Part shown: positions 1 to 64,000 of the stretch, piece after piece
Numbering within the stretch: position 1 is the stretch's first letter
Layout of the letters: each line of letters begins with the position of its first letter
Source of the DNA: Saccharopolyspora galaxeae
GTDB taxonomy: Bacteria; Actinomycetota; Actinomycetes; Mycobacteriales; Pseudonocardiaceae
Direction of reading: 5' to 3'
NCBI RefSeq assembly: GCF_016526145.1
Contig: NZ_JADDUE010000001.1
Location: 124,001-188,000, forward strand
DNA: 64,000 nucleotides
Program-made: the position numbers and the translations under genes
Notes under the pieces: model-generated
Databases searched by the model: none
What the model was told of the DNA's origin: nothing
What the model saw: the letters and a program-made list of their open reading frames with translations, nothing else

Positions 1-28
1 CGAGGCCCGGACCCGCAGCTGATCGCAT

Positions 29-41
29 TACCATCGGCGCC
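29..41 (+). promoter_or_regulatory. Candidate -10 element and leaderless start for the Nudix gene
   Basis: A TACCAT hexamer at 29-34 lies 7 nt before the ATG at 42, and no Shine-Dalgarno sequence is seen. This spacing is what a leaderless mRNA would show. The -35 position is not convincing, so this rests on the hexamer and its spacing only. Confidence 0.3.
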
Positions 42-602
42 ATGCCCCCGTCGCCCCACCGCTCCGGCGGTCCGCAGCCGGGGCGTCGCAACCGGCGCCG
101 CCGCAAGCGGCTGCGGACCGTGGACGAGACCTCGGCCGGGGGGCTGGTGGTCGACGACGCCGAACGCCTCGCTGCGATCATCGGGCGGACCGACCGCAGG
201 GGACGACTGCTGTGGTCGCTGCCGAAGGGCCACATCGAGCCTGGTGAGAGGCCGGAACAGACCGCGGTGCGCGAGGTCGCGGAAGAGACCGGGATCATCG
301 GACGGGTGACGGTGGCGATCGGCACGATCGACTACTGGTTCGTCGCTGGCAACCGGCGGGTGCACAAGACGGTGCACCACTTCCTGCTGGATGCGGTCGG
401 CGGAGAGCTTTCCGACGAAGACGTGGAGGTCACCGAGGTGGCTTGGGTGCCGCTAGGTGAACTGGACGGCGTGCTGGCCTACGCCGACGAACGGCGGCTG
501 GTGCGGCACGCGGTCGCGCTGCTGGACGGGGCCGACCCGGGCGGCGCGCCAAGGCCGGGGACCGGGAACCGGCCGCGGAGCACGGGAACGGAGCCGGGTT
601 GA
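42..602 (+). CDS. Nudix hydrolase (MutT4-like)
   Basis: A 186-residue Nudix hydrolase, likely removing a phosphate or nucleotide group from a damaged nucleotide or nucleoside-diphosphate derivative in the cytoplasm. The Nudix box is complete at about residues 63-85: GHIEPGE, then REVAEETG, with the metal-binding glutamates present. An Arg-rich stretch at about 14-25 precedes the fold and the tail is Pro/Gly-rich. The position ahead of a DUF6049 gene and murJ matches mycobacterial mutT4 (Rv3908). The stop overlaps the TTG start of the next gene (TTGA), which suggests translational coupling. The exact substrate cannot be told from sequence. Confidence 0.85.
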
Positions 603-2899
603 GGTGTCTGGTAGCCGTCGTGGTGGCGGTCCTGCTGATCGGCGGGATCCCGATCACCTCGGCAGGCACGGCGAATGCGCAGGACTCGTCGCTGGCCCAG
701 CTCGAAGTGACCAAGGTCACTCCGTCGGTGGTATCCGGACCGGGCGAAGTGACGATCAGCGGGCGGCTGACCAACACCTCCGGCCGCACTCTGCACGACA
801 TCGAGGCCCGCGTGCAGCGCGGCGCCCCGACCTCCACCGTTCCGGCCACCCAGGACGCGGTGCGCGGAAACGCCTCGACCGTCACGGGCCCCGAGTTCCA
901 ACCGCAGGTGGGCAGCCTCGCGCCGGGGCAGCAGGCGCCGTTCGAGCTGCGCATCCCGATCAACGGCGGTCCGCAGTCGCTGCAGATCGACCAGCCCGGG
1001 ACGTTCCCGCTGCTGGTCAACGTCAACGGCAAACCCGACGACGGCGGCCGGGCGCGGGTCGGTGAGGCGAGCTTCCTGCTGCCGGTGCTCAACACGCCCG
1101 GCGCGCCGCCCGCGAAACCTCCGCAGCCCACGCCGATGACGATGCTGGTGCCGATCGTCGACTACCCGCGGATGCAGCGGGAGGGCACCCAGGGGCAGCG
1201 TCCGGTGCTCGCCGACGACTCGCTGGCCAGTTCGCTCACCCCTGGCGGCCGGCTCTACGACCTCGTGCAGTCCGTGGTGGAAAACGCAGGACCGGGGTCC
1301 CCGCTGGGCAACGGCCTGTGCTTCGCCGTCGACCCGGACCTGCTGGCGACGGTGAACGCCATGCAGGGCGGTTACCAGGTGCGCCAGCCCGACGGCGGGC
1401 TCATCGAAGGCACCGGGGCGGCGTCGGCGCAGCTGTGGATGAACAAGTTGCGGCAGGCCACCGAAGGCCGTTGCGTGATCTCGCTGCCCTACGCCGACTC
1501 CGACGTGGTGGCGCTGGGCCGGGCCGGGCTGCCGGACCTGATCCAGGGCGCGCTGGACGGCGCGCTGGTCGTGCGCCAGACGCTGCGCCAGGAACCGCAG
1601 CGCAACGTGCTGTGGCCGATCGAAGGCGCGCTCGACGAGCCCGCCGCCAGCGAACTCAGCCGCTTCGGCATCGACACGATGCTCATGGAGCCCTCGTCGC
1701 TGTCCACGCCCGATGGCTCGCTGGAGCCGGTGCGGCTGCGCGCCAAAGGCTCACCGACCGCGGTGCCGGTCGACCCGCTGCTGTCCGAAGCGCTGGACCC
1801 GCTGCACGGCACGCCGCAGGAGTCGACCGCGCTGTCCCCGCCGGACAGCGGGGCGTTGAGCGCGCAGAACGCGCTCGGTGCGATGGCGTTCCGCGCGACC
1901 GGCGGCTACCAGGACGGGGCGACTTCGGTGCTGGCGCCGCCACGTCGCTGGAACCTCAGCGGCTCGGACCTGCGTTCGCTGCTGCAGGGCATGGAACAGC
2001 TCACCGGCGCCGGGTACGTGCGACCGACCGGGTTGCCGCAGGACGGCGGGCAGGCGCAGCAGGCCGCCACGCCGCCTCCCGAAGCGCGGTTGGCCTACCC
2101 GCCGGAACACGCGGGGGAGGAGATCCCGCAGCCGGTGCTGGACCAGCTCGCGCGGCAGAACTACAAGGTCGGCGACCTGTTCCGCTCCAGCAGCCGGGAC
2201 CCCGCGGCCAACCTGGAACCGGCCGCGCTGACGAACCCGCTGCGCAACGGGCTGCTGCGCGGGGCTTCCAGCGCGTGGCGCGGTGATCCGGACACCGCCC
2301 GGCACTGGGTCCGGGTCGCCTCGGACACGCTGGGCGGGGTGCTCTCGCGGGTCCGGCTGGACGAGTTCTCCGGGAAGATCACGCTGACCGCCTCGAACGC
2401 GCCGATTCCGATGACGGTCACCAACGACCTGCCGGTGACGGTCTCGGTGGTGCTGCGCATCCCCGACACGGCCGGGATCAAGACGAAGGACCTCGGCGTG
2501 ATCCGGGTGCCCGCGCAGGGCCGCAGGCACTTCCGGCTGGAGACCGAGGTGCACCGGGCGGGCCAGTTCACCGTCGACGTGGACGTGACCACCGAGTCCG
2601 GCACCGAACTCGGGCCCGCGAAGCGGCTGCAGCTGCAGTCCTACGCCTACGACCCGTTCACCGTGGGATTCACCGCGATCGCCAGCGCGCTGCTGGTCGT
2701 GCTCTCGGCCCGGCGGATCCTGCGCCGGTTGCGCGCCCGCCGGGGCAGGCAGGGCGAGCAGCCGCACTCGGACTCCGAGTCGACCGCGCCGAACCCGGTC
2801 GTCCGGGACGATCCCGCGGCCGAAACCATGCCCGGCGTGACCGGCCCGCCGCCCGCTGGGCCCGGCAACACCACCGAAAGTGACCGCGACCGGGGCTGA
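599..2899 (+). CDS. DUF6049 family exported membrane protein
   Basis: A 766-residue protein of the family that precedes murJ in actinobacteria (Rv3909 position). It starts with a hydrophobic signal-like segment (residues 5-20, [12 protein letters not shown]) ending in an AQD-type site, followed by a long extracytoplasmic region. One C-terminal membrane helix lies at about 690-708, followed by an Arg-rich, Asp/Glu-rich cytoplasmic tail. This suggests a large outside domain anchored at the C-terminus. The TTG start at 599 overlaps the upstream stop. Biochemical function is unknown. Location beside the lipid II flippase gene hints at an envelope role, which is inference. Confidence 0.75.
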
Positions 2900-2970
2900 C
2901 ATCCTGGTCCAGGCCACACGCCGGGGTGACATGCTGCTGCGGCGCAGGCGGCGAGTGAAGGGCGCGAGAG

Positions 2971-4890
2971 GTGAACCGAGACAGCGACGCGCAGACGCGG
3001 CGGAACGTGCCCGGTCCGGGCCAGCCGCCGCCGGGGCGTGGCGCCGACGCCGAATCGACCCGGCCGATCCCGCGCGTGCCCGCGAACCCGCCGCAGCCGC
3101 GCCCCGCGCACCCGTCGCAGCCACGCCCCGCTCAGCCGCAGCCGCCCGGACCCGTGCCGCACAGCGGCGCTCGCCAGCCGGGATGGCACGCCGCCGACAC
3201 CCAGCCGATCCCGGCGGTGCTGCCCGAGCCGGGGCTGGACCAGGCCGCCGAGCGCGCCGACGAGCAGACCCAAGTGCTGCGCACGACCTCCTCCGGCGGC
3301 AAGAAGTCGCTGCTGCGCGCGAGCGGCTCGATGGCCGTCGCGACGCTGATCAGCCGGATCACCGGCTTCGGCTGGAAGCTGCTGCTAGCGCTGGTGATCG
3401 GGTTCGGGGTGAAGAACGACTCGTTCACCGTCGCCAACAACCTGCCCAACAGCGTCTTCGAGTTCCTCATCGGCGGCGTGCTGACCAGCGTGATCGTGCC
3501 GGTGCTGGTGCGGGCGCAGAAGTCGGACTCCGACGGCGGTGAGGCCTACATCCAGCGGCTGCTGACGATGTCGGTCGCGCTGCTGGTGGTCGGCACCGTG
3601 GTCGCCGTCGTGGCCGCACCCGGCTTGGTGTGGCTCTACGTGCGCGACGGGGGCAAGGCCAGCCCGGAACTGGCCACCGCGCTCGCCTACCTGCTGCTGC
3701 CGCAGATCCTCTTCTACGGGATCAGCGCGCTGGTGAGCGCGATCCTGCAGGCGAAGCAGATCTTCAGCCCACCGGCGTGGGCACCGGTCGTGAACAACCT
3801 CGTGGTGATCACCACGATCTTCGTGTTCTGGGCGATCCCCGGCGAACTCACGATCAACCCGGTGCGGATGACCAACGTGCACCTGCTGGTGCTGGGGATC
3901 GGCGTGACCCTCGGCGTGGCGGCGCAGGCGTTCATCCAGGTGCCCGCGCTGCGCCGCACCGGCTTCCGGTTCCGCTGGCGCTGGGGCTGGGACTCGCGGC
4001 TCAACGAGTTCGGCGGGCTGGCGCTGTGGATGCTGGCCTACGTGGGGATCAGCCAGGTCGGGCTCATGGTGATGAGCGGCGTCGGCACCCGCGCCGTCGT
4101 GTGGTCGATGTACAACTACGTGTGGATGCTGCTGCAGCTGCCCTACGGCGTCATCGGCTTCTCCGTGATGACCGCCATCCTGCCGCGGATGAGCGCGGCG
4201 GCAGCCGACCACGACTACCCGCGCCTGGTCTCGGATCTCTCGCTGGGCAACCGGCTGTCCACCGTCGCGCTGCTGCCGATCAGCGGGATCATGAGCGCCA
4301 TCGGCTTGCCGCTGGCGCTGGCGCTGTTCTCGATCGGCAAGAGCAGCGGGGACGCCGACCAGATCGGCATCGCGCTGGCGGTCTCGGCGTTCGGCGTGCT
4401 GCCGTACGCGCTCACCATGCTGCAGATGCGGGTGTTCTACGCGCTCAAGGACGCCCGCACGCCCACCTTGATCATGGTGGTGATGACCGTCGTCAAGGTC
4501 GTGCTCACCTTGCTGTGCGGTGCGATCGAAGACCCGCAGATGGTGCTGTACGCGCTGGTGTTCATCAACTCGTTCGGCTTCGTCGTCGGCTGGCTGGTGG
4601 GCGAGGTGTGGCTGCGGCACCGGCTCGGCCCGCTCGACGGACGGCGGTTCGCCGCCACCCTCGGCAAGACCTTCGCGGCTTCGGTGCTGGGCGCGCTGGT
4701 GACCTGGCTGGTCGTGCTCGGCGTCGACGGCGTGGTCCCCGGAGCGGCGGGCGCCGGTACCGGCTGGCTGCAACTCCTGCTCGGGTCGGTGCTCGGGTTC
4801 GCGGCCACCTTCGGGCTGATGACGCTGTTCCGGGTGAGCGAGATCGAACCAGCCGTCGCCCGGGTCACCGCGATGGTCCGCCGCGGCTGA
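2971..4890 (+). CDS. murJ: Lipid II flippase MurJ (MviN)
   Basis: A polytopic MOP-superfamily protein expected to move lipid II across the cytoplasmic membrane for peptidoglycan synthesis. The first ~105 residues are a Pro/Arg/Gln-rich cytoplasmic extension. The membrane domain then starts with LLRASGSMAVATLISRITGF, a typical MurJ opening, and continues through about 14 hydrophobic segments. The GTG start at 2971 follows a GAGAGGT-like ribosome site. It ends at residue 639 just after the membrane core. The mycobacterial homologue (Rv3910) continues into a pseudokinase domain; here that domain is encoded by the next, separate gene. Confidence 0.92.
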   Translation: MNRDSDAQTRRNVPGPGQPPPGRGADAESTRPIPRVPANPPQPRPAHPSQPRPAQPQPPGPVPHSGARQPGWHAADTQPIPAVLPEPGLDQAAERADEQTQVLRTTSSGGKKSLLRASGSMAVATLISRITGFGWKLLLALVIGFGVKNDSFTVANNLPNSVFEFLIGGVLTSVIVPVLVRAQKSDSDGGEAYIQRLLTMSVALLVVGTVVAVVAAPGLVWLYVRDGGKASPELATALAYLLLPQILFYGISALVSAILQAKQIFSPPAWAPVVNNLVVITTIFVFWAIPGELTINPVRMTNVHLLVLGIGVTLGVAAQAFIQVPALRRTGFRFRWRWGWDSRLNEFGGLALWMLAYVGISQVGLMVMSGVGTRAVVWSMYNYVWMLLQLPYGVIGFSVMTAILPRMSAAAADHDYPRLVSDLSLGNRLSTVALLPISGIMSAIGLPLALALFSIGKSSGDADQIGIALAVSAFGVLPYALTMLQMRVFYALKDARTPTLIMVVMTVVKVVLTLLCGAIEDPQMVLYALVFINSFGFVVGWLVGEVWLRHRLGPLDGRRFAATLGKTFAASVLGALVTWLVVLGVDGVVPGAAGAGTGWLQLLLGSVLGFAATFGLMTLFRVSEIEPAVARVTAMVRRG

Positions 4891-5094
4891 TGTCCGCGGA
4901 TCGGTGCTCCAGCGGCCCGTTGCGCTGCCGCACTGCTCCGGCTGCGGGAACCGCGGCGTGCGATCGGGCGGCGCACCGATCTGCTGCGTCGTAGTTGCCG
5001 TGAGCGTCACGTACCCTCGATCCGGAAGTCTTCTCCCGTGGGGAGGGGGTGGCCAGTGCCCCCCGGCTGGAGCGGGAGGAGCGGGAGAGGGAAG

Positions 5095-6645
5095 GTGAGC
5101 AGCAAACCGACCAGGCAAGCAATGCCGGAACACGACGCGGTCGAGGGCTCGGCGGAGAACGCGGAGCAAGCGCTGACCCCCGGAGCGGTGCTCGACCACG
5201 GCCGATACCGCCTGCTGGCGAAGGTCGGCTCGGACCCGCGGTGCGACGCGGAGCTATGGCGGGCCAAGGACGGTGTGCTCGGGCGCGACGTCGCGCTGAC
5301 GATCCTGACCGGGGACCGCTCGGACTCGCAGTCGGCGTCCAGCGCGCGGCGCACGCTGGAGCGGGCGATGCACGCCAGCACCTTCAACCACGTCGGCGTC
5401 GCGCGAGTGCTGGACGTCGTCACGCCGGCGCCCGGTGATCCGGACGGCGTGCTCGGTGTGGTCATCGCCGAATGGACCCACGGCACCGACCTGCTGGACC
5501 TGGTCTCCGAGGGACCGCTGCCGCCCGGCACGGCCGCGCGGCTGCTGCAACCGCTGGCCGCCGCCGTCGAGGCGGCGCACCACGCAGGTCTGGTCCTCGG
5601 TGCGGATCATCCGCAGCGCATCCGGGTGACGCCGGAGGGCGAGGTCCGGATGGCGTTCCCCGGCCCGCTTTCAGCGGCCAGTTCCACCGACGACGTGCGC
5701 GGGCTGGGTGCCGCGCTGTACCTGCTGCTGACCGGCCGATGGGCGCTGGACGGGGCTCCGGAGGGCCTTGCGCTGGCCCCGACCGGCCCGGACGGCACCG
5801 TCGTCGCGCCGCGCACGCTGCGCCCGACCGTGCCGCTGGAGCTGTCCACGGTCGCGCTGCGCGCGCTCGGCAGCCAGGACGGCAACGGCACCACCGGCGG
5901 CGTCCGCACGGGCGCCGCGGTGCTCCGGGTGCTGGAGCAGCACGCCACGTTCGACGGCCCGACCTCGGTGGTGCAGCAGCCGCCGACCAGCGGCGACACC
6001 CACGAGGTGTGGAGCACCCAGGACCCGAAGCCGGACAAGGTCAAGCGCAAGAAGCTCGCGATCAGCGTGGGCGCGCTGGCGGTGGCCACCCTGCTGGTCA
6101 TCGGCTGGATCGCGGCCAACCTGATCGGCATCTTCGCGGGCGGCGACCAGGCCGAAGGCCCCTCGAAGACGCTGGGGGAGCCGGACCAGCAGGCCCGTCC
6201 GGTACCGGTGCAGGTCACCGGCGGCACGCCGATCATCAAGGAGCAGACGCCGGACAGCCCGGACAAGATCCCGAACCTCTACGACGGCGATCCGTCGACC
6301 TCGTGGGCCACCGACTCCTACAACGACCAGTTCGGCAGCGGGTTCAAGTCGGGCACCGGGACGCTGCTGACGCTGCAGCGGCCGACGAGCGTGCGCGAAG
6401 TCGTGATCGATTCGCCCAGCGCGGGCACCGTGGTGGAGGTCCGCGCGGCGAACGGGCCGAACCCGAACGTGGACGCCAGTCCGCTGCTCGGCCAGCAGAC
6501 GCTCAACGCGGGCCAGACGACGATCCCGATCGCCCAGGGCCAGCCGACGCAGAACCTGATCGTGTGGGTCAAGCAGCTCGCCCCGTCCGGCGGCAAGTAC
6601 CAGTCCCGGATCAACGAGATCACGGTGCAGGGCACCGCGTCCTGA
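5095..6645 (+). CDS. Membrane pseudokinase with extracytoplasmic beta-sandwich domain (MviN C-terminal type)
   Basis: About 516 residues starting at GTG 5095, chosen because a GGGAGAGGGA ribosome site lies just upstream. Residues ~35-280 have a Ser/Thr kinase fold, but the catalytic residues are lost: the beta-3 Lys is Thr (VALTIL), and no HRD or DFG motif is present. This is therefore a pseudokinase. A membrane helix follows (ISVGALAVATLLVIGW), then a C-terminal domain with a DGDPSTSWAT motif, typical of F5/8-type or discoidin-like sandwiches. In mycobacteria the same domains are fused to MurJ and bind phosphorylation-dependent FHA partners. FhaA is encoded at 49.6-50.9 kb here, so the regulatory pair is probably kept in two-gene form. 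Confidence 0.82.
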   Translation: MSSKPTRQAMPEHDAVEGSAENAEQALTPGAVLDHGRYRLLAKVGSDPRCDAELWRAKDGVLGRDVALTILTGDRSDSQSASSARRTLERAMHASTFNHVGVARVLDVVTPAPGDPDGVLGVVIAEWTHGTDLLDLVSEGPLPPGTAARLLQPLAAAVEAAHHAGLVLGADHPQRIRVTPEGEVRMAFPGPLSAASSTDDVRGLGAALYLLLTGRWALDGAPEGLALAPTGPDGTVVAPRTLRPTVPLELSTVALRALGSQDGNGTTGGVRTGAAVLRVLEQHATFDGPTSVVQQPPTSGDTHEVWSTQDPKPDKVKRKKLAISVGALAVATLLVIGWIAANLIGIFAGGDQAEGPSKTLGEPDQQARPVPVQVTGGTPIIKEQTPDSPDKIPNLYDGDPSTSWATDSYNDQFGSGFKSGTGTLLTLQRPTSVREVVIDSPSAGTVVEVRAANGPNPNVDASPLLGQQTLNAGQTTIPIAQGQPTQNLIVWVKQLAPSGGKYQSRINEITVQGTAS

Positions 6646-6700
6646 CCGGCCGCGGTCACCGGTGCGCAGCGGGCGTACCGGTGGCCGAGATCACGGTCAG

Positions 6701-6714
6701 TAGAGTGCTGATCC
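6701..6714 (+). promoter_or_regulatory. Candidate -10 element for leaderless sigM
   Basis: TAGAGT at 6701-6706 lies 8 nt before the GTG start at 6715, and no ribosome-binding sequence separates them. The -35 region is weak. An ECF sigma gene could also be autoregulated from another site. Confidence 0.3.
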
Positions 6715-7323
6715 GTGTCTGCCCCCGCCAGATCGGACGCCGACCTCATCGCGGCGCACACCAGTGGCGATCCGGATGCGTTCGCCGAACTCTTCCGCCG
6801 GCACCGCGACCGGTTGTGGGCGGTCGCGCTGCGCACCATGCGCGACCAGGAGGACGCGGCGGACGCGTTGCAGGACGCGATGATCTCAGCGTTCCGCAAC
6901 GCCGCATCGTTCCGCGCGGAATCCCAGGTCACCACGTGGTTGCACCGGATCGTGGTGAACGCCTGCCTGGACCGGATCCGGCGCAGGCAAGCCCGGCCGA
7001 CGGTGCCCTTACCGGAGGCCGGGCCCGCTGAACCGGCGGCTCCGCGGGACGCGATCGCGGAGCAGGACACCCGGATGGCCGTGCAGGACGCGCTGGGCGA
7101 GCTGCCGGAGGAGCAACGCGCGGCGATCGTGCTCGTTGACGTCGAGGGCCGTTCGGTGACCGAAGCGGCCGCCATGCTCGGCGTCGCCGAAGGCACCGTG
7201 AAGAGCCGGTGCGCCCGCGGGCGAGTCCGGTTGGCGAAACTTCTGGGGCACCTCCGGAACCCGAGTGCGGATGCGAACGTCCCAGATGACGCCAGCGACA
7301 AGCGTCGACGGGAGGGACGATGA
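6715..7323 (+). CDS. sigM: ECF RNA polymerase sigma factor SigM
   Basis: A 202-residue extracytoplasmic-function sigma factor. Region 2 occupies about residues 10-80 (FAELFRRHRDRLWAVALR, then DALQDAMISAF). Region 4 lies at about 128-178, with the helix-turn-helix VTEAAAMLGVAEGTVKSRCA. Its ATGA overlap with the next gene, a membrane anti-sigma candidate, is the usual sigma/anti-sigma pair arrangement. In mycobacteria this locus is sigM followed by rsmA, then trxB and trxA. The regulon is not deducible here, but the chromosomal neighbourhood supports the SigM name. Confidence 0.9.
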   Translation: MSAPARSDADLIAAHTSGDPDAFAELFRRHRDRLWAVALRTMRDQEDAADALQDAMISAFRNAASFRAESQVTTWLHRIVVNACLDRIRRRQARPTVPLPEAGPAEPAAPRDAIAEQDTRMAVQDALGELPEEQRAAIVLVDVEGRSVTEAAAMLGVAEGTVKSRCARGRVRLAKLLGHLRNPSADANVPDDASDKRRREGR

Positions 7324-8126
7324 GCGGCGAACAACGGCGCCCGGACGCGCCGCGGAGCGGCCCTCCGTGGTCTCCCGAGCTGGTGGCCGAGCTGCACGCG
7401 GGGATGCTGGATCAGGCCACGGTCGACGAGCTGCTGCCGCGCATCGAGGCCGACCCGGAAGCCCGCGAGCTGCTCGCCGCGCTGGAAGCGACCACGTCCG
7501 ATCTCGCGGCGCTGCCCGACGTGACCATGCCCGGCGATGTTGCTGCCCGGCTGGACACCGCCCTCGACGAGGAGATCCGGACCAGATCCGCCCAGCAGGG
7601 TGCACCGCAGCCGCCGACCGCGGACGGAGCCGCTCCGGATCCGCACGGCGGACAGGTCGTGGACTTCGCCGCCGCCCGCAGCCGCCGGCGCAGGCGGTAC
7701 GGCCGCAGCGCCGCGATGGTGACCGCGGCGGCCGCGGTCACCGGCGTCGTCGTGCTCGCCTCCACGCTGTTCGGTGCCGGTGGCGGACAGCAGGCCGCGA
7801 ACGCGCCCGAACCCGCGCAGGGGCCGCCGCCGCTGGCCCTCAGCGGTGACCGGCCCACGCTCGCGCCCGACCAGCTCGGCGAAGTGCTCGGAACCAAGCG
7901 CTACGGCGCGCTGACCGACCCGGGCCGGTTGCTCGGCTGCCTGCAAGCCAACGGCGTGCGCAGCGGAAACCCGCTCGGCGCCCGGGAAGTGACGATCAAC
8001 GGCGAACCCGCGCAGCTGCTCGTGCTGCAAGGCGGCGGGATCGGCCGCTTCCGGCTGCTGGTGGTCGGCCCGGAGTGCGGACCGGACCGCCCCGCGACGA
8101 TCTCCGACAGCACCCTGGGAAGCTGA
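7320..8126 (+). CDS. Putative membrane anti-sigma factor for SigM
   Basis: A 268-residue protein that starts inside the sigM stop codon. The N-terminal ~100 residues are acidic and helical, suited to holding a sigma factor in the cytoplasm. An Arg-rich stop-transfer stretch at about 120-130 precedes one membrane helix ([17 protein letters not shown], about 135-152). The rest would be outside the cell and has two Cys. No classical HxxxCxxC zinc anti-sigma motif is visible in the N-terminal part, so it resembles RsmA (Rv3912) by position and topology rather than by that motif. Confidence 0.75.
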
Positions 8127-8247
8127 GCGGGGTCCGGCCCGTCACGGCGCGGCGGATTCGGGAACACACCTGCCTAGGATCGCGTTGACCCGGATGCGCT
8201 CGCGCTTCGGAGCACGGCGGGCAGCACGCGACAACGGAAGGGGCGCG

Positions 8248-9255
8248 GTGACTGGCGACGTCCGCAACCTCATCATCGTGGGCTCCGGCCCCGCTGGGTA
8301 CACCGCTGCGGTGTATGCCGCGCGGGCGGAGCTGCAGCCACTGATCTTCGAGGGCACGCAGTTCGGTGGGGCGCTCATGACCACCACCGACGTGGAGAAC
8401 TACCCCGGTTTCCGGGACGGCATCATGGGTCCCGAACTCATGGAGCAGATGCGCGAGCAGGCCAAGCGCTTCGGCGGGGAGCTGCGCACCGAGGACGTGG
8501 AGAGCATCGACCTCGAAGGCGATGTGAAGACGGTCGTCGCGAACGGGGTGGAGTACCGCGCGAAGGCGATCGTGCTCGCGATGGGCGCCGCCGCCCGCTA
8601 CCTCGGCGTACCGGGCGAGGAGAAGCTGCTCGGGCACGGGGTCTCGGCCTGCGCGACCTGCGACGGCTTCTTCTTCCGCGAGCAGCACATCGCCGTGATC
8701 GGCGGCGGTGACTCGGCGATGGAGGAGGCCACGTTCCTCACCAAGTTCGCCGACACGGTCACGATCATCCACCGGCGCGACGAGTTCCGCGCGTCCAAGA
8801 TCATGCTGGAGCGGGCCAAGGCCAACGAGAAGATCCGCTGGCGCACCAACGCCGCGGTCGACGAGGTCCTCGGCGACACCGCCGTGACCGGCCTGAAGCT
8901 GCGCGACACGGTCAGCGGCGAGGAATCCGAGCTGGACGTCACCGGCATGTTCGTGGCGATCGGGCACGACCCGCGCAGCGAGCTCGTCCGGGACCAGCTG
9001 CAGCTCGACGAAGAGGGCTACGTGGCCGTCCAGCAGCCCACCACGCACACCGGCATCCCCGGGGTGTTCGCCGCGGGCGATCTGGTCGACCGGACCTACC
9101 GGCAGGCCGTCACCGCGGCCGGCTCCGGCTGCTCCGCGGCGATGGACGCCGAACGCTGGCTGGCCGAGCAGGAGGTCTCCGGCGCGGCCCACGTCGCGCC
9201 CGAACACGCAGGCGGTGGCTACGCGCCGACCTCCGAAACCGCCGCCGCGCGCTGA
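8248..9255 (+). CDS. trxB: Thioredoxin-disulfide reductase
   Basis: A 335-residue NADPH-dependent flavoenzyme that reduces thioredoxin. GTG 8248 is chosen because GGAAGGGG lies just upstream and the protein then opens directly with the FAD-binding Rossmann motif (IIVGSGPAG). The redox-active Cys pair CATC lies at residues 135-138, followed by the NADPH-binding [10 protein letters not shown] motif and the C-terminal FAD motif GVFAAGDL. It is followed after 44 nt by trxA, so reductase and substrate are probably co-transcribed. Confidence 0.95.
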
Positions 9256-9299
9256 CCAGCGCACGACGACCCGACGACACACGCACGAGGGAGATGAAC

Positions 9300-9626
9300 A
9301 TGGCCGGCAACACCGTGACCGTCGACGCCAACTCGTTCAAGTCCGACGTACTGGGCAGCGACAAGCCCGTACTGGTCGACTTCTGGGCGACCTGGTGCGG
9401 CCCCTGCAAGATGGTCGCCCCGGTGCTGGAGGAGATCGCCGACGAGAACCCGGACAAGATCACCGTGGCGAAGCTGGACATCGACCAGAACCCGTCGGTC
9501 GCCCGCGACTACCAGGTGATGAGCGTGCCCACGCTGCTGCTGTTCAAGGACGGCGAGCCGGTCAAGCAGATCGTCGGCGCGAAGCCGAAGGCGGCGCTGC
9601 TGTCCGACCTGGAGGACTACCTGTGA
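9300..9626 (+). CDS. trxA: Thioredoxin
   Basis: A 108-residue thioredoxin that reduces protein disulfides using electrons from the neighbouring reductase. The active site WCGPC has its Cys at residues 33 and 36, and the cis-Pro loop VMSVPTLLLF is present. GAGGGAG at 9287-9293 gives good spacing to ATG 9300. An in-frame ATG at 9294 directly abuts that site and is less likely. A strong hairpin follows the gene. Confidence 0.95.
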   Translation: MAGNTVTVDANSFKSDVLGSDKPVLVDFWATWCGPCKMVAPVLEEIADENPDKITVAKLDIDQNPSVARDYQVMSVPTLLLFKDGEPVKQIVGAKPKAALLSDLEDYL

Positions 9627-9655
9627 TCCGTTCCTGACCGGGACGTTTCCTCGTT

Positions 9656-9693
9656 CGCCGACCCCGCTGAGCTCCGGCTCGGCGGGGTCGGCG
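9656..9693 (+). terminator. Hairpin after trxA
   Basis: CGCCGACCCCGC at 9656-9667 is complementary to GCGGGGTCGGCG at 9682-9693, and four more pairs (one G-T) extend the stem towards a 6-nt loop. The following bases are only mildly T-rich, as is common for actinobacterial terminators. Confidence 0.6.
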
Positions 9694-9873
9694 TCGTTCG
9701 CACCGACTGCGTCGGCCTGTGCGCGGGCCGCAGCGCCGGTGCGAGTCGGGCAAGGCACAATGAACTGATTGGGTTCGCATCTGAACTCGTTTTCCACCAA
9801 AAGTGGATATCGGGGGAGAACGACCGTCCTTCGCGCCGGCTCCGCACCGGCGCCTGAATCGAGCGAGGAGTGC

Positions 9874-11031
9874 ATGCAGCTGCTCCACCGCGGTGACGTC
9901 GGTCCGGCCGTTGCCGAGATCAGGAACACCCTTGCTGCGCTGGGTCTGCTTCCCGCCCCCGAAGGTGCGGCCGCCCCCGGGCCCGCGACTTTCGACGCAG
10001 CGGTGGAACACGCGGTGCACGTCTTCCAGCAGCGCCGCGGCCTGATCACCGACGGCGTCGTCGGCCCCGCCACCTACCGCGCGCTGACCGATGCGCGCTG
10101 GCAGCTCGGCGACCGCTCGCTGGCCTACCTGGTGTCCAAACCGGTCAGCGGGGACGACGTGTTCGCGCTGCAGGAACGGCTGCTCGAGCTCGGTTTCGAC
10201 GCGGGGCGCCCGGACGGCATCTTCGGCTGGCAGACCGAGCACGCGCTGCGCAGCTTCCAGCGCGACTACGGGCTCAACTCGGACGGCATCTGCGGCCCGG
10301 GAACGCTGCGCGCGCTCAAGCAACTCGCCCCCAAGGTGCGCGGCGGACGCCCCGTCTACCTGCGCGAACAAGAGAAGGTCCGGCGTTCCGGCCCGCTGCT
10401 GCGCGGTAAGCGGATCGTGCTCGACCCGGGGCACGGCGGCACCGACCGCGGTGTGACGGTCGGCGGCGTCAGCGAGGCCGATCTCGCCTGGGACCTGGTG
10501 CGCCGCCTCGAAGGCCGGATGGTGGCCACCGGGATGGAAGCGTTGATCTCCCGCGGCCCGCACGCCTGCCCGCCCGAAGCCGATCGCGCCGACTTCGCCA
10601 ACCAGGCCGGCGCGGACCTGTTCGTGTCGCTGCACATGGACGCGAACTCCGCGCCCGCCGCGCAGGGCGTGGCCAGCTTCCACTTCGGCACCGGCAACGG
10701 CACGACCTCCACGGTCGGGGAGGCGCTGGGCGGTTTCATCCAGCGGGAGATCGCCGCTCGCACCGGCATGCTGGACGGCCGGCTGCACCCGAAGACCTGG
10801 GAAGTCCTGCGGCTGACCCGGATGCCCGCAGTGCGCACCGAGATCGGCTACCTCACCAACGCCGAGGACCGGCGGCGGCTGCTCGACCCGGCGTTCCGGG
10901 ACGTCATCGCGGAGGGACTGCTGGTGGCGGTGAAGCGGCTCTACCTGCTCGGGCAGGACGACCAGCCGACGGGGACGTTCACCTTCGACGACCTGCTCCG
11001 GCACGAACTCGCCCGCGCCGAAGGCGCCTGA
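9874..11031 (+). CDS. cwlM: CwlM-like N-acetylmuramoyl-L-alanine amidase family protein
   Basis: A 385-residue protein with two peptidoglycan-binding repeats (about residues 5-65 and 85-145), then an Amidase_3 domain (about 170-370). The amidase zinc ligands seem intact: DPGHGG, the Glu in SEADLAWDL, and the His in SLHMDAN. A catalytic-type Glu is seen in RTEIGYLTN. No signal peptide is visible, so it is probably cytoplasmic. ATG 9874 is chosen because GAGGAG lies just before it. Mycobacterial CwlM, at the same map position, is a PknB substrate that activates MurA. That role is likely here too, because pknB is in the window, but this is inference. Confidence 0.88.
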   Translation: MQLLHRGDVGPAVAEIRNTLAALGLLPAPEGAAAPGPATFDAAVEHAVHVFQQRRGLITDGVVGPATYRALTDARWQLGDRSLAYLVSKPVSGDDVFALQERLLELGFDAGRPDGIFGWQTEHALRSFQRDYGLNSDGICGPGTLRALKQLAPKVRGGRPVYLREQEKVRRSGPLLRGKRIVLDPGHGGTDRGVTVGGVSEADLAWDLVRRLEGRMVATGMEALISRGPHACPPEADRADFANQAGADLFVSLHMDANSAPAAQGVASFHFGTGNGTTSTVGEALGGFIQREIAARTGMLDGRLHPKTWEVLRLTRMPAVRTEIGYLTNAEDRRRLLDPAFRDVIAEGLLVAVKRLYLLGQDDQPTGTFTFDDLLRHELARAEGA

Positions 11032-11037
11032 GCGCCC

Positions 11038-11658
11038 TCAACCGAGCGCGGGCTCCGCGGTCCGCACCGATACCGTGCCGAGCAGGCGTTCCAGCGCTGC
11101 CTCCACGTCTTCCTTCCACGAGATCGCGGTGCGCAGCTCCAGCCGCAGCCGCGGCCACTTCGGGTGCTGCTGGACCGTCTTGAAGCCGACCTGCTGCAGG
11201 AACCCGGCCGGGATCACGCATCCACCGGCGTCCTCGTGCAGGTCACCGAAGGCTTCGATCGCACGCACACCGCGCCGGGTGAGGTCCTTGGCGACGTTCT
11301 GCACCAGCACCCGTCCGAGTCCGCCGTGCTCGAAATCGCCGACGACCCGCAGCGCCGTCAGCAGCACCGCGTCCGCGCTGATCGGCCCGCTCGGAAAGGC
11401 GGCCGCGCGCGGTACCACCGCGGGCGGCGCGTAGAGCGCGTACCCGGCGGGAACGTTGTCGATGTAGAGGACGCGGCCGCAGGATCCCCAGTCGAGCAGT
11501 ACGTTCGAGACCCACGCTTCCTTCTCGAACTCGGTCTCACCGAACTCCTCCGCCTGCTCCCGGATGTGCGGAGCCAGCTCCCAGAACACGCAGCGTCGGC
11601 ACGTCCGAGGCAGGTGGTCGAGGTTGTCCAGCGTGACGCCCACAACGCGTCGCGACAC
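11038..11658 (-). CDS. GNAT family N-acetyltransferase
   Basis: A 206-residue protein with the GNAT acetyl-CoA loop in degenerate form (GLGRVLVQNVAKDL, about residues 115-128), and a conserved N-terminal CRRCVFWE segment. It is the positional match of Rv3916c, found between cwlM and parB in mycobacteria. GTG 11658 follows an AGGAGG ribosome site with 4-nt spacing. It is convergent with cwlM, 6 nt away. The acceptor substrate is unknown. Confidence 0.78.
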   Translation of the reverse strand: MSRRVVGVTLDNLDHLPRTCRRCVFWELAPHIREQAEEFGETEFEKEAWVSNVLLDWGSCGRVLYIDNVPAGYALYAPPAVVPRAAAFPSGPISADAVLLTALRVVGDFEHGGLGRVLVQNVAKDLTRRGVRAIEAFGDLHEDAGGCVIPAGFLQQVGFKTVQQHPKWPRLRLELRTAISWKEDVEAALERLLGTVSVRTAEPALG

Positions 11659-11837
11659 CTGACCTCCTGCGAAACCCGCGAGAACCCGCGCTCAGGCAGG
11701 TGGGGACGTGGTCAGGATATGCCGCCACGACCGGCCGCCGGAAGTTCCCCACCCTTCCCAGCGTCCCCCGCACTGGTGAGATGGGTTACCGTCGATCCGG
11801 TTTCAGCGAGGCGCCCGTTACACGAACGGTCCCCGGG

Positions 11838-11861
11838 CGCGATAGCACAGATAGAATCGCG
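11838..11861 (+). promoter_or_regulatory. Candidate promoter with inverted repeat ahead of the aminotransferase gene
   Basis: TAGAAT at 11852-11857 resembles a -10 element. It is enclosed by the inverted repeat CGCGAT (11838-11843) and ATCGCG (11856-11861), so a regulator could sit on the promoter. The -35 element is weak. The rest of 11659-11926 shows nothing else convincing. Confidence 0.3.
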
Positions 11862-11926
11862 CGACCGTCGCCTAGCGGTAACAGGAGACGAGCTCCCCAG
11901 CGCACACCCGAACCCCGGAGCGCGGA

Positions 11927-13288
11927 ATGTCCGACCACGGCAGCACCCCGAACGATCCTCAGCCGGAGCAGCGAACGGAAGCCGCCCCGCAGCAGGCAGG
12001 CACGGCGCGCAACCTCGACGCGCACCGCGACCGGTACGCCGCGCGCACCGCGGGCATGACCGCGTCCGAGATCCGCGCACTGTTCGCCGTGGCCAGCCGC
12101 CCCGAGGTCGTCTCGCTCGCCGGGGGGATGCCGAACCTCGCCGCGCTCCCGCTGGACTCGCTGGCCTCCGAGGTCGGCCGGTTGATCGCGGATGACGGCC
12201 AGGCCGCCTTGCAGTACGGCTCCGCGCACGGCGTGCCGGAACTGCGCGAGCAGATCTGCGAGATCATGGCGCTGGAGGGCGTCTCCGGGCACCCGGACGA
12301 CGTCATGGTCACGGTCGGATCCCAGATGGCGCTGGACATGGTCACCAGGCTGTTCTGCGACCCCGGGGACGTGGTCCTCGCCGAGGGCCCCTCCTACGTC
12401 GGCGCGCTCGGCTCCTTCGCCGCGTACGAGGCGAAAGTCGTGCACGTGGCGATGGACGACGACGGGCTGCAGCCAGAGGCGCTGCGGCACGCCATCGCCG
12501 AAGTCACCAGTCGCGGGGAGCGGATCAAGTTCCTCTACACGATCCCGAACTTCCACAACCCCGGTGGCGTGACGCTCGCCGTGCAGCGCCGCGCCGAGAT
12601 CCTGGAGATCTGCAGGCAGCACGACATCCTGGTGCTGGAGGACAACCCGTACGGGCTGCTCGGGTTCAGCGGGCAGACCTACCCGGCGCTGCGCAGCTTG
12701 GACCCGGAGAACGTGGTCTACCTCGGTTCGTTCTCCAAGACCTTCGCTTCCGGCCTGCGGGTCGGCTGGGTGCTGGCCCCGCACGCGGTGCGCGAGAAAC
12801 TCGTGCTGGCCGCCGAATCGGCGACGTTGTGCCCGCCCACGCTGAACCAGATGATCGTCTCGCGGTACCTGAGCACGCACGATTGGGAAGGCCAGATCAA
12901 AACGTTCCGCGAGCAGTACCGCGAGCGCCGCGATGCGATGCTCGGCGCGCTGGAGCAGCACATGCCTGATGGCTGTTCCTGGACCAAGCCGGACGGCGGC
13001 TTCTACGTGTGGCTGACCGCGCCGGAAGGCGTTGACACGAAGGCGATGCTGCCGCGGGCGGTCACCCAGCGGGTGGCCTACGCCTCCGGTACCGGCTTCT
13101 ACGCCGACTCGCTCGGCGGCAGGCAGATGCGGCTGTCCTACTGCTTCCCGACGCCGGAACGAATCCGGGAAGGCGTCCGCAGGCTGGCGAACACGCTCAC
13201 CGAAGAGCGGGAGCTCGTGCAGACCTTCGGCACGGTTCCGCAGCGGGAGGTCTCCGGCCCCGAAGCTCCGTCGCCGGACACCGCGTAA
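11927..13288 (+). CDS. PLP-dependent aminotransferase, class I/II (2-aminoadipate/MocR-like fold)
   Basis: A 453-residue fold-type I aminotransferase. The ~35-residue N-terminus is hydrophilic. The cofactor-binding segments are visible: the VTVGSQMALDMVTRLF motif, YTIPNFHNPGG, and the Schiff-base lysine in GSFSKTFASGLRVGW. It has no N-terminal GntR helix-turn-helix, so it is an enzyme rather than a MocR regulator. GGAG at 11917-11920 gives 6-nt spacing to ATG 11927. The likely reaction is amino transfer from an amino acid to a 2-oxo acid; substrate is undetermined. A strong hairpin follows. Confidence 0.85.
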   Translation: MSDHGSTPNDPQPEQRTEAAPQQAGTARNLDAHRDRYAARTAGMTASEIRALFAVASRPEVVSLAGGMPNLAALPLDSLASEVGRLIADDGQAALQYGSAHGVPELREQICEIMALEGVSGHPDDVMVTVGSQMALDMVTRLFCDPGDVVLAEGPSYVGALGSFAAYEAKVVHVAMDDDGLQPEALRHAIAEVTSRGERIKFLYTIPNFHNPGGVTLAVQRRAEILEICRQHDILVLEDNPYGLLGFSGQTYPALRSLDPENVVYLGSFSKTFASGLRVGWVLAPHAVREKLVLAAESATLCPPTLNQMIVSRYLSTHDWEGQIKTFREQYRERRDAMLGALEQHMPDGCSWTKPDGGFYVWLTAPEGVDTKAMLPRAVTQRVAYASGTGFYADSLGGRQMRLSYCFPTPERIREGVRRLANTLTEERELVQTFGTVPQREVSGPEAPSPDTA

Positions 13289-13315
13289 CCTCGTTCCGGC
13301 CGCACGATCCGATCG

Positions 13316-13344
13316 GTCCACTGCGCACCTCGTGCGCAGTGGAC
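13316..13344 (+). terminator. Perfect 13-bp hairpin after the aminotransferase gene
   Basis: GTCCACTGCGCAC (13316-13328) and GTGCGCAGTGGAC (13332-13344) are perfectly complementary with a 3-nt loop. A weak pyrimidine-rich tail follows. It probably separates the aminotransferase gene from the ligase gene 26 nt further on. Confidence 0.6.
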
Positions 13345-13370
13345 GCTTACTTTCAGGGGTGTTTCGACTA

Positions 13371-14321
13371 GTGTCCGATCGTTGGGTCGCCGTGCTCTCC
13401 GGTGGGCTTTCGCACGAGCGTGAGGTTTCGCTGCGTTCGGGGCGACGCCTGTCCACCGCGCTGCGCTCGGTCGGGATGACCGTGGGGGAGTGGGACGCCG
13501 ATTCCCGCCTGGTCGCACGCGTCCAGGACGAGCGGCCGGATGCCGTGGTGATCGCCCTGCACGGTGGCGAAGGTGAGAACGGCGCCGTGCAGTCGGTGCT
13601 GGACATGCTCGGCGTGCCGTACGTGGGCACCGACCCGCGCGCGTGCCGCCGCGCCTGGGACAAGCCGACCGCCAAGGCCGAACTCGCCCGCGCCGGGTTG
13701 AGCACTCCGGACTGGGTCGTGCTTCCGCACGCCACCTTCCGCGAGCTCGGCGCGCAGTCCGTGTTGGACGCGCTGGTCGCGAAGCTGGGTCTGCCGCTGA
13801 TGCTCAAGCCGGACCAGGGTGGTTCGGCACTCGGCGCGCGGGTCGTCCGCGAGGCATCGGAGCTGCCGTCGGCGATGGTCGGTGCGCTTTCGTACGGGGA
13901 CACCGTGCTGGTCGAGCAGTTCGTCGAAGGCGTCGAGGTGGCGATCGGCGTCGTGGACACCGCGGACGGACCGGAAGCGCTGCCTGCGGTACGGATCGAG
14001 ACCACCGACGGGGTCTACGACTACACCGCGCGCTACACCGCCGGACTCGCGAGCTACGAGGCGCCGGCCGATCTGGATCCGGAAGTAGCTGCGCGGGCAG
14101 GGGAGTTGGCGGTGTCCGCGCACAAGCTGCTCGGGCTGCGCGACGTCTCCCGCACCGACGCGATCATCGACCGGGATGGCACGGTCCACTTCCTCGAGGT
14201 GAACGTCTCGCCCGGGCTGACCGAGACCTCGCTGCTGCCGATGGCCGTCGAGGCCGCGGGGCACTCGCTCGGGAACGTGTTCGCCGATCTGGTCGAGAAG
14301 GCGATCAACCGCGCGAGCTGA
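13371..14321 (+). CDS. D-alanine--D-alanine ligase family ATP-grasp enzyme
   Basis: A 316-residue ATP-grasp ligase. The N-terminal domain has the Ddl-type motif VLSGGLSHEREVSLRSG and HGGEGENGAVQ. The ATP-grasp core has MLKPDQGGSALGARVV, and the metal-binding end has FLEVNVSPGLTETSLLP. It would join two D-alanines, or a similar pair, for peptidoglycan. GTG 13371 follows AGGGG at 13355-13359. Whether it is the main Ddl or a paralogue cannot be decided, because the location beside parB is not the usual ddl context. Confidence 0.85.
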   Translation: MSDRWVAVLSGGLSHEREVSLRSGRRLSTALRSVGMTVGEWDADSRLVARVQDERPDAVVIALHGGEGENGAVQSVLDMLGVPYVGTDPRACRRAWDKPTAKAELARAGLSTPDWVVLPHATFRELGAQSVLDALVAKLGLPLMLKPDQGGSALGARVVREASELPSAMVGALSYGDTVLVEQFVEGVEVAIGVVDTADGPEALPAVRIETTDGVYDYTARYTAGLASYEAPADLDPEVAARAGELAVSAHKLLGLRDVSRTDAIIDRDGTVHFLEVNVSPGLTETSLLPMAVEAAGHSLGNVFADLVEKAINRAS

Positions 14322-14323
14322 TC

Positions 14324-14339
14324 GGTTTCACGTGAAACC
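14324..14339. promoter_or_regulatory. parS: parS site 1
   Basis: A perfect 14-bp core GTTTCACGTGAAAC at 14325-14338, flanked by G and C. It lies between the ligase gene stop and parB. This is the bacterial ParB nucleation palindrome and one of five perfect copies within 3.2 kb. Confidence 0.93.
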
Positions 14340-14408
14340 ACGATCGGCGCTCGGCCGAGCTTCACCTCGCCGCCCGGCGAACCCTTCGCCGCGCCGCCTG
14401 CTGATCCC

Positions 14409-14440
14409 GATCGACCGGATCACCGAAGATCCGGTCGATC
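14409..14440. terminator. Perfect hairpin between convergent ligase and parB genes
   Basis: GATCGACCGGATC (14409-14421) pairs fully with GATCCGGTCGATC (14428-14440) around a 6-nt loop. It stands between two convergent genes and could end transcripts from both, although neither side has a clear T run. The remainder of 14340-14552 shows no gene. Confidence 0.5.
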
Positions 14441-14552
14441 CACGTTCCATCAGCAACGGACACTCGGGGAGTCGCGAACCCGGCGAACCTCTGCACAGAA
14501 GCGGACATTCAGCGCTAATTTCCTAACGTCACCGTGACGGAAGACCCGCGAG

Positions 14553-15569
14553 TCATCCTTCATCGATCTCGCGGGTCTGCGAACCGCCATCGGGCAACAA
14601 CAGCGCCGCCAGCCGCTCCAAGTCACCGACCGACCCGAACTCGATCACGATCCGGCCCTTCCGCTTGCCCAGATCCACCTTGACCTTCGTGTCGAAGTGA
14701 TCGGAGAGCTTGTCCGCGAGCCCCTCCAAGCCGGGGGCCTGCAGCTGCTTGCGCGCGGTCGACTGCTGCTTCGCGGGGGACTCGCCCTTCTTCAGCGTGA
14801 CCGCCTCTTCGGTCGCGCGAACCGACAGGCCCTCCGCGATGATCCGGGACGCCAGCTCCTCCTGGCCCTCCGGCTCGTCCAACGTGAGCAACGCCCGCGC
14901 GTGTCCCGCGGACAGCACACCGGCCGCGACCCGGCGCTGCACCGGCATGGGGAGCCGCAGCAAGCGGATCGTGTTCGTGATGACCGGGCGGCTCCGGCCG
15001 ATCCGATCCGCCAGCTCGTCGTGCGTCACGTCGAACTCCTCCAGCAGCTGCTGGTACGCCGACGCTTCCTCCAACGGATTCAGCTGCACCCGGTGGATGT
15101 TCTCCAGCAACGCATCGCGCAGCAGTGCGTCGTCCTGGGTCTCCCGGACGATCGCCGGAAGCACTTCGAGGCCGGCTCGCTGCGAAGCCCGCCAGCGACG
15201 TTCGCCCATGATGAGCTCGAACTGCCCGGACTCCACCTGGCGCACGACGATCGGCTGCATCAGGCCGAACTCGCGGATCGAGTGCTGCAGCTCGCTCAGC
15301 GCCTCTTCGTCGAAGACCTGGCGTGGCTGCCGCGGGTTCGGCGTGATCGCGGAGGTCGGGATCTCCCGGTAAACCGCACCGGCGACGGACCCGCTCTCGG
15401 TTTCACGTGAAACCGGCTCCGGGACGTCCGGCTCGTCGGCGGGGGAGGAGGGTGCACTGAATCCGGCTCCCCGGACGGTTACCCCGTCCGGCGAACCGTC
15501 CTCTGCGGGCGGACCGCTCGGGATGAGCGCGGCCAGCCCACGACCCAGTCCACCCTTGCGTTCGGTCAT
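14553..15569 (-). CDS. parB: Chromosome partitioning protein ParB (CTPase clamp)
   Basis: A 338-residue ParB. The N-terminal ~75 residues are a loose linker that includes a parS-encoded VSRET segment. The ParB/Srx domain follows ([20 protein letters not shown]) with the CTP-binding motif GERRWRAS. The parS-reading helix-turn-helix is near [21 protein letters not shown], and a C-terminal dimer domain ends the protein. The ATG at 15569 overlaps the parA stop (ATGA) and has GGAGAGGAAG upstream. Together with ParA and the parS cluster it should place the origin region at the cell pole. Confidence 0.96.
15399..15414. promoter_or_regulatory. parS: parS site 2 (inside parB)
   Basis: Core GTTTCACGTGAAAC at 15400-15413, embedded in the 5-prime part of parB, where it encodes VSRET. 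ParB can therefore bind its own gene. Confidence 0.92.
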
Positions 15570-16570
15570 GCCGTCTTCCTCTCCACACCTCGTTCGGCGA
15601 TCTCCTTCGCCGCATCCAGGTAACTCATCGACCCCCGTGAACCAGGATCGTAGGTCAGCACCGTCCTACCGAATCCGGGCGCCTCCGAGATCTTCACGCT
15701 GCGCGGGATGACCGTTCGCAGGGTCAGGTCCCCGAAGTGACCGCGTACCTCGTTGGTCACCTGATCCGCCAGCTTGGTCCGGCCGTCGTACATCGTCAGC
15801 ACGATCGTCGAGACCCAGAGCGCGGGGTTCAGGTGCGCCTGCACCAGTTCGATGTTGCGGAGCAACTGGCCGAGGCCCTCCAGCGCGTAGTACTCGCACT
15901 GGATCGGAATCAGCACCTCGTGGGCTGCCACCATCGCGTTCACCGTGAGCAGGCCCAGCGACGGCGGGCAGTCGATGAGCACGTAGTCCGGTGCCACCTG
16001 ATCCACCGCATCCGACTTAAGCGCTTCCTTCAGCCTGCCCTCGCGGGCGACCATGGTCACCAACTCGATTTCCGAGCCGGCCAGATCGATCGTCGCCGGG
16101 ATGCAGTACAGGTTCGGCGACTCGGCGCTTTGCGCCGCCGCGTCCGCAACGCTGATCTCCCCGAGCAGCACCTCGTACACCGAAGGAACACCGGACCGGT
16201 GGTCCACGCCCAACGCGGTGCTGGCGTTCCCCTGCGGGTCGAGGTCGATCACGAGGACCTTGAGTCCTTGCAGGGCGAGCGCGGCTGCCAGGTTCACCGT
16301 GCTGGTCGTCTTGCCGACACCGCCCTTCTGATTGGCGACCGTCAGGATTCGACGCCGATCCGGCTGCGGAAGCTGCATCGTCTCCGGGTGCAGCACCCGC
16401 GTCGCCCGCTCGGCCTCCTCCATGATCGGAGTCCAGCCCACACCGTCCGCGGAGAAGTTGGAGTTCACCGACTGCTCGTTCTCTCCGCCGCCGGCCGGGA
16501 AGCGCATACCGCCCACAGCGCGCCCCTTGGTTTCACGTGAAACACGCTCCGCTCCGTTCGACTCCGTCAC
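15566..16570 (-). CDS. parA: Chromosome partitioning ATPase ParA (Soj)
   Basis: A 334-residue deviant Walker ATPase. The P-loop [14 protein letters not shown] has the signature lysine, followed by [11 protein letters not shown] (switch I / A-prime) and [10 protein letters not shown] (Walker B). The first ~70 residues form a lineage-specific tail. It forms a DNA-bound gradient and pulls ParB-parS complexes. The GTG start at 16570 overlaps the rsmG stop (GTGA) and an AGGAAGGA site lies upstream. A parS site sits inside its first codons. Confidence 0.96.
16529..16544. promoter_or_regulatory. parS: parS site 3 (inside the parA start region)
   Basis: Core GTTTCACGTGAAAC at 16530-16543, encoding VSRET near the ParA N-terminus. 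Confidence 0.92.
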
Positions 16571-17289
16571 CGTCCACGATCCTTCCTCGCTCGACGACCA
16601 CCGTCACGACGCCGACCGGGCGTCTTCTGAGGCCGCGCCTCGCTCACCCGGTCCACGACCACGACGGTCGTCGGCACATCGAGCACTTCGTAACCACACG
16701 ACACCAATTCACAGCGACCGCCACCGGCCGCACGGATCGCCTCCGCGTCACGGTCCAGTTCTTCCGCCGCAGTAGATCCCTTCAACGCGAGCAACCGACC
16801 GCCCGGACGCAATAAGGGGAGGCACCACGCCGCGAGCCGAGCCATCGGCGCCACCGCCCGAGCGGTCACGGCATCACAACCGGCGAGGTGCTCCCGCGCC
16901 GAAGCTTCCTCCGCGCGCCCGCGGACCACCTCGACGGCGAGGTCCAGTTCCGTGACGACTTCCCGCAACCACGCCACCCGTCGAGCCATCGGTTCCAGCA
17001 GAACCAACTCGACGTCGGGACGAGCGATCGCCAGCGGGATCCCCGGCAACCCTGCTCCTGAGCCTACGTCGACAACCCGGGATTCCGGTGTCAGCAACTC
17101 CGCGAGTACCGCGGAGTTCAGCAGATGGCGTTCCCAGATTCGGCTCACCTCCCGCGGGCCGATCAGCCCGCGTCGCACTCCCTGCTCGGTGAGCATCGCG
17201 GTGAACCGCTCGGCTGTTGGCAGGCGATCACCGAACACCGCTCGCGCGGCTTCCGGAACCGGAGTCGGATCACCTTCTGCTGCGGCCAC
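16567..17289 (-). CDS. rsmG: 16S rRNA (guanine-N7)-methyltransferase RsmG (GidB)
   Basis: A class I SAM methyltransferase that makes m7G527 in 16S rRNA. The SAM motif VVDVGSGAGLPGIPLAI and the following LLEPMARRVAWL are clear, and the C-terminal tail is Arg/Lys-rich. The GTG at 17289 (240 residues) is chosen because a GGTGGAAGA ribosome site is next to it. A longer frame to 17388 would have to translate through a parS site, which is less likely. Loss of this enzyme causes low-level streptomycin resistance in other bacteria. Confidence 0.9.
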   Translation of the reverse strand: MAAAEGDPTPVPEAARAVFGDRLPTAERFTAMLTEQGVRRGLIGPREVSRIWERHLLNSAVLAELLTPESRVVDVGSGAGLPGIPLAIARPDVELVLLEPMARRVAWLREVVTELDLAVEVVRGRAEEASAREHLAGCDAVTARAVAPMARLAAWCLPLLRPGGRLLALKGSTAAEELDRDAEAIRAAGGGRCELVSCGYEVLDVPTTVVVVDRVSEARPQKTPGRRRDGGRRARKDRGR

Positions 17290-17310
17290 AGTCTTCCACC
17301 CTGTTGTCGT

Positions 17311-17326
17311 TGTTTCACGTGAAACG
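17311..17326. promoter_or_regulatory. parS: parS site 4 (upstream of rsmG)
   Basis: Core GTTTCACGTGAAAC at 17312-17325, with a leading T as in the 16-bp consensus. It sits 22 bp upstream of the chosen rsmG start. Confidence 0.93.
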
Positions 17327-17470
17327 GTCCGCAATTCGACGAACCGGTACGGAGTTGTTTCCCGCGAGGCGCGGATCCGCTGCCGCACGCGGAACGTGGC
17401 GCGGCCGGAGCAGCCGGCGCGCGGATCTACGTCATCATCTCAGCTCGAAGTCGGTCTTGCTCCCGCACCT

Positions 17471-17486
17471 CGTTTCACGTGAAACA
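17471..17486. promoter_or_regulatory. parS: parS site 5 (jag-rsmG spacer)
   Basis: Core GTTTCACGTGAAAC at 17472-17485. It abuts the T-rich tail of the jag terminator, so the two elements share bases. Confidence 0.93.
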
Positions 17487-17520
17487 CAAAAGCCCCGCGG
17501 CCCATCGGGACCGCGGGGCT
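17481..17520 (-). terminator. Rho-independent terminator after jag
   Basis: On the minus strand the stem AGCCCCGCGG (17520-17511) pairs with CCGCGGGGCT (17500-17491), followed by TTTTGTGTTT. The T tract runs into parS site 5. This is the end of the rpmH-rnpA-yidD-yidC-jag block. Confidence 0.8.
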
Positions 17521-17544
17521 GGGAACGCCGGGGGAGGGGAGAGG

Positions 17545-18093
17545 TCAGCTCGACTTGTAGACGACGACCTTCCGGCTCGGCTCCTCACCTTCGCTCTCGC
17601 TGTGCACGCCGTCGACGCTCGCGACCGCATCGTGAATGATCTTCCGCTCGAACGGCGTCATCGGACGGAGCCTGGTTTCCTCGCCGGTCTCCAGCACGGT
17701 CTTCGCCGTGTCCTTGCCGAGCGTGCTGAGCTCGTCGCGACGACCGGCCCGCCAGCCGCTGACGTCCAACATCAGCCTGCTGCGGACACCGCTGTTCTGC
17801 TGCACGGCCAGCCGGGTCAATTCCTGGAGCGCCTCGAGGACCTGGCCGCGCGAGCCGACCAGCTTCTCCAGATCGCTGCCGCCATCGATGCTCACCACCG
17901 CGCGGCCGGCTTCGACATCCAGGTCGATGTCCCCGTCGTAGTCGAGCAGGTCCAGCAGCCGCTCCAAGTAGTCCCCGGCGACGTCGCCCTCCTGGACGAG
18001 CAGCGTTTCGGTGTTGCTCCGCTCTTGGCCGGCTTCCAGCGGCTCTTCCGCGGACTGTCCCGCCTCCGTCGGCTCCTGCACGGTTTCAGACAC
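17545..18093 (-). CDS. jag: Jag/KhpB-type KH-R3H RNA-binding protein
   Basis: A 182-residue protein with an acidic N-terminus, a KH domain (about residues 70-125, with the GSRGQVLEALQEL loop) and a C-terminal R3H domain (RPMTPFERKIIHDAV). KH and R3H domains bind RNA. In other bacteria Jag/KhpB pairs with KhpA and affects cell growth and sRNA control. GTG 18093 is chosen because GGAGAGGAG lies 5-6 nt upstream. It is 29 nt after yidC in the same block. Confidence 0.88.
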   Translation of the reverse strand: MSETVQEPTEAGQSAEEPLEAGQERSNTETLLVQEGDVAGDYLERLLDLLDYDGDIDLDVEAGRAVVSIDGGSDLEKLVGSRGQVLEALQELTRLAVQQNSGVRSRLMLDVSGWRAGRRDELSTLGKDTAKTVLETGEETRLRPMTPFERKIIHDAVASVDGVHSESEGEEPSRKVVVYKSS

Positions 18094-18122
18094 TGGGTCT
18101 CCTCTCCAGGGGTTCGCGACGC

Positions 18123-19097
18123 TCAACGGCTCTCGCCGGACTGCTCGTCGCGGGAACGGTTTTCGATCACCCCGGGGGCGTCACCGGGTTGGTCTGCGGC
18201 GGTGGCCGATCGGCCGGTCGCTTCCGCGGCATCGGAGGACACGGATTCCGACTCCACCACGGCCGGCGGGGACGAGTCCGCGGAGCCGTCGCCTGTCGTG
18301 CCGTCGGCGACCGCGGCTTCGGCCTCCTCGCGGTCGATCCGGCGGTAGACGATCCGCTGCTGCACCAGCGTCCAGCAGTTGTTCGCCAGCCAGTAGACCA
18401 GGATCGCCAGCGGCAGGAACGGCCCGCCGATGATCGCGAACATCGGGAACACCCACAGCACCATGCGATTCATGACCGCCGTCTGCGGGTTGGCCGCGGC
18501 GTCGGTCGTCTGGCGCTGCACCGAGTGCCGCGAAGTGAAGTGGGTGGCGATCGCCGCGACGATCATCAGCGGCACACCGATCGCCAGCATCGAGGGCCGG
18601 TCGGTACCGAAGTTCGCCAGCACGTCCGCGGGCTGGCCCATCGTGTTCGACAACTTCGCGCCGAACAGGTCGGCTTCCACGAACGAAGTCACGTCGTCCC
18701 GGCTGAACACGAAGTTCGACTGGGCGCCGGGGTGGAAGCCGTGCAGCACTTGGAACAACCCGATGAACACCGGGGCCTGCACCAGCACGGGCAGGCAACC
18801 GCCGACGGGGTTGAATCCCTTCTCCAGCTGCAGCTTCTGCATCTCCTGGGCGAGCCGCTGCCGGTCGTTGCCGTACTTCTCCTGCAGCTCGCGGATCTGC
18901 GGGGTGAACTCCTGCATCTTCTTCATCGACCGCACCTGGTGCAGGAACGGCTTGAACAGCAACGTGCGCAAGGTGAACACCAGGAACACCACCGACAGCG
19001 CCCAGGCATAACCGCTGGCCGGGTCAAGCACGAAACCGAAGATCGAGTGCCAGAACCAGAGGATCGCCGAGACGGGGTAGTTGATGAAGTCGAGCAC
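18123..19097 (-). CDS. yidC: Membrane protein insertase YidC
   Basis: A 324-residue Oxa1/YidC insertase that places proteins into the cytoplasmic membrane with or after SecYEG. Five hydrophobic segments are visible, with the conserved hydrophilic-groove region TLRTLLFKPFLHQVRSMKKMQ. The C-terminal tail is Asp/Glu/Ser-rich. The GTG at 19097 shares one base with the yidD stop and has GGAGGAG directly upstream, giving tight translational coupling. Confidence 0.94.
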   Translation of the reverse strand: MLDFINYPVSAILWFWHSIFGFVLDPASGYAWALSVVFLVFTLRTLLFKPFLHQVRSMKKMQEFTPQIRELQEKYGNDRQRLAQEMQKLQLEKGFNPVGGCLPVLVQAPVFIGLFQVLHGFHPGAQSNFVFSRDDVTSFVEADLFGAKLSNTMGQPADVLANFGTDRPSMLAIGVPLMIVAAIATHFTSRHSVQRQTTDAAANPQTAVMNRMVLWVFPMFAIIGGPFLPLAILVYWLANNCWTLVQQRIVYRRIDREEAEAAVADGTTGDGSADSSPPAVVESESVSSDAAEATGRSATAADQPGDAPGVIENRSRDEQSGESR

Positions 19098-19414
19098 TAC
19101 TCCTCCGCGGGGGTTCGGTGGGGGCCGGATCGCCCGGCGTCGACGCGGTCCCGCCGGGGTGGAACGGGGTCGAGGCCACCCGGGTGCCAAGGGCCGCACC
19201 GCAACAGCCGGCGCGCGGTGAGCCAACCGCCGCGCAGCGCGCCGTGCACGGTCAGTGCCTCGACCGCGTAGGCGCTGCAACTCGGGTAGAACCGGCAGGT
19301 CGGTGGCAGCAGGGGCGAGATGATCTTGCGGTAGGCGTGCACCGGCAACAGCAGCAACCAGGCGGCCGGACTCGGGCGCCGAGTCGATTCACCGGGGTCG
19401 AACTCGTCCGGCAT
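19097..19414 (-). CDS. yidD: Membrane protein insertion efficiency factor YidD
   Basis: About 105 residues with the family core [20 protein letters not shown] (three Cys, amphipathic) and [11 protein letters not shown]. It assists YidC. ATG 19414 is preferred because GGGGAGG lies 6 nt upstream. The GTG at 19432, which overlaps the rnpA stop as GTGA, is an alternative that adds six residues. It shares its last base with yidC. Confidence 0.9.
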
Positions 19415-19428
19415 CCGGGGCCTCCCCG

Positions 19429-19956
19429 TCACCTGGGACCTGCCGCCGGACCGCCCGTCCGCGGAGTCCGGAGCTTGCGCAGCGCCGCGTCGAGGTCCGC
19501 GCCGAGTTCGCGGCTGGAGGCGGTTGCGGCGGGTGGAAGCGCGCGAACCACCACCAGTGTGCCAGCGGGCAGAACACCGAGGCGGTCGCGCATGAGGTGC
19601 CGCAGTCGTCGCGTCACCCGGTGCCGGATCACCGCGTTGCCGACGGCTTTGCTCACGACGAAACCCACACGGGACGGTTCGGGAACGTCCCGCGTGGGTT
19701 CAGTGTGCGTGCCGGGCCCGGAGGTCGACGCCGCGTGCGGTGGGCCGGGCTCGTGCTGTTCCCGGCTTCGGTGATCAGCGGAGTCCGGCTGCTCGGCGGC
19801 TCCGGACGAAACAGGTCGCCTCGCACCGTCGGCCTGGGCCGCGGAACTCGCGAGCAGCAGATGTACCACCAGCCGGGCGCGCCCGGCACGGCGGCCACGA
19901 CGGACCACCAGGCGGAACTCCTGGCTCCTGGTCAGCCGGGCGGCCGCGGGAAGCAC
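19429..19956 (-). CDS. rnpA: Ribonuclease P protein component with a large insertion
   Basis: RnpA binds RNase P RNA and helps mature tRNA 5-prime ends. The N-terminal part ([15 protein letters not shown]) and the RNA-binding signature ([22 protein letters not shown]) are normal. Between them lies an insertion of about 55 residues (roughly 38-94), rich in Ser, Ala, Glu, His and Pro. It makes the protein 175 residues instead of the usual 110-130. The reading frame and overlap with yidD are intact, so the insertion seems genuine. GTG 19956 is 9 nt after rpmH. Confidence 0.92.
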
Positions 19957-19965
19957 GGCCCGCGA

Positions 19966-20109
19966 TCAGGCGGTCAGACGGCTGCGACCCCGGCGCCGGC
20001 GCGCGGAAACGATCGCGCGGCCCGCGCGCGTACGCATGCGCAGCCGGAACCCGTGCTTGCGGGAACGTCGACGGTTGTTCGGCTGGAAGGTGCGCTTGCC
20101 CTTGCTCAC
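19966..20109 (-). CDS. rpmH: 50S ribosomal protein L34
   Basis: A 47-residue, very basic protein starting at GTG 20109 ([20 protein letters not shown]) and ending GRSRLTA at TGA 19966-19968. It is the standard L34 sequence in its usual place next to rnpA and divergent from dnaA. GGGGAGA precedes the start with about 6-nt spacing. Confidence 0.97.
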
Positions 20110-20701
20110 GGTGGATCTCCCCGTTACTTCAGGCCCGTTGTTGACAGGCTCGTGCTCGGCCCCGATGGCTCGGTCAAGATGTCCCCGCCCGCCGTGGCGG
20201 TCGCCATGTCGGCCGCACCCCTGCCGCGGCGAGAGGAGTCTGCGCGCGGCGATCGGTTCAGCCGCACGCCGCGCTCGGTTCCCTGCGCGAAAATCAAGCG
20301 CGGCGACATACCCGCTCGTGCAGCGGGGGACTGCACGAGGCTACGCGGTCGGACGCGCCCATCGGTCACCGGGGGTATCCACCGGCGTCAGGCCGCGGGG
20401 AGCCCGCCTTGTGAGGCGTTCATGACCTTGTTACGTTGTCCCTCCTGCGACGCGCGCCCCCGGTGTGGGAGCCGAGGGTCAGTGCTGGCGACCTGGACCG
20501 CAGGCACCGGTGGGGCCCCGGGGGGAAGACCTAAGTCCCCTGCCGTACCTTCGTGCACAGTTGTGGACAACTCTGTGGACACGTGCCCCGGGCGCCCCGC
20601 GGAGCCGGTTCACCATCACCCCGCGCTGGCGAAGCCGCCCTGGCCCAGGTGTGGGAGTCACGGCGCGGGAAACGTGCCTGCGAGGGGAGGGGAGCGCTGC
20701 G
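20110..20701. promoter_or_regulatory. rpmH-dnaA divergent regulatory region with DnaA boxes
   Basis: This 592-bp spacer holds the promoters for rpmH (leftward) and dnaA (rightward); I cannot place either securely. Two DnaA boxes lie at 20562-20570 (TGTGGACAA, perfect on the minus strand as TTGTCCACA) and 20574-20582 (one mismatch), 120-140 bp before dnaA. They suggest autoregulation by DnaA. No gene is seen. Confidence 0.7.
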
Positions 20702-22522
20702 GTGTCCGACCATCAATCCGAGCTTGGTCGGGTCTGGGACGAAGTGGTGCACGAGCTGTCGTCGGGCACGCTCTCGCCGCAACAACGCGCCTGGATGCGG
20801 GTGACCCGGCCGATCGGCCTGCTGGACGGCACGGCGCTGTTGGCGGCTCCCAGTGACTTCGCCAAGGAAGCGATCGAGCGGGCGCTGCGCGATCCGATCA
20901 CGGACGCGTTGTCGCGCAGGCTCGGCCGCGAGGTATCGCTCGCGGTGAAGGTGGACACCGCCGTTCCGGCACCCACCCGACCGCTGGCCGCGCCGGAGGC
21001 GCGCCAGGAGGCACCTGCCCGCAGCGGTCCGGAAGAGGCCGCCGAGCAGTCCGGCGGTTACGGGATCACCTTCGACAATTCGGCTTATGCCGCCACCGCC
21101 TCGGCGGGGCATTACTCCGCGGCGCCTCCGCGCCCGGAGACGTTCAGCTCCGCGCAGACCGGGACGATCAGCGGATCTCTCCCGGAGACGCAGGCGAACG
21201 GTGCTCGCACGCAGCACTACTCCGAATCTTCTTACTCCGAGACTTCTTACCCGGGCACCGACGAGGAACCGGAGCCCGAGCAGCACTCGCCCAAGCAGCA
21301 GTGGCCGGCTGCCGCGGACTCCGCGACCGAACCGGAGCCGAGCGGCGAAGACGACACCGACCACGAAGGGCCGGACGAGCAGTCCGATTCGGAGATCTGG
21401 CCGACCTTCGGCCGCGGCCAGCACAACGACCAGCCGCAGCAGCAAGGCCAGCCGTTCACCGCGCCGAAGAACGGCCCGCCGACCTCGCAGACGCGGTTGA
21501 ACGGGAAGTACACCTTCGACACGTTCGTGATCGGGGCGTCGAACCGGTTCGCCCACGCCGCGGCCGTGGCCGCCGCGGAGGCACCGGCCCGCGCGTACAA
21601 CCCGCTGTTCATCTGGGGCGAGTCCGGGCTGGGCAAGACGCACCTGCTGCACGCGGTGGGGCACTACACGCAGCGGCTGTTCCCGGGGATGCGGGTGCGC
21701 TACGTGTCCACCGAGGAGTTCACCAACGACTTCATCAACTCGCTGCGCGACGACCGGCAGGTCGCGTTCCAGCGCCGCTACCGCGACGTGGACGTGCTGC
21801 TGGTCGACGACATCCAGTTCCTGGAGGGCAAGGAAGGAACTCAGGAGGAGTTCTTCCACACCTTCAACACGCTGCACAACTCGAACAAGCAGATCGTGGT
21901 CTCCTCCGACCGGCCGCCGAAGGGGTTGCGCACGCTGGAGGACCGGCTGCGGACGCGGTTCGAGTGGGGCCTGATCACCGACATCCAGCCGCCGGAGCTG
22001 GAGACCCGGATCGCGATCTTGCGCAAGAAGGCCGCGCAGGACCGGATGGCCGCGCCCGCCGAGGTGCTGGAGTTCATCGCGGCCCGCATCGAGCGCAACA
22101 TCCGCGAACTGGAGGGTGCGCTGATCCGGGTCACCGCGTTCGCCTCGTTGAACCGGCAGCCGGTCGACGTGCAACTCGCCGAGATCGTGCTGCGGGATCT
22201 GATCCCGGACCAGCAGACCCCGGAGATCACCGCACCGACGATCATGGGCGTTACCGCGGAGTTCTTCGGCGTGACGATCGACGACCTGTGCGGGCCGGGC
22301 AAGACGAAGGCGCTGGCGCAGGCACGGCAGATCGCGATGTACCTGTGCCGGGAGCTCACCGACTCCTCGCTGCCGAAGATCGGGCAGAGCTTCGGCGGCC
22401 GGGACCACACGACGGTGATGCACGCGGACAAGAAGATCCGCAAGGAGATGGCGGAGCGGCGCCGGGTCTACGACCAGGTTCAGGAGCTGACTTCGCGAAT
22501 CAAGCAGCAGTCGCGCGGTTAG
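20702..22522 (+). CDS. dnaA: Chromosomal replication initiator DnaA
   Basis: A 606-residue AAA+ initiator. Domain I occupies about residues 1-85 ([20 protein letters not shown]). Domain II is an unusually long, acidic and Ser/Glu/Gln-rich linker (about 90-262). Domain III starts at [20 protein letters not shown], with Walker [12 protein letters not shown] and Walker [11 protein letters not shown]. Domain IV binds DnaA boxes with the signature [19 protein letters not shown] 20702 follows AGGGGAGGGGAG. It melts oriC downstream. Confidence 0.97.
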
Positions 22523-22641
22523 CGCCTGGCTGAGGTTTTCGGCGTGCGGGCCGGGTCGGCGTTCTCGGCCCGGCCCGCGCTCATGCAAGGCATCTGACCT
22601 GCATTGAAGCGCTATCCACATGGACCTGGGGAACTCTGAGG

Positions 22642-22663
22642 ACTAATACGAAATAGTATTAGT
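22642..22663. repeat. A+T-rich palindrome downstream of dnaA
   Basis: ACTAATAC (22642-22649) and GTATTAGT (22656-22663) form a perfect inverted repeat with the 6-nt spacer GAAATA. It lies in a markedly A+T-rich island, followed by GAGTTTTCTC. It could be a dnaA terminator, a protein-binding site or an auxiliary unwinding site. Confidence 0.75.
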
Positions 22664-23481
22664 GAGTTTTCTCGTTCAGCGTTGACCAGCCGTTTGTGTT
22701 CGGCCGGCGCGCTGGTGAGCTCCGCTGGTGGTTGAGCACGGGCGTCCGCCCGGCAAGTTTTCTGTTGGGCCCCGCAGGTGCAGGCTCCCCGCCCGGTCAG
22801 AAACTTCTCGCGCCGCGTCCCGGCGCCGTGCGGCCCGGCGGCTGCGGTGAGTCGCGCGGAGTGCGTCCCCAGCCAAGCCGTCACGAATCTTTCTGGTCGG
22901 CCACCTGGCTCCGAGCTCGGCCCCGCACAGAAACATCCGGTGCCGCAGCGGCGGGTGGCAGGACGTCTCCGGCGGCCCCATCCACCGCGGCCCATCACGG
23001 AACGGCCGATCACGGAACGGCCCTGCACGGATGCGCGTCGCGCACGGATGGTCGCGGTGGACCGGAACTTTTCTGTGGATCCGGGGTGACGTCAGCCGCA
23101 CCGCTCAACAAAAAGTCCCGCCGTGGCGCGCTGTTGTCCACATCTTCCACATCCCCAGGGCTGAGCTGGAGTTCTCCCCAATCCACCCACAGCTTGTGCA
23201 CAACCTTCCACCGGTTACCCACAGGCCGGGAGCGGGTTGGCCACAAGAAGCACACAGATTCGCCCACAACCCGATCGGTGGAGACGGAAATCGGGCCGCC
23301 TTTCCGCAAGGGCTGGGTACAACTACGGGGACAACTGTGGATGGCGGTGTGGACTACGAGCGGCTGCTGTGGACAACCTCCGGGGAGGCCGAAGTTGTCC
23401 ACGACCCGTTCAGCCCATCCACCGATCACTCCCAGTGCTCCTCCACAGTTGGGGAAGCGCTCTGACCAGCCAGGAAGGCGG

Positions 23482-23560
23482 TTGTCCCCACAACCCACAA
23501 CCCTTACTACTACGGCTGTCTTTTTCTTTCTCTTGAAATGAAGAACAAAAGAAGAGAAGG
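23482..23560. promoter_or_regulatory. Candidate DnaA-trio element and DNA unwinding region
   Basis: A box-like TTGTCCCCA at 23482-23490 is followed by a short C-rich cluster, then TTACTACTAC at 23504-23513, then a T/C-rich and an A/G-rich low-GC tract to about 23558. Read on the complementary strand, the triplets are repeated 3-prime-A/G-A-T units. Box, GC cluster and trio in that order match the basal unwinding layout described for Bacillus subtilis. Confidence 0.5.
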
Positions 23561-23904
23561 GGCGGTGGACAAGTGGACAACTCACGGCCGCCGCGGGTTC
23601 CCAGCCGCTTCACCGAGCCCGGACCCGGATGCAGCGATCGCGATGAACGCTCTACGGTGGAACTCCCGCGAAGGCCGCCCAGCCGGACTCCGTGCTCGCG
23701 GCGGTCTCGTGGGGGACGAGTCGCGATGCGCCCCGGCTCAGCACGCAACCGGCGGCAACGCACCTCGGGTGGCCCGCAGAACCGGGCGGCGCGGCGCGAC
23801 CGGTACTCCCGGACAACCGCGAGCCCGAACCAGCAACCTCCGAGCTGGCCGCACCAGCAGCGATCTCCCGGCAGCCGGCCTCGGCCGAAACCGAAAGGAC
23901 ATCG

Positions 23905-25029
23905 ATGAAGATCCGCGTGGAACGTGACGGCCTAGCCGACGCCGTCGCCTGGGTCGCGCGCAGCCTGCCTTCGCGGCCTCCGGTACCCGTGCTGGGCGGA
24001 GTGCTGCTGGATGCGAGCTCCGGCGAGGCGCTGACCATCTCCGGTTTCGACTACGAGGTTTCCGCCCAGGTCACCACCGAGGCGTCCATCGACTCCACCG
24101 GCAAGACCCTGGTCTCCGGGCGGTTGCTGGCCGACATCACCAAGTCGCTGCCGAACCGGCCGGTGGAGATCACCGTCGACGGTCCGCGGGTCACGATCAC
24201 CTGCGGCAGCTCCAAGTTCAGCCTGCCGACCATGCCGGTCGAGGACTACCCGGAACTGCCCGCGATGCCGCAGCGCGCAGGCGCGGTCCCCGGCGACCTG
24301 TTCGCCGAAGCGGTCGCCCAAGTCGCGGTGGCAGCGGGCAAGGACGACACGCTGCCGATGCTCACCGGCGTCCGGATGGAGATCAACGCCGATCAGCTGA
24401 CGATCGTGGCCACCGACCGGTTCCGGCTGGCCATGCGGGAGTTCACCTGGGAACCGGACGAGTCGATCGAGGACACCTCGGTGCTGGTGCCCGCGCGCAC
24501 GCTCGCCGAGTCGGCGAAGACGATCGGCGGGGCAGGCAGCAAGGTCGAGATCTCGCTGGCCTCCGGCGACGGTCTGCTGGGGCTGACCGGCACGACGCGG
24601 CGCAACACCACGCGCCTGCTGGACGCGGAATTCCCGAAGTACCGCCAGCTGCTGCCTTCCGAGACCGCGGCCACCGCCATCGTCGACGTGGCCCCGCTGG
24701 TCGAGGCGATCAAGCGCGTGTCCCTGGTCGCCGAGCGCGGCACGCAGGTGCGGCTGGAGATCTCCGACTCGGGGCTGCGGCTGACCGCGGGCGGCGACGA
24801 CGAGGGCAGCGCCGAGGAAGAACTCCCGGTGGAGCTGTCCGGCGAGTCGCTGACGATCGCCTTCAACCCGGCCTACCTGCAGGACGGCCTCGGTGCGTTG
24901 AAGACCGACCGCGCGCAGATGCTGTTCACCACATCCAACCGGCCCGCGTTGCTCAAACCGGTCGGGGAAGATGGTGAAGTGGTCCCGGGCTACCTCTACC
25001 TGCTGATGCCGGTGCGCTTGCCGGGCTGA
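23905..25029 (+). CDS. dnaN: DNA polymerase III beta subunit (sliding clamp)
   Basis: A 374-residue clamp that encircles DNA and tethers polymerase. The start [20 protein letters not shown] and the end [12 protein letters not shown] are typical of actinobacterial DnaN, and the three repeated clamp domains are collinear. ATG 23905 follows AAAGGA with 5-nt spacing. Upstream in-frame codons to 23692 lie in the origin spacer and are not used. Confidence 0.97.
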
Positions 25030-25139
25030 GGCCGCCTCGGCGGCCCGCCCGGTGACGAGCGGGCCGGAAGATCACATCGATGCCGGGCCGCGGAAATCGG
25101 GCGAGTCCGGGCGAAGGTTCGTCTCGAAGGGAATAACCG

Positions 25140-26027
25140 TTGCAACTGGGACTTGTCGGTCTCGGCCGAATGGGTTTCAACATGCGCGAGCGGCTGCGGA
25201 CCGCCGGGCACGAGGTGGTCGGCTACGACCGCAACCAAGACGTCAGCGACGTTCCCTCGCTCGCCGAGCTGGCAGGCAAGCTGACCGGCCCGCGGATCGT
25301 GTGGATCATGGTGCCGCACGGTGAGCCGACCAGGCAGACCATCGAGGAGCTCGCAGGCGTGCTCGCCGCGGGCGACCTGATCATCGAGGGCGGGAACTCC
25401 CGGTTCACCGACGACCAGGACAACGCCGCGCTGCTGGCCGAACACGGCATCAAGTACGTCGACGTCGGCGTGTCCGGCGGGGTGTGGGGCGCGAAGAACG
25501 GTTACGGGCTGATGGCCGGCGGCGACACCGCGGACATCGAGCGGGCGCTGCCGATCTTCGACGCGCTGCGCCCGGAAGGCCCGCGTGAGGAAGGCTTCGC
25601 GCACGCGGGCCCGGTCGGTGCCGGGCACTACGCGAAGATGGTGCACAACGGCATCGAGTACGGGTTGATGCAGGCGTACGCCGAGGGCTTCGAGCTGCTG
25701 GCCGCTTCCGACGTGGTCACCGACGTGCCCGCGACGGTCAAGGCGTGGAGCCGGGGCACCGTGGTGCGGTCCTGGCTGCTGGACCTGCTGGTGCGCGCGC
25801 TGGAGGAAGACCCGGACCTGGAGCGGCTGCGCGGCTACGTCTCGGACTCCGGCGAGGGGCGTTGGACCGTCGAGGAGTCGGTGCGCAATTCCGTGCCGGC
25901 CCCCGTGATGACGGCCGCGCTCTACGCCAGGTTCGCTTCCCGGCAGGACGACTCGCCCGCGATGAAGGCCGTCGCCGCGCTGCGCAACCAGTTCGGCGGG
26001 CACGCCGTGGAGACGAACGAGGGCTGA
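25140..26027 (+). CDS. gnd: 6-phosphogluconate dehydrogenase (decarboxylating, short type)
   Basis: A 295-residue enzyme that oxidises 6-phosphogluconate to ribulose 5-phosphate and CO2. The N-terminal Rossmann motif is LGLVGLGRMGFNM, followed by the substrate motif DVGVSGGVWGAKNGYGLMAGG and the catalytic-type GPVGAGHYAKMVHNGIEYG. The length fits the short, usually NAD-linked GndA class, not the 470-residue enzyme. The start is TTG 25140 with GAAGGGA about 8 nt upstream. This gene sits between dnaN and recF in many actinobacteria. Confidence 0.93.
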   Translation: MQLGLVGLGRMGFNMRERLRTAGHEVVGYDRNQDVSDVPSLAELAGKLTGPRIVWIMVPHGEPTRQTIEELAGVLAAGDLIIEGGNSRFTDDQDNAALLAEHGIKYVDVGVSGGVWGAKNGYGLMAGGDTADIERALPIFDALRPEGPREEGFAHAGPVGAGHYAKMVHNGIEYGLMQAYAEGFELLAASDVVTDVPATVKAWSRGTVVRSWLLDLLVRALEEDPDLERLRGYVSDSGEGRWTVEESVRNSVPAPVMTAALYARFASRQDDSPAMKAVAALRNQFGGHAVETNEG

Positions 26028-26171
26028 GCTCCTCGCTGCCGGACCCTCCGCGTCCGGTCGATTTGTCGACACGGCGACATGTCGGTGCGGCGATCCGAGG
26101 CGGTCTCCGCACCTGCCCGGCGCGTCCCCGCGCACCGCGCGACTCCGAACCCGACTCCCCTCGGGAGCGTT

Positions 26172-27347
26172 TTGTACGTCCGCCATCTCCAAGTGACCGA
26201 TTTCCGCTCCTGGCAGCACGCGGACCTGGCCTTCGAGCCGGGGGCTTCGGTGCTGATCGGCGCGAACGGCCAGGGCAAGACGAACCTGGTCGAGGCGCTG
26301 GGCTACGTCGCCACGCTCGGTTCGCACCGCGTGCCGAACGACGCACCGCTGGTCCGCGACGGCGCGCAGCGCGCGTTCGTGCGCGCGGCCGTCGTCAACG
26401 GCGGCCGCGAGCTGCTGGTCGAGCTGGAGATCACGCCCGGCAAGGCGAACCGGGCGCGGATCAACCGAGGCGCGCCCGGCAAACCCCGCGACGTGCTGGG
26501 TGTGCTGCGCACGGTGTTGTTCGCGCCCGAGGATCTCGCGGTGGTCCGCGGTGATCCGGGGGAGCGGCGCCGGTTCCTGGATGACCTGCTGGTGTCCCGG
26601 GCACCCCGCTATGCCGGGGTGCGCTCGGACTACGAGCGGGTGTTGCGCCAGCGCAGCGCGCTGCTGAAGTCGGCGGGCGCGGCGCGCAAGGGCGGTCCCG
26701 CCGCGGATTTGCGGACCCTGGAGGTCTGGGACGGGCACCTGGCGCGGCACGGTGCGGACCTGCTGGCCGGGCGGCTGGACCTGGTCGCCGACCTCGCACC
26801 GCACGTGACCAGCGCTTACGCCAGCGTCGCGGCGACCGGTGGGGACAGCGCGCCCGCGGGCCGGGTCGCCGACGTGCGGTATCGCAGCAGCCTCGGCGAC
26901 TCGTTGCCGGAGGGCTTCGGGGTGCCAATGGGGCGGCGCGCGGATCCCGCGGAGCTGGAGCAGGTGCTGCTCGCCGAGTTGGAGCAGGTGCGCGGTCAGG
27001 AGCTGGAGCGCGGGGTTTCCCTGATCGGGCCGCACCGGGACGACCTCGAGCTGGTGCTGGGCGAGCTGCCCGCGAAGGGTTACGCGAGCCACGGCGAATC
27101 GTGGTCGTTCGTGCTGGCGTTGCGGCTGGCCTCGTACCACCTGCTCGCCGAGGATGGCGCGGAACCGGTCTTGATCCTCGACGACGTGTTCGCGGAGCTG
27201 GACCGCAGGCGGCGGTCCCGGCTGGCGGAGCTGGTCGCCGGTGCCGAGCAGGTGCTGGTGACCGCCGCGGTGCCGGAAGACGTGCCGGAGGAACTAGCGG
27301 GCACCCGCTTCGAGGTCCGCGATGGGGAGGTCAGCCGTGTCGGATGA
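26172..27347 (+). CDS. recF: DNA replication and repair protein RecF
   Basis: A 391-residue SMC-like ATPase that helps load RecA at gaps. Walker A is [14 protein letters not shown], the signature region is near [12 protein letters not shown], and Walker B is [13 protein letters not shown]. The TTG at 26172, with GGGAG just upstream, gives the usual start [13 protein letters not shown]. The 31 in-frame residues before it do not look like RecF. It overlaps the next gene by 11 nt. Confidence 0.95.
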
Positions 27348-27996
27348 ACGGTCCGGGCACGCTCCGCAAGGATCGACACGCACTGTGCAGGACTCGTCTC
27401 CACAGTTACCCACAACTGGGGATAACGCTGTGGATGGTGTGGAGAACTCGGTGACATCGGGCGAGCACAGCGCGTCCGCGGCCGGTTCCGACGGAGCCGA
27501 GCTGCACGGATCCGACCTCGCGCGAGCCGCGCTGCAGGCGGCCAAGGAGCAGTCCCAGGGCAACCGCCGCCGGCCCAAGCGGGGCAAGTCCCCGGCCGGT
27601 CGGCGCAGGCGCCGCGGCTGGTCCGGTCCGGGCGCCGACGATCGCGATCCGCAGCCGCTGGGCAGGCTGGCCTCCAGGCTGGCCACCGACCACGGCTGGA
27701 CCGACCGGCTCTCCGGCGGTCAGGTCTTCGCCCGCTGGACCAGCCTGGTCGGCGGGGACATCGCCGAGCACACCAAACCGGTCGCGCTGAGCAATGCGGA
27801 GCTGACCGTGCAGGCCGAGTCGACCGCCTGGGCCACTCAGCTGCGCCTGCTGCAGCGCCAGATCATCAAGCGGATCGCAGATGGCGTGGGCGACGGCGTG
27901 GTCCGGCGGATCAAGGTGCAGGGCCCGGCCGCGCCGAGCTGGCGGCACGGTCCGCGGCACGTCCCGGGCCGCGGACCCCGGGACACCTACGGCTGA
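27337..27996 (+). CDS. DciA-like DUF721 protein
   Basis: A 219-residue protein with a disordered, Arg/Gly-rich N-terminal half. The conserved DUF721/DciA domain is C-terminal (about residues 100-190), with [20 protein letters not shown]. DciA loads the replicative helicase in bacteria that lack DnaC. GTG 27337 follows GGGGAGG with 6-nt spacing. A cluster of DnaA-box-like 9-mers lies within its first 40 codons. Confidence 0.85.
27406..27446. promoter_or_regulatory. DnaA-box-like cluster inside dciA
   Basis: TTACCCACA (27406-27414), TGTGGATGG (27429-27437) and TGTGGAGAA (27438-27446) lie close together, with GGGGATAAC between the first two. Each is one or more mismatches from a consensus DnaA box, and they are in coding sequence. 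Confidence 0.4.
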
Positions 27997-30315
<2,319 letters not shown>

Positions 30316-30451
30316 CCCGACGTCCGGGTGGCGACCAGCCGGGTCGCCGCGCCCGCGGCACCTGCGCCGACGAGCGAGGTGCGCGGGACACCTGGCCCGC
30401 GCCGCGGCGCCGCCGGAACACGCTGACCTTGCCTGAAAGGAATCTCTACTC

Positions 30452-32953
<2,502 letters not shown>

Positions 32954-32986
32954 CGACACGCCGACCACGATCATGAAGGATCTCTC

Positions 32987-33748
32987 GTGACCACTTCCGA
33001 CAAGCCGGAGCGTCCGGAGGGGCATTCGGAGCAGCCGGACGCCGAGCGCAACAGCAGCCAGAACTCCCCGCACACCTCGGTCATGACCGGTGAGGACGGT
33101 GCCGGGTCCGGTGCCGCGGACTCGGCGGCCACCGGCGGCGACGGGGAGACCTTCGACGGCACCGACGTCCCCCCGCCGTGGCAACGCGCATCGGCGACCG
33201 GCGATGGTGCGGACGGCACCGGCTCCGATTCGGCCGCCACCCAGGCGAAATTCGGCGACGAGCAGGAAACCGTGCGCACCGAGATTCCCGGGCAGGGCTT
33301 CGACGGTTCCGGGCGCACTTCGGTGTCGTTCGGCGCCTCCGCGCGAGCCGGTGCGCAGGCGAGCGCCAGCGCGCGCAGGCCGAGCAGGGGACCGCGCCGG
33401 GCCAGCCTGCAGATCAAGCGGCTCGACCCGTGGTCGGTGTTGAAGCTGGCGCTGGTGCTCAGCGTCGCCATGTTCTTCGTGTGGATGATCGCGGTCGCCG
33501 TGCTCTACGGGGTGCTCGACGGCATGGGCGTGTGGGACTCGCTGAACGGCACGTTCACCGAGCTCACCCAGCCGGAGAACGCGGCAGCCGAACTGATCAG
33601 CGCGGGCCGGGTGTTCGGCGTCGCCTCGATCATCGGGGCGATCAACATCGTGCTGTTCACCGCGCTGGCGACGGTCAGCGCGTTCATCTACAACGTGGCC
33701 GCCGACTTCGCGGGTGGCGTCGAGGTCACGCTGTCCGAGCGGGAGTGA
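32987..33748 (+). CDS. DUF3566 membrane protein (Rv0007-like)
   Basis: A 253-residue protein with a Gly/Ser/Glu-rich disordered cytoplasmic N-terminus (1-130) and the conserved DUF3566 segment from [20 protein letters not shown]. Two membrane helices follow: about 150-175 ([19 protein letters not shown]) and 210-235 ([20 protein letters not shown]). The position after gyrA and before tRNA-Ile matches mycobacterial Rv0007. Function is not known. GTG 32987 has GAAGGAT upstream. Confidence 0.85.
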
Positions 33749-33828
33749 CCGGCCGGGGGTGGCGGCCCGCGGTCGCCACCCCCGCCGACCGCCGGGACCC
33801 CCCGCTACGAAGGCCGCCCGGCGTCCTG

Positions 33829-33834
33829 TAATCT
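33829..33834 (+). promoter_or_regulatory. Candidate -10 element for tRNA-Ile
   Basis: TAATCT preceded by TG (an extended -10) lies 14 nt before the tRNA gene. The -35 region is poor. Confidence 0.4.
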
Positions 33835-33848
33835 TTGAAGCACACCAA

Positions 33849-33922
33849 GGGCCTATAGCTCAGACGGTTAGAGCGCTTCGCTGATAACGAAGAGGTCGGA
33901 GGTTCAAGTCCTCCTAGGCCCA
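33849..33922 (+). tRNA. ileT: tRNA-Ile (GAT anticodon)
   Basis: A 74-nt cloverleaf. Acceptor arms GGGCCTA/TAGGCCC, anticodon loop CTGATAA with GAT at 33883-33885, T-loop GGTTCAAGTC, discriminator A. The CCA end is not encoded. It occupies the conserved site after the gyrase genes. Confidence 0.97.
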
Positions 33923-33983
33923 CTTTCCTTGAGGAATCTCCCTCGCCCGCGGTCGCGGGCCGTGCGCTAGGAGGCGACCGGAA

Positions 33984-34103
33984 ATGAAGAAGCTGCTCGC
34001 ACTCGCCGTCGTTGCTGGTGCCGTGCTGTTCGTCGTCCGCCGCAACCGCGCCGCCAAGGCCGAGGCCGACCTCTGGCGCGAGGCCACCGCCGGCGAGGTG
34101 TGA
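33984..34103 (+). CDS. DLW-39 family small protein
   Basis: A 39-residue protein starting MKKLLALAVVAGAVLFVVRR, one hydrophobic helix, followed by KAEADLWREATAGEV. The conserved DLW and the length of exactly 39 residues give the family its name. AGGAGG at 33969-33974 precedes ATG 33984. It sits between tRNA-Ile and tRNA-Ala as in related genomes. Function is unknown; a membrane peptide is likely. Confidence 0.9.
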   Translation: MKKLLALAVVAGAVLFVVRRNRAAKAEADLWREATAGEV

Positions 34104-34262
34104 GCCGCTCGCGGCGCACCGGCACGTAAGGAACCAACCGGCGACCACGTCGAGCGCTCGCCCGCGCGGTGAGCCCGCCGTGGTCGCTGTTCATTGCGGA
34201 CGGGCCTTCGCTAACATCGGAAAGCCGCCGGACGTGCGTGGCCAGGTGCGACCGGCACCACC

Positions 34263-34335
34263 GGGGACGTAGCTCAATTGGCAGAGCACCGCCTTTGCAA
34301 GGCGGGGGTTAGGGGTTCGATTCCCCTCGTCTCCA
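34263..34335 (+). tRNA. alaT: tRNA-Ala (TGC anticodon)
   Basis: A 73-nt cloverleaf. Acceptor GGGGACG/CGTCTCC with one G-T pair, anticodon stem CCGCC/GGCGG around TTTGCAA with TGC at 34296-34298, discriminator A, no encoded CCA. A TAACAT at 34212-34217 may be its -10 element. Confidence 0.97.
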
Positions 34336-34345
34336 CTCGATCGCG

Positions 34346-34381
34346 GGCGTGTCTGCTCGGCGGGCACGCCTTCGGGTTTTT
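34346..34381 (+). terminator. Rho-independent terminator after tRNA-Ala
   Basis: GGCGTGTCTGC (34346-34356) and GCGGGCACGCC (34360-34370) form an 11-bp stem with two G-T pairs and a 3-nt loop. The run GTTTTT ends at 34381. Confidence 0.85.
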
Positions 34382-34400
34382 CGATCTTCGTCGTGTTTGT

Positions 34401-34421
34401 GCGGGGGGCCGAGCCCCCCGC
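34401..34421. repeat. G-run/C-run palindrome downstream of tRNA-Ala
   Basis: GCGGGGGGC (34401-34409) and GCCCCCCGC (34413-34421) are perfect inverted arms around CGA. The following bases stay C-run rich to about 34465. A similar palindrome follows tRNA-Leu at 51237. Confidence 0.8.
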
Positions 34422-34809
34422 GCCCCCGGCCGGAGGGCTGCGCCCCCGGACCCCCATCCCCGGCCTTGTTGGTGGGTTGCGTTGGGTTGGCCTGTGTCGG
34501 TCTCGGTCGGAATTCGCTGGGTGGCCGGATTCGCTGGGGCGGTCGGATGACCGGGCGGGTGGGATGGATCGGCCGGACCGTCGGGGGCGGGCGGATCGGG
34601 TGGAAGTTGGCTGGGGATCTGGATTCGTGAGTTCGGCTTTGCGGGCCTGCGGTGTGAGTCCGGCGGGTTCGTCAGGTGGTGTCGACTTGCTGTTCTGGGG
34701 TTTTCGATGAGTGGAATGGTGGGGATGGTCCGGGGGCTGCTGGGGGGCACGATGCTTCGGCAACGGACGCGGTGATCAATCGGGCCGCGCGAACCCGACG
34801 GGGGTAGCG
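34422..34809. other. Gene-free G+T-skewed spacer before the MFS gene
   Basis: The + strand becomes strongly G and T rich (repeated GGTTGG, TGGG and TCGG words) from about 34460 to 34780. Open frames exist on both strands but show no recognisable protein, no good ribosome site and low-complexity composition. I see nothing coding here. Confidence 0.6.
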
Positions 34810-36030
34810 ATGCCGAACCAGCGCAGCGCCGAAAGATCCGGGTACGCCCGTTGGGTCGTGCCGCTGTGCTGGAGCGCGGTGCTGCTAGAGGGGTTCGACG
34901 TCGTCGTGCTCGGCAGTGTGCTGCCGGTCCTGCTCGACCAAGGGCAATGGGGACTCACGCACGCCTCCGGCTCGCTGGTCTCCACCGCCGGGCTGATCGG
35001 CATGACCATCGGCTCGCTCGCGATCGGCACGATCACCGACATCATCGGGCGGCGCAAAGCGCTGCTGCTCGCGGTGATCGGCTTCTCGGTGTTCACCGCG
35101 TTGTGCGCCGCGGCCCCATCGGTGCTGATCTTCGGGCTGCTGCGGTTCCTCGCCGGCCTCGGGCTCGGCGGCTGCGTGCCCACCGCCATCGCGCTGGTCA
35201 CCGAAAACGCCCGTGCCGGACGCGGCAGCGGCGCCGCCACCACGCTGATGACCGGCTACCACGTCGGCGCAGTGCTCACCGCCTTGCTCGGCATCGGGGT
35301 GCTGCCGCTACTCGGATGGCGGTGGATGTTCCTGATCGGCGCGGCACCCGCGCTGGTGCTGGTGCCGCTGATGTTCCGATACCTGCCGGAATCGTTGCCG
35401 TCGGACCACGGCGGCGGAATGCGCGGTGGACTGGCCAACGTCGCCTCGCTGCTGCGAGGAGCCTTCGCGCGCGACACGATCGCCTTCTGGGTCGCCTCGT
35501 TCATGGGGCTGCTGCTGGTCTACGGGCTCAACACCTGGTTGCCGGAGATCATGCGCGCCGCAGGCTACCCGCTAGGAGCTTCGCTGGGACTGCTGCTGAC
35601 GCTCAACGCCGGCGCCATCGCCGGGCTCGTCATCGCAGGCCGGATCGCCGACCGGGCGGGAATCCGGCCGGTCACCATCGGCTGGTTCGCGGCGGGCGCG
35701 GTGTTCCTCGCCGCGCTAAGCATCAAACTTCCCGGAGCAGGCGTGTACCTGGCGGTGTTCATCGCGGGCTGTTTCGTGTTCAGCGCCCAAGTGCTGGTTT
35801 ACGCCTACATCGGACGGGCCTACGAGGTCTCCACCCGAGCGACCGCCCTGGGCTGGGCGGCAGGAGTCGGCCGGATCGGCGCGATCTGCGGTCCGTTGCT
35901 CGGCGGCGGACTGCTCACCGCAGGCATCGCTTACCCGTGGGGCTTCTACGCGTTCGCCGCGGTGGGGGCGCTGGGCGCGATAGGGATCGCGGCGGTGCGC
36001 CGGACCACCGCCGAACCCGTGGCGGGTTGA
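34810..36030 (+). CDS. MFS transporter, aromatic acid:H+ symporter type
   Basis: A 406-residue carrier with 12 hydrophobic segments. The N-terminal motif LLEGFDVVVLGSVLPVLL has the Asp in helix 1 typical of the AAHS group (PcaK, BenK, MhpT). The loop 2-3 motif GTITDIIGRRKALL is the MFS signature, repeated in the second half as GRIADRAGIRPVTIG. It probably imports aromatic or related acids. GGGG lies before ATG 34810. It interrupts the tRNA-Ala to cwsA order seen in mycobacteria. An IclR/enol-lactonase pair 17 kb away could belong to the same pathway, but that is inference. Confidence 0.85.
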   Translation: MPNQRSAERSGYARWVVPLCWSAVLLEGFDVVVLGSVLPVLLDQGQWGLTHASGSLVSTAGLIGMTIGSLAIGTITDIIGRRKALLLAVIGFSVFTALCAAAPSVLIFGLLRFLAGLGLGGCVPTAIALVTENARAGRGSGAATTLMTGYHVGAVLTALLGIGVLPLLGWRWMFLIGAAPALVLVPLMFRYLPESLPSDHGGGMRGGLANVASLLRGAFARDTIAFWVASFMGLLLVYGLNTWLPEIMRAAGYPLGASLGLLLTLNAGAIAGLVIAGRIADRAGIRPVTIGWFAAGAVFLAALSIKLPGAGVYLAVFIAGCFVFSAQVLVYAYIGRAYEVSTRATALGWAAGVGRIGAICGPLLGGGLLTAGIAYPWGFYAFAAVGALGAIGIAAVRRTTAEPVAG

Positions 36031-36104
36031 ACGAACCGGTGCGGCTGCGCCGCCGAACGTGCACGAGGCGGGCGCCCGTGCGGGCACCCGCCTCGTACCG
36101 AGCA

Positions 36105-36698
36105 TCAGCGGTCCTGGTCGGAGCCCAGCGCGTCGGACCGTCCGCCGAGCTGGCCGTCCCGCACCGGGCCGCTGCCGTTGCGGGACAGCCCGTCCTCGTG
36201 CGTCGGGAAGTCCTCGGCATCGGCCACCGGCAGCTCCTCCGGACGGCGCGACAACGCCACCACGGCGATCCCGGCCAGGCCCGCCAGCGCCAGCAGCACC
36301 CACGGCCACTTCCGCCGCGACTTCGGCGCGGGCTCGATCCGGGCGGCGAGTTCCTTGCGCGCCACCTCGGTGTTCTTGGCCAGCCGCTTGCGCGTCTTGG
36401 CGGTCTTCTTCTCCCAGTCCTTGCGGGCCTTCTCCCACTGCTTGCGGGCCTTGCGGCCGCGATCGGCCAGATCGTCCCTGGAAAGACCGGTGGCCTTCTG
36501 GGTCAGCAGCTCGGGCAGCTGCTCCGCGGACAGCCCGTGCTCGGCGAGTTCCTGCTCGGCCCTGGCAATGGCCTGCTTGCTCGCGGCCCGGCCGGCCTTG
36601 CCCGCGCGCACCGCGCCTTCGCGAGCGCTCCGCACCCCCGTGCCGACCGCTCTGCCCACGTTCTCACCAGTTCGGGCCATCGCCTCCACCTCGTCCAT
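36105..36698 (-). CDS. cwsA: CwsA-like membrane protein
   Basis: A 197-residue protein with a basic, Ala-rich, probably coiled-coil region (about 20-115) and one membrane helix (WPWVLLALAGLAGIAVVAL, about 130-148). A short acidic tail follows. The place, opposite ppiA and after the tRNA pair, is that of mycobacterial cwsA (Rv0008c), a cell-wall and polarity factor that interacts with CrgA and Wag31. Sequence similarity cannot be checked here, so the call rests on position and topology. ATG 36698 follows AAGGAGG. Confidence 0.65.
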   Translation of the reverse strand: MDEVEAMARTGENVGRAVGTGVRSAREGAVRAGKAGRAASKQAIARAEQELAEHGLSAEQLPELLTQKATGLSRDDLADRGRKARKQWEKARKDWEKKTAKTRKRLAKNTEVARKELAARIEPAPKSRRKWPWVLLALAGLAGIAVVALSRRPEELPVADAEDFPTHEDGLSRNGSGPVRDGQLGGRSDALGSDQDR

Positions 36699-36824
36699 CG
36701 TGTGCCTCCTTGGCCGGCGTTCGCCGGTCGCCTTGCCGCGCCGGAGCCGCTCCGGCACGTGACGATCACCCCCAATACTGCACCCAGCCACGTGGTTCGC
36801 GCTTTCCGATGGCAGGATGGACGT

Positions 36825-37382
36825 GTGGCTGAAGACAACGGATCGCTCGTCGGGAAGACCGTGACCGCGACCCTGCACACTTCGCAGGGCGACATCCGCG
36901 TCGACCTCTTCCCGAACCAGGCGCCGAAAACGGTGGGCAACTTCGTGGGGCTCGCCGAGGGGACCAAGGAATACAGCAACCCGAACGCGCGCGGGGAGCG
37001 TTCCGGGCCGTTCTTCGACGGCGTGATCTTCCACCGGGTCATCGACGGTTTCATGATCCAGACCGGCGACCCGACCGGAACCGGGCGCGGTGGTCCCGGC
37101 TACGACTTCGAGGACGAGTTCCACCCGGAGCTGCAGTTCGACCGGCCGTACATGCTGGGCATGGCCAACCCGGGCCGCCCGAACTCGAACGGCTCGCAGT
37201 TCTTCATCACGGTGGCGCGCACGCCGCACCTGAACTACAAGCACACGATCTTCGGCGAAGTGGCCGATCAGGAGTCCCGCGAGGTCGTGGACGCCATCGC
37301 GCACACCGCCACCGGCCCGCAGGACCGTCCGATGAGCGACATCGTGATCGAGAAGGTCACCGTGGAGCGCGGCGAGTCCTGA
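36825..37382 (+). CDS. ppiA: Peptidyl-prolyl cis-trans isomerase, cyclophilin type
   Basis: A 185-residue cytoplasmic cyclophilin. The active-site block FHRVIDGFMIQTGDPTGTG contains the catalytic Arg, Phe and Gln, followed by LGMANPGRPNSNGSQFFIT. The start is GTG 36825, with GGCAGGA upstream; an ATG at 36817 is out of frame. The rhomboid gene starts 1 nt after its stop, so both are probably co-transcribed. Confidence 0.94.
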   Translation: MAEDNGSLVGKTVTATLHTSQGDIRVDLFPNQAPKTVGNFVGLAEGTKEYSNPNARGERSGPFFDGVIFHRVIDGFMIQTGDPTGTGRGGPGYDFEDEFHPELQFDRPYMLGMANPGRPNSNGSQFFITVARTPHLNYKHTIFGEVADQESREVVDAIAHTATGPQDRPMSDIVIEKVTVERGES

Positions 37383-37383
37383 C

Positions 37384-38292
37384 GTGAGCACCCCGCCCGG
37401 CCCCGCGACCGGCCCGGAACAGGCGGCGCAGCAACCGGCCTGCGTGCGGCACCCGGACCGGCCGACCGGACTGCGTTGCGTGCGCTGCGAGCGCCCGGCC
37501 TGTCCGGACTGCCTCCAAGAGGCTTCGGTCGGTTACCAGTGCGTGGACTGCGTCGCGCAGGGCCGGAACCGGGGTCGCGAGGCGGTGACCGTCGCAGGCG
37601 CCCGGCTGGCCAGCCGCCCGATCGTCGTTCCGGTGCTGATCGCGTTGAACGTGGCGGCCTTCGTGGCCACCGCGGTGCAGGCGAAGAGCATCCAGAACAA
37701 CATCGACTCGCAGCTGTTCGACACGTTCGCGATGTGGCCGGTCGGTGTTGCGGGCGGCGAGTGGGTGCGCCTGATCAGCTCCGGCTTCCTGCACTTCGGG
37801 CCGATCCACCTGCTGATGAACATGATCGCGCTGTGGGTGATCGGCCGCGACCTCGAGCTCGTGCTCGGGCGGCTCCGGTTCACCGCGGTGTACCTGCTGT
37901 CGCTGCTCGGTGGCAGCGTCGCAGTCTTCCTGTTCGGTGACCTGGGGTCGCCGGTCGCCGGCGCTTCCGGTGCGGTGTACGGCCTGATGGGCGGGATCGC
38001 GCTCGCAGCGCTGCGGCTGAAGGTGAGCCTGCGGCCGGTGCTGGTGGTGATCGCGCTGAACATCGTGTTGAGCGTGACGATCCCGGGGATTTCGCTGCTC
38101 GGCCACCTCGGTGGTCTGGTGCTCGGCGGGGCTTCCACCGCGGCGCTGGTCTACGCGCCGCGGAACCGGCGGGTGCTGCTGCAATCCGCGGCGCTCGGGG
38201 CGTTGCTGCTGGTGTTGATCGCCTTGCTGATCACGCGGGATCTGCAGTTCGGGCCGGTCAGCTGCTTCAACGGTCGCTGCTTCGGGGCGTGA
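37384..38292 (+). CDS. Rhomboid family intramembrane serine protease with N-terminal zinc finger
   Basis: A 302-residue protein. Residues ~18-55 contain a B-box-like Cys/His cluster (CVRHPDRPTG, CVRCERPACPDC, CVDC) that may bind zinc. Six or more membrane helices follow. The catalytic Ser lies in VAGASGAVYGLM, and the His in LLGHLGGL. The conserved HLLMNMIALW segment (with HFGPIHLL) is present. It cleaves substrates in the membrane; none is known here. Its place behind ppiA is common in actinobacteria. Confidence 0.9.
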   Translation: MSTPPGPATGPEQAAQQPACVRHPDRPTGLRCVRCERPACPDCLQEASVGYQCVDCVAQGRNRGREAVTVAGARLASRPIVVPVLIALNVAAFVATAVQAKSIQNNIDSQLFDTFAMWPVGVAGGEWVRLISSGFLHFGPIHLLMNMIALWVIGRDLELVLGRLRFTAVYLLSLLGGSVAVFLFGDLGSPVAGASGAVYGLMGGIALAALRLKVSLRPVLVVIALNIVLSVTIPGISLLGHLGGLVLGGASTAALVYAPRNRRVLLQSAALGALLLVLIALLITRDLQFGPVSCFNGRCFGA

Positions 38293-38295
38293 GCC

Positions 38296-38700
38296 TCAGC
38301 GGCGCAAACCCTCGATGGCCTCGGCGACGTCCTCCGGATCTTCCCCGAGGTCGATGCGGCCGAGCACGACCAGCTCCCCGTTGTCCCCGTCCAGCTCCAG
38401 GGTTCGCGCCGACCGCCCGAGCCGCTGCCTGCTGCGGACGTGGACCTGGATCCGCGACCACGGGTGGTGCCGGGTCCGGCCGAGCCCGCGCAGCGTGATG
38501 CCGGACTCGTCGGCCCGCAGGCGCGGCCGCGCCAGGCTCACGTAAGCCGAGGCGGTCGCCAGCACGAGCGCGAGCACGGCCACGAACAGCCGGTCCGTCG
38601 CGCTCTCGGTCAGCCAGCACCACCACGCGGCGGCCGCGGTCAGCAACCAGCCGCAAACGACGAGACCGATCGGCGTGGACCACTCGCGGGACGAATTCAC
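38296..38700 (-). CDS. PH-domain membrane protein (Rv0010c-like)
   Basis: A 134-residue protein with two N-terminal membrane helices (IGLVVCGWLLTAAAAWW and LFVAVLALVLATASAYV) and a cytoplasmic bacterial PH-like domain (LRADESGITLRGLGR, then a Trp-containing beta strand). It matches mycobacterial Rv0010c by position before crgA. GTG 38700 is chosen because GGGGG lies 5 nt upstream. Alternative starts extend to 38748 and would run into two DnaA boxes. Confidence 0.75.
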   Translation of the reverse strand: MNSSREWSTPIGLVVCGWLLTAAAAWWCWLTESATDRLFVAVLALVLATASAYVSLARPRLRADESGITLRGLGRTRHHPWSRIQVHVRSRQRLGRSARTLELDGDNGELVVLGRIDLGEDPEDVAEAIEGLRR

Positions 38701-38740
38701 AGGCACCCCCGCAGTCTGCCGCACTCGGGCGCCGGGGGAG

Positions 38741-38762
38741 TTATCCACAAGGGTTGTCCACA
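38741..38762. promoter_or_regulatory. Two perfect DnaA boxes between the PH-protein gene and crgA
   Basis: TTATCCACA at 38741-38749 and TTGTCCACA at 38754-38762 are both exact consensus boxes, in the same orientation, 13 bp apart start to start. They lie in a 171-bp spacer, 15 kb from oriC. Nearby is the palindrome ACACGCGTGT at 38776-38785. Confidence 0.75.
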
Positions 38763-38871
38763 GTGGGGATGACTTACACGCGTGTGATTCCGCGGCCGCA
38801 CCTGCGGCCGACGCCGCTGCCTGCAGCTTCGCGCAGTGCCGCCGCGCGAGACGGAGCGGTTCCGGTGCGGG

Positions 38872-39138
38872 TCAGCGCCACTTCATCGTCATCAGCAAGC
38901 CGACGATGATGAAGGCGAAGCCGACCGCGAAGTTCCACGCCTCCAGCTCCCGCATGAACGGGATCTGCGGACCGGCGAGGTAGTTGACGACCAGCCACAG
39001 CAAGCCGATCAACATCATCCCGAACATGACGACCAGGTAGATCGGGTGGGACGGGCCGACCGACTTCGCCTGCACCGGCGTGCGCCGATCGGCCGCCGGG
39101 GTGTACGAGTCCTTCTTGCGGACCTTCGACTTAGGCAT
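38872..39138 (-). CDS. crgA: Cell division protein CrgA
   Basis: An 88-residue protein with a basic N-terminus ([15 protein letters not shown]) and two membrane helices with the conserved [11 protein letters not shown] loop between them. It matches CrgA, which joins FtsZ and FtsI/PbpA at the septum in actinobacteria. The ATG follows GAGGA. It is divergent from the sortase gene. Confidence 0.95.
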
Positions 39139-39381
39139 GTTGTCCTCGTCGTGCGGGTCGGCGGCGCTCGCGCCTGCGCGGGGTCTGCTGACAGCGCCGC
39201 GGAAACGCCCGATGGCCGCTCGCGCGATCGGCCGTGCTGGTCCCGACCGCGATTCCCGGCGAACCGGGCGGGGCGGAACCGCGAACGGCGCTGCTCGTTG
39301 TCCATCTACACGTTAACGCAATTGCGCATCCGACCGAACACCCCTTCGCCGGTGCTGATCAGGTCGTGTCGAGAGGAGACC

Positions 39382-40200
39382 GTGTCAACCTCCGAGGTCG
39401 CAGAGTCCCCGCCGCCCGATCGGCGGCCCGAGCGGGTCGGCAAGGTCGTCCGAGGATGCGGAGAGGTGCTGATCACCTTCGGTCTGGTGCTGCTGCTGTT
39501 CGTGTTCTACGAGGTGTACGTAACGGACTGGTTCAGCGCTCACCGCCAGGCCGAGGCGGGCAAGCGGCTCCGCGAGCGGTGGCAGCACGGGCCGGCGCAG
39601 CAGCCTGCCGTGGTGGACGGCGACGGGTTCGCCGAGCTCTACATCCCCGCGCTGGGGCACGACTCCCGCTACACCGTGCTGGAGGGGACCGATACCCGGA
39701 CGCTGGCGAACGGCCCCGGGCACTACACCGGCACCGCGCTACCCGGAGAGCAGGGCAATTTCGCCGTGGCCGGGCACCGGATCGGGCGCGGTGCGCCGTT
39801 CGGCGACCTCGACCAGCTGCGCTCGTGCGATGCCGTGGTCACCGAGACCGCAACCGACTGGTACATCTACCGCGTGCTGCCGATGCAGGGCGAAGCCGCC
39901 GGCTGGAACCCTGCGCACGATTCGCGGTGCGAAGGCGTCGCGCCGATCGGCGGGCCCTATGCCGGAGTGGCCGGCCGAGACATCGTGCGCCCGGACCAGG
40001 GCGAGGTGATCTACCCGGTCCCCGGGAAACCGCGTGAGCTGCTGCCGCGCTCCCAGCAAACCCGGATGATCACGCTGACCACCTGTCATCCGCGGTTCTC
40101 CGCGGCGCAGCGGTTGATCGTCCACGGCGTGCTGGTCAAGCAGTACCCGAAGGAACCGGCGCAGCCGGAACTGCGCCCGCCTGAGTTGGAGGAGTCCTGA
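39382..40200 (+). CDS. Class E sortase
   Basis: A 272-residue transpeptidase. An N-terminal membrane helix (VLITFGLVLLLFVFYEVYV, about 29-47) anchors the catalytic domain outside. The catalytic His is 132 (VAGHRIG), Cys is 235 (LTTCHPRFS) and an Arg follows. Class E enzymes attach proteins with LAXTG-type signals to peptidoglycan. GTG 39382 follows GAGAGGAGAC. Its stop overlaps the next small ORF. A position between crgA and pabA is common for these genes. Confidence 0.92.
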   Translation: MSTSEVAESPPPDRRPERVGKVVRGCGEVLITFGLVLLLFVFYEVYVTDWFSAHRQAEAGKRLRERWQHGPAQQPAVVDGDGFAELYIPALGHDSRYTVLEGTDTRTLANGPGHYTGTALPGEQGNFAVAGHRIGRGAPFGDLDQLRSCDAVVTETATDWYIYRVLPMQGEAAGWNPAHDSRCEGVAPIGGPYAGVAGRDIVRPDQGEVIYPVPGKPRELLPRSQQTRMITLTTCHPRFSAAQRLIVHGVLVKQYPKEPAQPELRPPELEES

Positions 40201-40355
40201 TGTACGCCTGGGTCTGGCGGCAGCTGCCGGGACCGCTCGGGGCCAAGATCGCGGAGGCGGTCCTGCTGGTGCTCGCGGTCATCGCACTGCTGCTGTTCGT
40301 CGTGTTCCCGTGGCTGGAACCGAAGCTCCCGTTCAGCGATGTGACCACGGTCTGA
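40200..40355 (+). CDS. Small membrane protein coupled to the sortase gene
   Basis: A 51-residue ORF starting MYAWVWRQLPGPLGAKIAEA and then one hydrophobic helix (VLLVLAVIALLLFVVFPWL). The ATG shares one base with the sortase stop (TGATG), and GGAGGAG lies 5 nt upstream. The coupling and clear topology support a real gene. I do not recognise a characterised family. It may help the sortase in the membrane, but this is inference. Confidence 0.75.
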   Translation: MYAWVWRQLPGPLGAKIAEAVLLVLAVIALLLFVVFPWLEPKLPFSDVTTV

Positions 40356-40383
40356 GCCCGCCGAAATCCGTGGACGCCGCCGG

Positions 40384-40395
40384 TATGGTGGCCAC
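40384..40395 (+). promoter_or_regulatory. Candidate -10 element for leaderless pabA
   Basis: TATGGT at 40384-40389 lies 6 nt before the GTG at 40396 and no ribosome site is present. The -35 is weak. Confidence 0.3.
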
Positions 40396-41037
40396 GTGCG
40401 CGTACTAGTCGTCGACAACTACGACAGCTTCGTCTACAACCTCGTCCAGTACCTCGCCCAGTTGGGCGCGGAGTGCGTGGTGCGGCGCAACGACGCGGTC
40501 ACCGATGCCGACGTCGAAGCCGCCGACGGCGTCCTGCTCAGCCCCGGCCCCGGCACGCCGGACCGCGCGGGCCGGTCGGTGGAGCTGGTGCAGCGCTGCG
40601 CCCGCGACCGGCGACCGCTGTTCGGTGTGTGCCTCGGGCATCAGGCGATCGGCGCGGCTTGGGGTGGCGTGGTCGAGCGGGCGCCGGTGCTGCTGCACGG
40701 CAAGACCTCGATGATCGAACACTCCGCAGCGGGCGTGTTCGCCGGATTGCCGCAGCCGTTCGTCGCCACCCGTTACCACTCGCTGATCGTGCGCGCGACG
40801 ACCGTGCCCGCGGAGTTCGAAGTCACCGCGCGCACCGCCGACGGCATCGTGATGGGGATGCGGCACCCCGAGCTGCCGCTCGAAGGCGTGCAGTTCCACC
40901 CCGAGTCGGTGCTCACCGACGGCGGGCACCGGATGCTGGCGAACTGGATGGCCGCGGCGGGGCACCCGGTTCCGGCGGAGCTGGTGGACGAACTGGAAGG
41001 CGAGATGCGCGCACTCGCCGCCGCGGCGCACCGCTGA
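40396..41037 (+). CDS. pabA: Glutamine amidotransferase subunit (aminodeoxychorismate/anthranilate synthase component II)
   Basis: A 213-residue class I glutaminase domain giving ammonia to PabB or TrpE. The catalytic Cys is in LFGVCLGHQAIG, and the His-Glu pair in GVQFHPESVLT. The N-terminus VLVVDNYDSFVYNLVQYL is typical. PabA or TrpG cannot be separated by sequence alone. The same gene sits at this site in mycobacteria (Rv0013, trpG/pabA). No synthase partner is in the window, so a bifunctional role is possible. Confidence 0.9.
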   Translation: MRVLVVDNYDSFVYNLVQYLAQLGAECVVRRNDAVTDADVEAADGVLLSPGPGTPDRAGRSVELVQRCARDRRPLFGVCLGHQAIGAAWGGVVERAPVLLHGKTSMIEHSAAGVFAGLPQPFVATRYHSLIVRATTVPAEFEVTARTADGIVMGMRHPELPLEGVQFHPESVLTDGGHRMLANWMAAAGHPVPAELVDELEGEMRALAAAAHR

Positions 41038-41075
41038 GCTTGATCATTCGCGAGTCCCTGCGCTGGGGCGAAGGC

Positions 41076-41091
41076 GGTTCCACGTGAAACC
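41076..41091. promoter_or_regulatory. parS-like site with one mismatch
   Basis: GTTCCACGTGAAAC at 41077-41090 differs from the core by a single C for T. It lies in the convergent spacer between pabA and pknB, 24 kb from the main parS array. Confidence 0.55.
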
Positions 41092-41142
41092 GCCGGATAG
41101 CCGGCCGCGCAGCACGCGACCCGGCCGAGCGCACTAGGCACG

Positions 41143-41179
41143 CAAAAAGGCGCCGCCGCGACCCTGCGCGACGGCGCCT
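41143..41179 (-). terminator. Rho-independent terminator after pknB
   Basis: On the minus strand AGGCGCCGTCGCG (41179-41167) pairs with CGCGGCGGCGCCT (41160-41148) with one mismatch. TTTTTGCG then follows. It ends the long fhaA-to-pknB operon. Confidence 0.8.
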
Positions 41180-41191
41180 CGAAACTTCCGA

Positions 41192-43171
41192 TCAGTCGAA
41201 CGGCGGGAGCAGCCCACCCGTGGTCGGCGGGTTGCTGCCGCTCGGGCTGAGGTCGTACTCGCCGATCTGCAACGTCACCGACTGGTTCTTGCTGATCTTC
41301 TGACCGGCCGACGGTGAACTGCCGAGCACCTTGTCGTCCATGCTCGTGTCGTTGGTCGGCGTCTTCTGCTCGTTGATCGAGCCGTTCCAGCCGAGCTTCT
41401 TGAGCTCGGCTTCCGCCTCTTCCTTCGACTTGCCGGTCAACGATGGCATGGTCAACTGGGCGCTGTTCGAGACGACCAGGGTGACCTCGGCGTTGCGCTT
41501 GACCTGCGTGCTGCCGCTCGGGTTCTGGTCGATCACCTGGTTGCCGGGCTGGTCGGAGTCGCGCTCCTGGCGCTTGACCTTGAAGCCCGCGCTCTCCAAC
41601 GTCGCCTTCGCCTGCTCGTAGGGCAGGCCGACCACGGTGGGCAGCAGCGTCTTCGGGATCTCGGCACCGATCGTCACGTTGATCGTGGTGCCCTTGGCCA
41701 CGGAACTGCCCTTGTTGTCCCACTCCACGATCCGGCCGACCAGGCTGGAGTCCTCGACCGGGGTCTCCTTGTCGTCCAGGCCGATGCTCAGCCCGGCCTG
41801 GGCCAGCAGCTGGGCTGCCTCGTTCTTGCCCTTGCCGTAGATGTCCGGCACCTGGACCATCTCGGGGCCCTTGCCCTCGCAGAGGTTGATCCGCGTCTGG
41901 CTCTTGAGCACCATCGCGCCCGGCGGCGGGTCCTGCTTCATGACGTGACCGACCTGGTCCGCGGGCGAGAAGCAAGGGGACGTGTCGAAGTGCCATCCCT
42001 GCGAGTTGAGCTGCTCGCGCGCTGCGGCCATCGTCATGCCCTGCACCGGTGGCACCGCGACCTGCTTCGGTTGCTCGGGCCCGCCGAAGATCCCGGTCGC
42101 CAGCCAAGCGACCAGCGCGAACACCGCCACGCAGGCGAGCGTCACCAACGCGATCAGCCAGTTCCGGCGGCCCCTGCCCTGCGGCGGGTCGTCGTCGACG
42201 ACCGCGGTCGTGCCGGTGGGACGGTCCCCGGAACGGTGCCTGCCCGGGGTGAACACCTCGGTGTTGGCAGGCGGGGGAGCCATCATCGAGGTGCGCTCCT
42301 CCTCCGACATGACCATCGGAGCCTTCGGGCGCTGCCCGGACAACACCCGCACCAGGTCGGCGCGCATCTCGGCGGCCGACTGGTAGCGGTTGGCCGGGTT
42401 CTTGCTCAACGCCTTGAGCACCACCGCGTCCAGCGAAGCGGGCACGGTCTGGTTGACGTCCGAAGGTTTGCGCGGATCCTCCCGCACGTGCTGGTAGGCC
42501 ACCGCCACCGGCGAGTCACCGGTGAACGGCGGCTCCGAGGCCAGCAGCTCGAACAGCACGCAACCCGATGCGTACACGTCGGAGCGGGCGTCCACCGACT
42601 CGCCGCGCGCCTGCTCCGGGGACAGGTATTGCGCCGTGCCGATCACGGCGGCGGTCTGCGTCACCGCCGCTTGCCCGTCGGCGAGCGCGCGGGCGATGCC
42701 GAAGTCCATCACCTTCACCGCGCCGGAGCGGGTGATCATGATGTTGGCCGGTTTGACGTCGCGGTGCACGATGCCGTGCCGGTGGCTGAAGTCCAGCGCA
42801 GCCGAAGCGTCCGCCATGACCTCCATGGCCCGGCGCGGCGTCAGCGGGCCCTCGGTCTTGACGATGTCGCGCAGCGTCCGGCCGTCCACGTACTCCATGA
42901 CGATGTACGGCAGCGGCCCGTTCTCCGACTCCGTCTCACCGGTGTCGTAGACGGCGACGATCGCCGGGTGGTTCAGCGCCGCGGCGTTCTGCGCTTCCCG
43001 GCGGAAGCGCAGCTGGAACGTGGGATCGCGGGCCAGGTCGGCGCGCAATACCTTGACCGCCACGTCGCGCCCCAGCCGGATGTCCCGGCCGCGGTGGACC
43101 TCCGACATACCGCCGTACCCGAGGTTGTCCCCGAGTTCGTAGCGGTTGGAGAGAAGTCGCGGTGAGCTCAT
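41192..43171 (-). CDS. pknB: Serine/threonine protein kinase PknB with four PASTA domains
   Basis: A 659-residue receptor kinase. The kinase domain (about 10-280) has G-loop LGYGGMSEV, catalytic Lys40, HRDVKPAN with Asp138 and Lys140, and DFG at 156-158. A disordered juxtamembrane region precedes one helix (about 340-362). Outside the cell are four PASTA repeats (about 370-640) that sense peptidoglycan fragments or lipid II. Growth and division proteins in this operon are its likely substrates, as in mycobacteria. ATG 43171 overlaps the pknA stop (ATGA). Confidence 0.96.
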
Positions 43172-44766
43172 CGATGCGTCGTCCCGATCCTTGTCAATGA
43201 TCGTCCCATCATGCCGACCCGCAGTCCGCTGCCGATCGCCGCCGGATGGTGGCGCCGACCTGCGTGGTGTGTTCCCGTTCCGGCTGTTCCCGTCCTGGTC
43301 GGTCCGACGGCGGGAACGATTCCGAACGCCGGCCGCGAAGGCTCCGGTGACCGGCTCCCGGCGCCCGCACGGCGCGCGCGGTCACGACCGGAATGCCGTA
43401 GCGCAGTCTGTCTGATCCATCCCGAAGAATCCAGGAGCCTCAGCTCGTCGGCGCACCGACGCGGGTCCACGCGAGTGGCCCCCATCGTTGCAGAGCCGAC
43501 TGCCGCGGTTCCCGGTACCGCCTTCGGAGTTGCGCCGGTGCGCACGGCCTCGATTCGACGCCGCCACCCCATCGCACCGAGCAGCGGCGAGCCGGCGGCG
43601 ACGGCCATCGTGCCGGGCATCAGCAACCAGCTCAGCCAGCCGATCAGCACGACGACGATCACGCCGAGCAGCGCGAGCACCACCCACAGCGCGGCCCGGG
43701 AACGGCGCTGCGCGGAAGCCTGCACCGGGATTCCCGAAGTCGGGGGCCCGGACTGCTGGGCGGCCGCTGGCAGCTGCACCGACCCCGGGGGATATGTGCC
43801 GCCGAGCTGTCCGCCGGGAAGTGCGGGCTGCCCGACATGCAGCGGGGGCACGCCTCCGGAGGGTGCCCCCACGTTCCTCGGTGGTGGTTGCTGCGGCGGG
43901 ATGCCCAGCGCCGCAGGCGTCGGTAGCGGTAATCCGGCCCGTACCGCGGCCACCGCGGCGGCGAACTCGCCGCCCCCGCCGTAGCGGCGCCGGGGGTCCT
44001 TCACCAGCGTCGCTTCGAGCAACGCCCGCACCCCCGGCGGCACGTCCGGCGGCAACGGCGGCGGTAGCTCGCGGATGTGCATCATCGCGACCGTGACCGC
44101 GTTGTCCGACAGGAACGGGCGATACCCCTTCAAGCACTCGTAGCCGACCACCGCCAGCGAATACACGTCGCTGGAGGGGGTCGCGTCACCGCCCAGCGCC
44201 TGCTCCGGGGCGATGTAGTGCGCAGTTCCCATGACCATTCCCGAACGCGTGACCGGCGCGGCATCCGCCGCCTTCGCGATGCCGAAGTCGGTGAGCTTCA
44301 CCGTGCCGGTCGGGGTGATCAGGATGTTGCCGGGCTTCACGTCGCGGTGCACCAGGCCACGCTCGTGCGCGGCCTGCAAGGCGTTGCCCGCCTGTTCCAG
44401 CATGTCCACGACGTGCTCCGGGGCGATCCGGCCCTCGCGGGCCAGCACCGCCGCCAGCGGCTCGCCCTCGACCAGTTCCATCACCAGGTAGGCGGTGTCC
44501 TCCGGCCCGTCCGGGATCGCCGCGGTTTCGCCGTAGTCGTGCACGGCGGCGATCCCCGGGTGGTTCAGGGAGGCGGTGGTGCGCGCTTCGGTGCGGAAGC
44601 GGTGCAGGAACTCGGCATCCCCGCACAACTCCGGCTTGAGCACCTTGATCGCGACCGTGCGGTCCAACCGGACGTCGACGGCTTCCCACACCTCGCCCAT
44701 TCCACCCACGGCGATCCGCAGGCCCAAGCGGTACCGCTCGGCGAGCAACTGGCCGGAGGTCAGCAC
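43168..44766 (-). CDS. pknA: Serine/threonine protein kinase PknA with a long, odd C-terminal tail
   Basis: A 532-residue kinase. The catalytic domain (about 12-275) has the beta-3 Lys41 (VAIKVLK), [15 protein letters not shown] and an activation loop with [15 protein letters not shown] Pro/Gln/Gly-rich linker leads to a membrane helix (about 360-385, [20 protein letters not shown]). The last ~145 residues are Arg/Gly/Thr-rich with many rare-looking codons and no known domain, unlike the short tail of mycobacterial PknA. The stop still overlaps pknB, so the frame is formally intact. GTG 44766 lies 3 nt after pbpA. Confidence 0.9.
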
Positions 44767-44769
44767 TGA

Positions 44770-46221
44770 TCAGCCACCTCCCTGCAAGCCCGCGCGGATC
44801 ACCTCGCGGCCGATCGGGGCGGCGATCGAACCACCGGTCGCCTCGGCGCCCTCGTCGCCACCGTTCTCGACGATGACCGCGACCGCGATCTGCGGGTCCT
44901 CAGCGGGCGCGAACGCCACGTACCAGCCGTGCGGCTTGTCGCCCTCGTCGCCGTGCTGGGCGGTGCCGGTCTTGGAGGCGATGTCGACGCCGGAGATCTT
45001 GCCGGAGCCCTTCGTGTACTTCTCCGACTGCAGCATCATGTCCTTGATCTGCCGAGCGGCGTTCGCGGACACGGCCTGGCTCATCTGCTCCGGCTGCAGC
45101 TGGTCCATGACCTCCATGTCCGGCGCCCGGGTGCTCTTGACCAGCTGCGGCTTCATCAGCTTGCCGTCGTTGGCGATCGCGGCGGCCATCATCGCGTTCT
45201 GCATCGGGGTGACGCGCACGTCGCGCTGGCCGATGCCGCTCTGGTACAGCGAGGCGGGGTCGGACATCGGGCCGAGGTCGGACTTGGCGACCTCCATCGG
45301 GATCTGCAGGTCCTTGCCGAACCCGAACTTGCCTGCGGTTTCGCGCAGCTTGTCCGCGCCGACCTTGCCCGCGACCTCGGCGAACGCGGTGTTGCACGAG
45401 TGCGCCAGCGCCTCGGTCAGCGTCCCGCCCTTGCAGGTGTTGCCGCCGTAGTTCGGCAGCTGCGTGTTCGTGTTCGGCAGCGTGATCGACGAGTCGCGGG
45501 TGACCGGGCTGTTCGGCTGGTAGCCGCTGTCCAGCGCGGCCGCCGTGGTGATCAGCTTGAAGGTCGAACCGGGCGGGTAGATCTCGGAGACCGAGCGGTT
45601 GCTCATCGGCGAGCCCTCGGCGTTCTCCTGCGCCTTCCAGTGCTTCGCGGCGACGTTGCGGTTGTGCGAAGCCAGCGGGTTCGGGTCGTAGGAGGGCGCG
45701 TTGGCCATGCTCAGGATTTCGCCGCTCTTCGGGTTCAGCGCCACCACCGAGCCTTGGTAGCCCTTGCTGGTGAGCTGCTGGTAGGCGGTCTCCTGCATGG
45801 CCGAGTCGATGGTCAGCTCCACGTCCCCGCCCGCGGGGTCGCGACCGGTGATCATGTCCGAGAGCCGCCCCAAGGCCATGCTGTCGTCCGAGCCGTTGAG
45901 GATCTTGTCCTTGGCCCGTTCGATGCCGTTGGAACCGTGGGAGGCGGAGTAGAACCCGGTCACCGGCGCGTACGCCGGCCCCTTCGGGTAGGTGCGCAGG
46001 TACTTCAGCTCGTCCGGGGTCTCCACCGAGTTGGCCACGGACTGCCCGCCCGCGATGATCTGCCCGCGCTGGTGGGAGTACTCGTCGTAGATCGTCCGGC
46101 GGTTCTGCGGGTGGTCCCGCAGCTCACCGGCCTGGATCACCTGCACGTAGGTGACGTTGCCCATCAGCAGCAGCACCATCGCCATCATGGCCATCGCCAC
46201 CCGGCGCAACGGCTTGTTCAT
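44770..46221 (-). CDS. pbpA: Class B penicillin-binding protein PbpA
   Basis: A 483-residue transpeptidase that makes peptide cross-links, with one N-terminal membrane helix (about 10-30). The penicillin-binding motifs are complete: STFK (Ser219, Lys222), SCN (275-277) and KTGT (417-420). It works with the SEDS protein encoded next to it and is known to be controlled by PknB in mycobacteria. The ATG overlaps the rodA stop. Confidence 0.95.
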   Translation of the reverse strand: MNKPLRRVAMAMMAMVLLLMGNVTYVQVIQAGELRDHPQNRRTIYDEYSHQRGQIIAGGQSVANSVETPDELKYLRTYPKGPAYAPVTGFYSASHGSNGIERAKDKILNGSDDSMALGRLSDMITGRDPAGGDVELTIDSAMQETAYQQLTSKGYQGSVVALNPKSGEILSMANAPSYDPNPLASHNRNVAAKHWKAQENAEGSPMSNRSVSEIYPPGSTFKLITTAAALDSGYQPNSPVTRDSSITLPNTNTQLPNYGGNTCKGGTLTEALAHSCNTAFAEVAGKVGADKLRETAGKFGFGKDLQIPMEVAKSDLGPMSDPASLYQSGIGQRDVRVTPMQNAMMAAAIANDGKLMKPQLVKSTRAPDMEVMDQLQPEQMSQAVSANAARQIKDMMLQSEKYTKGSGKISGVDIASKTGTAQHGDEGDKPHGWYVAFAPAEDPQIAVAVIVENGGDEGAEATGGSIAAPIGREVIRAGLQGGG

Positions 46222-47627
46222 CGCGGACGCTCCACCAGCTCGGTATGTGCTTCGGCGATCGGCGCCTGCTGCTGCTTCGGCTTGGCCGGAGTCTGCGGTC
46301 GGCGCGCCGCGTCCGAGATGCGCAGCAGGAACGCGATCAGGATGTAGTTCGCCAGCAGCGAGGAACCGCCGTACGCCAGGAACGGCGCAGTAAGGCCGGT
46401 CAGCGGGATCAACCCGGTGACACCACCGGCCACCACGAACAACTGCAGGGCGAGCACGAACGACAGCCCGCCGCCGAACAGCTTGCCGAAAGAGTCGCGC
46501 ACCGCCAATGCGCTGCGCAGACCGCGCATCATCAGCATCAGGTACATCATGAAGATCGCCATCAGGCCGACCAGCCCGAGCTCTTCACCCAGCGACGTGA
46601 CGATGAAGTCGCTGAACGAGAACGGCACCCGCTCGGGGCTTCCGTTGCCCAGGCCGGTCCCGCCGATGCCGCCGTAACCGAGGCCGAACAGCGCTTCCCG
46701 GAGCTGGTAGACGGTGTCGTCCTCGCTGAGCGGATTCAGCCAGCCGTTGACCCGGTCCTGCACGCGGCCGACCAGCTGGAACGCGAGGAAGGCACCCCCC
46801 GCGAACAGCGACAGGCCCAGCACCACCCAGATCGCGCGCTCGGTGGCGATGTAGATCATCACCAGCACGATGCCGAAGAACAGCAGCGACGTGCCCAGGT
46901 CCTTCTCCAGCACACCGATGCCGATCGCGGCCGCCCAGGCCACCAGGATCGGCATCAGGTCGCGCGGTCGCGGCAGCTCCACGTTCAGGAACTTGCGGCC
47001 GGCCGTGGTGAACAGGTCGCGCTTGGACACCAGGAACGACGCGAAGAAGACCATCAGCAGGATCTTGGCGAACTCGCTGGGCTGCACGCCCAGCGGACCG
47101 ATCTTGATCCACAGCTTCGCGCCGTTGGCCTCGGAGATCGCGCTCGGCAGCACGCCGGGCAGCGCCAGCAGCGCCAGACCGACGAACCCGCAGGTGAAGC
47201 TGTACTTCGCCAGCAGCCGGTGATCCTTGACGAAGATCAGCACCAGCAGGAACAGCACCAGGCTCAACGTGAGCCACACGATCTGCCGGATCGTGTAGCT
47301 GCTGCCCGATGCGATGTCGATCCGGTGGATCATCACGATCCCGAGCCCGTTCAGCAGCGCCACCAGCGGCAGGATCAGCGGATCCGCGTACGGCGCCCAC
47401 TTGCGCACCGCGAGGTGCGCGCCGCCGAACAGGGCCAGGTACGCCGCGCCGTAGTAGAACAGCTGGCGCGTGACCGTGTTCTCCTGGCTGATCTCCACCA
47501 GCATGATCGCGACCGTGACGATCGCCGCGGAGAACACGAGCATGGTCAGCTCGGTGCCCCGGCGGGTGTTGCCCCGCGGAGCCGGAGCCGACCCGTGGGT
47601 CTCGGAGGCGGCTTCCGGCTGTGCCAT
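46218..47627 (-). CDS. rodA: SEDS peptidoglycan glycosyltransferase (RodA/FtsW family)
   Basis: A 469-residue membrane enzyme with about ten or more helices that polymerises lipid II into glycan strands. The SEDS signature region is present (GVQPSEFAKI, then the extracellular loop with YQLREALFGLGYGGIGGTGLG and GEELGLVGL). Its neighbour pbpA encodes the cognate transpeptidase. The ATG at 47627 shares one base with the pstP stop (TGATG). Upstream frame extension to 47837 lies inside pstP and is rejected. Confidence 0.94.
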   Translation of the reverse strand: MAQPEAASETHGSAPAPRGNTRRGTELTMLVFSAAIVTVAIMLVEISQENTVTRQLFYYGAAYLALFGGAHLAVRKWAPYADPLILPLVALLNGLGIVMIHRIDIASGSSYTIRQIVWLTLSLVLFLLVLIFVKDHRLLAKYSFTCGFVGLALLALPGVLPSAISEANGAKLWIKIGPLGVQPSEFAKILLMVFFASFLVSKRDLFTTAGRKFLNVELPRPRDLMPILVAWAAAIGIGVLEKDLGTSLLFFGIVLVMIYIATERAIWVVLGLSLFAGGAFLAFQLVGRVQDRVNGWLNPLSEDDTVYQLREALFGLGYGGIGGTGLGNGSPERVPFSFSDFIVTSLGEELGLVGLMAIFMMYLMLMMRGLRSALAVRDSFGKLFGGGLSFVLALQLFVVAGGVTGLIPLTGLTAPFLAYGGSSLLANYILIAFLLRISDAARRPQTPAKPKQQQAPIAEAHTELVERPR

Positions 47628-49063
47628 CAGCTCACCGTCCGGCAGGTGACACCGGGAGTCTGCTGCACCGAGACCAGCGGGGTGTCGGTCGGCGACGGCG
47701 GCGGGCTCGGCGGTGACGGCGGCTGGCCCGGTGCGGTGGACGTCGCCGGGGCGCCCGGAGGCGTGCTCCCGGGCGCGGGGTTGTCCGCCGGTGGGGGAGT
47801 GGGCTGCTGCGGCGGTTCCGGCTTCGGCTCCTCGCACTGCGGCAGCAGCGAATTCATCCGCAGCCGCCGCATCGACTCGCGAGCCGCTTCCAGCCCGTTC
47901 ACATCAGTGATCCCGCTGCGCACGTCGGTCCGGCGCGCCTCCTGCAGGTCGTTGATGCCGATCGGCTTGCAGTCGGCCGCCGAGCCCTGCGGGCAGGAGT
48001 CCTCCACCTGCCAGCGCAGCGACACGCCCAGCGCACTTCCCTGCAAGCCCTGGAAGATCACCACGTCGTCGGCCTGGTTGACGCCGATGTAGTACTGGTT
48101 GAGCACCCACCAGCGCCCCACCAAGGCCGCGATGACCAGCACCGCCAGCACTCCGCAGGTCACGAGCAGCGCACGCAGCCGGCCTCGCCGGTGCGTGCGT
48201 TGGTCAGGAGGGGGGGATGTGTCGTACCGCTGCTGCGGCTGCTTCGGCAGCGTCGCCGCGCTGGCGCGGGCGGCCGAAGAGTCCGGCTGCGGATCCTCCT
48301 CTCCGACTCCCGCGGCGCCCCCGACGATCGGGGCGTCCTCGCCGAATTCGACGTCCACCACGTCGGCGACGATCACCGTGACGTTGTCCGGGCCGCCGCC
48401 GCGCAGCGCGAGCTCGATCATCCGATCTGCGCACGCCTGCGGGTCGGCGATCCGCAGCGCCTCGGCCATCGTCTCCTCGCTGACCGGGCTGGTGAGGCCG
48501 TCCGAGCACAGCAGGTAGCGGTCGCCCGCACGGGCCTCGCGCACCGCCAGGCTCGGCTCCACCTCGTGGCCGGTCAACGCCTTCAGCAGCAGCGAGCGCT
48601 GCGGGTGGTTGGCGGCCTCCTCTTCGGTGATCCGGCCTTCGTCGATCAGCGACTGCACGAAGGTGTCGTCGTGGGTTATCTGGGAAAGCTCGCCGTCGCG
48701 CACCAGGTAGGCGCGGGAGTCGCCGATGTGCACCAGCCCCAGCTTGCTGCCCGCGAACAGCACCGCGGTCAGCGTGGTCCCCATCCCGTCCAGGTCGGGA
48801 TCGTGCGAGACCAGCTCGGAGATCGCACCATTGCCGGACAGCACTGCCTGCCGCAGGTGCCCGAGCAGGTCGTCGCCGGGTTCGTCGTCGTCCAGCGGCG
48901 CCAGCGCCGCGATGACGACCTTGCTGGCGACCTCACCGGCGGCATGGCCACCCATGCCGTCCGCGAGGGCGAGGAGTCGTGGGCCGGCATAGACCGAGTC
49001 CTGGTTGTTGGAACGAACCAGGCCGCGGTCGCTGCGGGCTGCGTAGTGAAGGACGAGGGTCAT
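47627..49063 (-). CDS. pstP: PP2C-type protein phosphatase PstP
   Basis: A 478-residue Ser/Thr phosphatase that reverses PknA/PknB signalling. The cytoplasmic PP2C domain (about 5-240) has metal-binding motifs SDRGLVRSNNQD, ALADGMGGHAAGE, VHIGDSRAYLVRDG and RGGGPDNVTVIV. A linker, one helix (about 308-328, LLVTCGVLAVLVIAALVG) and an extracellular region with Cys and a Pro-rich tail follow. It overlaps fhaB at 49060-49063. Confidence 0.95.
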   Translation of the reverse strand: MTLVLHYAARSDRGLVRSNNQDSVYAGPRLLALADGMGGHAAGEVASKVVIAALAPLDDDEPGDDLLGHLRQAVLSGNGAISELVSHDPDLDGMGTTLTAVLFAGSKLGLVHIGDSRAYLVRDGELSQITHDDTFVQSLIDEGRITEEEAANHPQRSLLLKALTGHEVEPSLAVREARAGDRYLLCSDGLTSPVSEETMAEALRIADPQACADRMIELALRGGGPDNVTVIVADVVDVEFGEDAPIVGGAAGVGEEDPQPDSSAARASAATLPKQPQQRYDTSPPPDQRTHRRGRLRALLVTCGVLAVLVIAALVGRWWVLNQYYIGVNQADDVVIFQGLQGSALGVSLRWQVEDSCPQGSAADCKPIGINDLQEARRTDVRSGITDVNGLEAARESMRRLRMNSLLPQCEEPKPEPPQQPTPPPADNPAPGSTPPGAPATSTAPGQPPSPPSPPPSPTDTPLVSVQQTPGVTCRTVS

Positions 49064-49524
49064 GAGCGCAGCTCGATCACCGTCTTGCCGATTTTGATCG
49101 GAACGCCGAGCGGGACCTTGGAAGCTCCCGTGACCTTCGCCCGATCGAGGTATGTGCCGTTAGTAGAGCCTAGATCTTCCACGTACCAGTCGTTGCCGCG
49201 CAGCGACAACCTCGCGTGCCGGGTCGACGCGTAGTCGTCGTCCAGCACCAACGTGGAGTCGTCGGCTCGGCCGATCATGATCGGCCGCCCTTCGAGCGAG
49301 ATGCGCGTGCCCGCCAGCGGGCCGTGCGTCACGACCATCTGCCGTGGCGCCTTGCTCCTGCCGCGGGCCTGCTTGCTCGACGTCTTACCCGCCCCCGGCA
49401 TCGACACCCGCATGCCGGAGGCGGAGTACAGATCGGAACGAACCACGCGAAGCGCGGCCAGCACGAACAACCAGAGCAGGGCGAGGAACCCTGCTCTGGT
49501 CAGCTGAATAACCAGCTCTGGCAC
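49060..49524 (-). CDS. fhaB: FHA-domain protein FhaB (FipA-like)
   Basis: A 154-residue protein with an N-terminal membrane-like helix (about 8-28, ALLWLFVLAALRVV). A C-terminal FHA domain has GRADDSTLVLDDDYASTRHA and [10 protein letters not shown], the phosphothreonine pocket. It binds phosphorylated partners of PknA/PknB and, in mycobacteria, FtsZ-FtsQ complexes. GTG 49524 has only a distant GGAG ribosome site. Confidence 0.9.
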   Translation of the reverse strand: MPELVIQLTRAGFLALLWLFVLAALRVVRSDLYSASGMRVSMPGAGKTSSKQARGRSKAPRQMVVTHGPLAGTRISLEGRPIMIGRADDSTLVLDDDYASTRHARLSLRGNDWYVEDLGSTNGTYLDRAKVTGASKVPLGVPIKIGKTVIELRS

Positions 49525-49575
49525 TTGTTGTGAACGCTCCTACTCCGTCGTCGGAGCCAGGCGACCGGGAACCGG

Positions 49576-50880
49576 TCAGCCCTGGCTGCGGAACACCAGG
49601 GACGAGTGGCCGACGCGGACCACGTCCCCGTCCGCCAGCTGCCAAGTCTGCACCGGCGTGCCGTTCACCGTGGTGCCGTTCGTGGAACCGAGGTCCGCCA
49701 GCATCGCCGACATGCCGTCCCAGGTGATCTCGATGTGCTTGCGCGAGACGCCGGTGTCGGGCAGCCGGAACTGCCCCTCCTGGCCGCGGCCGATCACGTT
49801 GGAGCCGTGCTGCAGCGTGTACGAGCGGTTCGATCCGTCGTCGAGTTGCAGCGTAGCGGTCAGCTGGCGCTGGTCCGGATACCCCGGAGCGTTCGGCGGG
49901 TAGCCACCGGGCTGGCCGAAGCCCTGGTCGAAACCGGGCTGCGGCTGGCCGAAGCCCTGGTCGTAGCCCGGCTGCGGCGGCTGGCCGAAGCCCTGGTCAT
50001 AACCGGGCTGCTGGCCGTAGCCGGGGTCGTAGCCCTGCGGCGGCTGCGCGTAACCCTGCCCGTAGCCCTGGTCGTAGCCCGGCTGCTGCGGGAAACCGCC
50101 AGGAGTGCTCGGCGGGTAGCCCCCGCCCGGCTGCGGCGGCTGGCCGTAACCCGGCTGCGGCGGCTGGCCGTAGGGGTCGTAGCCGGGCTGCGGCGGCTGG
50201 CCGTACCCGTAACCCTGGTCGTAACCGGGCTGCTGGCCGTAGCCGGGCTGCTGGCCGTAGGGGTCGTAACCCGGCTGCGGCGGCTGGGCGTACCCGGGGG
50301 CCTGCTCGTAGCCCGGCGGCTGCTGCCCGTAGCCGGGCTGCTGGCCGTAGCCGTAGTTGGGGTCCTGGCCGTACTGGTTCTGCCCGTAGCCCTGGTCGTA
50401 GCCGTACTGACCCTGCTGGCCGTACGGATCTCCCTGGGGATAGTGGCCTGGTGGCTGGCTCATGGGTCGGTCTCCTGCGGTACGAGGGGTGGCCGTCCGA
50501 CGTTTTACATCGGGGTCGACGGACGACTTGATACGAAACTGTCCCGTGTGCAGCGTCTCAGAGCGCTCCAGGGAGACTACGACGTCACCATATGTGTCCC
50601 ACCCCTGCTCTGTGAGGTGCTCCTGAACGCAGTCGGTGAGGAGGTCGATAACCCGGTCCTCATCACCGGCGAGCCGCTCGTGATCCGACGGGCTCAGCAG
50701 CACGGCGTAGTGGTTGCACGCCAGCAGCCTGCCACCCGCGAGCTCGCGCAACTGCATGTCGGCTTCCCGCTGCAAGTCCTGCGCGACCTCTTGCGGGACG
50801 ACCTTCCCGCCGAACACACGCGCGAAGCCATTGCCGACCATGCCTTCGAGCCTGCGCTCGAAGCGCTGCACGAGGCCCAC
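49576..50880 (-). CDS. fhaA: FHA-domain protein FhaA with DUF3662 and a Gly/Tyr/Gln/Pro repeat linker
   Basis: A 434-residue adaptor. The N-terminal DUF3662 domain (about 1-125) opens with [16 protein letters not shown]. The middle is a long low-complexity linker of GYGQ, PGYDQ and QPPQPGYD units (about 140-325). The C-terminal FHA domain has [20 protein letters not shown] and [17 protein letters not shown] 50880 is chosen because GAGGGG lies 6 nt before it; an ATG at 50916 lacks a ribosome site. In mycobacteria FhaA binds the phosphorylated MviN pseudokinase and controls late peptidoglycan steps. Confidence 0.93.
49895..50460 (-). repeat. Coding low-complexity repeat in fhaA
   Basis: An array of imperfect 9- to 30-nt direct repeats encodes the Gly-Tyr-Gln-Pro-Asp linker. 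Recurring units are [14 protein letters not shown] and [10 protein letters not shown]. Unit length and order vary, as expected for a region that grows and shrinks by slippage. Confidence 0.85.
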
Positions 50881-51102
50881 GACAATCCCCTCCACACGTA
50901 CGACTCCGACGACCATCGTATCTGGGTCAACGGGGCGGGACACCGCCCAGTTCCCAACTCGTCGACCCCCTGCCGAAAGTCGTTTGCCGCGTGGTGCTAA
51001 TGTTCTTCTCGCCAGCACGACGGCGGGCCGGTACCAACCAGGTGCAGCGGACCCCCGGTGCGAACGGTCGGAGCGGGCAAGATAAGCTTCGGACCGAGCC
51101 AC

Positions 51103-51185
51103 GGGCGAGTGGCGGAATGGCAGACGCGCACGGTTCAGGTCCGTGTGTCCGGAAGGACGTGAGGGTTCAACTCCCTCCTCGCCCA
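51103..51185 (+). tRNA. leuT: tRNA-Leu (CAG anticodon)
   Basis: An 83-nt class II tRNA. Acceptor GGGCGAG/CTCGCCC, anticodon loop TTCAGGT with CAG at 51136-51138, a long variable arm, T-loop GGTTCAACTC, discriminator A, no encoded CCA. The same tRNA follows fhaA in mycobacteria. Confidence 0.96.
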
Positions 51186-51189
51186 CTCG

Positions 51190-51224
51190 AAAAGGCCCTC
51201 GGCTGCTGCGCCGGGGGCCTTTTC
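51190..51224 (+). terminator. Rho-independent terminator after tRNA-Leu
   Basis: AAAAGGCCCTCGGC (51190-51203) and GCCGGGGGCCTTTT (51210-51223) make a stem with one G-T pair, 5 nt after the tRNA gene. The T run is TTTTC. Confidence 0.9.
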
Positions 51225-51236
51225 TCGTCGTATTAG

Positions 51237-51257
51237 TTGGGGGACTGAGTCCCCCAA
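51237..51257. repeat. Perfect palindrome downstream of tRNA-Leu
   Basis: TTGGGGGACT (51237-51246) and AGTCCCCCAA (51248-51257) are perfect 10-bp arms around a single G. A C-run follows. It is the counterpart of the 34401 palindrome behind tRNA-Ala. Confidence 0.8.
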
Positions 51258-51324
51258 GCCCCCTGCGGTGCGGCTGGGCGCGTTTCGCGGGCTCCTTGCG
51301 ATTGGGACGGTTCCCGGTCTGGGT

Positions 51325-51370
51325 GGGGGACCAGCCTTCGGCGGTCCTGGGGGACCGGCCTTCGGCGGTC
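51325..51370 (+). repeat. 22-bp tandem direct repeat
   Basis: Two copies at 51325-51346 and 51349-51370 differ by one base (A/G at the ninth position). Each contains CCTTCGGCGGTC. They lie in the spacer between tRNA-Leu and the HD-domain gene. Confidence 0.8.
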
Positions 51371-51438
51371 GGTGGGGGTGCTCTGGTGGGGTTTTCGGGG
51401 GTGAGACTTTCCTCAGCTTTGGACGGGTGGGGAAGGTC

Positions 51439-51909
51439 ATGGTCGCGGTGCGGGTAGAAGGTGGCGTTGTGCTGGGTTTGGTCGAAGTCGAAGAGGTGGC
51501 CCGGAAAGCGCACGCCGGCCAAGTGGACAAGGCCGGTCGGCCGTACGCGGAGCACCTGGCGGCGGTCGCGGCGGGGGTCATCTCCGCCGGCGGCGACGAC
51601 TGCCAGATCGCTGCCGCCTGGCTGCACGACGCGGTCGAGGACGGCGCGGTCAGCCCGGAATGGCTCGCACGCGCGGACCTGTCGGAGCGCACCAGGAGCA
51701 TCGTGCTCGCCTTGACCAGGCGCGATGGGGAGGATCAAGCCGAATACGCCCGGCGGATCCTGGCGACTCCCGGCGCACTGCTGGTCAAGCGATCGGATCT
51801 CGCGCACAACGCCGACCCGCAGCGGCTCGCCGAACTGGATGCGGCGACCGCGGGGCGGCTGGCCCGCAAGTACGCCGAAATGCGGGAGTTGCTGGGAATC
51901 GGGAGCTGA
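51439..51909 (+). CDS. HD-domain protein (RelA/SpoT-hydrolase-like)
   Basis: A 156-residue HD-type metal phosphohydrolase, similar in outline to the N-terminal half of RelA/SpoT. The metal-binding set includes [31 protein letters not shown] with the His-Asp pair, and [17 protein letters not shown]. Small stand-alone proteins of this type may hydrolyse nucleotides or (p)ppGpp; the substrate is not known. ATG 51439 has GGGGAAGG just upstream. It is convergent with the next gene, 1 nt apart. Confidence 0.78.
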
Positions 51910-51910
51910 C

Positions 51911-52141
51911 TCAAGCGTTCCAGGTGACTTCGCACGGTTGGTGCGGCCGGACCGCCGACGTGCACTCCGGACAACGCTGGATGATCGACTCGGCGTGTCC
52001 GCCGCCCGCGAACGGGATCTTGATCCAGCGGTTGCAGACGGTCGGCAGCAACTGGCCGCCGGGGAACGTCCCGGGTGCGAACTCCACCGCGTGGCGCACT
52101 CGCGCACCCGGTCCGACCAGCCAATACACCGTTTCGCGCAT
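51911..52141 (-). CDS. Hypothetical small Cys-containing protein
   Basis: A 76-residue protein of no family I can name. It begins [20 protein letters not shown]. The C-terminal third has [14 protein letters not shown], which could be part of a zinc ribbon, and an earlier Cys lies in LPTVCNRW. A good ribosome site (GGGGAGG) precedes ATG 52141. It looks like a genuine actinobacterial orphan gene. Confidence 0.6.
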
Positions 52142-52299
52142 AGCGCCTCCCCACGCCGCGGTCCGGTTCGGACACGCTAACGGCGCGACCCGCACCTCCA
52201 CAGGTATCGGTCGAGTGAACTGAACAGTTTCGGATAGTGCCCGCGGGCATGACCGGCCCGGCCGCGGGTAAGCCGTCGACGACGGAGAAAGGAGCCGGT

Positions 52300-53085
52300 T
52301 TGCGCAGTTGGGAAGAACTGGGTCTGCACGCCGAGGTCGAAGGCCCGGCGGACGGTCCCGCGCTGGTCCTGTCGAACGCGCTGGGAGGCACCCGCGAGAT
52401 GTGGGGATCGCAACTCCCTGCCCTCACCGAGCACCACCGCGTGGTGCGCTACGACCAGCGCGGTCACGGCTTTTCGCAGGCGCCGCCCGGCCCCTACCTG
52501 CTGGAGGACTTGGCCGAGGACGTGCTCGTGCTGCTGGACCACCTGGAAATCCGGTCCGCGTCGTTCGCGGGTTCCTCGCTCGGCGGCATGATCGGGTTGT
52601 GGCTGGCCGCGCACGCCCCGGACCGGATCGGCACGCTGACGGTGTGCTGCACGTCGGCCTGGCTGGACGGGCGGGAGACCGAGCTGGACCGCGCGCGTGC
52701 TGCGCGCGAGCACGGCACCAACGAGCTGGTCTCGCCGACCATCGAGCGCTGGTTCACGCCGTACTTCCGCGAGCACCACAGCGTGGAGACCGCCGATTAC
52801 GCGGCGATGATCGCGGGCACCGACGACGAGGCGTACGCGCTGTGCTGCGAGGTGATCGCGCACGCCGACCTGCGCGCGGACCTGCCCGCGATCAGCGCGC
52901 CGACGCTGGTGATCTCCGGCGCGGACGATCCGGCGACGCCGCCGGAGCACGGCGCCGCGATCGCGGACGGCATCGGCGACAACGCCCGCCTGGAAGTACT
53001 GCCGCACGCCGCGCACCTCGCCAACGTCGAACGCGCCGCGGACTTCGACCGGTTGCTCACCGGGCATCTCGCCGTCCGGCCGTGA
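52300..53085 (+). CDS. pcaD: Alpha/beta hydrolase, probable 3-oxoadipate enol-lactonase
   Basis: A 261-residue alpha/beta hydrolase. The N-terminus DGPALVLSNALGGTREMW, the nucleophile elbow AGSSLGGMIG with the catalytic Ser, and the His in LPHAAHLANVE match PcaD-type enol-lactonases, which turn 3-oxoadipate enol-lactone into 3-oxoadipate. The TTG start at 52300 is chosen because AAAGGAG lies 5 nt before it. The longer frame from 52237 has no ribosome site. Other PcaD-like hydrolases share these motifs, so the substrate is probable only. Confidence 0.75.
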   Translation: MRSWEELGLHAEVEGPADGPALVLSNALGGTREMWGSQLPALTEHHRVVRYDQRGHGFSQAPPGPYLLEDLAEDVLVLLDHLEIRSASFAGSSLGGMIGLWLAAHAPDRIGTLTVCCTSAWLDGRETELDRARAAREHGTNELVSPTIERWFTPYFREHHSVETADYAAMIAGTDDEAYALCCEVIAHADLRADLPAISAPTLVISGADDPATPPEHGAAIADGIGDNARLEVLPHAAHLANVERAADFDRLLTGHLAVRP

Positions 53086-53217
53086 ACTCGCCGGGAAACC
53101 CGGTGCCCGCGTCGGAATCCGGGTCTTGGCCGGGGGCGGGGACTGTGCTGGGCTGGACCTTGCGCGGGCGGAGTTGATCGGGTGACGCCGTCCGGTGGTT
53201 TCGCCGCGGGAGGTTCG

Positions 53218-54000
53218 ATGGCGGGCAACAGCCGGGATGCCGGGCGGTCGGTGACGGCTCGCGCGTTGAGCGTGCTGACCGCGTTCGACCTCGAGCACAG
53301 CCGGCTGACGCTGACCGCGATCGCGCGGCGCGCGGGAATCCCGCTGGCCACGGCGCACCGGCTGGTCGGTGAGCTGGAGCTTTGGGGCGCGCTGCAGCGC
53401 GACGCCGACGGGCGCTACGCGATCGGCCTGCGGCTGTGGGAGATCGGGATGCTCGCGCCGCTGAACACGAGCCTGCGCGACGCCGCGCTGCCGTTCATGC
53501 AGGAGCTGTGCGAGACGACGCGGGAAAACGTGCACCTCGCGGTGCGCGATCGCTGGGATGCCGTGTACGTGGAGAAGCTGACCGCCCCTCGATCGGTGTC
53601 GATCGTTTCTCGGACGGGTGGCAGGTTGCCGTTGCACAGCACCGGAGTCGGCAAGGTGCTGCTGGCCCACGCGCCGGCCGTCGTCGTGCACGAGTACTGC
53701 GAGCACGGACTTGCCCGGCACACCCCGTACACGATCACCGAGCCCGGGCGGTTGGGCCGTGAGCTGCACGCGGTGCGCAGCCGGGGGTTCGCGCAAACGT
53801 CCGAGGAGATGACGCTCGGTAATTGTTCGGTGGCGGTGCCGCTGCGGGCCGGGGACGGGGCCGTGATCGCCGCGCTCGGGCTCGTCGCACGCAGCGTGCG
53901 CGCCGAGCCTTCCAAGCTGGTCAAGCCGTTGCTGCCGGCGGCGGAGGCGATTCGCAGGCGGCTGCTGGAACAGGCTGGGGCGCACTCCGGAGTGGGCTGA
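53218..54000 (+). CDS. IclR family transcriptional regulator
   Basis: A 260-residue regulator. The winged helix-turn-helix is at about 10-70 (LTLTAIARRAGIPLATAHRLVGEL). The effector domain is C-terminal (about 80-255), with LHSTGVGKVLLAHAP and GFAQTSEEMTLGNCSVAVPL. IclR proteins often control aromatic degradation genes (PcaR, PobR), which fits the enol-lactonase just upstream. ATG 53218 follows GGGAGG. The effector is unknown. Confidence 0.85.
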   Translation: MAGNSRDAGRSVTARALSVLTAFDLEHSRLTLTAIARRAGIPLATAHRLVGELELWGALQRDADGRYAIGLRLWEIGMLAPLNTSLRDAALPFMQELCETTRENVHLAVRDRWDAVYVEKLTAPRSVSIVSRTGGRLPLHSTGVGKVLLAHAPAVVVHEYCEHGLARHTPYTITEPGRLGRELHAVRSRGFAQTSEEMTLGNCSVAVPLRAGDGAVIAALGLVARSVRAEPSKLVKPLLPAAEAIRRRLLEQAGAHSGVG

Positions 54001-54254
54001 CCGGCGATCGGCGCAGGAAGGCTGACGCCCCTTCCGTGCGTCACCTGATTGGCCGCACCGCCGGGCTGAAGTCGGCCAACCGCTCACCGACCGGTCACCG
54101 ACCGCCCAGCGCCGCCGGTCGCAGGAACACCGCGACGGCGCAGAGGAAACGGCCGGGACCTGTTTTAGTCGAACTGCCCGGCCGGGATGCACATCCGCCG
54201 GGTGCGCAAGCGCTTTTTCGCGGACGGTCAGCGCATCGAGGGAGGCGGGGAGCC

Positions 54255-54893
54255 GTGACCGGAATGCCGGGACGTACCACGGTCGACAACGAGGTCCGGG
54301 TCTGCTCGGCCCAGGTGCGGTCGCCGCTCGAATTACCGGCCTCCATCGGCAAGCTCTCGACGCTGGCCGCGGACGCGCTCGGCTGGGCGGGCAGTGTGCT
54401 GCCGCCGGTCAAGATGCTGGGCAGGCACGTCGTCCCGGTGGCCGAGCTGGTCCCGGACGCGCACGCCGAGCGGCTGTGCTTCGGCAGCGAGCCGGTGCTG
54501 GACCGGGCCGAGATAGCCACCTGGGTGTGGCCGGAGATGGACGGGCGGGTACCGCCGCCCGGAGCGCACCTGGCGGGGATGCTCGCCCCGGCGCGGCACT
54601 GGCGGACCGCGCTGACGGCCGCGGTGCCGTTCGCCCGGTTCACCAGCACCGCGATCGTGGTGCCCAAGAGCGTCACCGACGCCAGCGACTTCATGTCCAC
54701 CTGCCTGATCCGGGCTCGGCAGTTCGGCGTGGCGGTGCTCAGCGCGGACTCGGAGAACGTGCAGGTCCAGCTGCCGGGCAGGTCGTTCGCGGACGCGCCG
54801 CCGATCGAGCACACGGCCGTTTCCCGCTGGGTCAACGAGGTCGTCTACCAGCAACTGCTCTGCGCCGAGGCGCCGGCGCCTTCGCGCAGCTGA
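54255..54893 (+). CDS. Hypothetical protein
   Basis: A 212-residue soluble protein of unrecognised family. No signal peptide or membrane helix is evident. Features are VRSPLELPASIGKLSTLAADALG near the start, a WVWPEMDGRVPPPGAHLAGM stretch in the middle, and a C-terminal AVSRWVNEVVYQQLL helix. GTG 54255 follows a GGAGG at 54241-54245. Codon choice is typical of the genome. The preceding 54001-54254 contains no gene I can support. Confidence 0.6.
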   Translation: MTGMPGRTTVDNEVRVCSAQVRSPLELPASIGKLSTLAADALGWAGSVLPPVKMLGRHVVPVAELVPDAHAERLCFGSEPVLDRAEIATWVWPEMDGRVPPPGAHLAGMLAPARHWRTALTAAVPFARFTSTAIVVPKSVTDASDFMSTCLIRARQFGVAVLSADSENVQVQLPGRSFADAPPIEHTAVSRWVNEVVYQQLLCAEAPAPSRS

Positions 54894-54941
54894 CGCAGCC
54901 GCAGCCGAGCCCGATCTGTGCGCGCTGCCGCGGTGCGGTCA

Positions 54942-54954
54942 TAGGGTGCTGGTC
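54942..54954 (+). promoter_or_regulatory. Candidate -10 element for a leaderless reductase gene
   Basis: TAGGGT at 54942-54947 is 7 nt before the ATG at 54955, with no clear ribosome site. Confidence 0.3.
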
Positions 54955-55611
54955 ATGCGAGTCGTGGTAGCCGGAGGACATGGAAAGATCGCCCGACACC
55001 TGACGCGTCGGCTGGCCGACCGGGGTGACGCGGTGACCGGGTTGATCCGCAATCCGGAGCACGCCGACGACCTGCGCGCGGACGGCGCGGAACCGGTGGT
55101 GCTCGACTTGGAATCGGCCGATGCGGACACGCTGGCCGGTCACCTCGAAGGCGCTGATGCCGCCGTGTTCGCCGCGGGCGCCGGTCCGGGCAGCGGCGTG
55201 GCCCGCAAGGAAACCGTCGACCGCGGCGCTTCCGCGCTGCTGGCGCGCGCCTGCGAGCAGGCGGGCGTGCGGCGGTTCGTGCAGGTCAGCGCAATCGGTA
55301 CGGCGAATCCGAACCCGCCGGACGTGGGTGAGGTGTTCGGCGCGTACCTGGATGCCAAGCGCGCCGCGGAGCAGGATCTGCGCGAGCGGGACCTGGATTG
55401 GACGATCTTGCGTCCCGGCATCCTCACCGATGATCAGCCCACCGGGCAGGTGTTGCTGACCACGGAGCTGCAGCGGGCGGAGATTCCGCGCTCGGACGTG
55501 GCCGCGGTGCTGGTCGCGCTGCTGGACGAGCCGAAGTCGACCGGCCACGCGCTCACCTTGATCAGCGGTGCGACTCCCGTCGCGGAGGCGGTTCGCGCGG
55601 TCGTTTCCTGA
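54955..55611 (+). CDS. NAD(P)-binding reductase-like protein (atypical SDR)
   Basis: A 218-residue Rossmann protein opening VVVAGGHGKIARHLTRRLA, then GADAAVFAAGAGPGSG and VSAIGTANP with a YLDAKRAAEQ helix. These are marks of the atypical short-chain reductases (YwnB/YhfK-like). The classic catalytic YxxxK is YLDAK here. It may bind NADPH; reaction is unknown. ATG 54955 is preferred. It is convergent with the lactone oxidase gene. Confidence 0.82.
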   Translation: MRVVVAGGHGKIARHLTRRLADRGDAVTGLIRNPEHADDLRADGAEPVVLDLESADADTLAGHLEGADAAVFAAGAGPGSGVARKETVDRGASALLARACEQAGVRRFVQVSAIGTANPNPPDVGEVFGAYLDAKRAAEQDLRERDLDWTILRPGILTDDQPTGQVLLTTELQRAEIPRSDVAAVLVALLDEPKSTGHALTLISGATPVAEAVRAVVS

Positions 55612-55616
55612 AGCTC

Positions 55617-55655
55617 GGGTGAGCGGGCCGCGCGAATGGCGCGGTTCGCTCACCC
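55617..55655. terminator. Two-part hairpin between convergent genes
   Basis: GGGTGAGCG (55617-55625) pairs with CGCTCACCC (55647-55655), and CCGCGC (55628-55633) pairs with GCGCGG (55639-55644). It spans the oxidase stop and probably ends transcription from both sides. Confidence 0.6.
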
Positions 55656-56966
55656 CGGGCCGAGGACCCGGGCCAGGTAGGGATTCGCGAACAGGCCGCC
55701 CGGGTCGAGTTCGGTCCGCAGTCGGCGGAAGTCGTCGAAGCGCGGATAGCGCTGCTGCAACGCGGCCGCGTCCAGCCGGTGCAGCTTGCCCCAGTGCGGC
55801 CGCCCGCCCACCGAGTCCACTATGGACCAGAAGGCGTCGAACCAGGCGCGGTGCGGCATCCCGGCGAACTGGTGCACCGCCACATAAGCCGTTTCCCGCT
55901 GGTGCGCGGTGGACAGCCAGATGTCGTCGGCAGCGGCGACCCGCACTTCGACCGGGAACATCACGGGGTCGGCGAGCCGGTCGGCGGCGGTGCGCAGGGC
56001 GGTGAGCACGCCGGGCAGCTCGGCGCGCGGGATCGCGTACTCCGACTCGACGAAGCGCACCCGGCGCCGGGTGACGAACACCTTCCGCGCGACGTCGCTG
56101 TAGTGCCGGGCCGACCAGGTCGCGGCGCAGAACCGGTTGAGCGGCCGGACCAGGCCGGGCCACGCGCGGCCGAGGTGGCACACCGCGCCGAAGGCCCGGT
56201 TCTCCATCAGCTCGTACTCGAAGAACTCGCGCACCCGTCCCAGCGGCTCGGGGTGCCGACCGGCGGGCAACCGGTTGTTGCGCTTGACCAGCGTCCGGCG
56301 GCTGTGCGGGAACCAGTAGAACTCGAAGTGGTCGTTGCCATCGGCCAGCTCGTCGAACCGCGCCAGCACGTCGTCCAGCGGTTCCGGGCGCTCATCGGCT
56401 TCCAGGTCGAACGCGGGTACGCAGCGCAAGGTCACCTTGGTCAGCACACCCAGCGCGCCCAGGCCGACGCGGGCGGCGGCGAACAGCTCGGGGTTCTCGG
56501 TGGCCGAGCAGCGGCGCAGCGTCCCGTCGGCGAGCAGCAGTTCGAGTCCGGCCACCTGGGTGGCCAGCCCGCCGAGCGCGGCTCCGGTGCCGTGGGTGCC
56601 GGTGCAGATCGCGCCTGCGACGGTCTGCCGGTCGATGTCGCCGAGGTTCGGCAGCGCGAGTCCGAGTTCGGCCAGTTCCCTGTTGAGCCGGTGCAGCGGT
56701 GTGCCTGCGAGAACGGTGACGTGCGGTGGGCAGGCGTGCTCGATGCCGCTCCACTGGCTCAGGTCGAGCGCGAGCGCGCCGTCTGCGGGCGCGCCGACGC
56801 CGGTGAACGAGTGCCCGCTGCCCAGCGGCCGGACGGTGCGCCCGCCGCGCGCGGAGGCGATCAGCAGTTCCGCGGCGTGCTCGGGATCGCGCGGCCGGGC
56901 GGTCGCGGCCGGGTCGCGGCTGACCGTGCGCGCCCAGTTCTGCCAGCCCGGGGTCGTTCGGGACAT
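55650..56966 (-). CDS. FAD-linked L-gulono/D-arabinono-1,4-lactone oxidase family protein
   Basis: A 438-residue VAO-type flavoenzyme. The FAD-binding segment has RPLGSGHSFTGVG (the His may be the covalent flavin site), then GDIDRQTVAGAICTGTHGTG. The C-terminal ALO domain has FEFYWFPHSRRTLVKRNN and ends with WGKLHRLD and LDPGGLFANPYLARVLG. It would oxidise sugar lactones using oxygen or another acceptor. ATG 56966 follows GAGGAGG. The gene is divergent from the aldolase/deaminase gene, with a shared promoter region. Confidence 0.9.
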   Translation of the reverse strand: MSRTTPGWQNWARTVSRDPAATARPRDPEHAAELLIASARGGRTVRPLGSGHSFTGVGAPADGALALDLSQWSGIEHACPPHVTVLAGTPLHRLNRELAELGLALPNLGDIDRQTVAGAICTGTHGTGAALGGLATQVAGLELLLADGTLRRCSATENPELFAAARVGLGALGVLTKVTLRCVPAFDLEADERPEPLDDVLARFDELADGNDHFEFYWFPHSRRTLVKRNNRLPAGRHPEPLGRVREFFEYELMENRAFGAVCHLGRAWPGLVRPLNRFCAATWSARHYSDVARKVFVTRRRVRFVESEYAIPRAELPGVLTALRTAADRLADPVMFPVEVRVAAADDIWLSTAHQRETAYVAVHQFAGMPHRAWFDAFWSIVDSVGGRPHWGKLHRLDAAALQQRYPRFDDFRRLRTELDPGGLFANPYLARVLGPG

Positions 56967-57011
56967 CCGCGTCCTCCTCGCTCGCGCGGATCGAGCCGCG
57001 CTGAGCCAGAA

Positions 57012-57055
57012 ATTATGTGAAAGAGATTCACTTAACAACCCCCTTCGCTTACGGT
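57012..57055. promoter_or_regulatory. Divergent promoter with candidate operator
   Basis: Rightward: TTCACT at 57027-57032 and TACGGT at 57050-57055 have 17-bp spacing and lie 7 nt before GTG 57063. Leftward: TTGTTA (57038-57033) and CATAAT (57017-57012) have 15-bp spacing, with a 38-nt leader to ATG 56966. The inverted repeat GTGAA (57017-57021) and TTCAC (57027-57031) overlaps both. Confidence 0.5.
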
Positions 57056-57062
57056 GTGTCAG

Positions 57063-58274
57063 GTGGCGAGCAACCGCACCGCAGCATCGGCCCGCGCTGC
57101 CGACCTGGACCGGGCGACCGGCGAACTCGACCCGCCGTTCGCCGTCGCCGACCTCGAAGCCTTCCGGCGCAACGCCCGCGATCTGGCCCGCCGGGCGCAC
57201 GGCACCCCGATCCGGATCGCGACGAAGTCCGTGCGCTGCCGCGAACTGCTCGAGCTGGCGCTGGCCGAACCCGGATACGCGGGGTTGATGGCTTACAGCC
57301 TGTCCGAGGCGCTCTGGCTGCACCGGGTGGGCACCAGCAACGACATCCTCGTCGCCTACCCCACCACCGACCGCCGAGCGTTGCGCGAGCTCGCCGCCGA
57401 TCCGGCCGCGGCTGCCGCGATCACGATCATGGTCGATTCCGCCGACCACCTCGACCACGTCGATGCCGTGACCGGCTCGCGCCGTCCGGACCTGCGGATC
57501 TGCCTGGAACTGGACGCTTCGTGGCGGCCGCTGCCCGGCGCGCACGTGGGAACGCGGCGCTCCCCGGTGCACGGAGTCCGCGCAGCGCGGCGGCTCGCCG
57601 AGCACGTCGAACGCCGCAACGGTTTCCGGCTGGTGGGGATGATGGCCTACGAAGGCCAGATCGCCGGGCTCGGCGACGCCCCACCCGGTCGTCCGCTGGC
57701 AGGCCGGGTGCTGCGCTGGATGCGCCGCCGGTCCGCCGCGGAACTGGCGGAACGCCGCGGCGAAGCGGTGGCCGCGGTGCGCGGCGTCGCGCCGCTGGAA
57801 TTCGTCAACGGCGGCGGAACCGGCAGCCTGGAGATCACCGGCACCGAGCGGGCGGTCACCGAACTCGCCGCGGGCTCCGGGCTCATCGGCCCGACCTTGT
57901 TCGACGCCTACAGCACGTTCCGGCCGCAGCCCGCCGTGCTGTACGCGCTGCCGGTGGTGCGCAAGCCCGCCGGCCGATTCGCGACGCTGTTCGGCGGCGG
58001 CTACATCGCCTCCGGACCGACCGGGCCGAGCCGGGCGCCGAGCGTGCACCTGCCGCCCGGGCTGCGCCTGACAGCGGCCGAAGGCGCCGGTGAGGTGCAG
58101 ACCCCGGTCGCCGGGGCGGGCGCGCGCGGGTTGCGGCTCGGTGATCGGGTGTGGCTGCGGCACGCCAAGGCGGGCGAGCTCGCCGAACGGTTCACGCACT
58201 ACCACCTCGTCGAGGGCGGCACGCTGCTGCGCAGCGCGCCGACCTACCGCGGCGAGGGCATGTCGTTCGGCTGA
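57063..58274 (+). CDS. PLP-dependent amino acid aldolase/deaminase (alanine racemase fold, DSD1/D-threonine-aldolase-like)
   Basis: A 403-residue fold-type III PLP enzyme. The N-terminal barrel has PFAVADLEAFRRNARDLA, and the Schiff-base lysine in RIATKSVR. A phosphate-binding GGGTGS region follows at about 255. The C-terminal domain has metal-site-like THYHLVEGGTL. Related enzymes are D-serine deaminases and D-threonine aldolases. GTG 57063 is chosen because a -10-like element is 7 nt upstream. The last 31 nt overlap the TetR gene on the other strand. Confidence 0.82.
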   Translation: MASNRTAASARAADLDRATGELDPPFAVADLEAFRRNARDLARRAHGTPIRIATKSVRCRELLELALAEPGYAGLMAYSLSEALWLHRVGTSNDILVAYPTTDRRALRELAADPAAAAAITIMVDSADHLDHVDAVTGSRRPDLRICLELDASWRPLPGAHVGTRRSPVHGVRAARRLAEHVERRNGFRLVGMMAYEGQIAGLGDAPPGRPLAGRVLRWMRRRSAAELAERRGEAVAAVRGVAPLEFVNGGGTGSLEITGTERAVTELAAGSGLIGPTLFDAYSTFRPQPAVLYALPVVRKPAGRFATLFGGGYIASGPTGPSRAPSVHLPPGLRLTAAEGAGEVQTPVAGAGARGLRLGDRVWLRHAKAGELAERFTHYHLVEGGTLLRSAPTYRGEGMSFG

Positions 58275-58891
58275 CCCGGCGGCAACCGGTTGGCCAGGTA
58301 GCCGCGCACCAGCTCCTTCGCCTCGCTGACCAGCTCGGCGTCCCCGGCGGCGTCGCGGCGGAACGCGAGGTTGAGCACCGCGTCCGCGGCCTCCACCGCG
58401 ACCGACAGCGGAAGTTGCAGCTGCGAGCCTTCCAAGTCGAATTCCCTGGCCAGCAGCTCGGTCAGCTTCTCCGCGATCACCGCGTTGTTGTCCTGGGTGT
58501 CGTCCAGCAGCCGCAGATCCACCACGTCGCCGAAGTGCAGCCGGCTGAACGCCGGGACGTCGCGGTGCATGGTGATGTAGACGTCGATCACCGTGTCCAC
58601 CGCGTCCCACCAGTGCTGCAGGTCGGCGGTGGTGAACCGCTCGGAGATCGCGGCGACGAAGCGGTCCAGGTTGCGCTGCGTCAACTCCTGCACGACCGCC
58701 CGCTTGTCCGGGAAGAACTGGTACAGCGAGCCGACCGCGACACCGGCGCGTTCCGCGATCAGCGTGGTGGTCACCCCCTCGTAGCCGAGCTCGTCGATGA
58801 GCTCGGCGCAGGACTCCAGCATCTTCTCCACCCGCTGGGTGCTGCGCTGCTGTACGGGCCTGCGGCGGAGGGGGGCGACTTCGGCGGGCAA
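58244..58891 (-). CDS. TetR family transcriptional regulator
   Basis: A 215-residue regulator. The N-terminal helix-turn-helix (about 20-65) has GYEGVTTTLIAERAGVAVGSLYQFFPDKRAV. The C-terminal ligand domain is helical. The start is TTG 58891, with AAGGAG 5 nt upstream. The perfect palindrome CACATGTG at 58906-58913, next to that ribosome site, may be an autoregulatory operator. It is convergent with and overlaps the aldolase gene, and may control it and the divergent oxidase. Confidence 0.87.
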   Translation of the reverse strand: MPAEVAPLRRRPVQQRSTQRVEKMLESCAELIDELGYEGVTTTLIAERAGVAVGSLYQFFPDKRAVVQELTQRNLDRFVAAISERFTTADLQHWWDAVDTVIDVYITMHRDVPAFSRLHFGDVVDLRLLDDTQDNNAVIAEKLTELLAREFDLEGSQLQLPLSVAVEAADAVLNLAFRRDAAGDAELVSEAKELVRGYLANRLPPGQPNDMPSPR

Positions 58892-59509
58892 GGCGACTCC
58901 TTGATCACATGTGCGGACCGTCGCGGGCTGGACGTCGGCGGTGCTGACGATCCCGCTGCGGAGGGTCCCGGTGGCCGGCCCGGACCCCGCGTGCTCGGCA
59001 TCCTGGCGGCCACGAGTGGCGCTTTCACATCTTCCCAGCAACCGGGACCCGTCCGGCTCGCTGGATCTCTTCAGCTCCCGGGCGGTTCCAGCACCGCCAG
59101 GTGCGGCCGGCCGGCGGCCGCGCAGCTGGTGAAGCGGCGTGCGCGGATGGCCGGACGCTGCCGTGGCGGCTGGGCAGGCGGTCGGTCTGACTGGTGCGTC
59201 CAGATTCGGCCGATCACGTGCAGTGTGCCGCTCGCGCCGGTGCGGCGGGGCGGGGACATGCCGGGGCCGGTGTCGACCGAAGGGGTGGCTTCGCGCGGCC
59301 GCGTCCCGCTCGGTGGAACACCTGTGCCCGCGTCAGGCAATTACCGACATAGTGTCGCAGGTCACCCTGGATGGGTTGGAGTTACTGCGTGGCGTATGCA
59401 TTCGGTCACGTTGCTGGCGCACATAGTCACTATCTAGCGTGAGGCGAAGCCTCCCGGGTCGCCAACTGGTGTGAGGCGGAACGTCCCGAGCTGTGACGGA
59501 AAGGTGATC
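58892..59509. other. Spacer upstream of the isonitrile-synthase-like gene
   Basis: This 618-bp stretch has no gene I can support. It contains CACATGTG at 58906-58913, CGACA/TGTCG around TAG at 59345-59357, ATAGT/ACTAT around C at 59423-59433, and the hairpin GAGGC-GAA-GCCTC at 59441-59453. Short open frames on both strands look like chance. Confidence 0.5.
59411..59440 (+). promoter_or_regulatory. Candidate promoter of the isonitrile-synthase-like operon
   Basis: TTGCTG at 59411-59416 and TAGCGT at 59435-59440 have 18-bp spacing. The perfect palindrome ATAGT-C-ACTAT at 59423-59433 lies in the spacer, where a repressor could act. Confidence 0.35.
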
Positions 59510-59680
59510 GTGAGCTACTGCGGCGTCGCGCCCCGTTCTCCCCGTTCCCGAATGCCCTGCACCCCGGGGAACGCCGCCGTCCGGCAGGTCCACCCGTCCC
59601 CACCGTCCAGAGAACTCGCCGCGGGCACTTGCCGCCCCGTCACCGGGGGCGTCCCCGCGCACCACCAGTTCGCCCGGTGA
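59510..59680 (+). CDS. Possible small coupled ORF before the isonitrile-synthase-like gene
   Basis: A 56-codon frame from GTG 59510, with GGAAAGG 5 nt upstream, ends in a TGA that overlaps the next start as GTGA. The product would start MSYCGVAPRSPRSRMPCTPG and has three Cys. No family is known. The good ribosome site and stop-start overlap argue for translation. The unusual composition argues against a conserved protein. It could serve as a leader peptide. Confidence 0.35.
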   Translation: MSYCGVAPRSPRSRMPCTPGNAAVRQVHPSPPSRELAAGTCRPVTGGVPAHHQFAR

Positions 59681-62600
59681 CCGCGCGAACGCCGGTCTCC
59701 CGGCCGGTCCCGACACCGCGAACAACACCGGAGCAGTCCCGCCGCGGCCTTTGGGCGCCGTTGTGCGCTTCGGAAGCGGACGCGATGTTGCAAGCAGGCG
59801 GCTACACCGAGCGCGTCCGCTGGTCCGCGGGTGAGCTCCGGCTGGTCGGTTCCCGCGGCCGGGGAGTGCCGCTGGGCGCCGAACCCGCCTGGGCCGACCT
59901 GTTTCGCGCGCTGGTCCGCTGCCGGTCCAGGCGCACCCGGCACGATCCGCGTTGGCTCCGGCGGCTGAGCAGGCAACTCCCCGGGCCGGCGCCGGATCTT
60001 CCAGCAGCGGACGGTTTCGCGGCAGTGGTGCGCACGGATCCGGTGCTGCGGATGCACTGCGCGGTGCTCGCCGCTCGCGCGGAGCACGCGGAGCCGAGTC
60101 CGCAACACCCGGAGCACCCCGGCGGAACCATCGCGGCCGGGTCGCGCGCGCTGGTCGAACCTGGCCCGGACGGTGCTCCGGCGTTGCTGAAGCTGCTGGT
60201 GGACAACCGGTTCGAGCACCGCGAGCACGAGTTCGGGTTCTTCCTCGAGCGCTTCGTGCGCCCGGCGGTGCGCGCTTTCCGCATCGCACTGGAGCAGCAC
60301 CGCGCGGTGCTGTTCGCGGGCGAGGACGCGCGACCCGCCTTCGAGCTCTCACCGGAACTCGCGGTCACCGGCCGAGTCGTGGCCACCGGCGTGGTCGCGG
60401 ACGCCCACCCGGTCGCCGTCGCGCGCGGTGCGCGGTCGTTGCGCGGTGCGCTCGACGAACTCGGCGCCGCTTTCGACCGCATCGGATACCGGCCGTTCGC
60501 CGCGGAATCCGCGCGCGCGGGGATCGAACGGGTGCTCACCGAGGAGTTCCGATACCTGCAGCCGCGCACCGCGCGGCTGCTCGGGTCGGTTGCGCAGTTG
60601 CGGCCGTTCGCGCACACCGTCGAGTCCGAACAGGACGAACTGCTCCGGCACGTGCTGCACCAGGTGCAGGAGCGCACCCGGAAACGGCGGTGGGACCGCT
60701 CGTTGCCCCAGCCCGCGGTGGTGATCGACCTGGACCTGTGCGGCATCGTGCCGTTGCGCCGCACCGTCGAAGCCACTCGCGCGATCGCCGGGCCGCGGCC
60801 GGGCGCACCGGAGGGCATACCGGAGCTCGCCGGCCCGGACTCGCTGCCGGTGCTGCCGACCTGCGCCGAAGCCACCTGGCAGCGGTTCGTCGAGCTCAGC
60901 GGGCTCGGCGCGCAGTATCCGGCGGTGGACTGGCCAGCGGTGCACACCGAGTTCTCCCGCGCTCTAGCCCGACCCCGGGAACTGCTGCGCACCGACGTGG
61001 TCAACGCGGGCCTTGCCCGGTTCGCGTGGGACGTGCGCGACGCGGGCGGCCAGGTCGTGTTCTGCACCGGACGCGACGAGCAGTTGCGCGAGCACACCGA
61101 CGCGGTGCTGGCGGCCGCGGGCGTGCCGACCGCTCCGCTGCTGTGCATGCCGGACGGGAAGGCCGAGGCACTACCGGAACTGCGCGAGCTCGACGTGGTC
61201 GCGGTGTTCGGCGACCAGCGGGAAGGCCGGATCGCGCTGGGCGAGGCGTTCCCCTCCGCGTTGACCATCCGCGTGCAAGTCCCCGGACTGGTGGCCGAAC
61301 GCGAACAGCCGCACGCGCAGCGCGCGATCGCGACGTTCGAGACGACGCCGCGCGCGCCCGCGCCCGGTCCCCGGTTGTCGCACACGCACTCGCTGGAGGA
61401 ACTGCAGATCGGCGAACTGCGGGCGAACCGGTCCGCGCAGGACTGGGCCGTCCGGCTGGACCACGCGGAATCGCTGGAGCTGGTCCGGTCGGTGCGTGCC
61501 GACGCCGACCGCGCCGCCGACCGCCTCGCGAGCAGCGCGCGCAGCACCTTCGCGCTCGACGAACCCGGAACGCAGGAGCAGCGGGTGGAACGCACCTTGC
61601 GGGCGCTGCACCACGTGCTCACCCGCAAGCAGTTCCGCAAGGGGGCGCGCGCGAACTACCAGGTGGCCGACCTGCGCCGCGACGCCGAACCGTTCGTGCG
61701 CGGCGACCAGCCGATCGACGTGGTGCTGCTGGGCTTCCCGGTCAAGCAGCACCTGAACGGGCTGAAGGCCTCCGGGCCGCTGCCGGACCTCGCCGAGCTG
61801 GGCTCGCTGCTGCGGCTGCGGGAGATGCACCGGGCGGCGAGCGCTGTGCACCCGCCGGGGCTGCGGTTCCGCATCCTCACCGACGGCAGGCACTTCCGGC
61901 CGCGGCCGGCGTCGATCACGGGTGCCTACGTCCGGAAGCTGCGGGAGTACGCCGAACTGGCAGGCATCGCCGAGGCTTGCGCGATCGAAGAGGTGGACGC
62001 GGCCGCGGCACGCAGGATCGGCGGCGACCTGACCGCCGAACGCGCGGTCCGCGCCGCCCGCTACCGGCGGCTGCTCACCGAGGCGTTGCGGGGCCTGGAC
62101 ATCACCGACGACCCGCTGCGCACCTTGGACAGCGCGCACGCGCGAGCGTCCGAAGTGGACGATTCGGTGGCGCCCGCGCTGGTGTTGTTCCGGGAAATGC
62201 TGATGTCGCTGGTGTACTCGGTGCCGCTGCCGGTGCCCTCCGGGATGCGGCGCGGCACCTGGGCGCGGCTGGTGTATTCGGACGTCTACGACCTCGCGGG
62301 CAGCGCGGTGCCGCCCGCGGTGCGGCAGGCGCGCGCGGACGTCCTGCGCCGAGCCTGGCACATCGTGATCCGCTACCTGGCCACGCTGCGGGTCGACGAG
62401 GAGCTCGGGTACGAGGAGATGTTCCCGAACCGGATCCGCCTCACCGTCAGCGCCGCGCGCCGCGGGCGGTGCGGGTTCACCTACCTCGGCGGTTCCGGCC
62501 TGTTGCCGTGGCAGGGGACGGGGGCGGTGGATGCGCGCGGAACGGTGGGTGCGGACTTCGCGGTTTCCTTGCAGGACCAGGGATTCGTGCCGGTCTACTC

Positions 62601-62721
62601 CGCGCTGCTCGGGCCGCGCCAACCGTGGTTCGCGGTGCCCGCCGGGTGCACCGTTCCCGGGCGCGGGGAGGTGCGGCTCGATCCCGAACTGGTCGCCCGG
62701 GCGCGGCTAAGGCGCAAGTAG
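59677..62721 (+). CDS. Multidomain protein: unknown N-terminal region, HAD-like domain, PvcA/DIT1-type isonitrile synthase domain
   Basis: About 1014 residues. Residues 1-335 are unassigned; ALLKLLVDNRFEHREHEFGF and RIALEQHRAVLFAGEDARPA faintly recall IucA/IucC or FhuF-type siderophore proteins. Residues ~345-545 look HAD-like: VVIDLDLCG (Asp351, Asp353), VFCTGRDEQ (Thr464), a DGK lysine and VFGDQREGR (Asp513). Residues ~610-1010 resemble PvcA/DIT1: GFPVKQ (686-691), LKASGPLPDLAELGSLLRL and FRILTDGRHFRPRP (TDGR at 735-738). Known relatives convert the amine of Tyr or Trp to an isonitrile using ribulose 5-phosphate. The start could also be upstream at 59629. No oxygenase partner is seen. Confidence 0.72.
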   Translation: MTARTPVSRPVPTPRTTPEQSRRGLWAPLCASEADAMLQAGGYTERVRWSAGELRLVGSRGRGVPLGAEPAWADLFRALVRCRSRRTRHDPRWLRRLSRQLPGPAPDLPAADGFAAVVRTDPVLRMHCAVLAARAEHAEPSPQHPEHPGGTIAAGSRALVEPGPDGAPALLKLLVDNRFEHREHEFGFFLERFVRPAVRAFRIALEQHRAVLFAGEDARPAFELSPELAVTGRVVATGVVADAHPVAVARGARSLRGALDELGAAFDRIGYRPFAAESARAGIERVLTEEFRYLQPRTARLLGSVAQLRPFAHTVESEQDELLRHVLHQVQERTRKRRWDRSLPQPAVVIDLDLCGIVPLRRTVEATRAIAGPRPGAPEGIPELAGPDSLPVLPTCAEATWQRFVELSGLGAQYPAVDWPAVHTEFSRALARPRELLRTDVVNAGLARFAWDVRDAGGQVVFCTGRDEQLREHTDAVLAAAGVPTAPLLCMPDGKAEALPELRELDVVAVFGDQREGRIALGEAFPSALTIRVQVPGLVAEREQPHAQRAIATFETTPRAPAPGPRLSHTHSLEELQIGELRANRSAQDWAVRLDHAESLELVRSVRADADRAADRLASSARSTFALDEPGTQEQRVERTLRALHHVLTRKQFRKGARANYQVADLRRDAEPFVRGDQPIDVVLLGFPVKQHLNGLKASGPLPDLAELGSLLRLREMHRAASAVHPPGLRFRILTDGRHFRPRPASITGAYVRKLREYAELAGIAEACAIEEVDAAAARRIGGDLTAERAVRAARYRRLLTEALRGLDITDDPLRTLDSAHARASEVDDSVAPALVLFREMLMSLVYSVPLPVPSGMRRGTWARLVYSDVYDLAGSAVPPAVRQARADVLRRAWHIVIRYLATLRVDEELGYEEMFPNRIRLTVSAARRGRCGFTYLGGSGLLPWQGTGAVDARGTVGADFAVSLQDQGFVPVYSALLGPRQPWFAVPAGCTVPGRGEVRLDPELVARARLRRK

Positions 62722-62744
62722 CGCGTGGTCGTGCGAAATAGAAA

Positions 62745-62823
62745 GGCCCCGGCGCCCATCCGGGGAAACGGACGCCGGGGCCCCTCGTCCACTCCGGTCC
62801 CCTTCGGGGATAGGGGACCGGAG
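62745..62823. terminator. Tandem hairpins after the isonitrile-synthase-like gene
   Basis: First hairpin: GGCCCCGGCG (62745-62754) with CGCCGGGGCC (62773-62782); on the minus strand it is followed by TTTCTATTTC. Second hairpin: CTCCGGTCCCC (62792-62802) with GGGGACCGGAG (62813-62823), perfect over 11 bp. They probably stop transcription from both sides. The rest of 62824-63047 holds no supported gene. Confidence 0.65.
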
Positions 62824-63047
62824 CCGTTGGAATCCGCGAACCGGTACCGGTCGGGGGAGGGGAGTTGCTCAGCACCGGCCCGCGGAAGACTGGGATGTCC
62901 ACTGTGGAGTTTTTCCTACGTGGTGGCCGGCGACCACGCCGTGGTCGGGGGAGCACGGCGGAGTGCGCCGGCCACCAGGCGGTTGCTCGGCGGCGATCCG
63001 GTTCGGGGAGGGAGTGGTGCTGACCGGACCGCGCCGAGGCCGCCGGC

Positions 63048-63386
63048 CTAGGGCACCGGCGCGGCCGGGCGCAGCTCGTGCGCCGGGCGCTGGTGCCTGG
63101 CGGGACGGGGTGCGAGGGCACCGGCGACCAGGTGCTCGTAGGCCGAGCGCCACACCGAGCACGGTGCGCTGCGGGGGCGCCATCGGGTCGAGCACTCCGT
63201 GCAGTTGCCCTTGTCGTCGGTGTCGTGAGCGGCCAGCAGCGTTCGCCACCCCTCGGTCAGCCGAGGGAGCTCGGAACGCGCCACGGACAGCAGGGACGGG
63301 GCGTCCGCGCGGTTCGCCAGCTCGCTCAGCACGTCGAGCCGCTCCCACACCGCGTTGCGCAGCACCTGACCCAATACCTCGTCCAC
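63048..63386 (-). CDS. Hypothetical Cys-containing protein of Pseudonocardiales type
   Basis: A 112-residue protein. The N-terminal half is helical (MDEVLGQVLRNAVWERLDVL). The centre has CTECSTRWRPRSAPCSVWRSAYEHLV with three Cys, a possible metal site. The Pro/Arg-rich tail is disordered. Similar short proteins with a Cys-x-x-Cys and CPVWR-like block accompany XRE regulators in this order, from general knowledge. GTG 63386 lies 13 nt after the next upstream gene. Confidence 0.65.
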   Translation of the reverse strand: MDEVLGQVLRNAVWERLDVLSELANRADAPSLLSVARSELPRLTEGWRTLLAAHDTDDKGNCTECSTRWRPRSAPCSVWRSAYEHLVAGALAPRPARHQRPAHELRPAAPVP

Positions 63387-63399
63387 CGAAACGTCACCG

Positions 63400-63684
63400 T
63401 CACTCTCTCGCCTGCTCAGCGGCCTTCCGCAGTGCGTTGCTCAACTCGCCGACTCCGTCGGTCGACAGCACCACGGTGCGGCCGGGCGGTCCGACGAGAA
63501 CCACCCTGTCCCGGTTGACCAGCACGGTGAGGTAGCGGCGGATGTGCAGCACGTCGCGGCACAGCACCCGCCACCAACGGCGGCGGCCGGCGGTTCCGGA
63601 CTCCGGTCCGGCCTGCGCGGGCACCGGGACGCTGCCGGTGGGCTCCGCGCCGGACCGCGGGTCCGACTCCTTGATGCCGTCCAC
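63400..63684 (-). CDS. Hypothetical small protein
   Basis: A 94-residue protein. After a Pro/Gly-rich N-terminus (1-45), the rest (YLTVLVNRDRVVLVGPPGRT, VVLSTDGVGELSNALRKA) is compact beta-then-helix and resembles short orphan proteins common in Pseudonocardiaceae. It is 13 nt upstream of the Cys-containing gene, so the two form a small operon. No function is known. The start GTG 63684 lacks a close ribosome site. Confidence 0.6.
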   Translation of the reverse strand: MDGIKESDPRSGAEPTGSVPVPAQAGPESGTAGRRRWWRVLCRDVLHIRRYLTVLVNRDRVVLVGPPGRTVVLSTDGVGELSNALRKAAEQARE

Positions 63685-63836
63685 TGCCGATCGGGTTCCT
63701 CTCCGTACTCGGTTGCTTACCGATGACTAGATTGGAACGGGTCGGCCGCGGGCGGTAGCGGGTAGGCGACGACCGGCCCGACCGCGACGACGAACGGTCG
63801 GCGGAGTTCACCTCGGCCGATCACCTTTGCCGAATC

Positions 63837-63870
63837 GCACTTCACCGCTTTGTCGAAGTGCCCTTACTCT
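63837..63870 (+). promoter_or_regulatory. Candidate promoter and operator for the edge XRE gene
   Basis: GCACTTC (63837-63843) and GAAGTGC (63855-63861) form an inverted repeat with an 11-nt spacer. TACTCT at 63865-63870 could be the -10 element. The repeat overlaps the expected -35 position. Confidence 0.35.
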
Positions 63871-63905
63871 GCGATCGACGCCCGTGCAGAGCGTGAGGGG
63901 TCTAA

Positions 63906-64000
63906 ATGAACACCATCGGTTCGAACGGCTCGCTCGTTACACCCGACGTGTGGAACGAGCGAAGGATGCGGGACGCGTTGGCGGCCCGGAACGTCAGCGA
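63906..64000 (+). CDS. XRE-type helix-turn-helix regulator (5-prime end only)
   Basis: The first 31 complete codons of a gene that runs off the window: MNTIGSNGSLVTPDVWNERR and then MRDALAARNVS. GAGGGG at 63895-63900 gives 5-nt spacing to ATG 63906. The W-E/R-MR-ALAARD pattern is the usual lead-in to an XRE helix-turn-helix followed by TPR repeats in actinobacterial regulators. The DNA-binding part itself is outside the window. Confidence 0.6.
   Translation, partial: MNTIGSNGSLVTPDVWNERRMRDALAARNVS

Follow-up and report, generated by a model that had tools for sequence, protein, structure and literature searches.

A single gene of Saccharopolyspora galaxeae encodes a protein that joins a divergent isonitrile-synthase-like (ICS) domain of the DIT1/PvcA family to a HAD phosphatase-like domain and to an N-terminal region which resembles, by its predicted fold and weakly by sequence, the NIS siderophore synthetases (Table 1). 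It lies within the window, i.e., the whole stretch of 64,000 nucleotides that was analyzed. The identity of the ICS domain rests on profile and fold, that of the HAD domain on motif and fold, and that of the NIS-like region on fold and, weakly, on sequence. The product is most likely an enzyme that forms a C1-N bond on a changed amine substrate, which is a predicted activity. The joining of HAD and PvcA/DIT1 domains, proposed in a first-pass annotation of this DNA, is borne out, and no earlier description of a NIS-like, HAD and ICS combination was recognized among the matches listed in literature searches on isonitrile and isocyanide synthases. Because no description of this three-fold combination was found, the fusion protein may make a small molecule not yet characterized.

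Table 1. Features of the fused gene and its upstream region (window positions; residue numbers refer to the encoded protein).
Feature	Positions	Strand	Basis
Upstream element, non-coding and conserved	59395..59437	+	conservation
Complete gene (GTG start, 1014 codons and a stop)	59677..62721	+	open frame, conservation, selection, model
NIS-synthetase-like (IucA/IucC fold) region, residues 1-334, signature lost	59677..60678	+	Foldseek, hhalign
HAD phosphatase-like domain, residues 335-553	60679..61335	+	Foldseek, family profile
HAD motif I, D351-L-D353	60727..60735	+	sequence
HAD motif II, T464	61066..61068	+	sequence
HAD motif III, K495	61159..61161	+	aligned with the conserved Lys of ELKV
HAD motif IV, D513	61213..61215	+	FGD in window, FDD in most relatives
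Divergent DIT1/PvcA (isonitrile-synthase-like) domain, residues 554-1014	61336..62718	+	PF05141, profile vs PDB, Foldseek
First-half ICS motifs FPVK (687-690), K697, PDLAE (703-707)	61735..61797	+	subfamily alignment
TDGR motif (735-738)	61879..61890	+	subfamily alignment
ICS second half, altered: D907 in place of canonical W, RLTVS 921-925 in place of RLSIH	62395..62451	+	alignment
PWQ 944-946 (canonical PWH)	62506..62514	+	alignment

The frame is translated into 1014 residues without an internal stop. The aligned start is GTG in all 7 genomes checked, a position that is a putative rather than a proven start. In a search of 60 genomes, the same-genus genomes (4/4) matched residues 1-1014 at 66–67% identity, and of the 46 loci in named genomes that a locus search with a profile query found, 30 have the three parts together. 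The dN/dS ratio was 0.09–0.58 in 15 of 15 pair-by-region comparisons, which indicates purifying selection in all three regions, and the full-length predicted model is compact (pLDDT 89.7; pTM 0.89). This confirms the open reading frame as real and as a single gene, in which the frame and all three regions are kept across Saccharopolyspora and its relatives; the initial reading of one continuous frame of three regions agrees with the translation, the orthologues and the dN/dS values. The alternative, that two or three genes have been read as one through an assembly error or a chance frame, draws on the long spurious frames that high-GC DNA yields and on the long frames also present on the opposite strand. 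Moreover, the N-terminal and ICS parts of Actinoalloteichus caeruleus lie in different frames, and a simple GC-based gene caller placed the start at 60025 instead of 59677. Against such an artefact, which we consider exceedingly improbable, stands the confident, compact model; a chance frame or assembly fusion is rejected on the same-genus matches, the 30 three-part loci and the purifying selection.

The locus search retrieved relatives with the profile query and none with a single protein. Alignments A4 and A5 exclude three of its loci, from Nocardia panacis and two Kutzneria (L073, L074 and L088), in which the profile match extended upstream across a stop codon; these three are still counted as three-part. 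The clade of ICS-like proteins is present in 59 of 249 genomes of the window's family (counted at an E value below 1e-100); the tree omitted partial ICS matches (copy b of L058 and of L075). In the source genome, the sole PF05141 match found is the protein described here.

The C-terminal domain matches PF05141 (DIT1_PvcA) at residues 673-764 with 43.8 bits (E value 3e-11) against a curated cut-off of 26.4, a match that spans just 94 of the 273 profile positions. A profile comparison with the PDB matched isonitrile synthases (E values 3.4e-12 to 5.2e-11), and Foldseek with the window model retrieved 9dhm (E value 2.6e-9; target TM 0.66) and 3e59 (E value 2.7e-8; target TM 0.59), so that the best PDB matches by sequence and by fold are isonitrile synthases. 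The PvcA/DIT1 assignment had been made by motif reading; profile and predicted fold now support it, and the PF05141 score above cut-off removes the doubt that the C-terminal part might have no match to this family. In the subfamily alignment, K690, K697, P703, D704 and D736 are present in 58 of 58 rows, E707 in 57, F687 in 45, and G737 in 44. The window protein keeps every first-half residue (FPxK, K, PDxAE, and DG).

For the second half of the domain, which aligns to the canonical enzymes at low identity, the comparison employed 23 rows of actinobacterial members of the FPxK/PDxAE type, two of them identical and from one locus. The window itself (L106) was taken out of this canonical set, which also lacks L103, L104, L105, and L107, four PF05141 loci whose motifs are of other shapes and did not fit the selection pattern. 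The Trp of RSxAW, replaced by D907 in the window, and the His of RLSIH (column 925) are each found in 23/23 canonical rows vs 0/58 subfamily rows; likewise, F844 is invariant in 23/23 canonical rows and replaced in 58/58 subfamily rows. The third position of PWQ/PWH is Gln in 34 and His in 24 of the 58 subfamily rows, vs His in 21 of the 23 canonical rows. Thus, the claim that the PvcA motifs are all intact holds for FPVK, PDLAE and TDGR, which lie where they had been placed, and fails for the second-half invariants, which are replaced in 58/58. With the NCBIfam equivalog model of L-tyrosine isonitrile synthase the protein reaches 24 bits, where the cut-off is 600. Because the active site is half conserved, the name isonitrile synthase is, on sequence grounds, a homology label for this domain, and the changed second-half residues could signify a different reaction altogether.

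The DxD, Thr/Ser, Lys, and Asp residues of HAD enzymes have catalytic roles, and all five such residues are present in the window protein (D351, D353, T464, K495, and D513), which also carries an 8-residue deletion immediately ahead of K495. Four of them, D351, D353, T464, and D513, had already been placed correctly. In Foldseek searches, the HAD part matched MtlD (7ocs; E value 4.2e-4) and AphA (1z5g; E value 5.1e-4; target TM about 0.5). The curated HAD Pfam profile scores 14 bits on the window, below its cut-off of 27; the predicted fold agrees with the proposed assignment. A search with the family profile brings up HAD proteins from other actinobacteria, and the three that were scanned score over the HAD_PNKP cut-off; the fused HAD domains of four relatives all fall below the cut-offs of HAD_PNKP (PF25109) and PF03767. 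In Saccharopolyspora, all five residues are kept in 14 of 14 copy-b rows and 11 of 18 copy-a rows. The full catalytic set occurs in none of six Actinopolyspora rows, and no HAD segment was found in Actinoalloteichus and Halosaccharopolyspora. Several lineages have a degraded HAD domain or none, so the ICS part can do without it, and we reject the idea of an essential partner. The HAD domain may act on a phosphorylated donor or product, as suggested previously.

The N-terminal region, previously left unassigned, can be placed by Foldseek and hhalign as a NIS-synthetase-like fold that lacks the NIS signature. With the orthologous region of S. rhizosphaerae as query (45% identical to that of the window), the first 22 PDB matches in Foldseek are all NIS synthetases (E values 6.2e-8 to 5.1e-5), the likeness being partial over these matches (query TM 0.31–0.46; rmsd about 9–16 Å). 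With the full-length window model as query, NIS proteins are absent from the 50 matches listed. The hhalign comparison with NIS synthetases is colinear and weak, with a score of 32.4 vs a maximum of 24.7 across 60 column shuffles and a probability of 7.6%. The IucA/IucC profile PF04183, which finds two true members in the genome, has no match to the N-terminal region at E values up to 10, and sequence searches of the region against the PDB gave no credible match. Pfam searches on 31 N-terminal regions returned seven families, each in one member (best E value 0.0045). A search of 345 genomes of the class with this region gave the window and two weak matches with internal stops. S. rhizosphaerae has a second copy in which the region is shortened to about 165 residues, and residues 1-17 of the window's region are of low confidence. 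The motif H-x-(Q/E)-N, which we take to be the signature of NIS synthetases, occurs in 0 of the 31 N-terminal regions vs 20 of 20 true NIS proteins (L139, which gave no frame, stands outside these 20). Because this motif is absent, the region looks catalytically dead, and an active NIS synthetase is rejected on both the profile result and the motif count.

Neighboring genes encode a regulator of the NsdA family and a protein of the APH family (phosphotransferases). In many genera the gene occupies a similar chromosomal neighborhood near an NsdA-type regulator, genera other than Saccharopolyspora having been read by eye only. Downstream are transporters of betaine/choline types and, at about 4–5.5 kb, CopC and YcnI/DUF1775-type genes. 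Profile scans of called genes, which covered 51469 to the end of the window and, three called genes excepted, about 13.7 kb more, found no 2-oxoglutarate oxygenase or P450; the earlier statement that the window holds no oxygenase partner stands for 51469 to its end. The conserved upstream element is possibly a promoter or regulator site, judged from its conservation. With up to 2 mismatches allowed, the first part of this element has a single occurrence in the genome. No match to Rfam was found in the kilobase upstream of the gene, and a promoter scan found no promoter.

We propose, at about even confidence, a three-part protein composed of a C1-N-forming ICS domain acting on a changed amine, a dispensable HAD phosphatase, and a NIS-like docking module. 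Against this proposal weigh the lack of an oxygenase or P450 among the neighbors scanned, the betaine/choline types of the downstream transporters, the short PF05141 match, the low identity of the second-half alignment, and the partial and weak likeness of the N-terminal region to NIS synthetases. The retained FPxK, K, PDxAE, and DG would represent the part of the active site common to isonitrile synthases that use a sugar phosphate, and the domain would use a pentulose phosphate to build a C1-N bond, as an isonitrile or an N-formyl group. The amine acceptor is probably other than free tyrosine or tryptophan, given that the whole clade has replaced residues which the canonical set keeps without exception. 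Where intact, the HAD domain might strip phosphate from a substrate, by-product or product, and the NIS-like part may serve as a docking or substrate-holding module, not as an ATP-dependent synthetase. Metals can be bound by isonitriles. A compact assembly line for a metal-binding molecule, in which the ICS domain installs the C1-N group on an amine presented by the NIS fold and the HAD domain releases phosphate, seems to us very doubtful; the metal would possibly be copper, given the CopC and YcnI/DUF1775-type genes. If such a metallophore exists, it might be missed by current cluster-finding rules because the gene is outside any recognizable cluster. Passages of a preprint on fungal clusters state that current mining software does not detect ICS clusters (PMC10153163).

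A plain isonitrile synthase, i.e., a routine enzyme with extra domains that employs tyrosine or tryptophan and ribulose 5-phosphate while its HAD domain does no more than remove phosphorylated by-products, would account for the PF05141 score and for the best PDB matches. It is decidedly unlikely in view of the low equivalog score, the substitutions of Trp, His, and F844 in every subfamily row, and the absence of an oxygenase partner among the neighbors scanned. Also unlikely is a Dit1-like role, in which N-formylation or another C1 modification of an amine would supply a cell-wall or spore-wall component and not a secreted metabolite. The neighborhood shared by many genera near an NsdA-type regulator favors it, as do passages of a published account in which Dit1 is similar to isocyanide synthases yet reported not to be one (PMC7345447), but a Dit2-like P450 is absent among the neighbors scanned. 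Finally, the lost NIS motif, the repeated decay of the HAD domain, the lost second-half ICS residues, and the regulator and APH-family neighbors might together suggest that all three folds are non-catalytic, ligand-binding pseudo-enzymes with a role in regulation or development. The invariance of K690, K697, D704, and D736 and the five HAD residues kept in the window and in most Saccharopolyspora rows make this very improbable.

With a domain arrangement for which no description was found and a changed active site, this ICS-like clade offers a test of the fold on new amines, and the fusion bears on how a siderophore-synthetase fold persists after loss of its signature. The protein shares with the DIT1/PvcA family (PvcA, 3e59; PIsnA, 9dh4/9dhm; PF05141) the fold and the first-half FPxK, K, PDxAE, and DG. 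It differs in its replaced second-half invariants, its two fused folds, the lack of an oxygenase partner found nearby, and an ICS domain of about 460 residues as compared with 315–330 in the solved chains. The HAD domain resembles HAD_PNKP and the class B/C acid phosphatases (PF03767) in its fold and its DxD, TGR, and lysine motifs, but sits between two other folds and decays in some lineages. The N-terminal region is similar in predicted fold, with a weak colinear profile match, to the NIS synthetases SbnC (7cbb), IucC (6cn7), AcsD (2x3j), and IucA (5jm8), from which it is set apart by the missing PF04183 match and signature (31/31). Known isonitrile synthases had been described in the first-pass annotation as single domains, which published fusions contradict: passages of Lim et al. 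2018 (PMC5974471) report ICS-dioxygenase fusions in bacteria and fungi and ICS-NRPS fusions in fungi, and give ICS alone and ICS-dioxygenase as the two common bacterial architectures. In those fusions, as here, an ICS domain is joined to further domains; the partners reported there are a dioxygenase (PF02668) or NRPS-like, whereas here they are a HAD domain and a NIS-like region.

The three-part protein with its divergent isonitrile-synthase-like (ICS) domain is real and conserved, and its architecture, an N-terminal part followed by a HAD and an ICS part, can be assigned with high confidence. The gene at 59677-62721 (+) translates as a stop-free frame of 1014 residues. Among 60 related genomes searched, an end-to-end match at 66-67% identity was found in all four of the same genus, and any match in 20, a total that includes ordinary PvcA proteins. 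In the family-wide search, 86 of 249 genomes had a match, 59 of them at E < 1e-100, the subfamily level, as counted from the listing. A GTG start codon lies at the aligned position in 7/7 genomes compared. A simple gene caller favours a start at 60025 in the window, so that the support for the first 116 residues is their conservation. Nei-Gojobori ratios ranged from 0.09 to 0.58 (five pairs, three regions each).

The first-pass annotation had assigned the ICS part by motif reading, and the assignment was borne out by a Pfam match to DIT1_PvcA above the cut-off (residues 673-764; E value 3e-11). Isonitrile synthases among the PDB sequences were matched by phmmer at residues 670-740 (E value 7e-5), a 14-sequence profile retrieved PIsnA and PvcA from PDB (E values 3.4e-12 to 5.2e-11), and both were also the top Foldseek matches (E values 2.6e-9 to 6.6e-8) of the full-length AlphaFold2 model (57 sequences; pLDDT 89.7, pTM 0.89). 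The claim that the PvcA motifs are all intact holds only in part. When 58 subfamily sequences were compared with 23 canonical actinobacterial ones (two of which are identical), K690, K697, G700, P703, D704 and D736 were retained in all 58, whereas the serine following FPxK is replaced by Q or H, the canonical F by S844 and the canonical W by D907 in every one; none keeps the H of RLSIH, and PWH has become PWQ in 34. Thus, the half bearing FPxK and PDxAE is largely intact, while the other half is altered across the clade. Judged from these residues, the sugar phosphate side would be retained and the amine side altered.

The HAD part gave only a sub-threshold Pfam match (Acid_phosphat_B; E value 0.035), and Foldseek matched its fold to AphA, a class B acid phosphatase, and to the phosphatase-bearing MtlD (from E value 4.2e-4). 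All five catalytic positions are present in the window, and the four named in the first-pass annotation (D351, D353, T464, D513) lie at the residue numbers given there. When 345 class genomes were searched with a profile of this part, 112 gave matches, the genome of the window among them; all three scanned proteins from this search exceed the HAD_PNKP cut-off, and all four fused HAD domains scanned fall below Pfam cut-offs. The five positions are all kept in 11/18 rows of the first Saccharopolyspora copy, 14/14 of the second, shorter copy, 1/1 of Halopolyspora, 0/6 of Actinopolyspora and 2/3 of Kutzneria (the remaining one is cut), and the segment is absent from 14 of 57 rows. This uneven retention indicates that the HAD domain was lost or inactivated more than once.

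For the N part, sequence searches of PDB and Pfam gave no credible identification. PF04183 had no match to the protein even at an E value of 10; it does find two genuine NIS proteins encoded at other sites of this genome. The region modelled was the longer orthologous one of S. rhizosphaerae, 45% identical to that of the window (31 sequences; pLDDT 84.0, pTM 0.83). Its top 22 Foldseek matches were all NIS synthetases (E values 6.2e-8 to 5.1e-5), the likeness being partial (query TM 0.31-0.46), and the remaining matches were mostly kinases. Structure prediction and comparison with IucA/IucC, as originally proposed, therefore place this previously unassigned region as partly NIS-like by fold. 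When the N-part profile was aligned with one of 20 NIS proteins, the score was 32.4 (E value 0.0046; probability 7.6%); the highest score among 60 column-shuffled controls was 24.7, and reversing the profile gave 14.6. The case for an NIS-like fold is good but not certain. The signature H-x-(Q/E)-N occurs in 20/20 NIS synthetases, in contrast to 0/31 N regions of this family, and S. rhizosphaerae has a second copy whose N part measures only about 165 residues. We infer that the N part is an NIS fold that is eroding and carries out no ATP chemistry.

A profile of the ICS part retrieved 46 loci in named genomes of Saccharopolyspora, Actinopolyspora, Halopolyspora, Halosaccharopolyspora, Kutzneria, Actinoalloteichus and Gandjariella, together with Nocardia panacis, one strain labelled Streptomyces and several MAGs, labelled mostly Pseudonocardiales or Pseudonocardiaceae. 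By profile, all three parts occur in one place in 30 loci (including six Actinopolyspora with a degraded HAD part), N and ICS in three, HAD and ICS in two (one truncated by the contig end), and ICS only in 11, one of which (L084) has a short N-like core seen by eye. In Actinoalloteichus caeruleus (L040:8864-11745, L072) the N and ICS parts lie in different frames, as either a split pair or a frameshift, and a search for a HAD part there found none. Fourteen of the 46 loci, each from Saccharopolyspora, carry a second copy that begins about 4.4-6.8 kb downstream; S. kobensis (L086) likewise has one. A tree was built from the ICS parts of 58 subfamily members and four canonical proteins. In it, most of the stand-alone forms, from MAGs, Gandjariella and one Kutzneria protein, lie opposite the forms bearing an N part (split supports 0.79 and 0.91), although the outgroup has a long branch and L084, which the profile classed as stand-alone, groups with fused forms. 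The tree fits a single fusion with losses afterwards.

Features around the ICS gene (L-numbers are fetched loci, with coordinates within the locus)
Feature	Position	Remarks
Non-coding element upstream of ICS gene	59395-59437	strongly conserved
Two small ORFs	63048-63386 (-), 63400-63684 (-)	conserved in relatives
NsdA-family TPR regulator, then APH-type and small protein	63906 to past window end (L029:17907-19274)	near ICS gene in many loci
CopC-domain and DUF1775 (YcnI-type) genes	L030:891-2146	~4-5.5 kb downstream of ICS gene
Second, shorter paralogue	L036:14198-16615, L046:13872-16274 and others	about 805-885 residues where complete

The run of NsdA-type regulator, APH-type protein and small protein lies between the two copies, and in several MAGs it encloses a stand-alone ICS gene; it thus occurs near both fused and stand-alone forms. 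Kutzneria has different neighbours, which by eye suggest no pathway. Among the 127 fetched loci, 32 carry the pattern of the upstream element (several of them share a genome), and the first part of the element was found once in the window's genome. The two small ORFs have 7 and 4 members, respectively, in the first neighbourhood set and were without a match in the Pfam scan. Betaine/choline-type transporters follow the CopC and DUF1775 genes, and these two genes may have a copper link to the ICS gene. No 2-oxoglutarate oxygenase or P450 was present among the neighbours scanned from 51469 to about 13.7 kb past the window end, minus three genes; for the window itself, the reported lack of an oxygenase partner is thus upheld from 51469 onward.

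The literature covered, which takes in few subscription papers, describes no fusion of an ICS with HAD or NIS-like domains. According to one account, the published bacterial architectures are ICS alone and ICS-dioxygenase, to which fungi add ICS-NRPS (PMC5974471). The product of Dit1 is reportedly not an isocyanide and most likely formyl tyrosine (PMC7345447); membership of the family thus does not fix the product.
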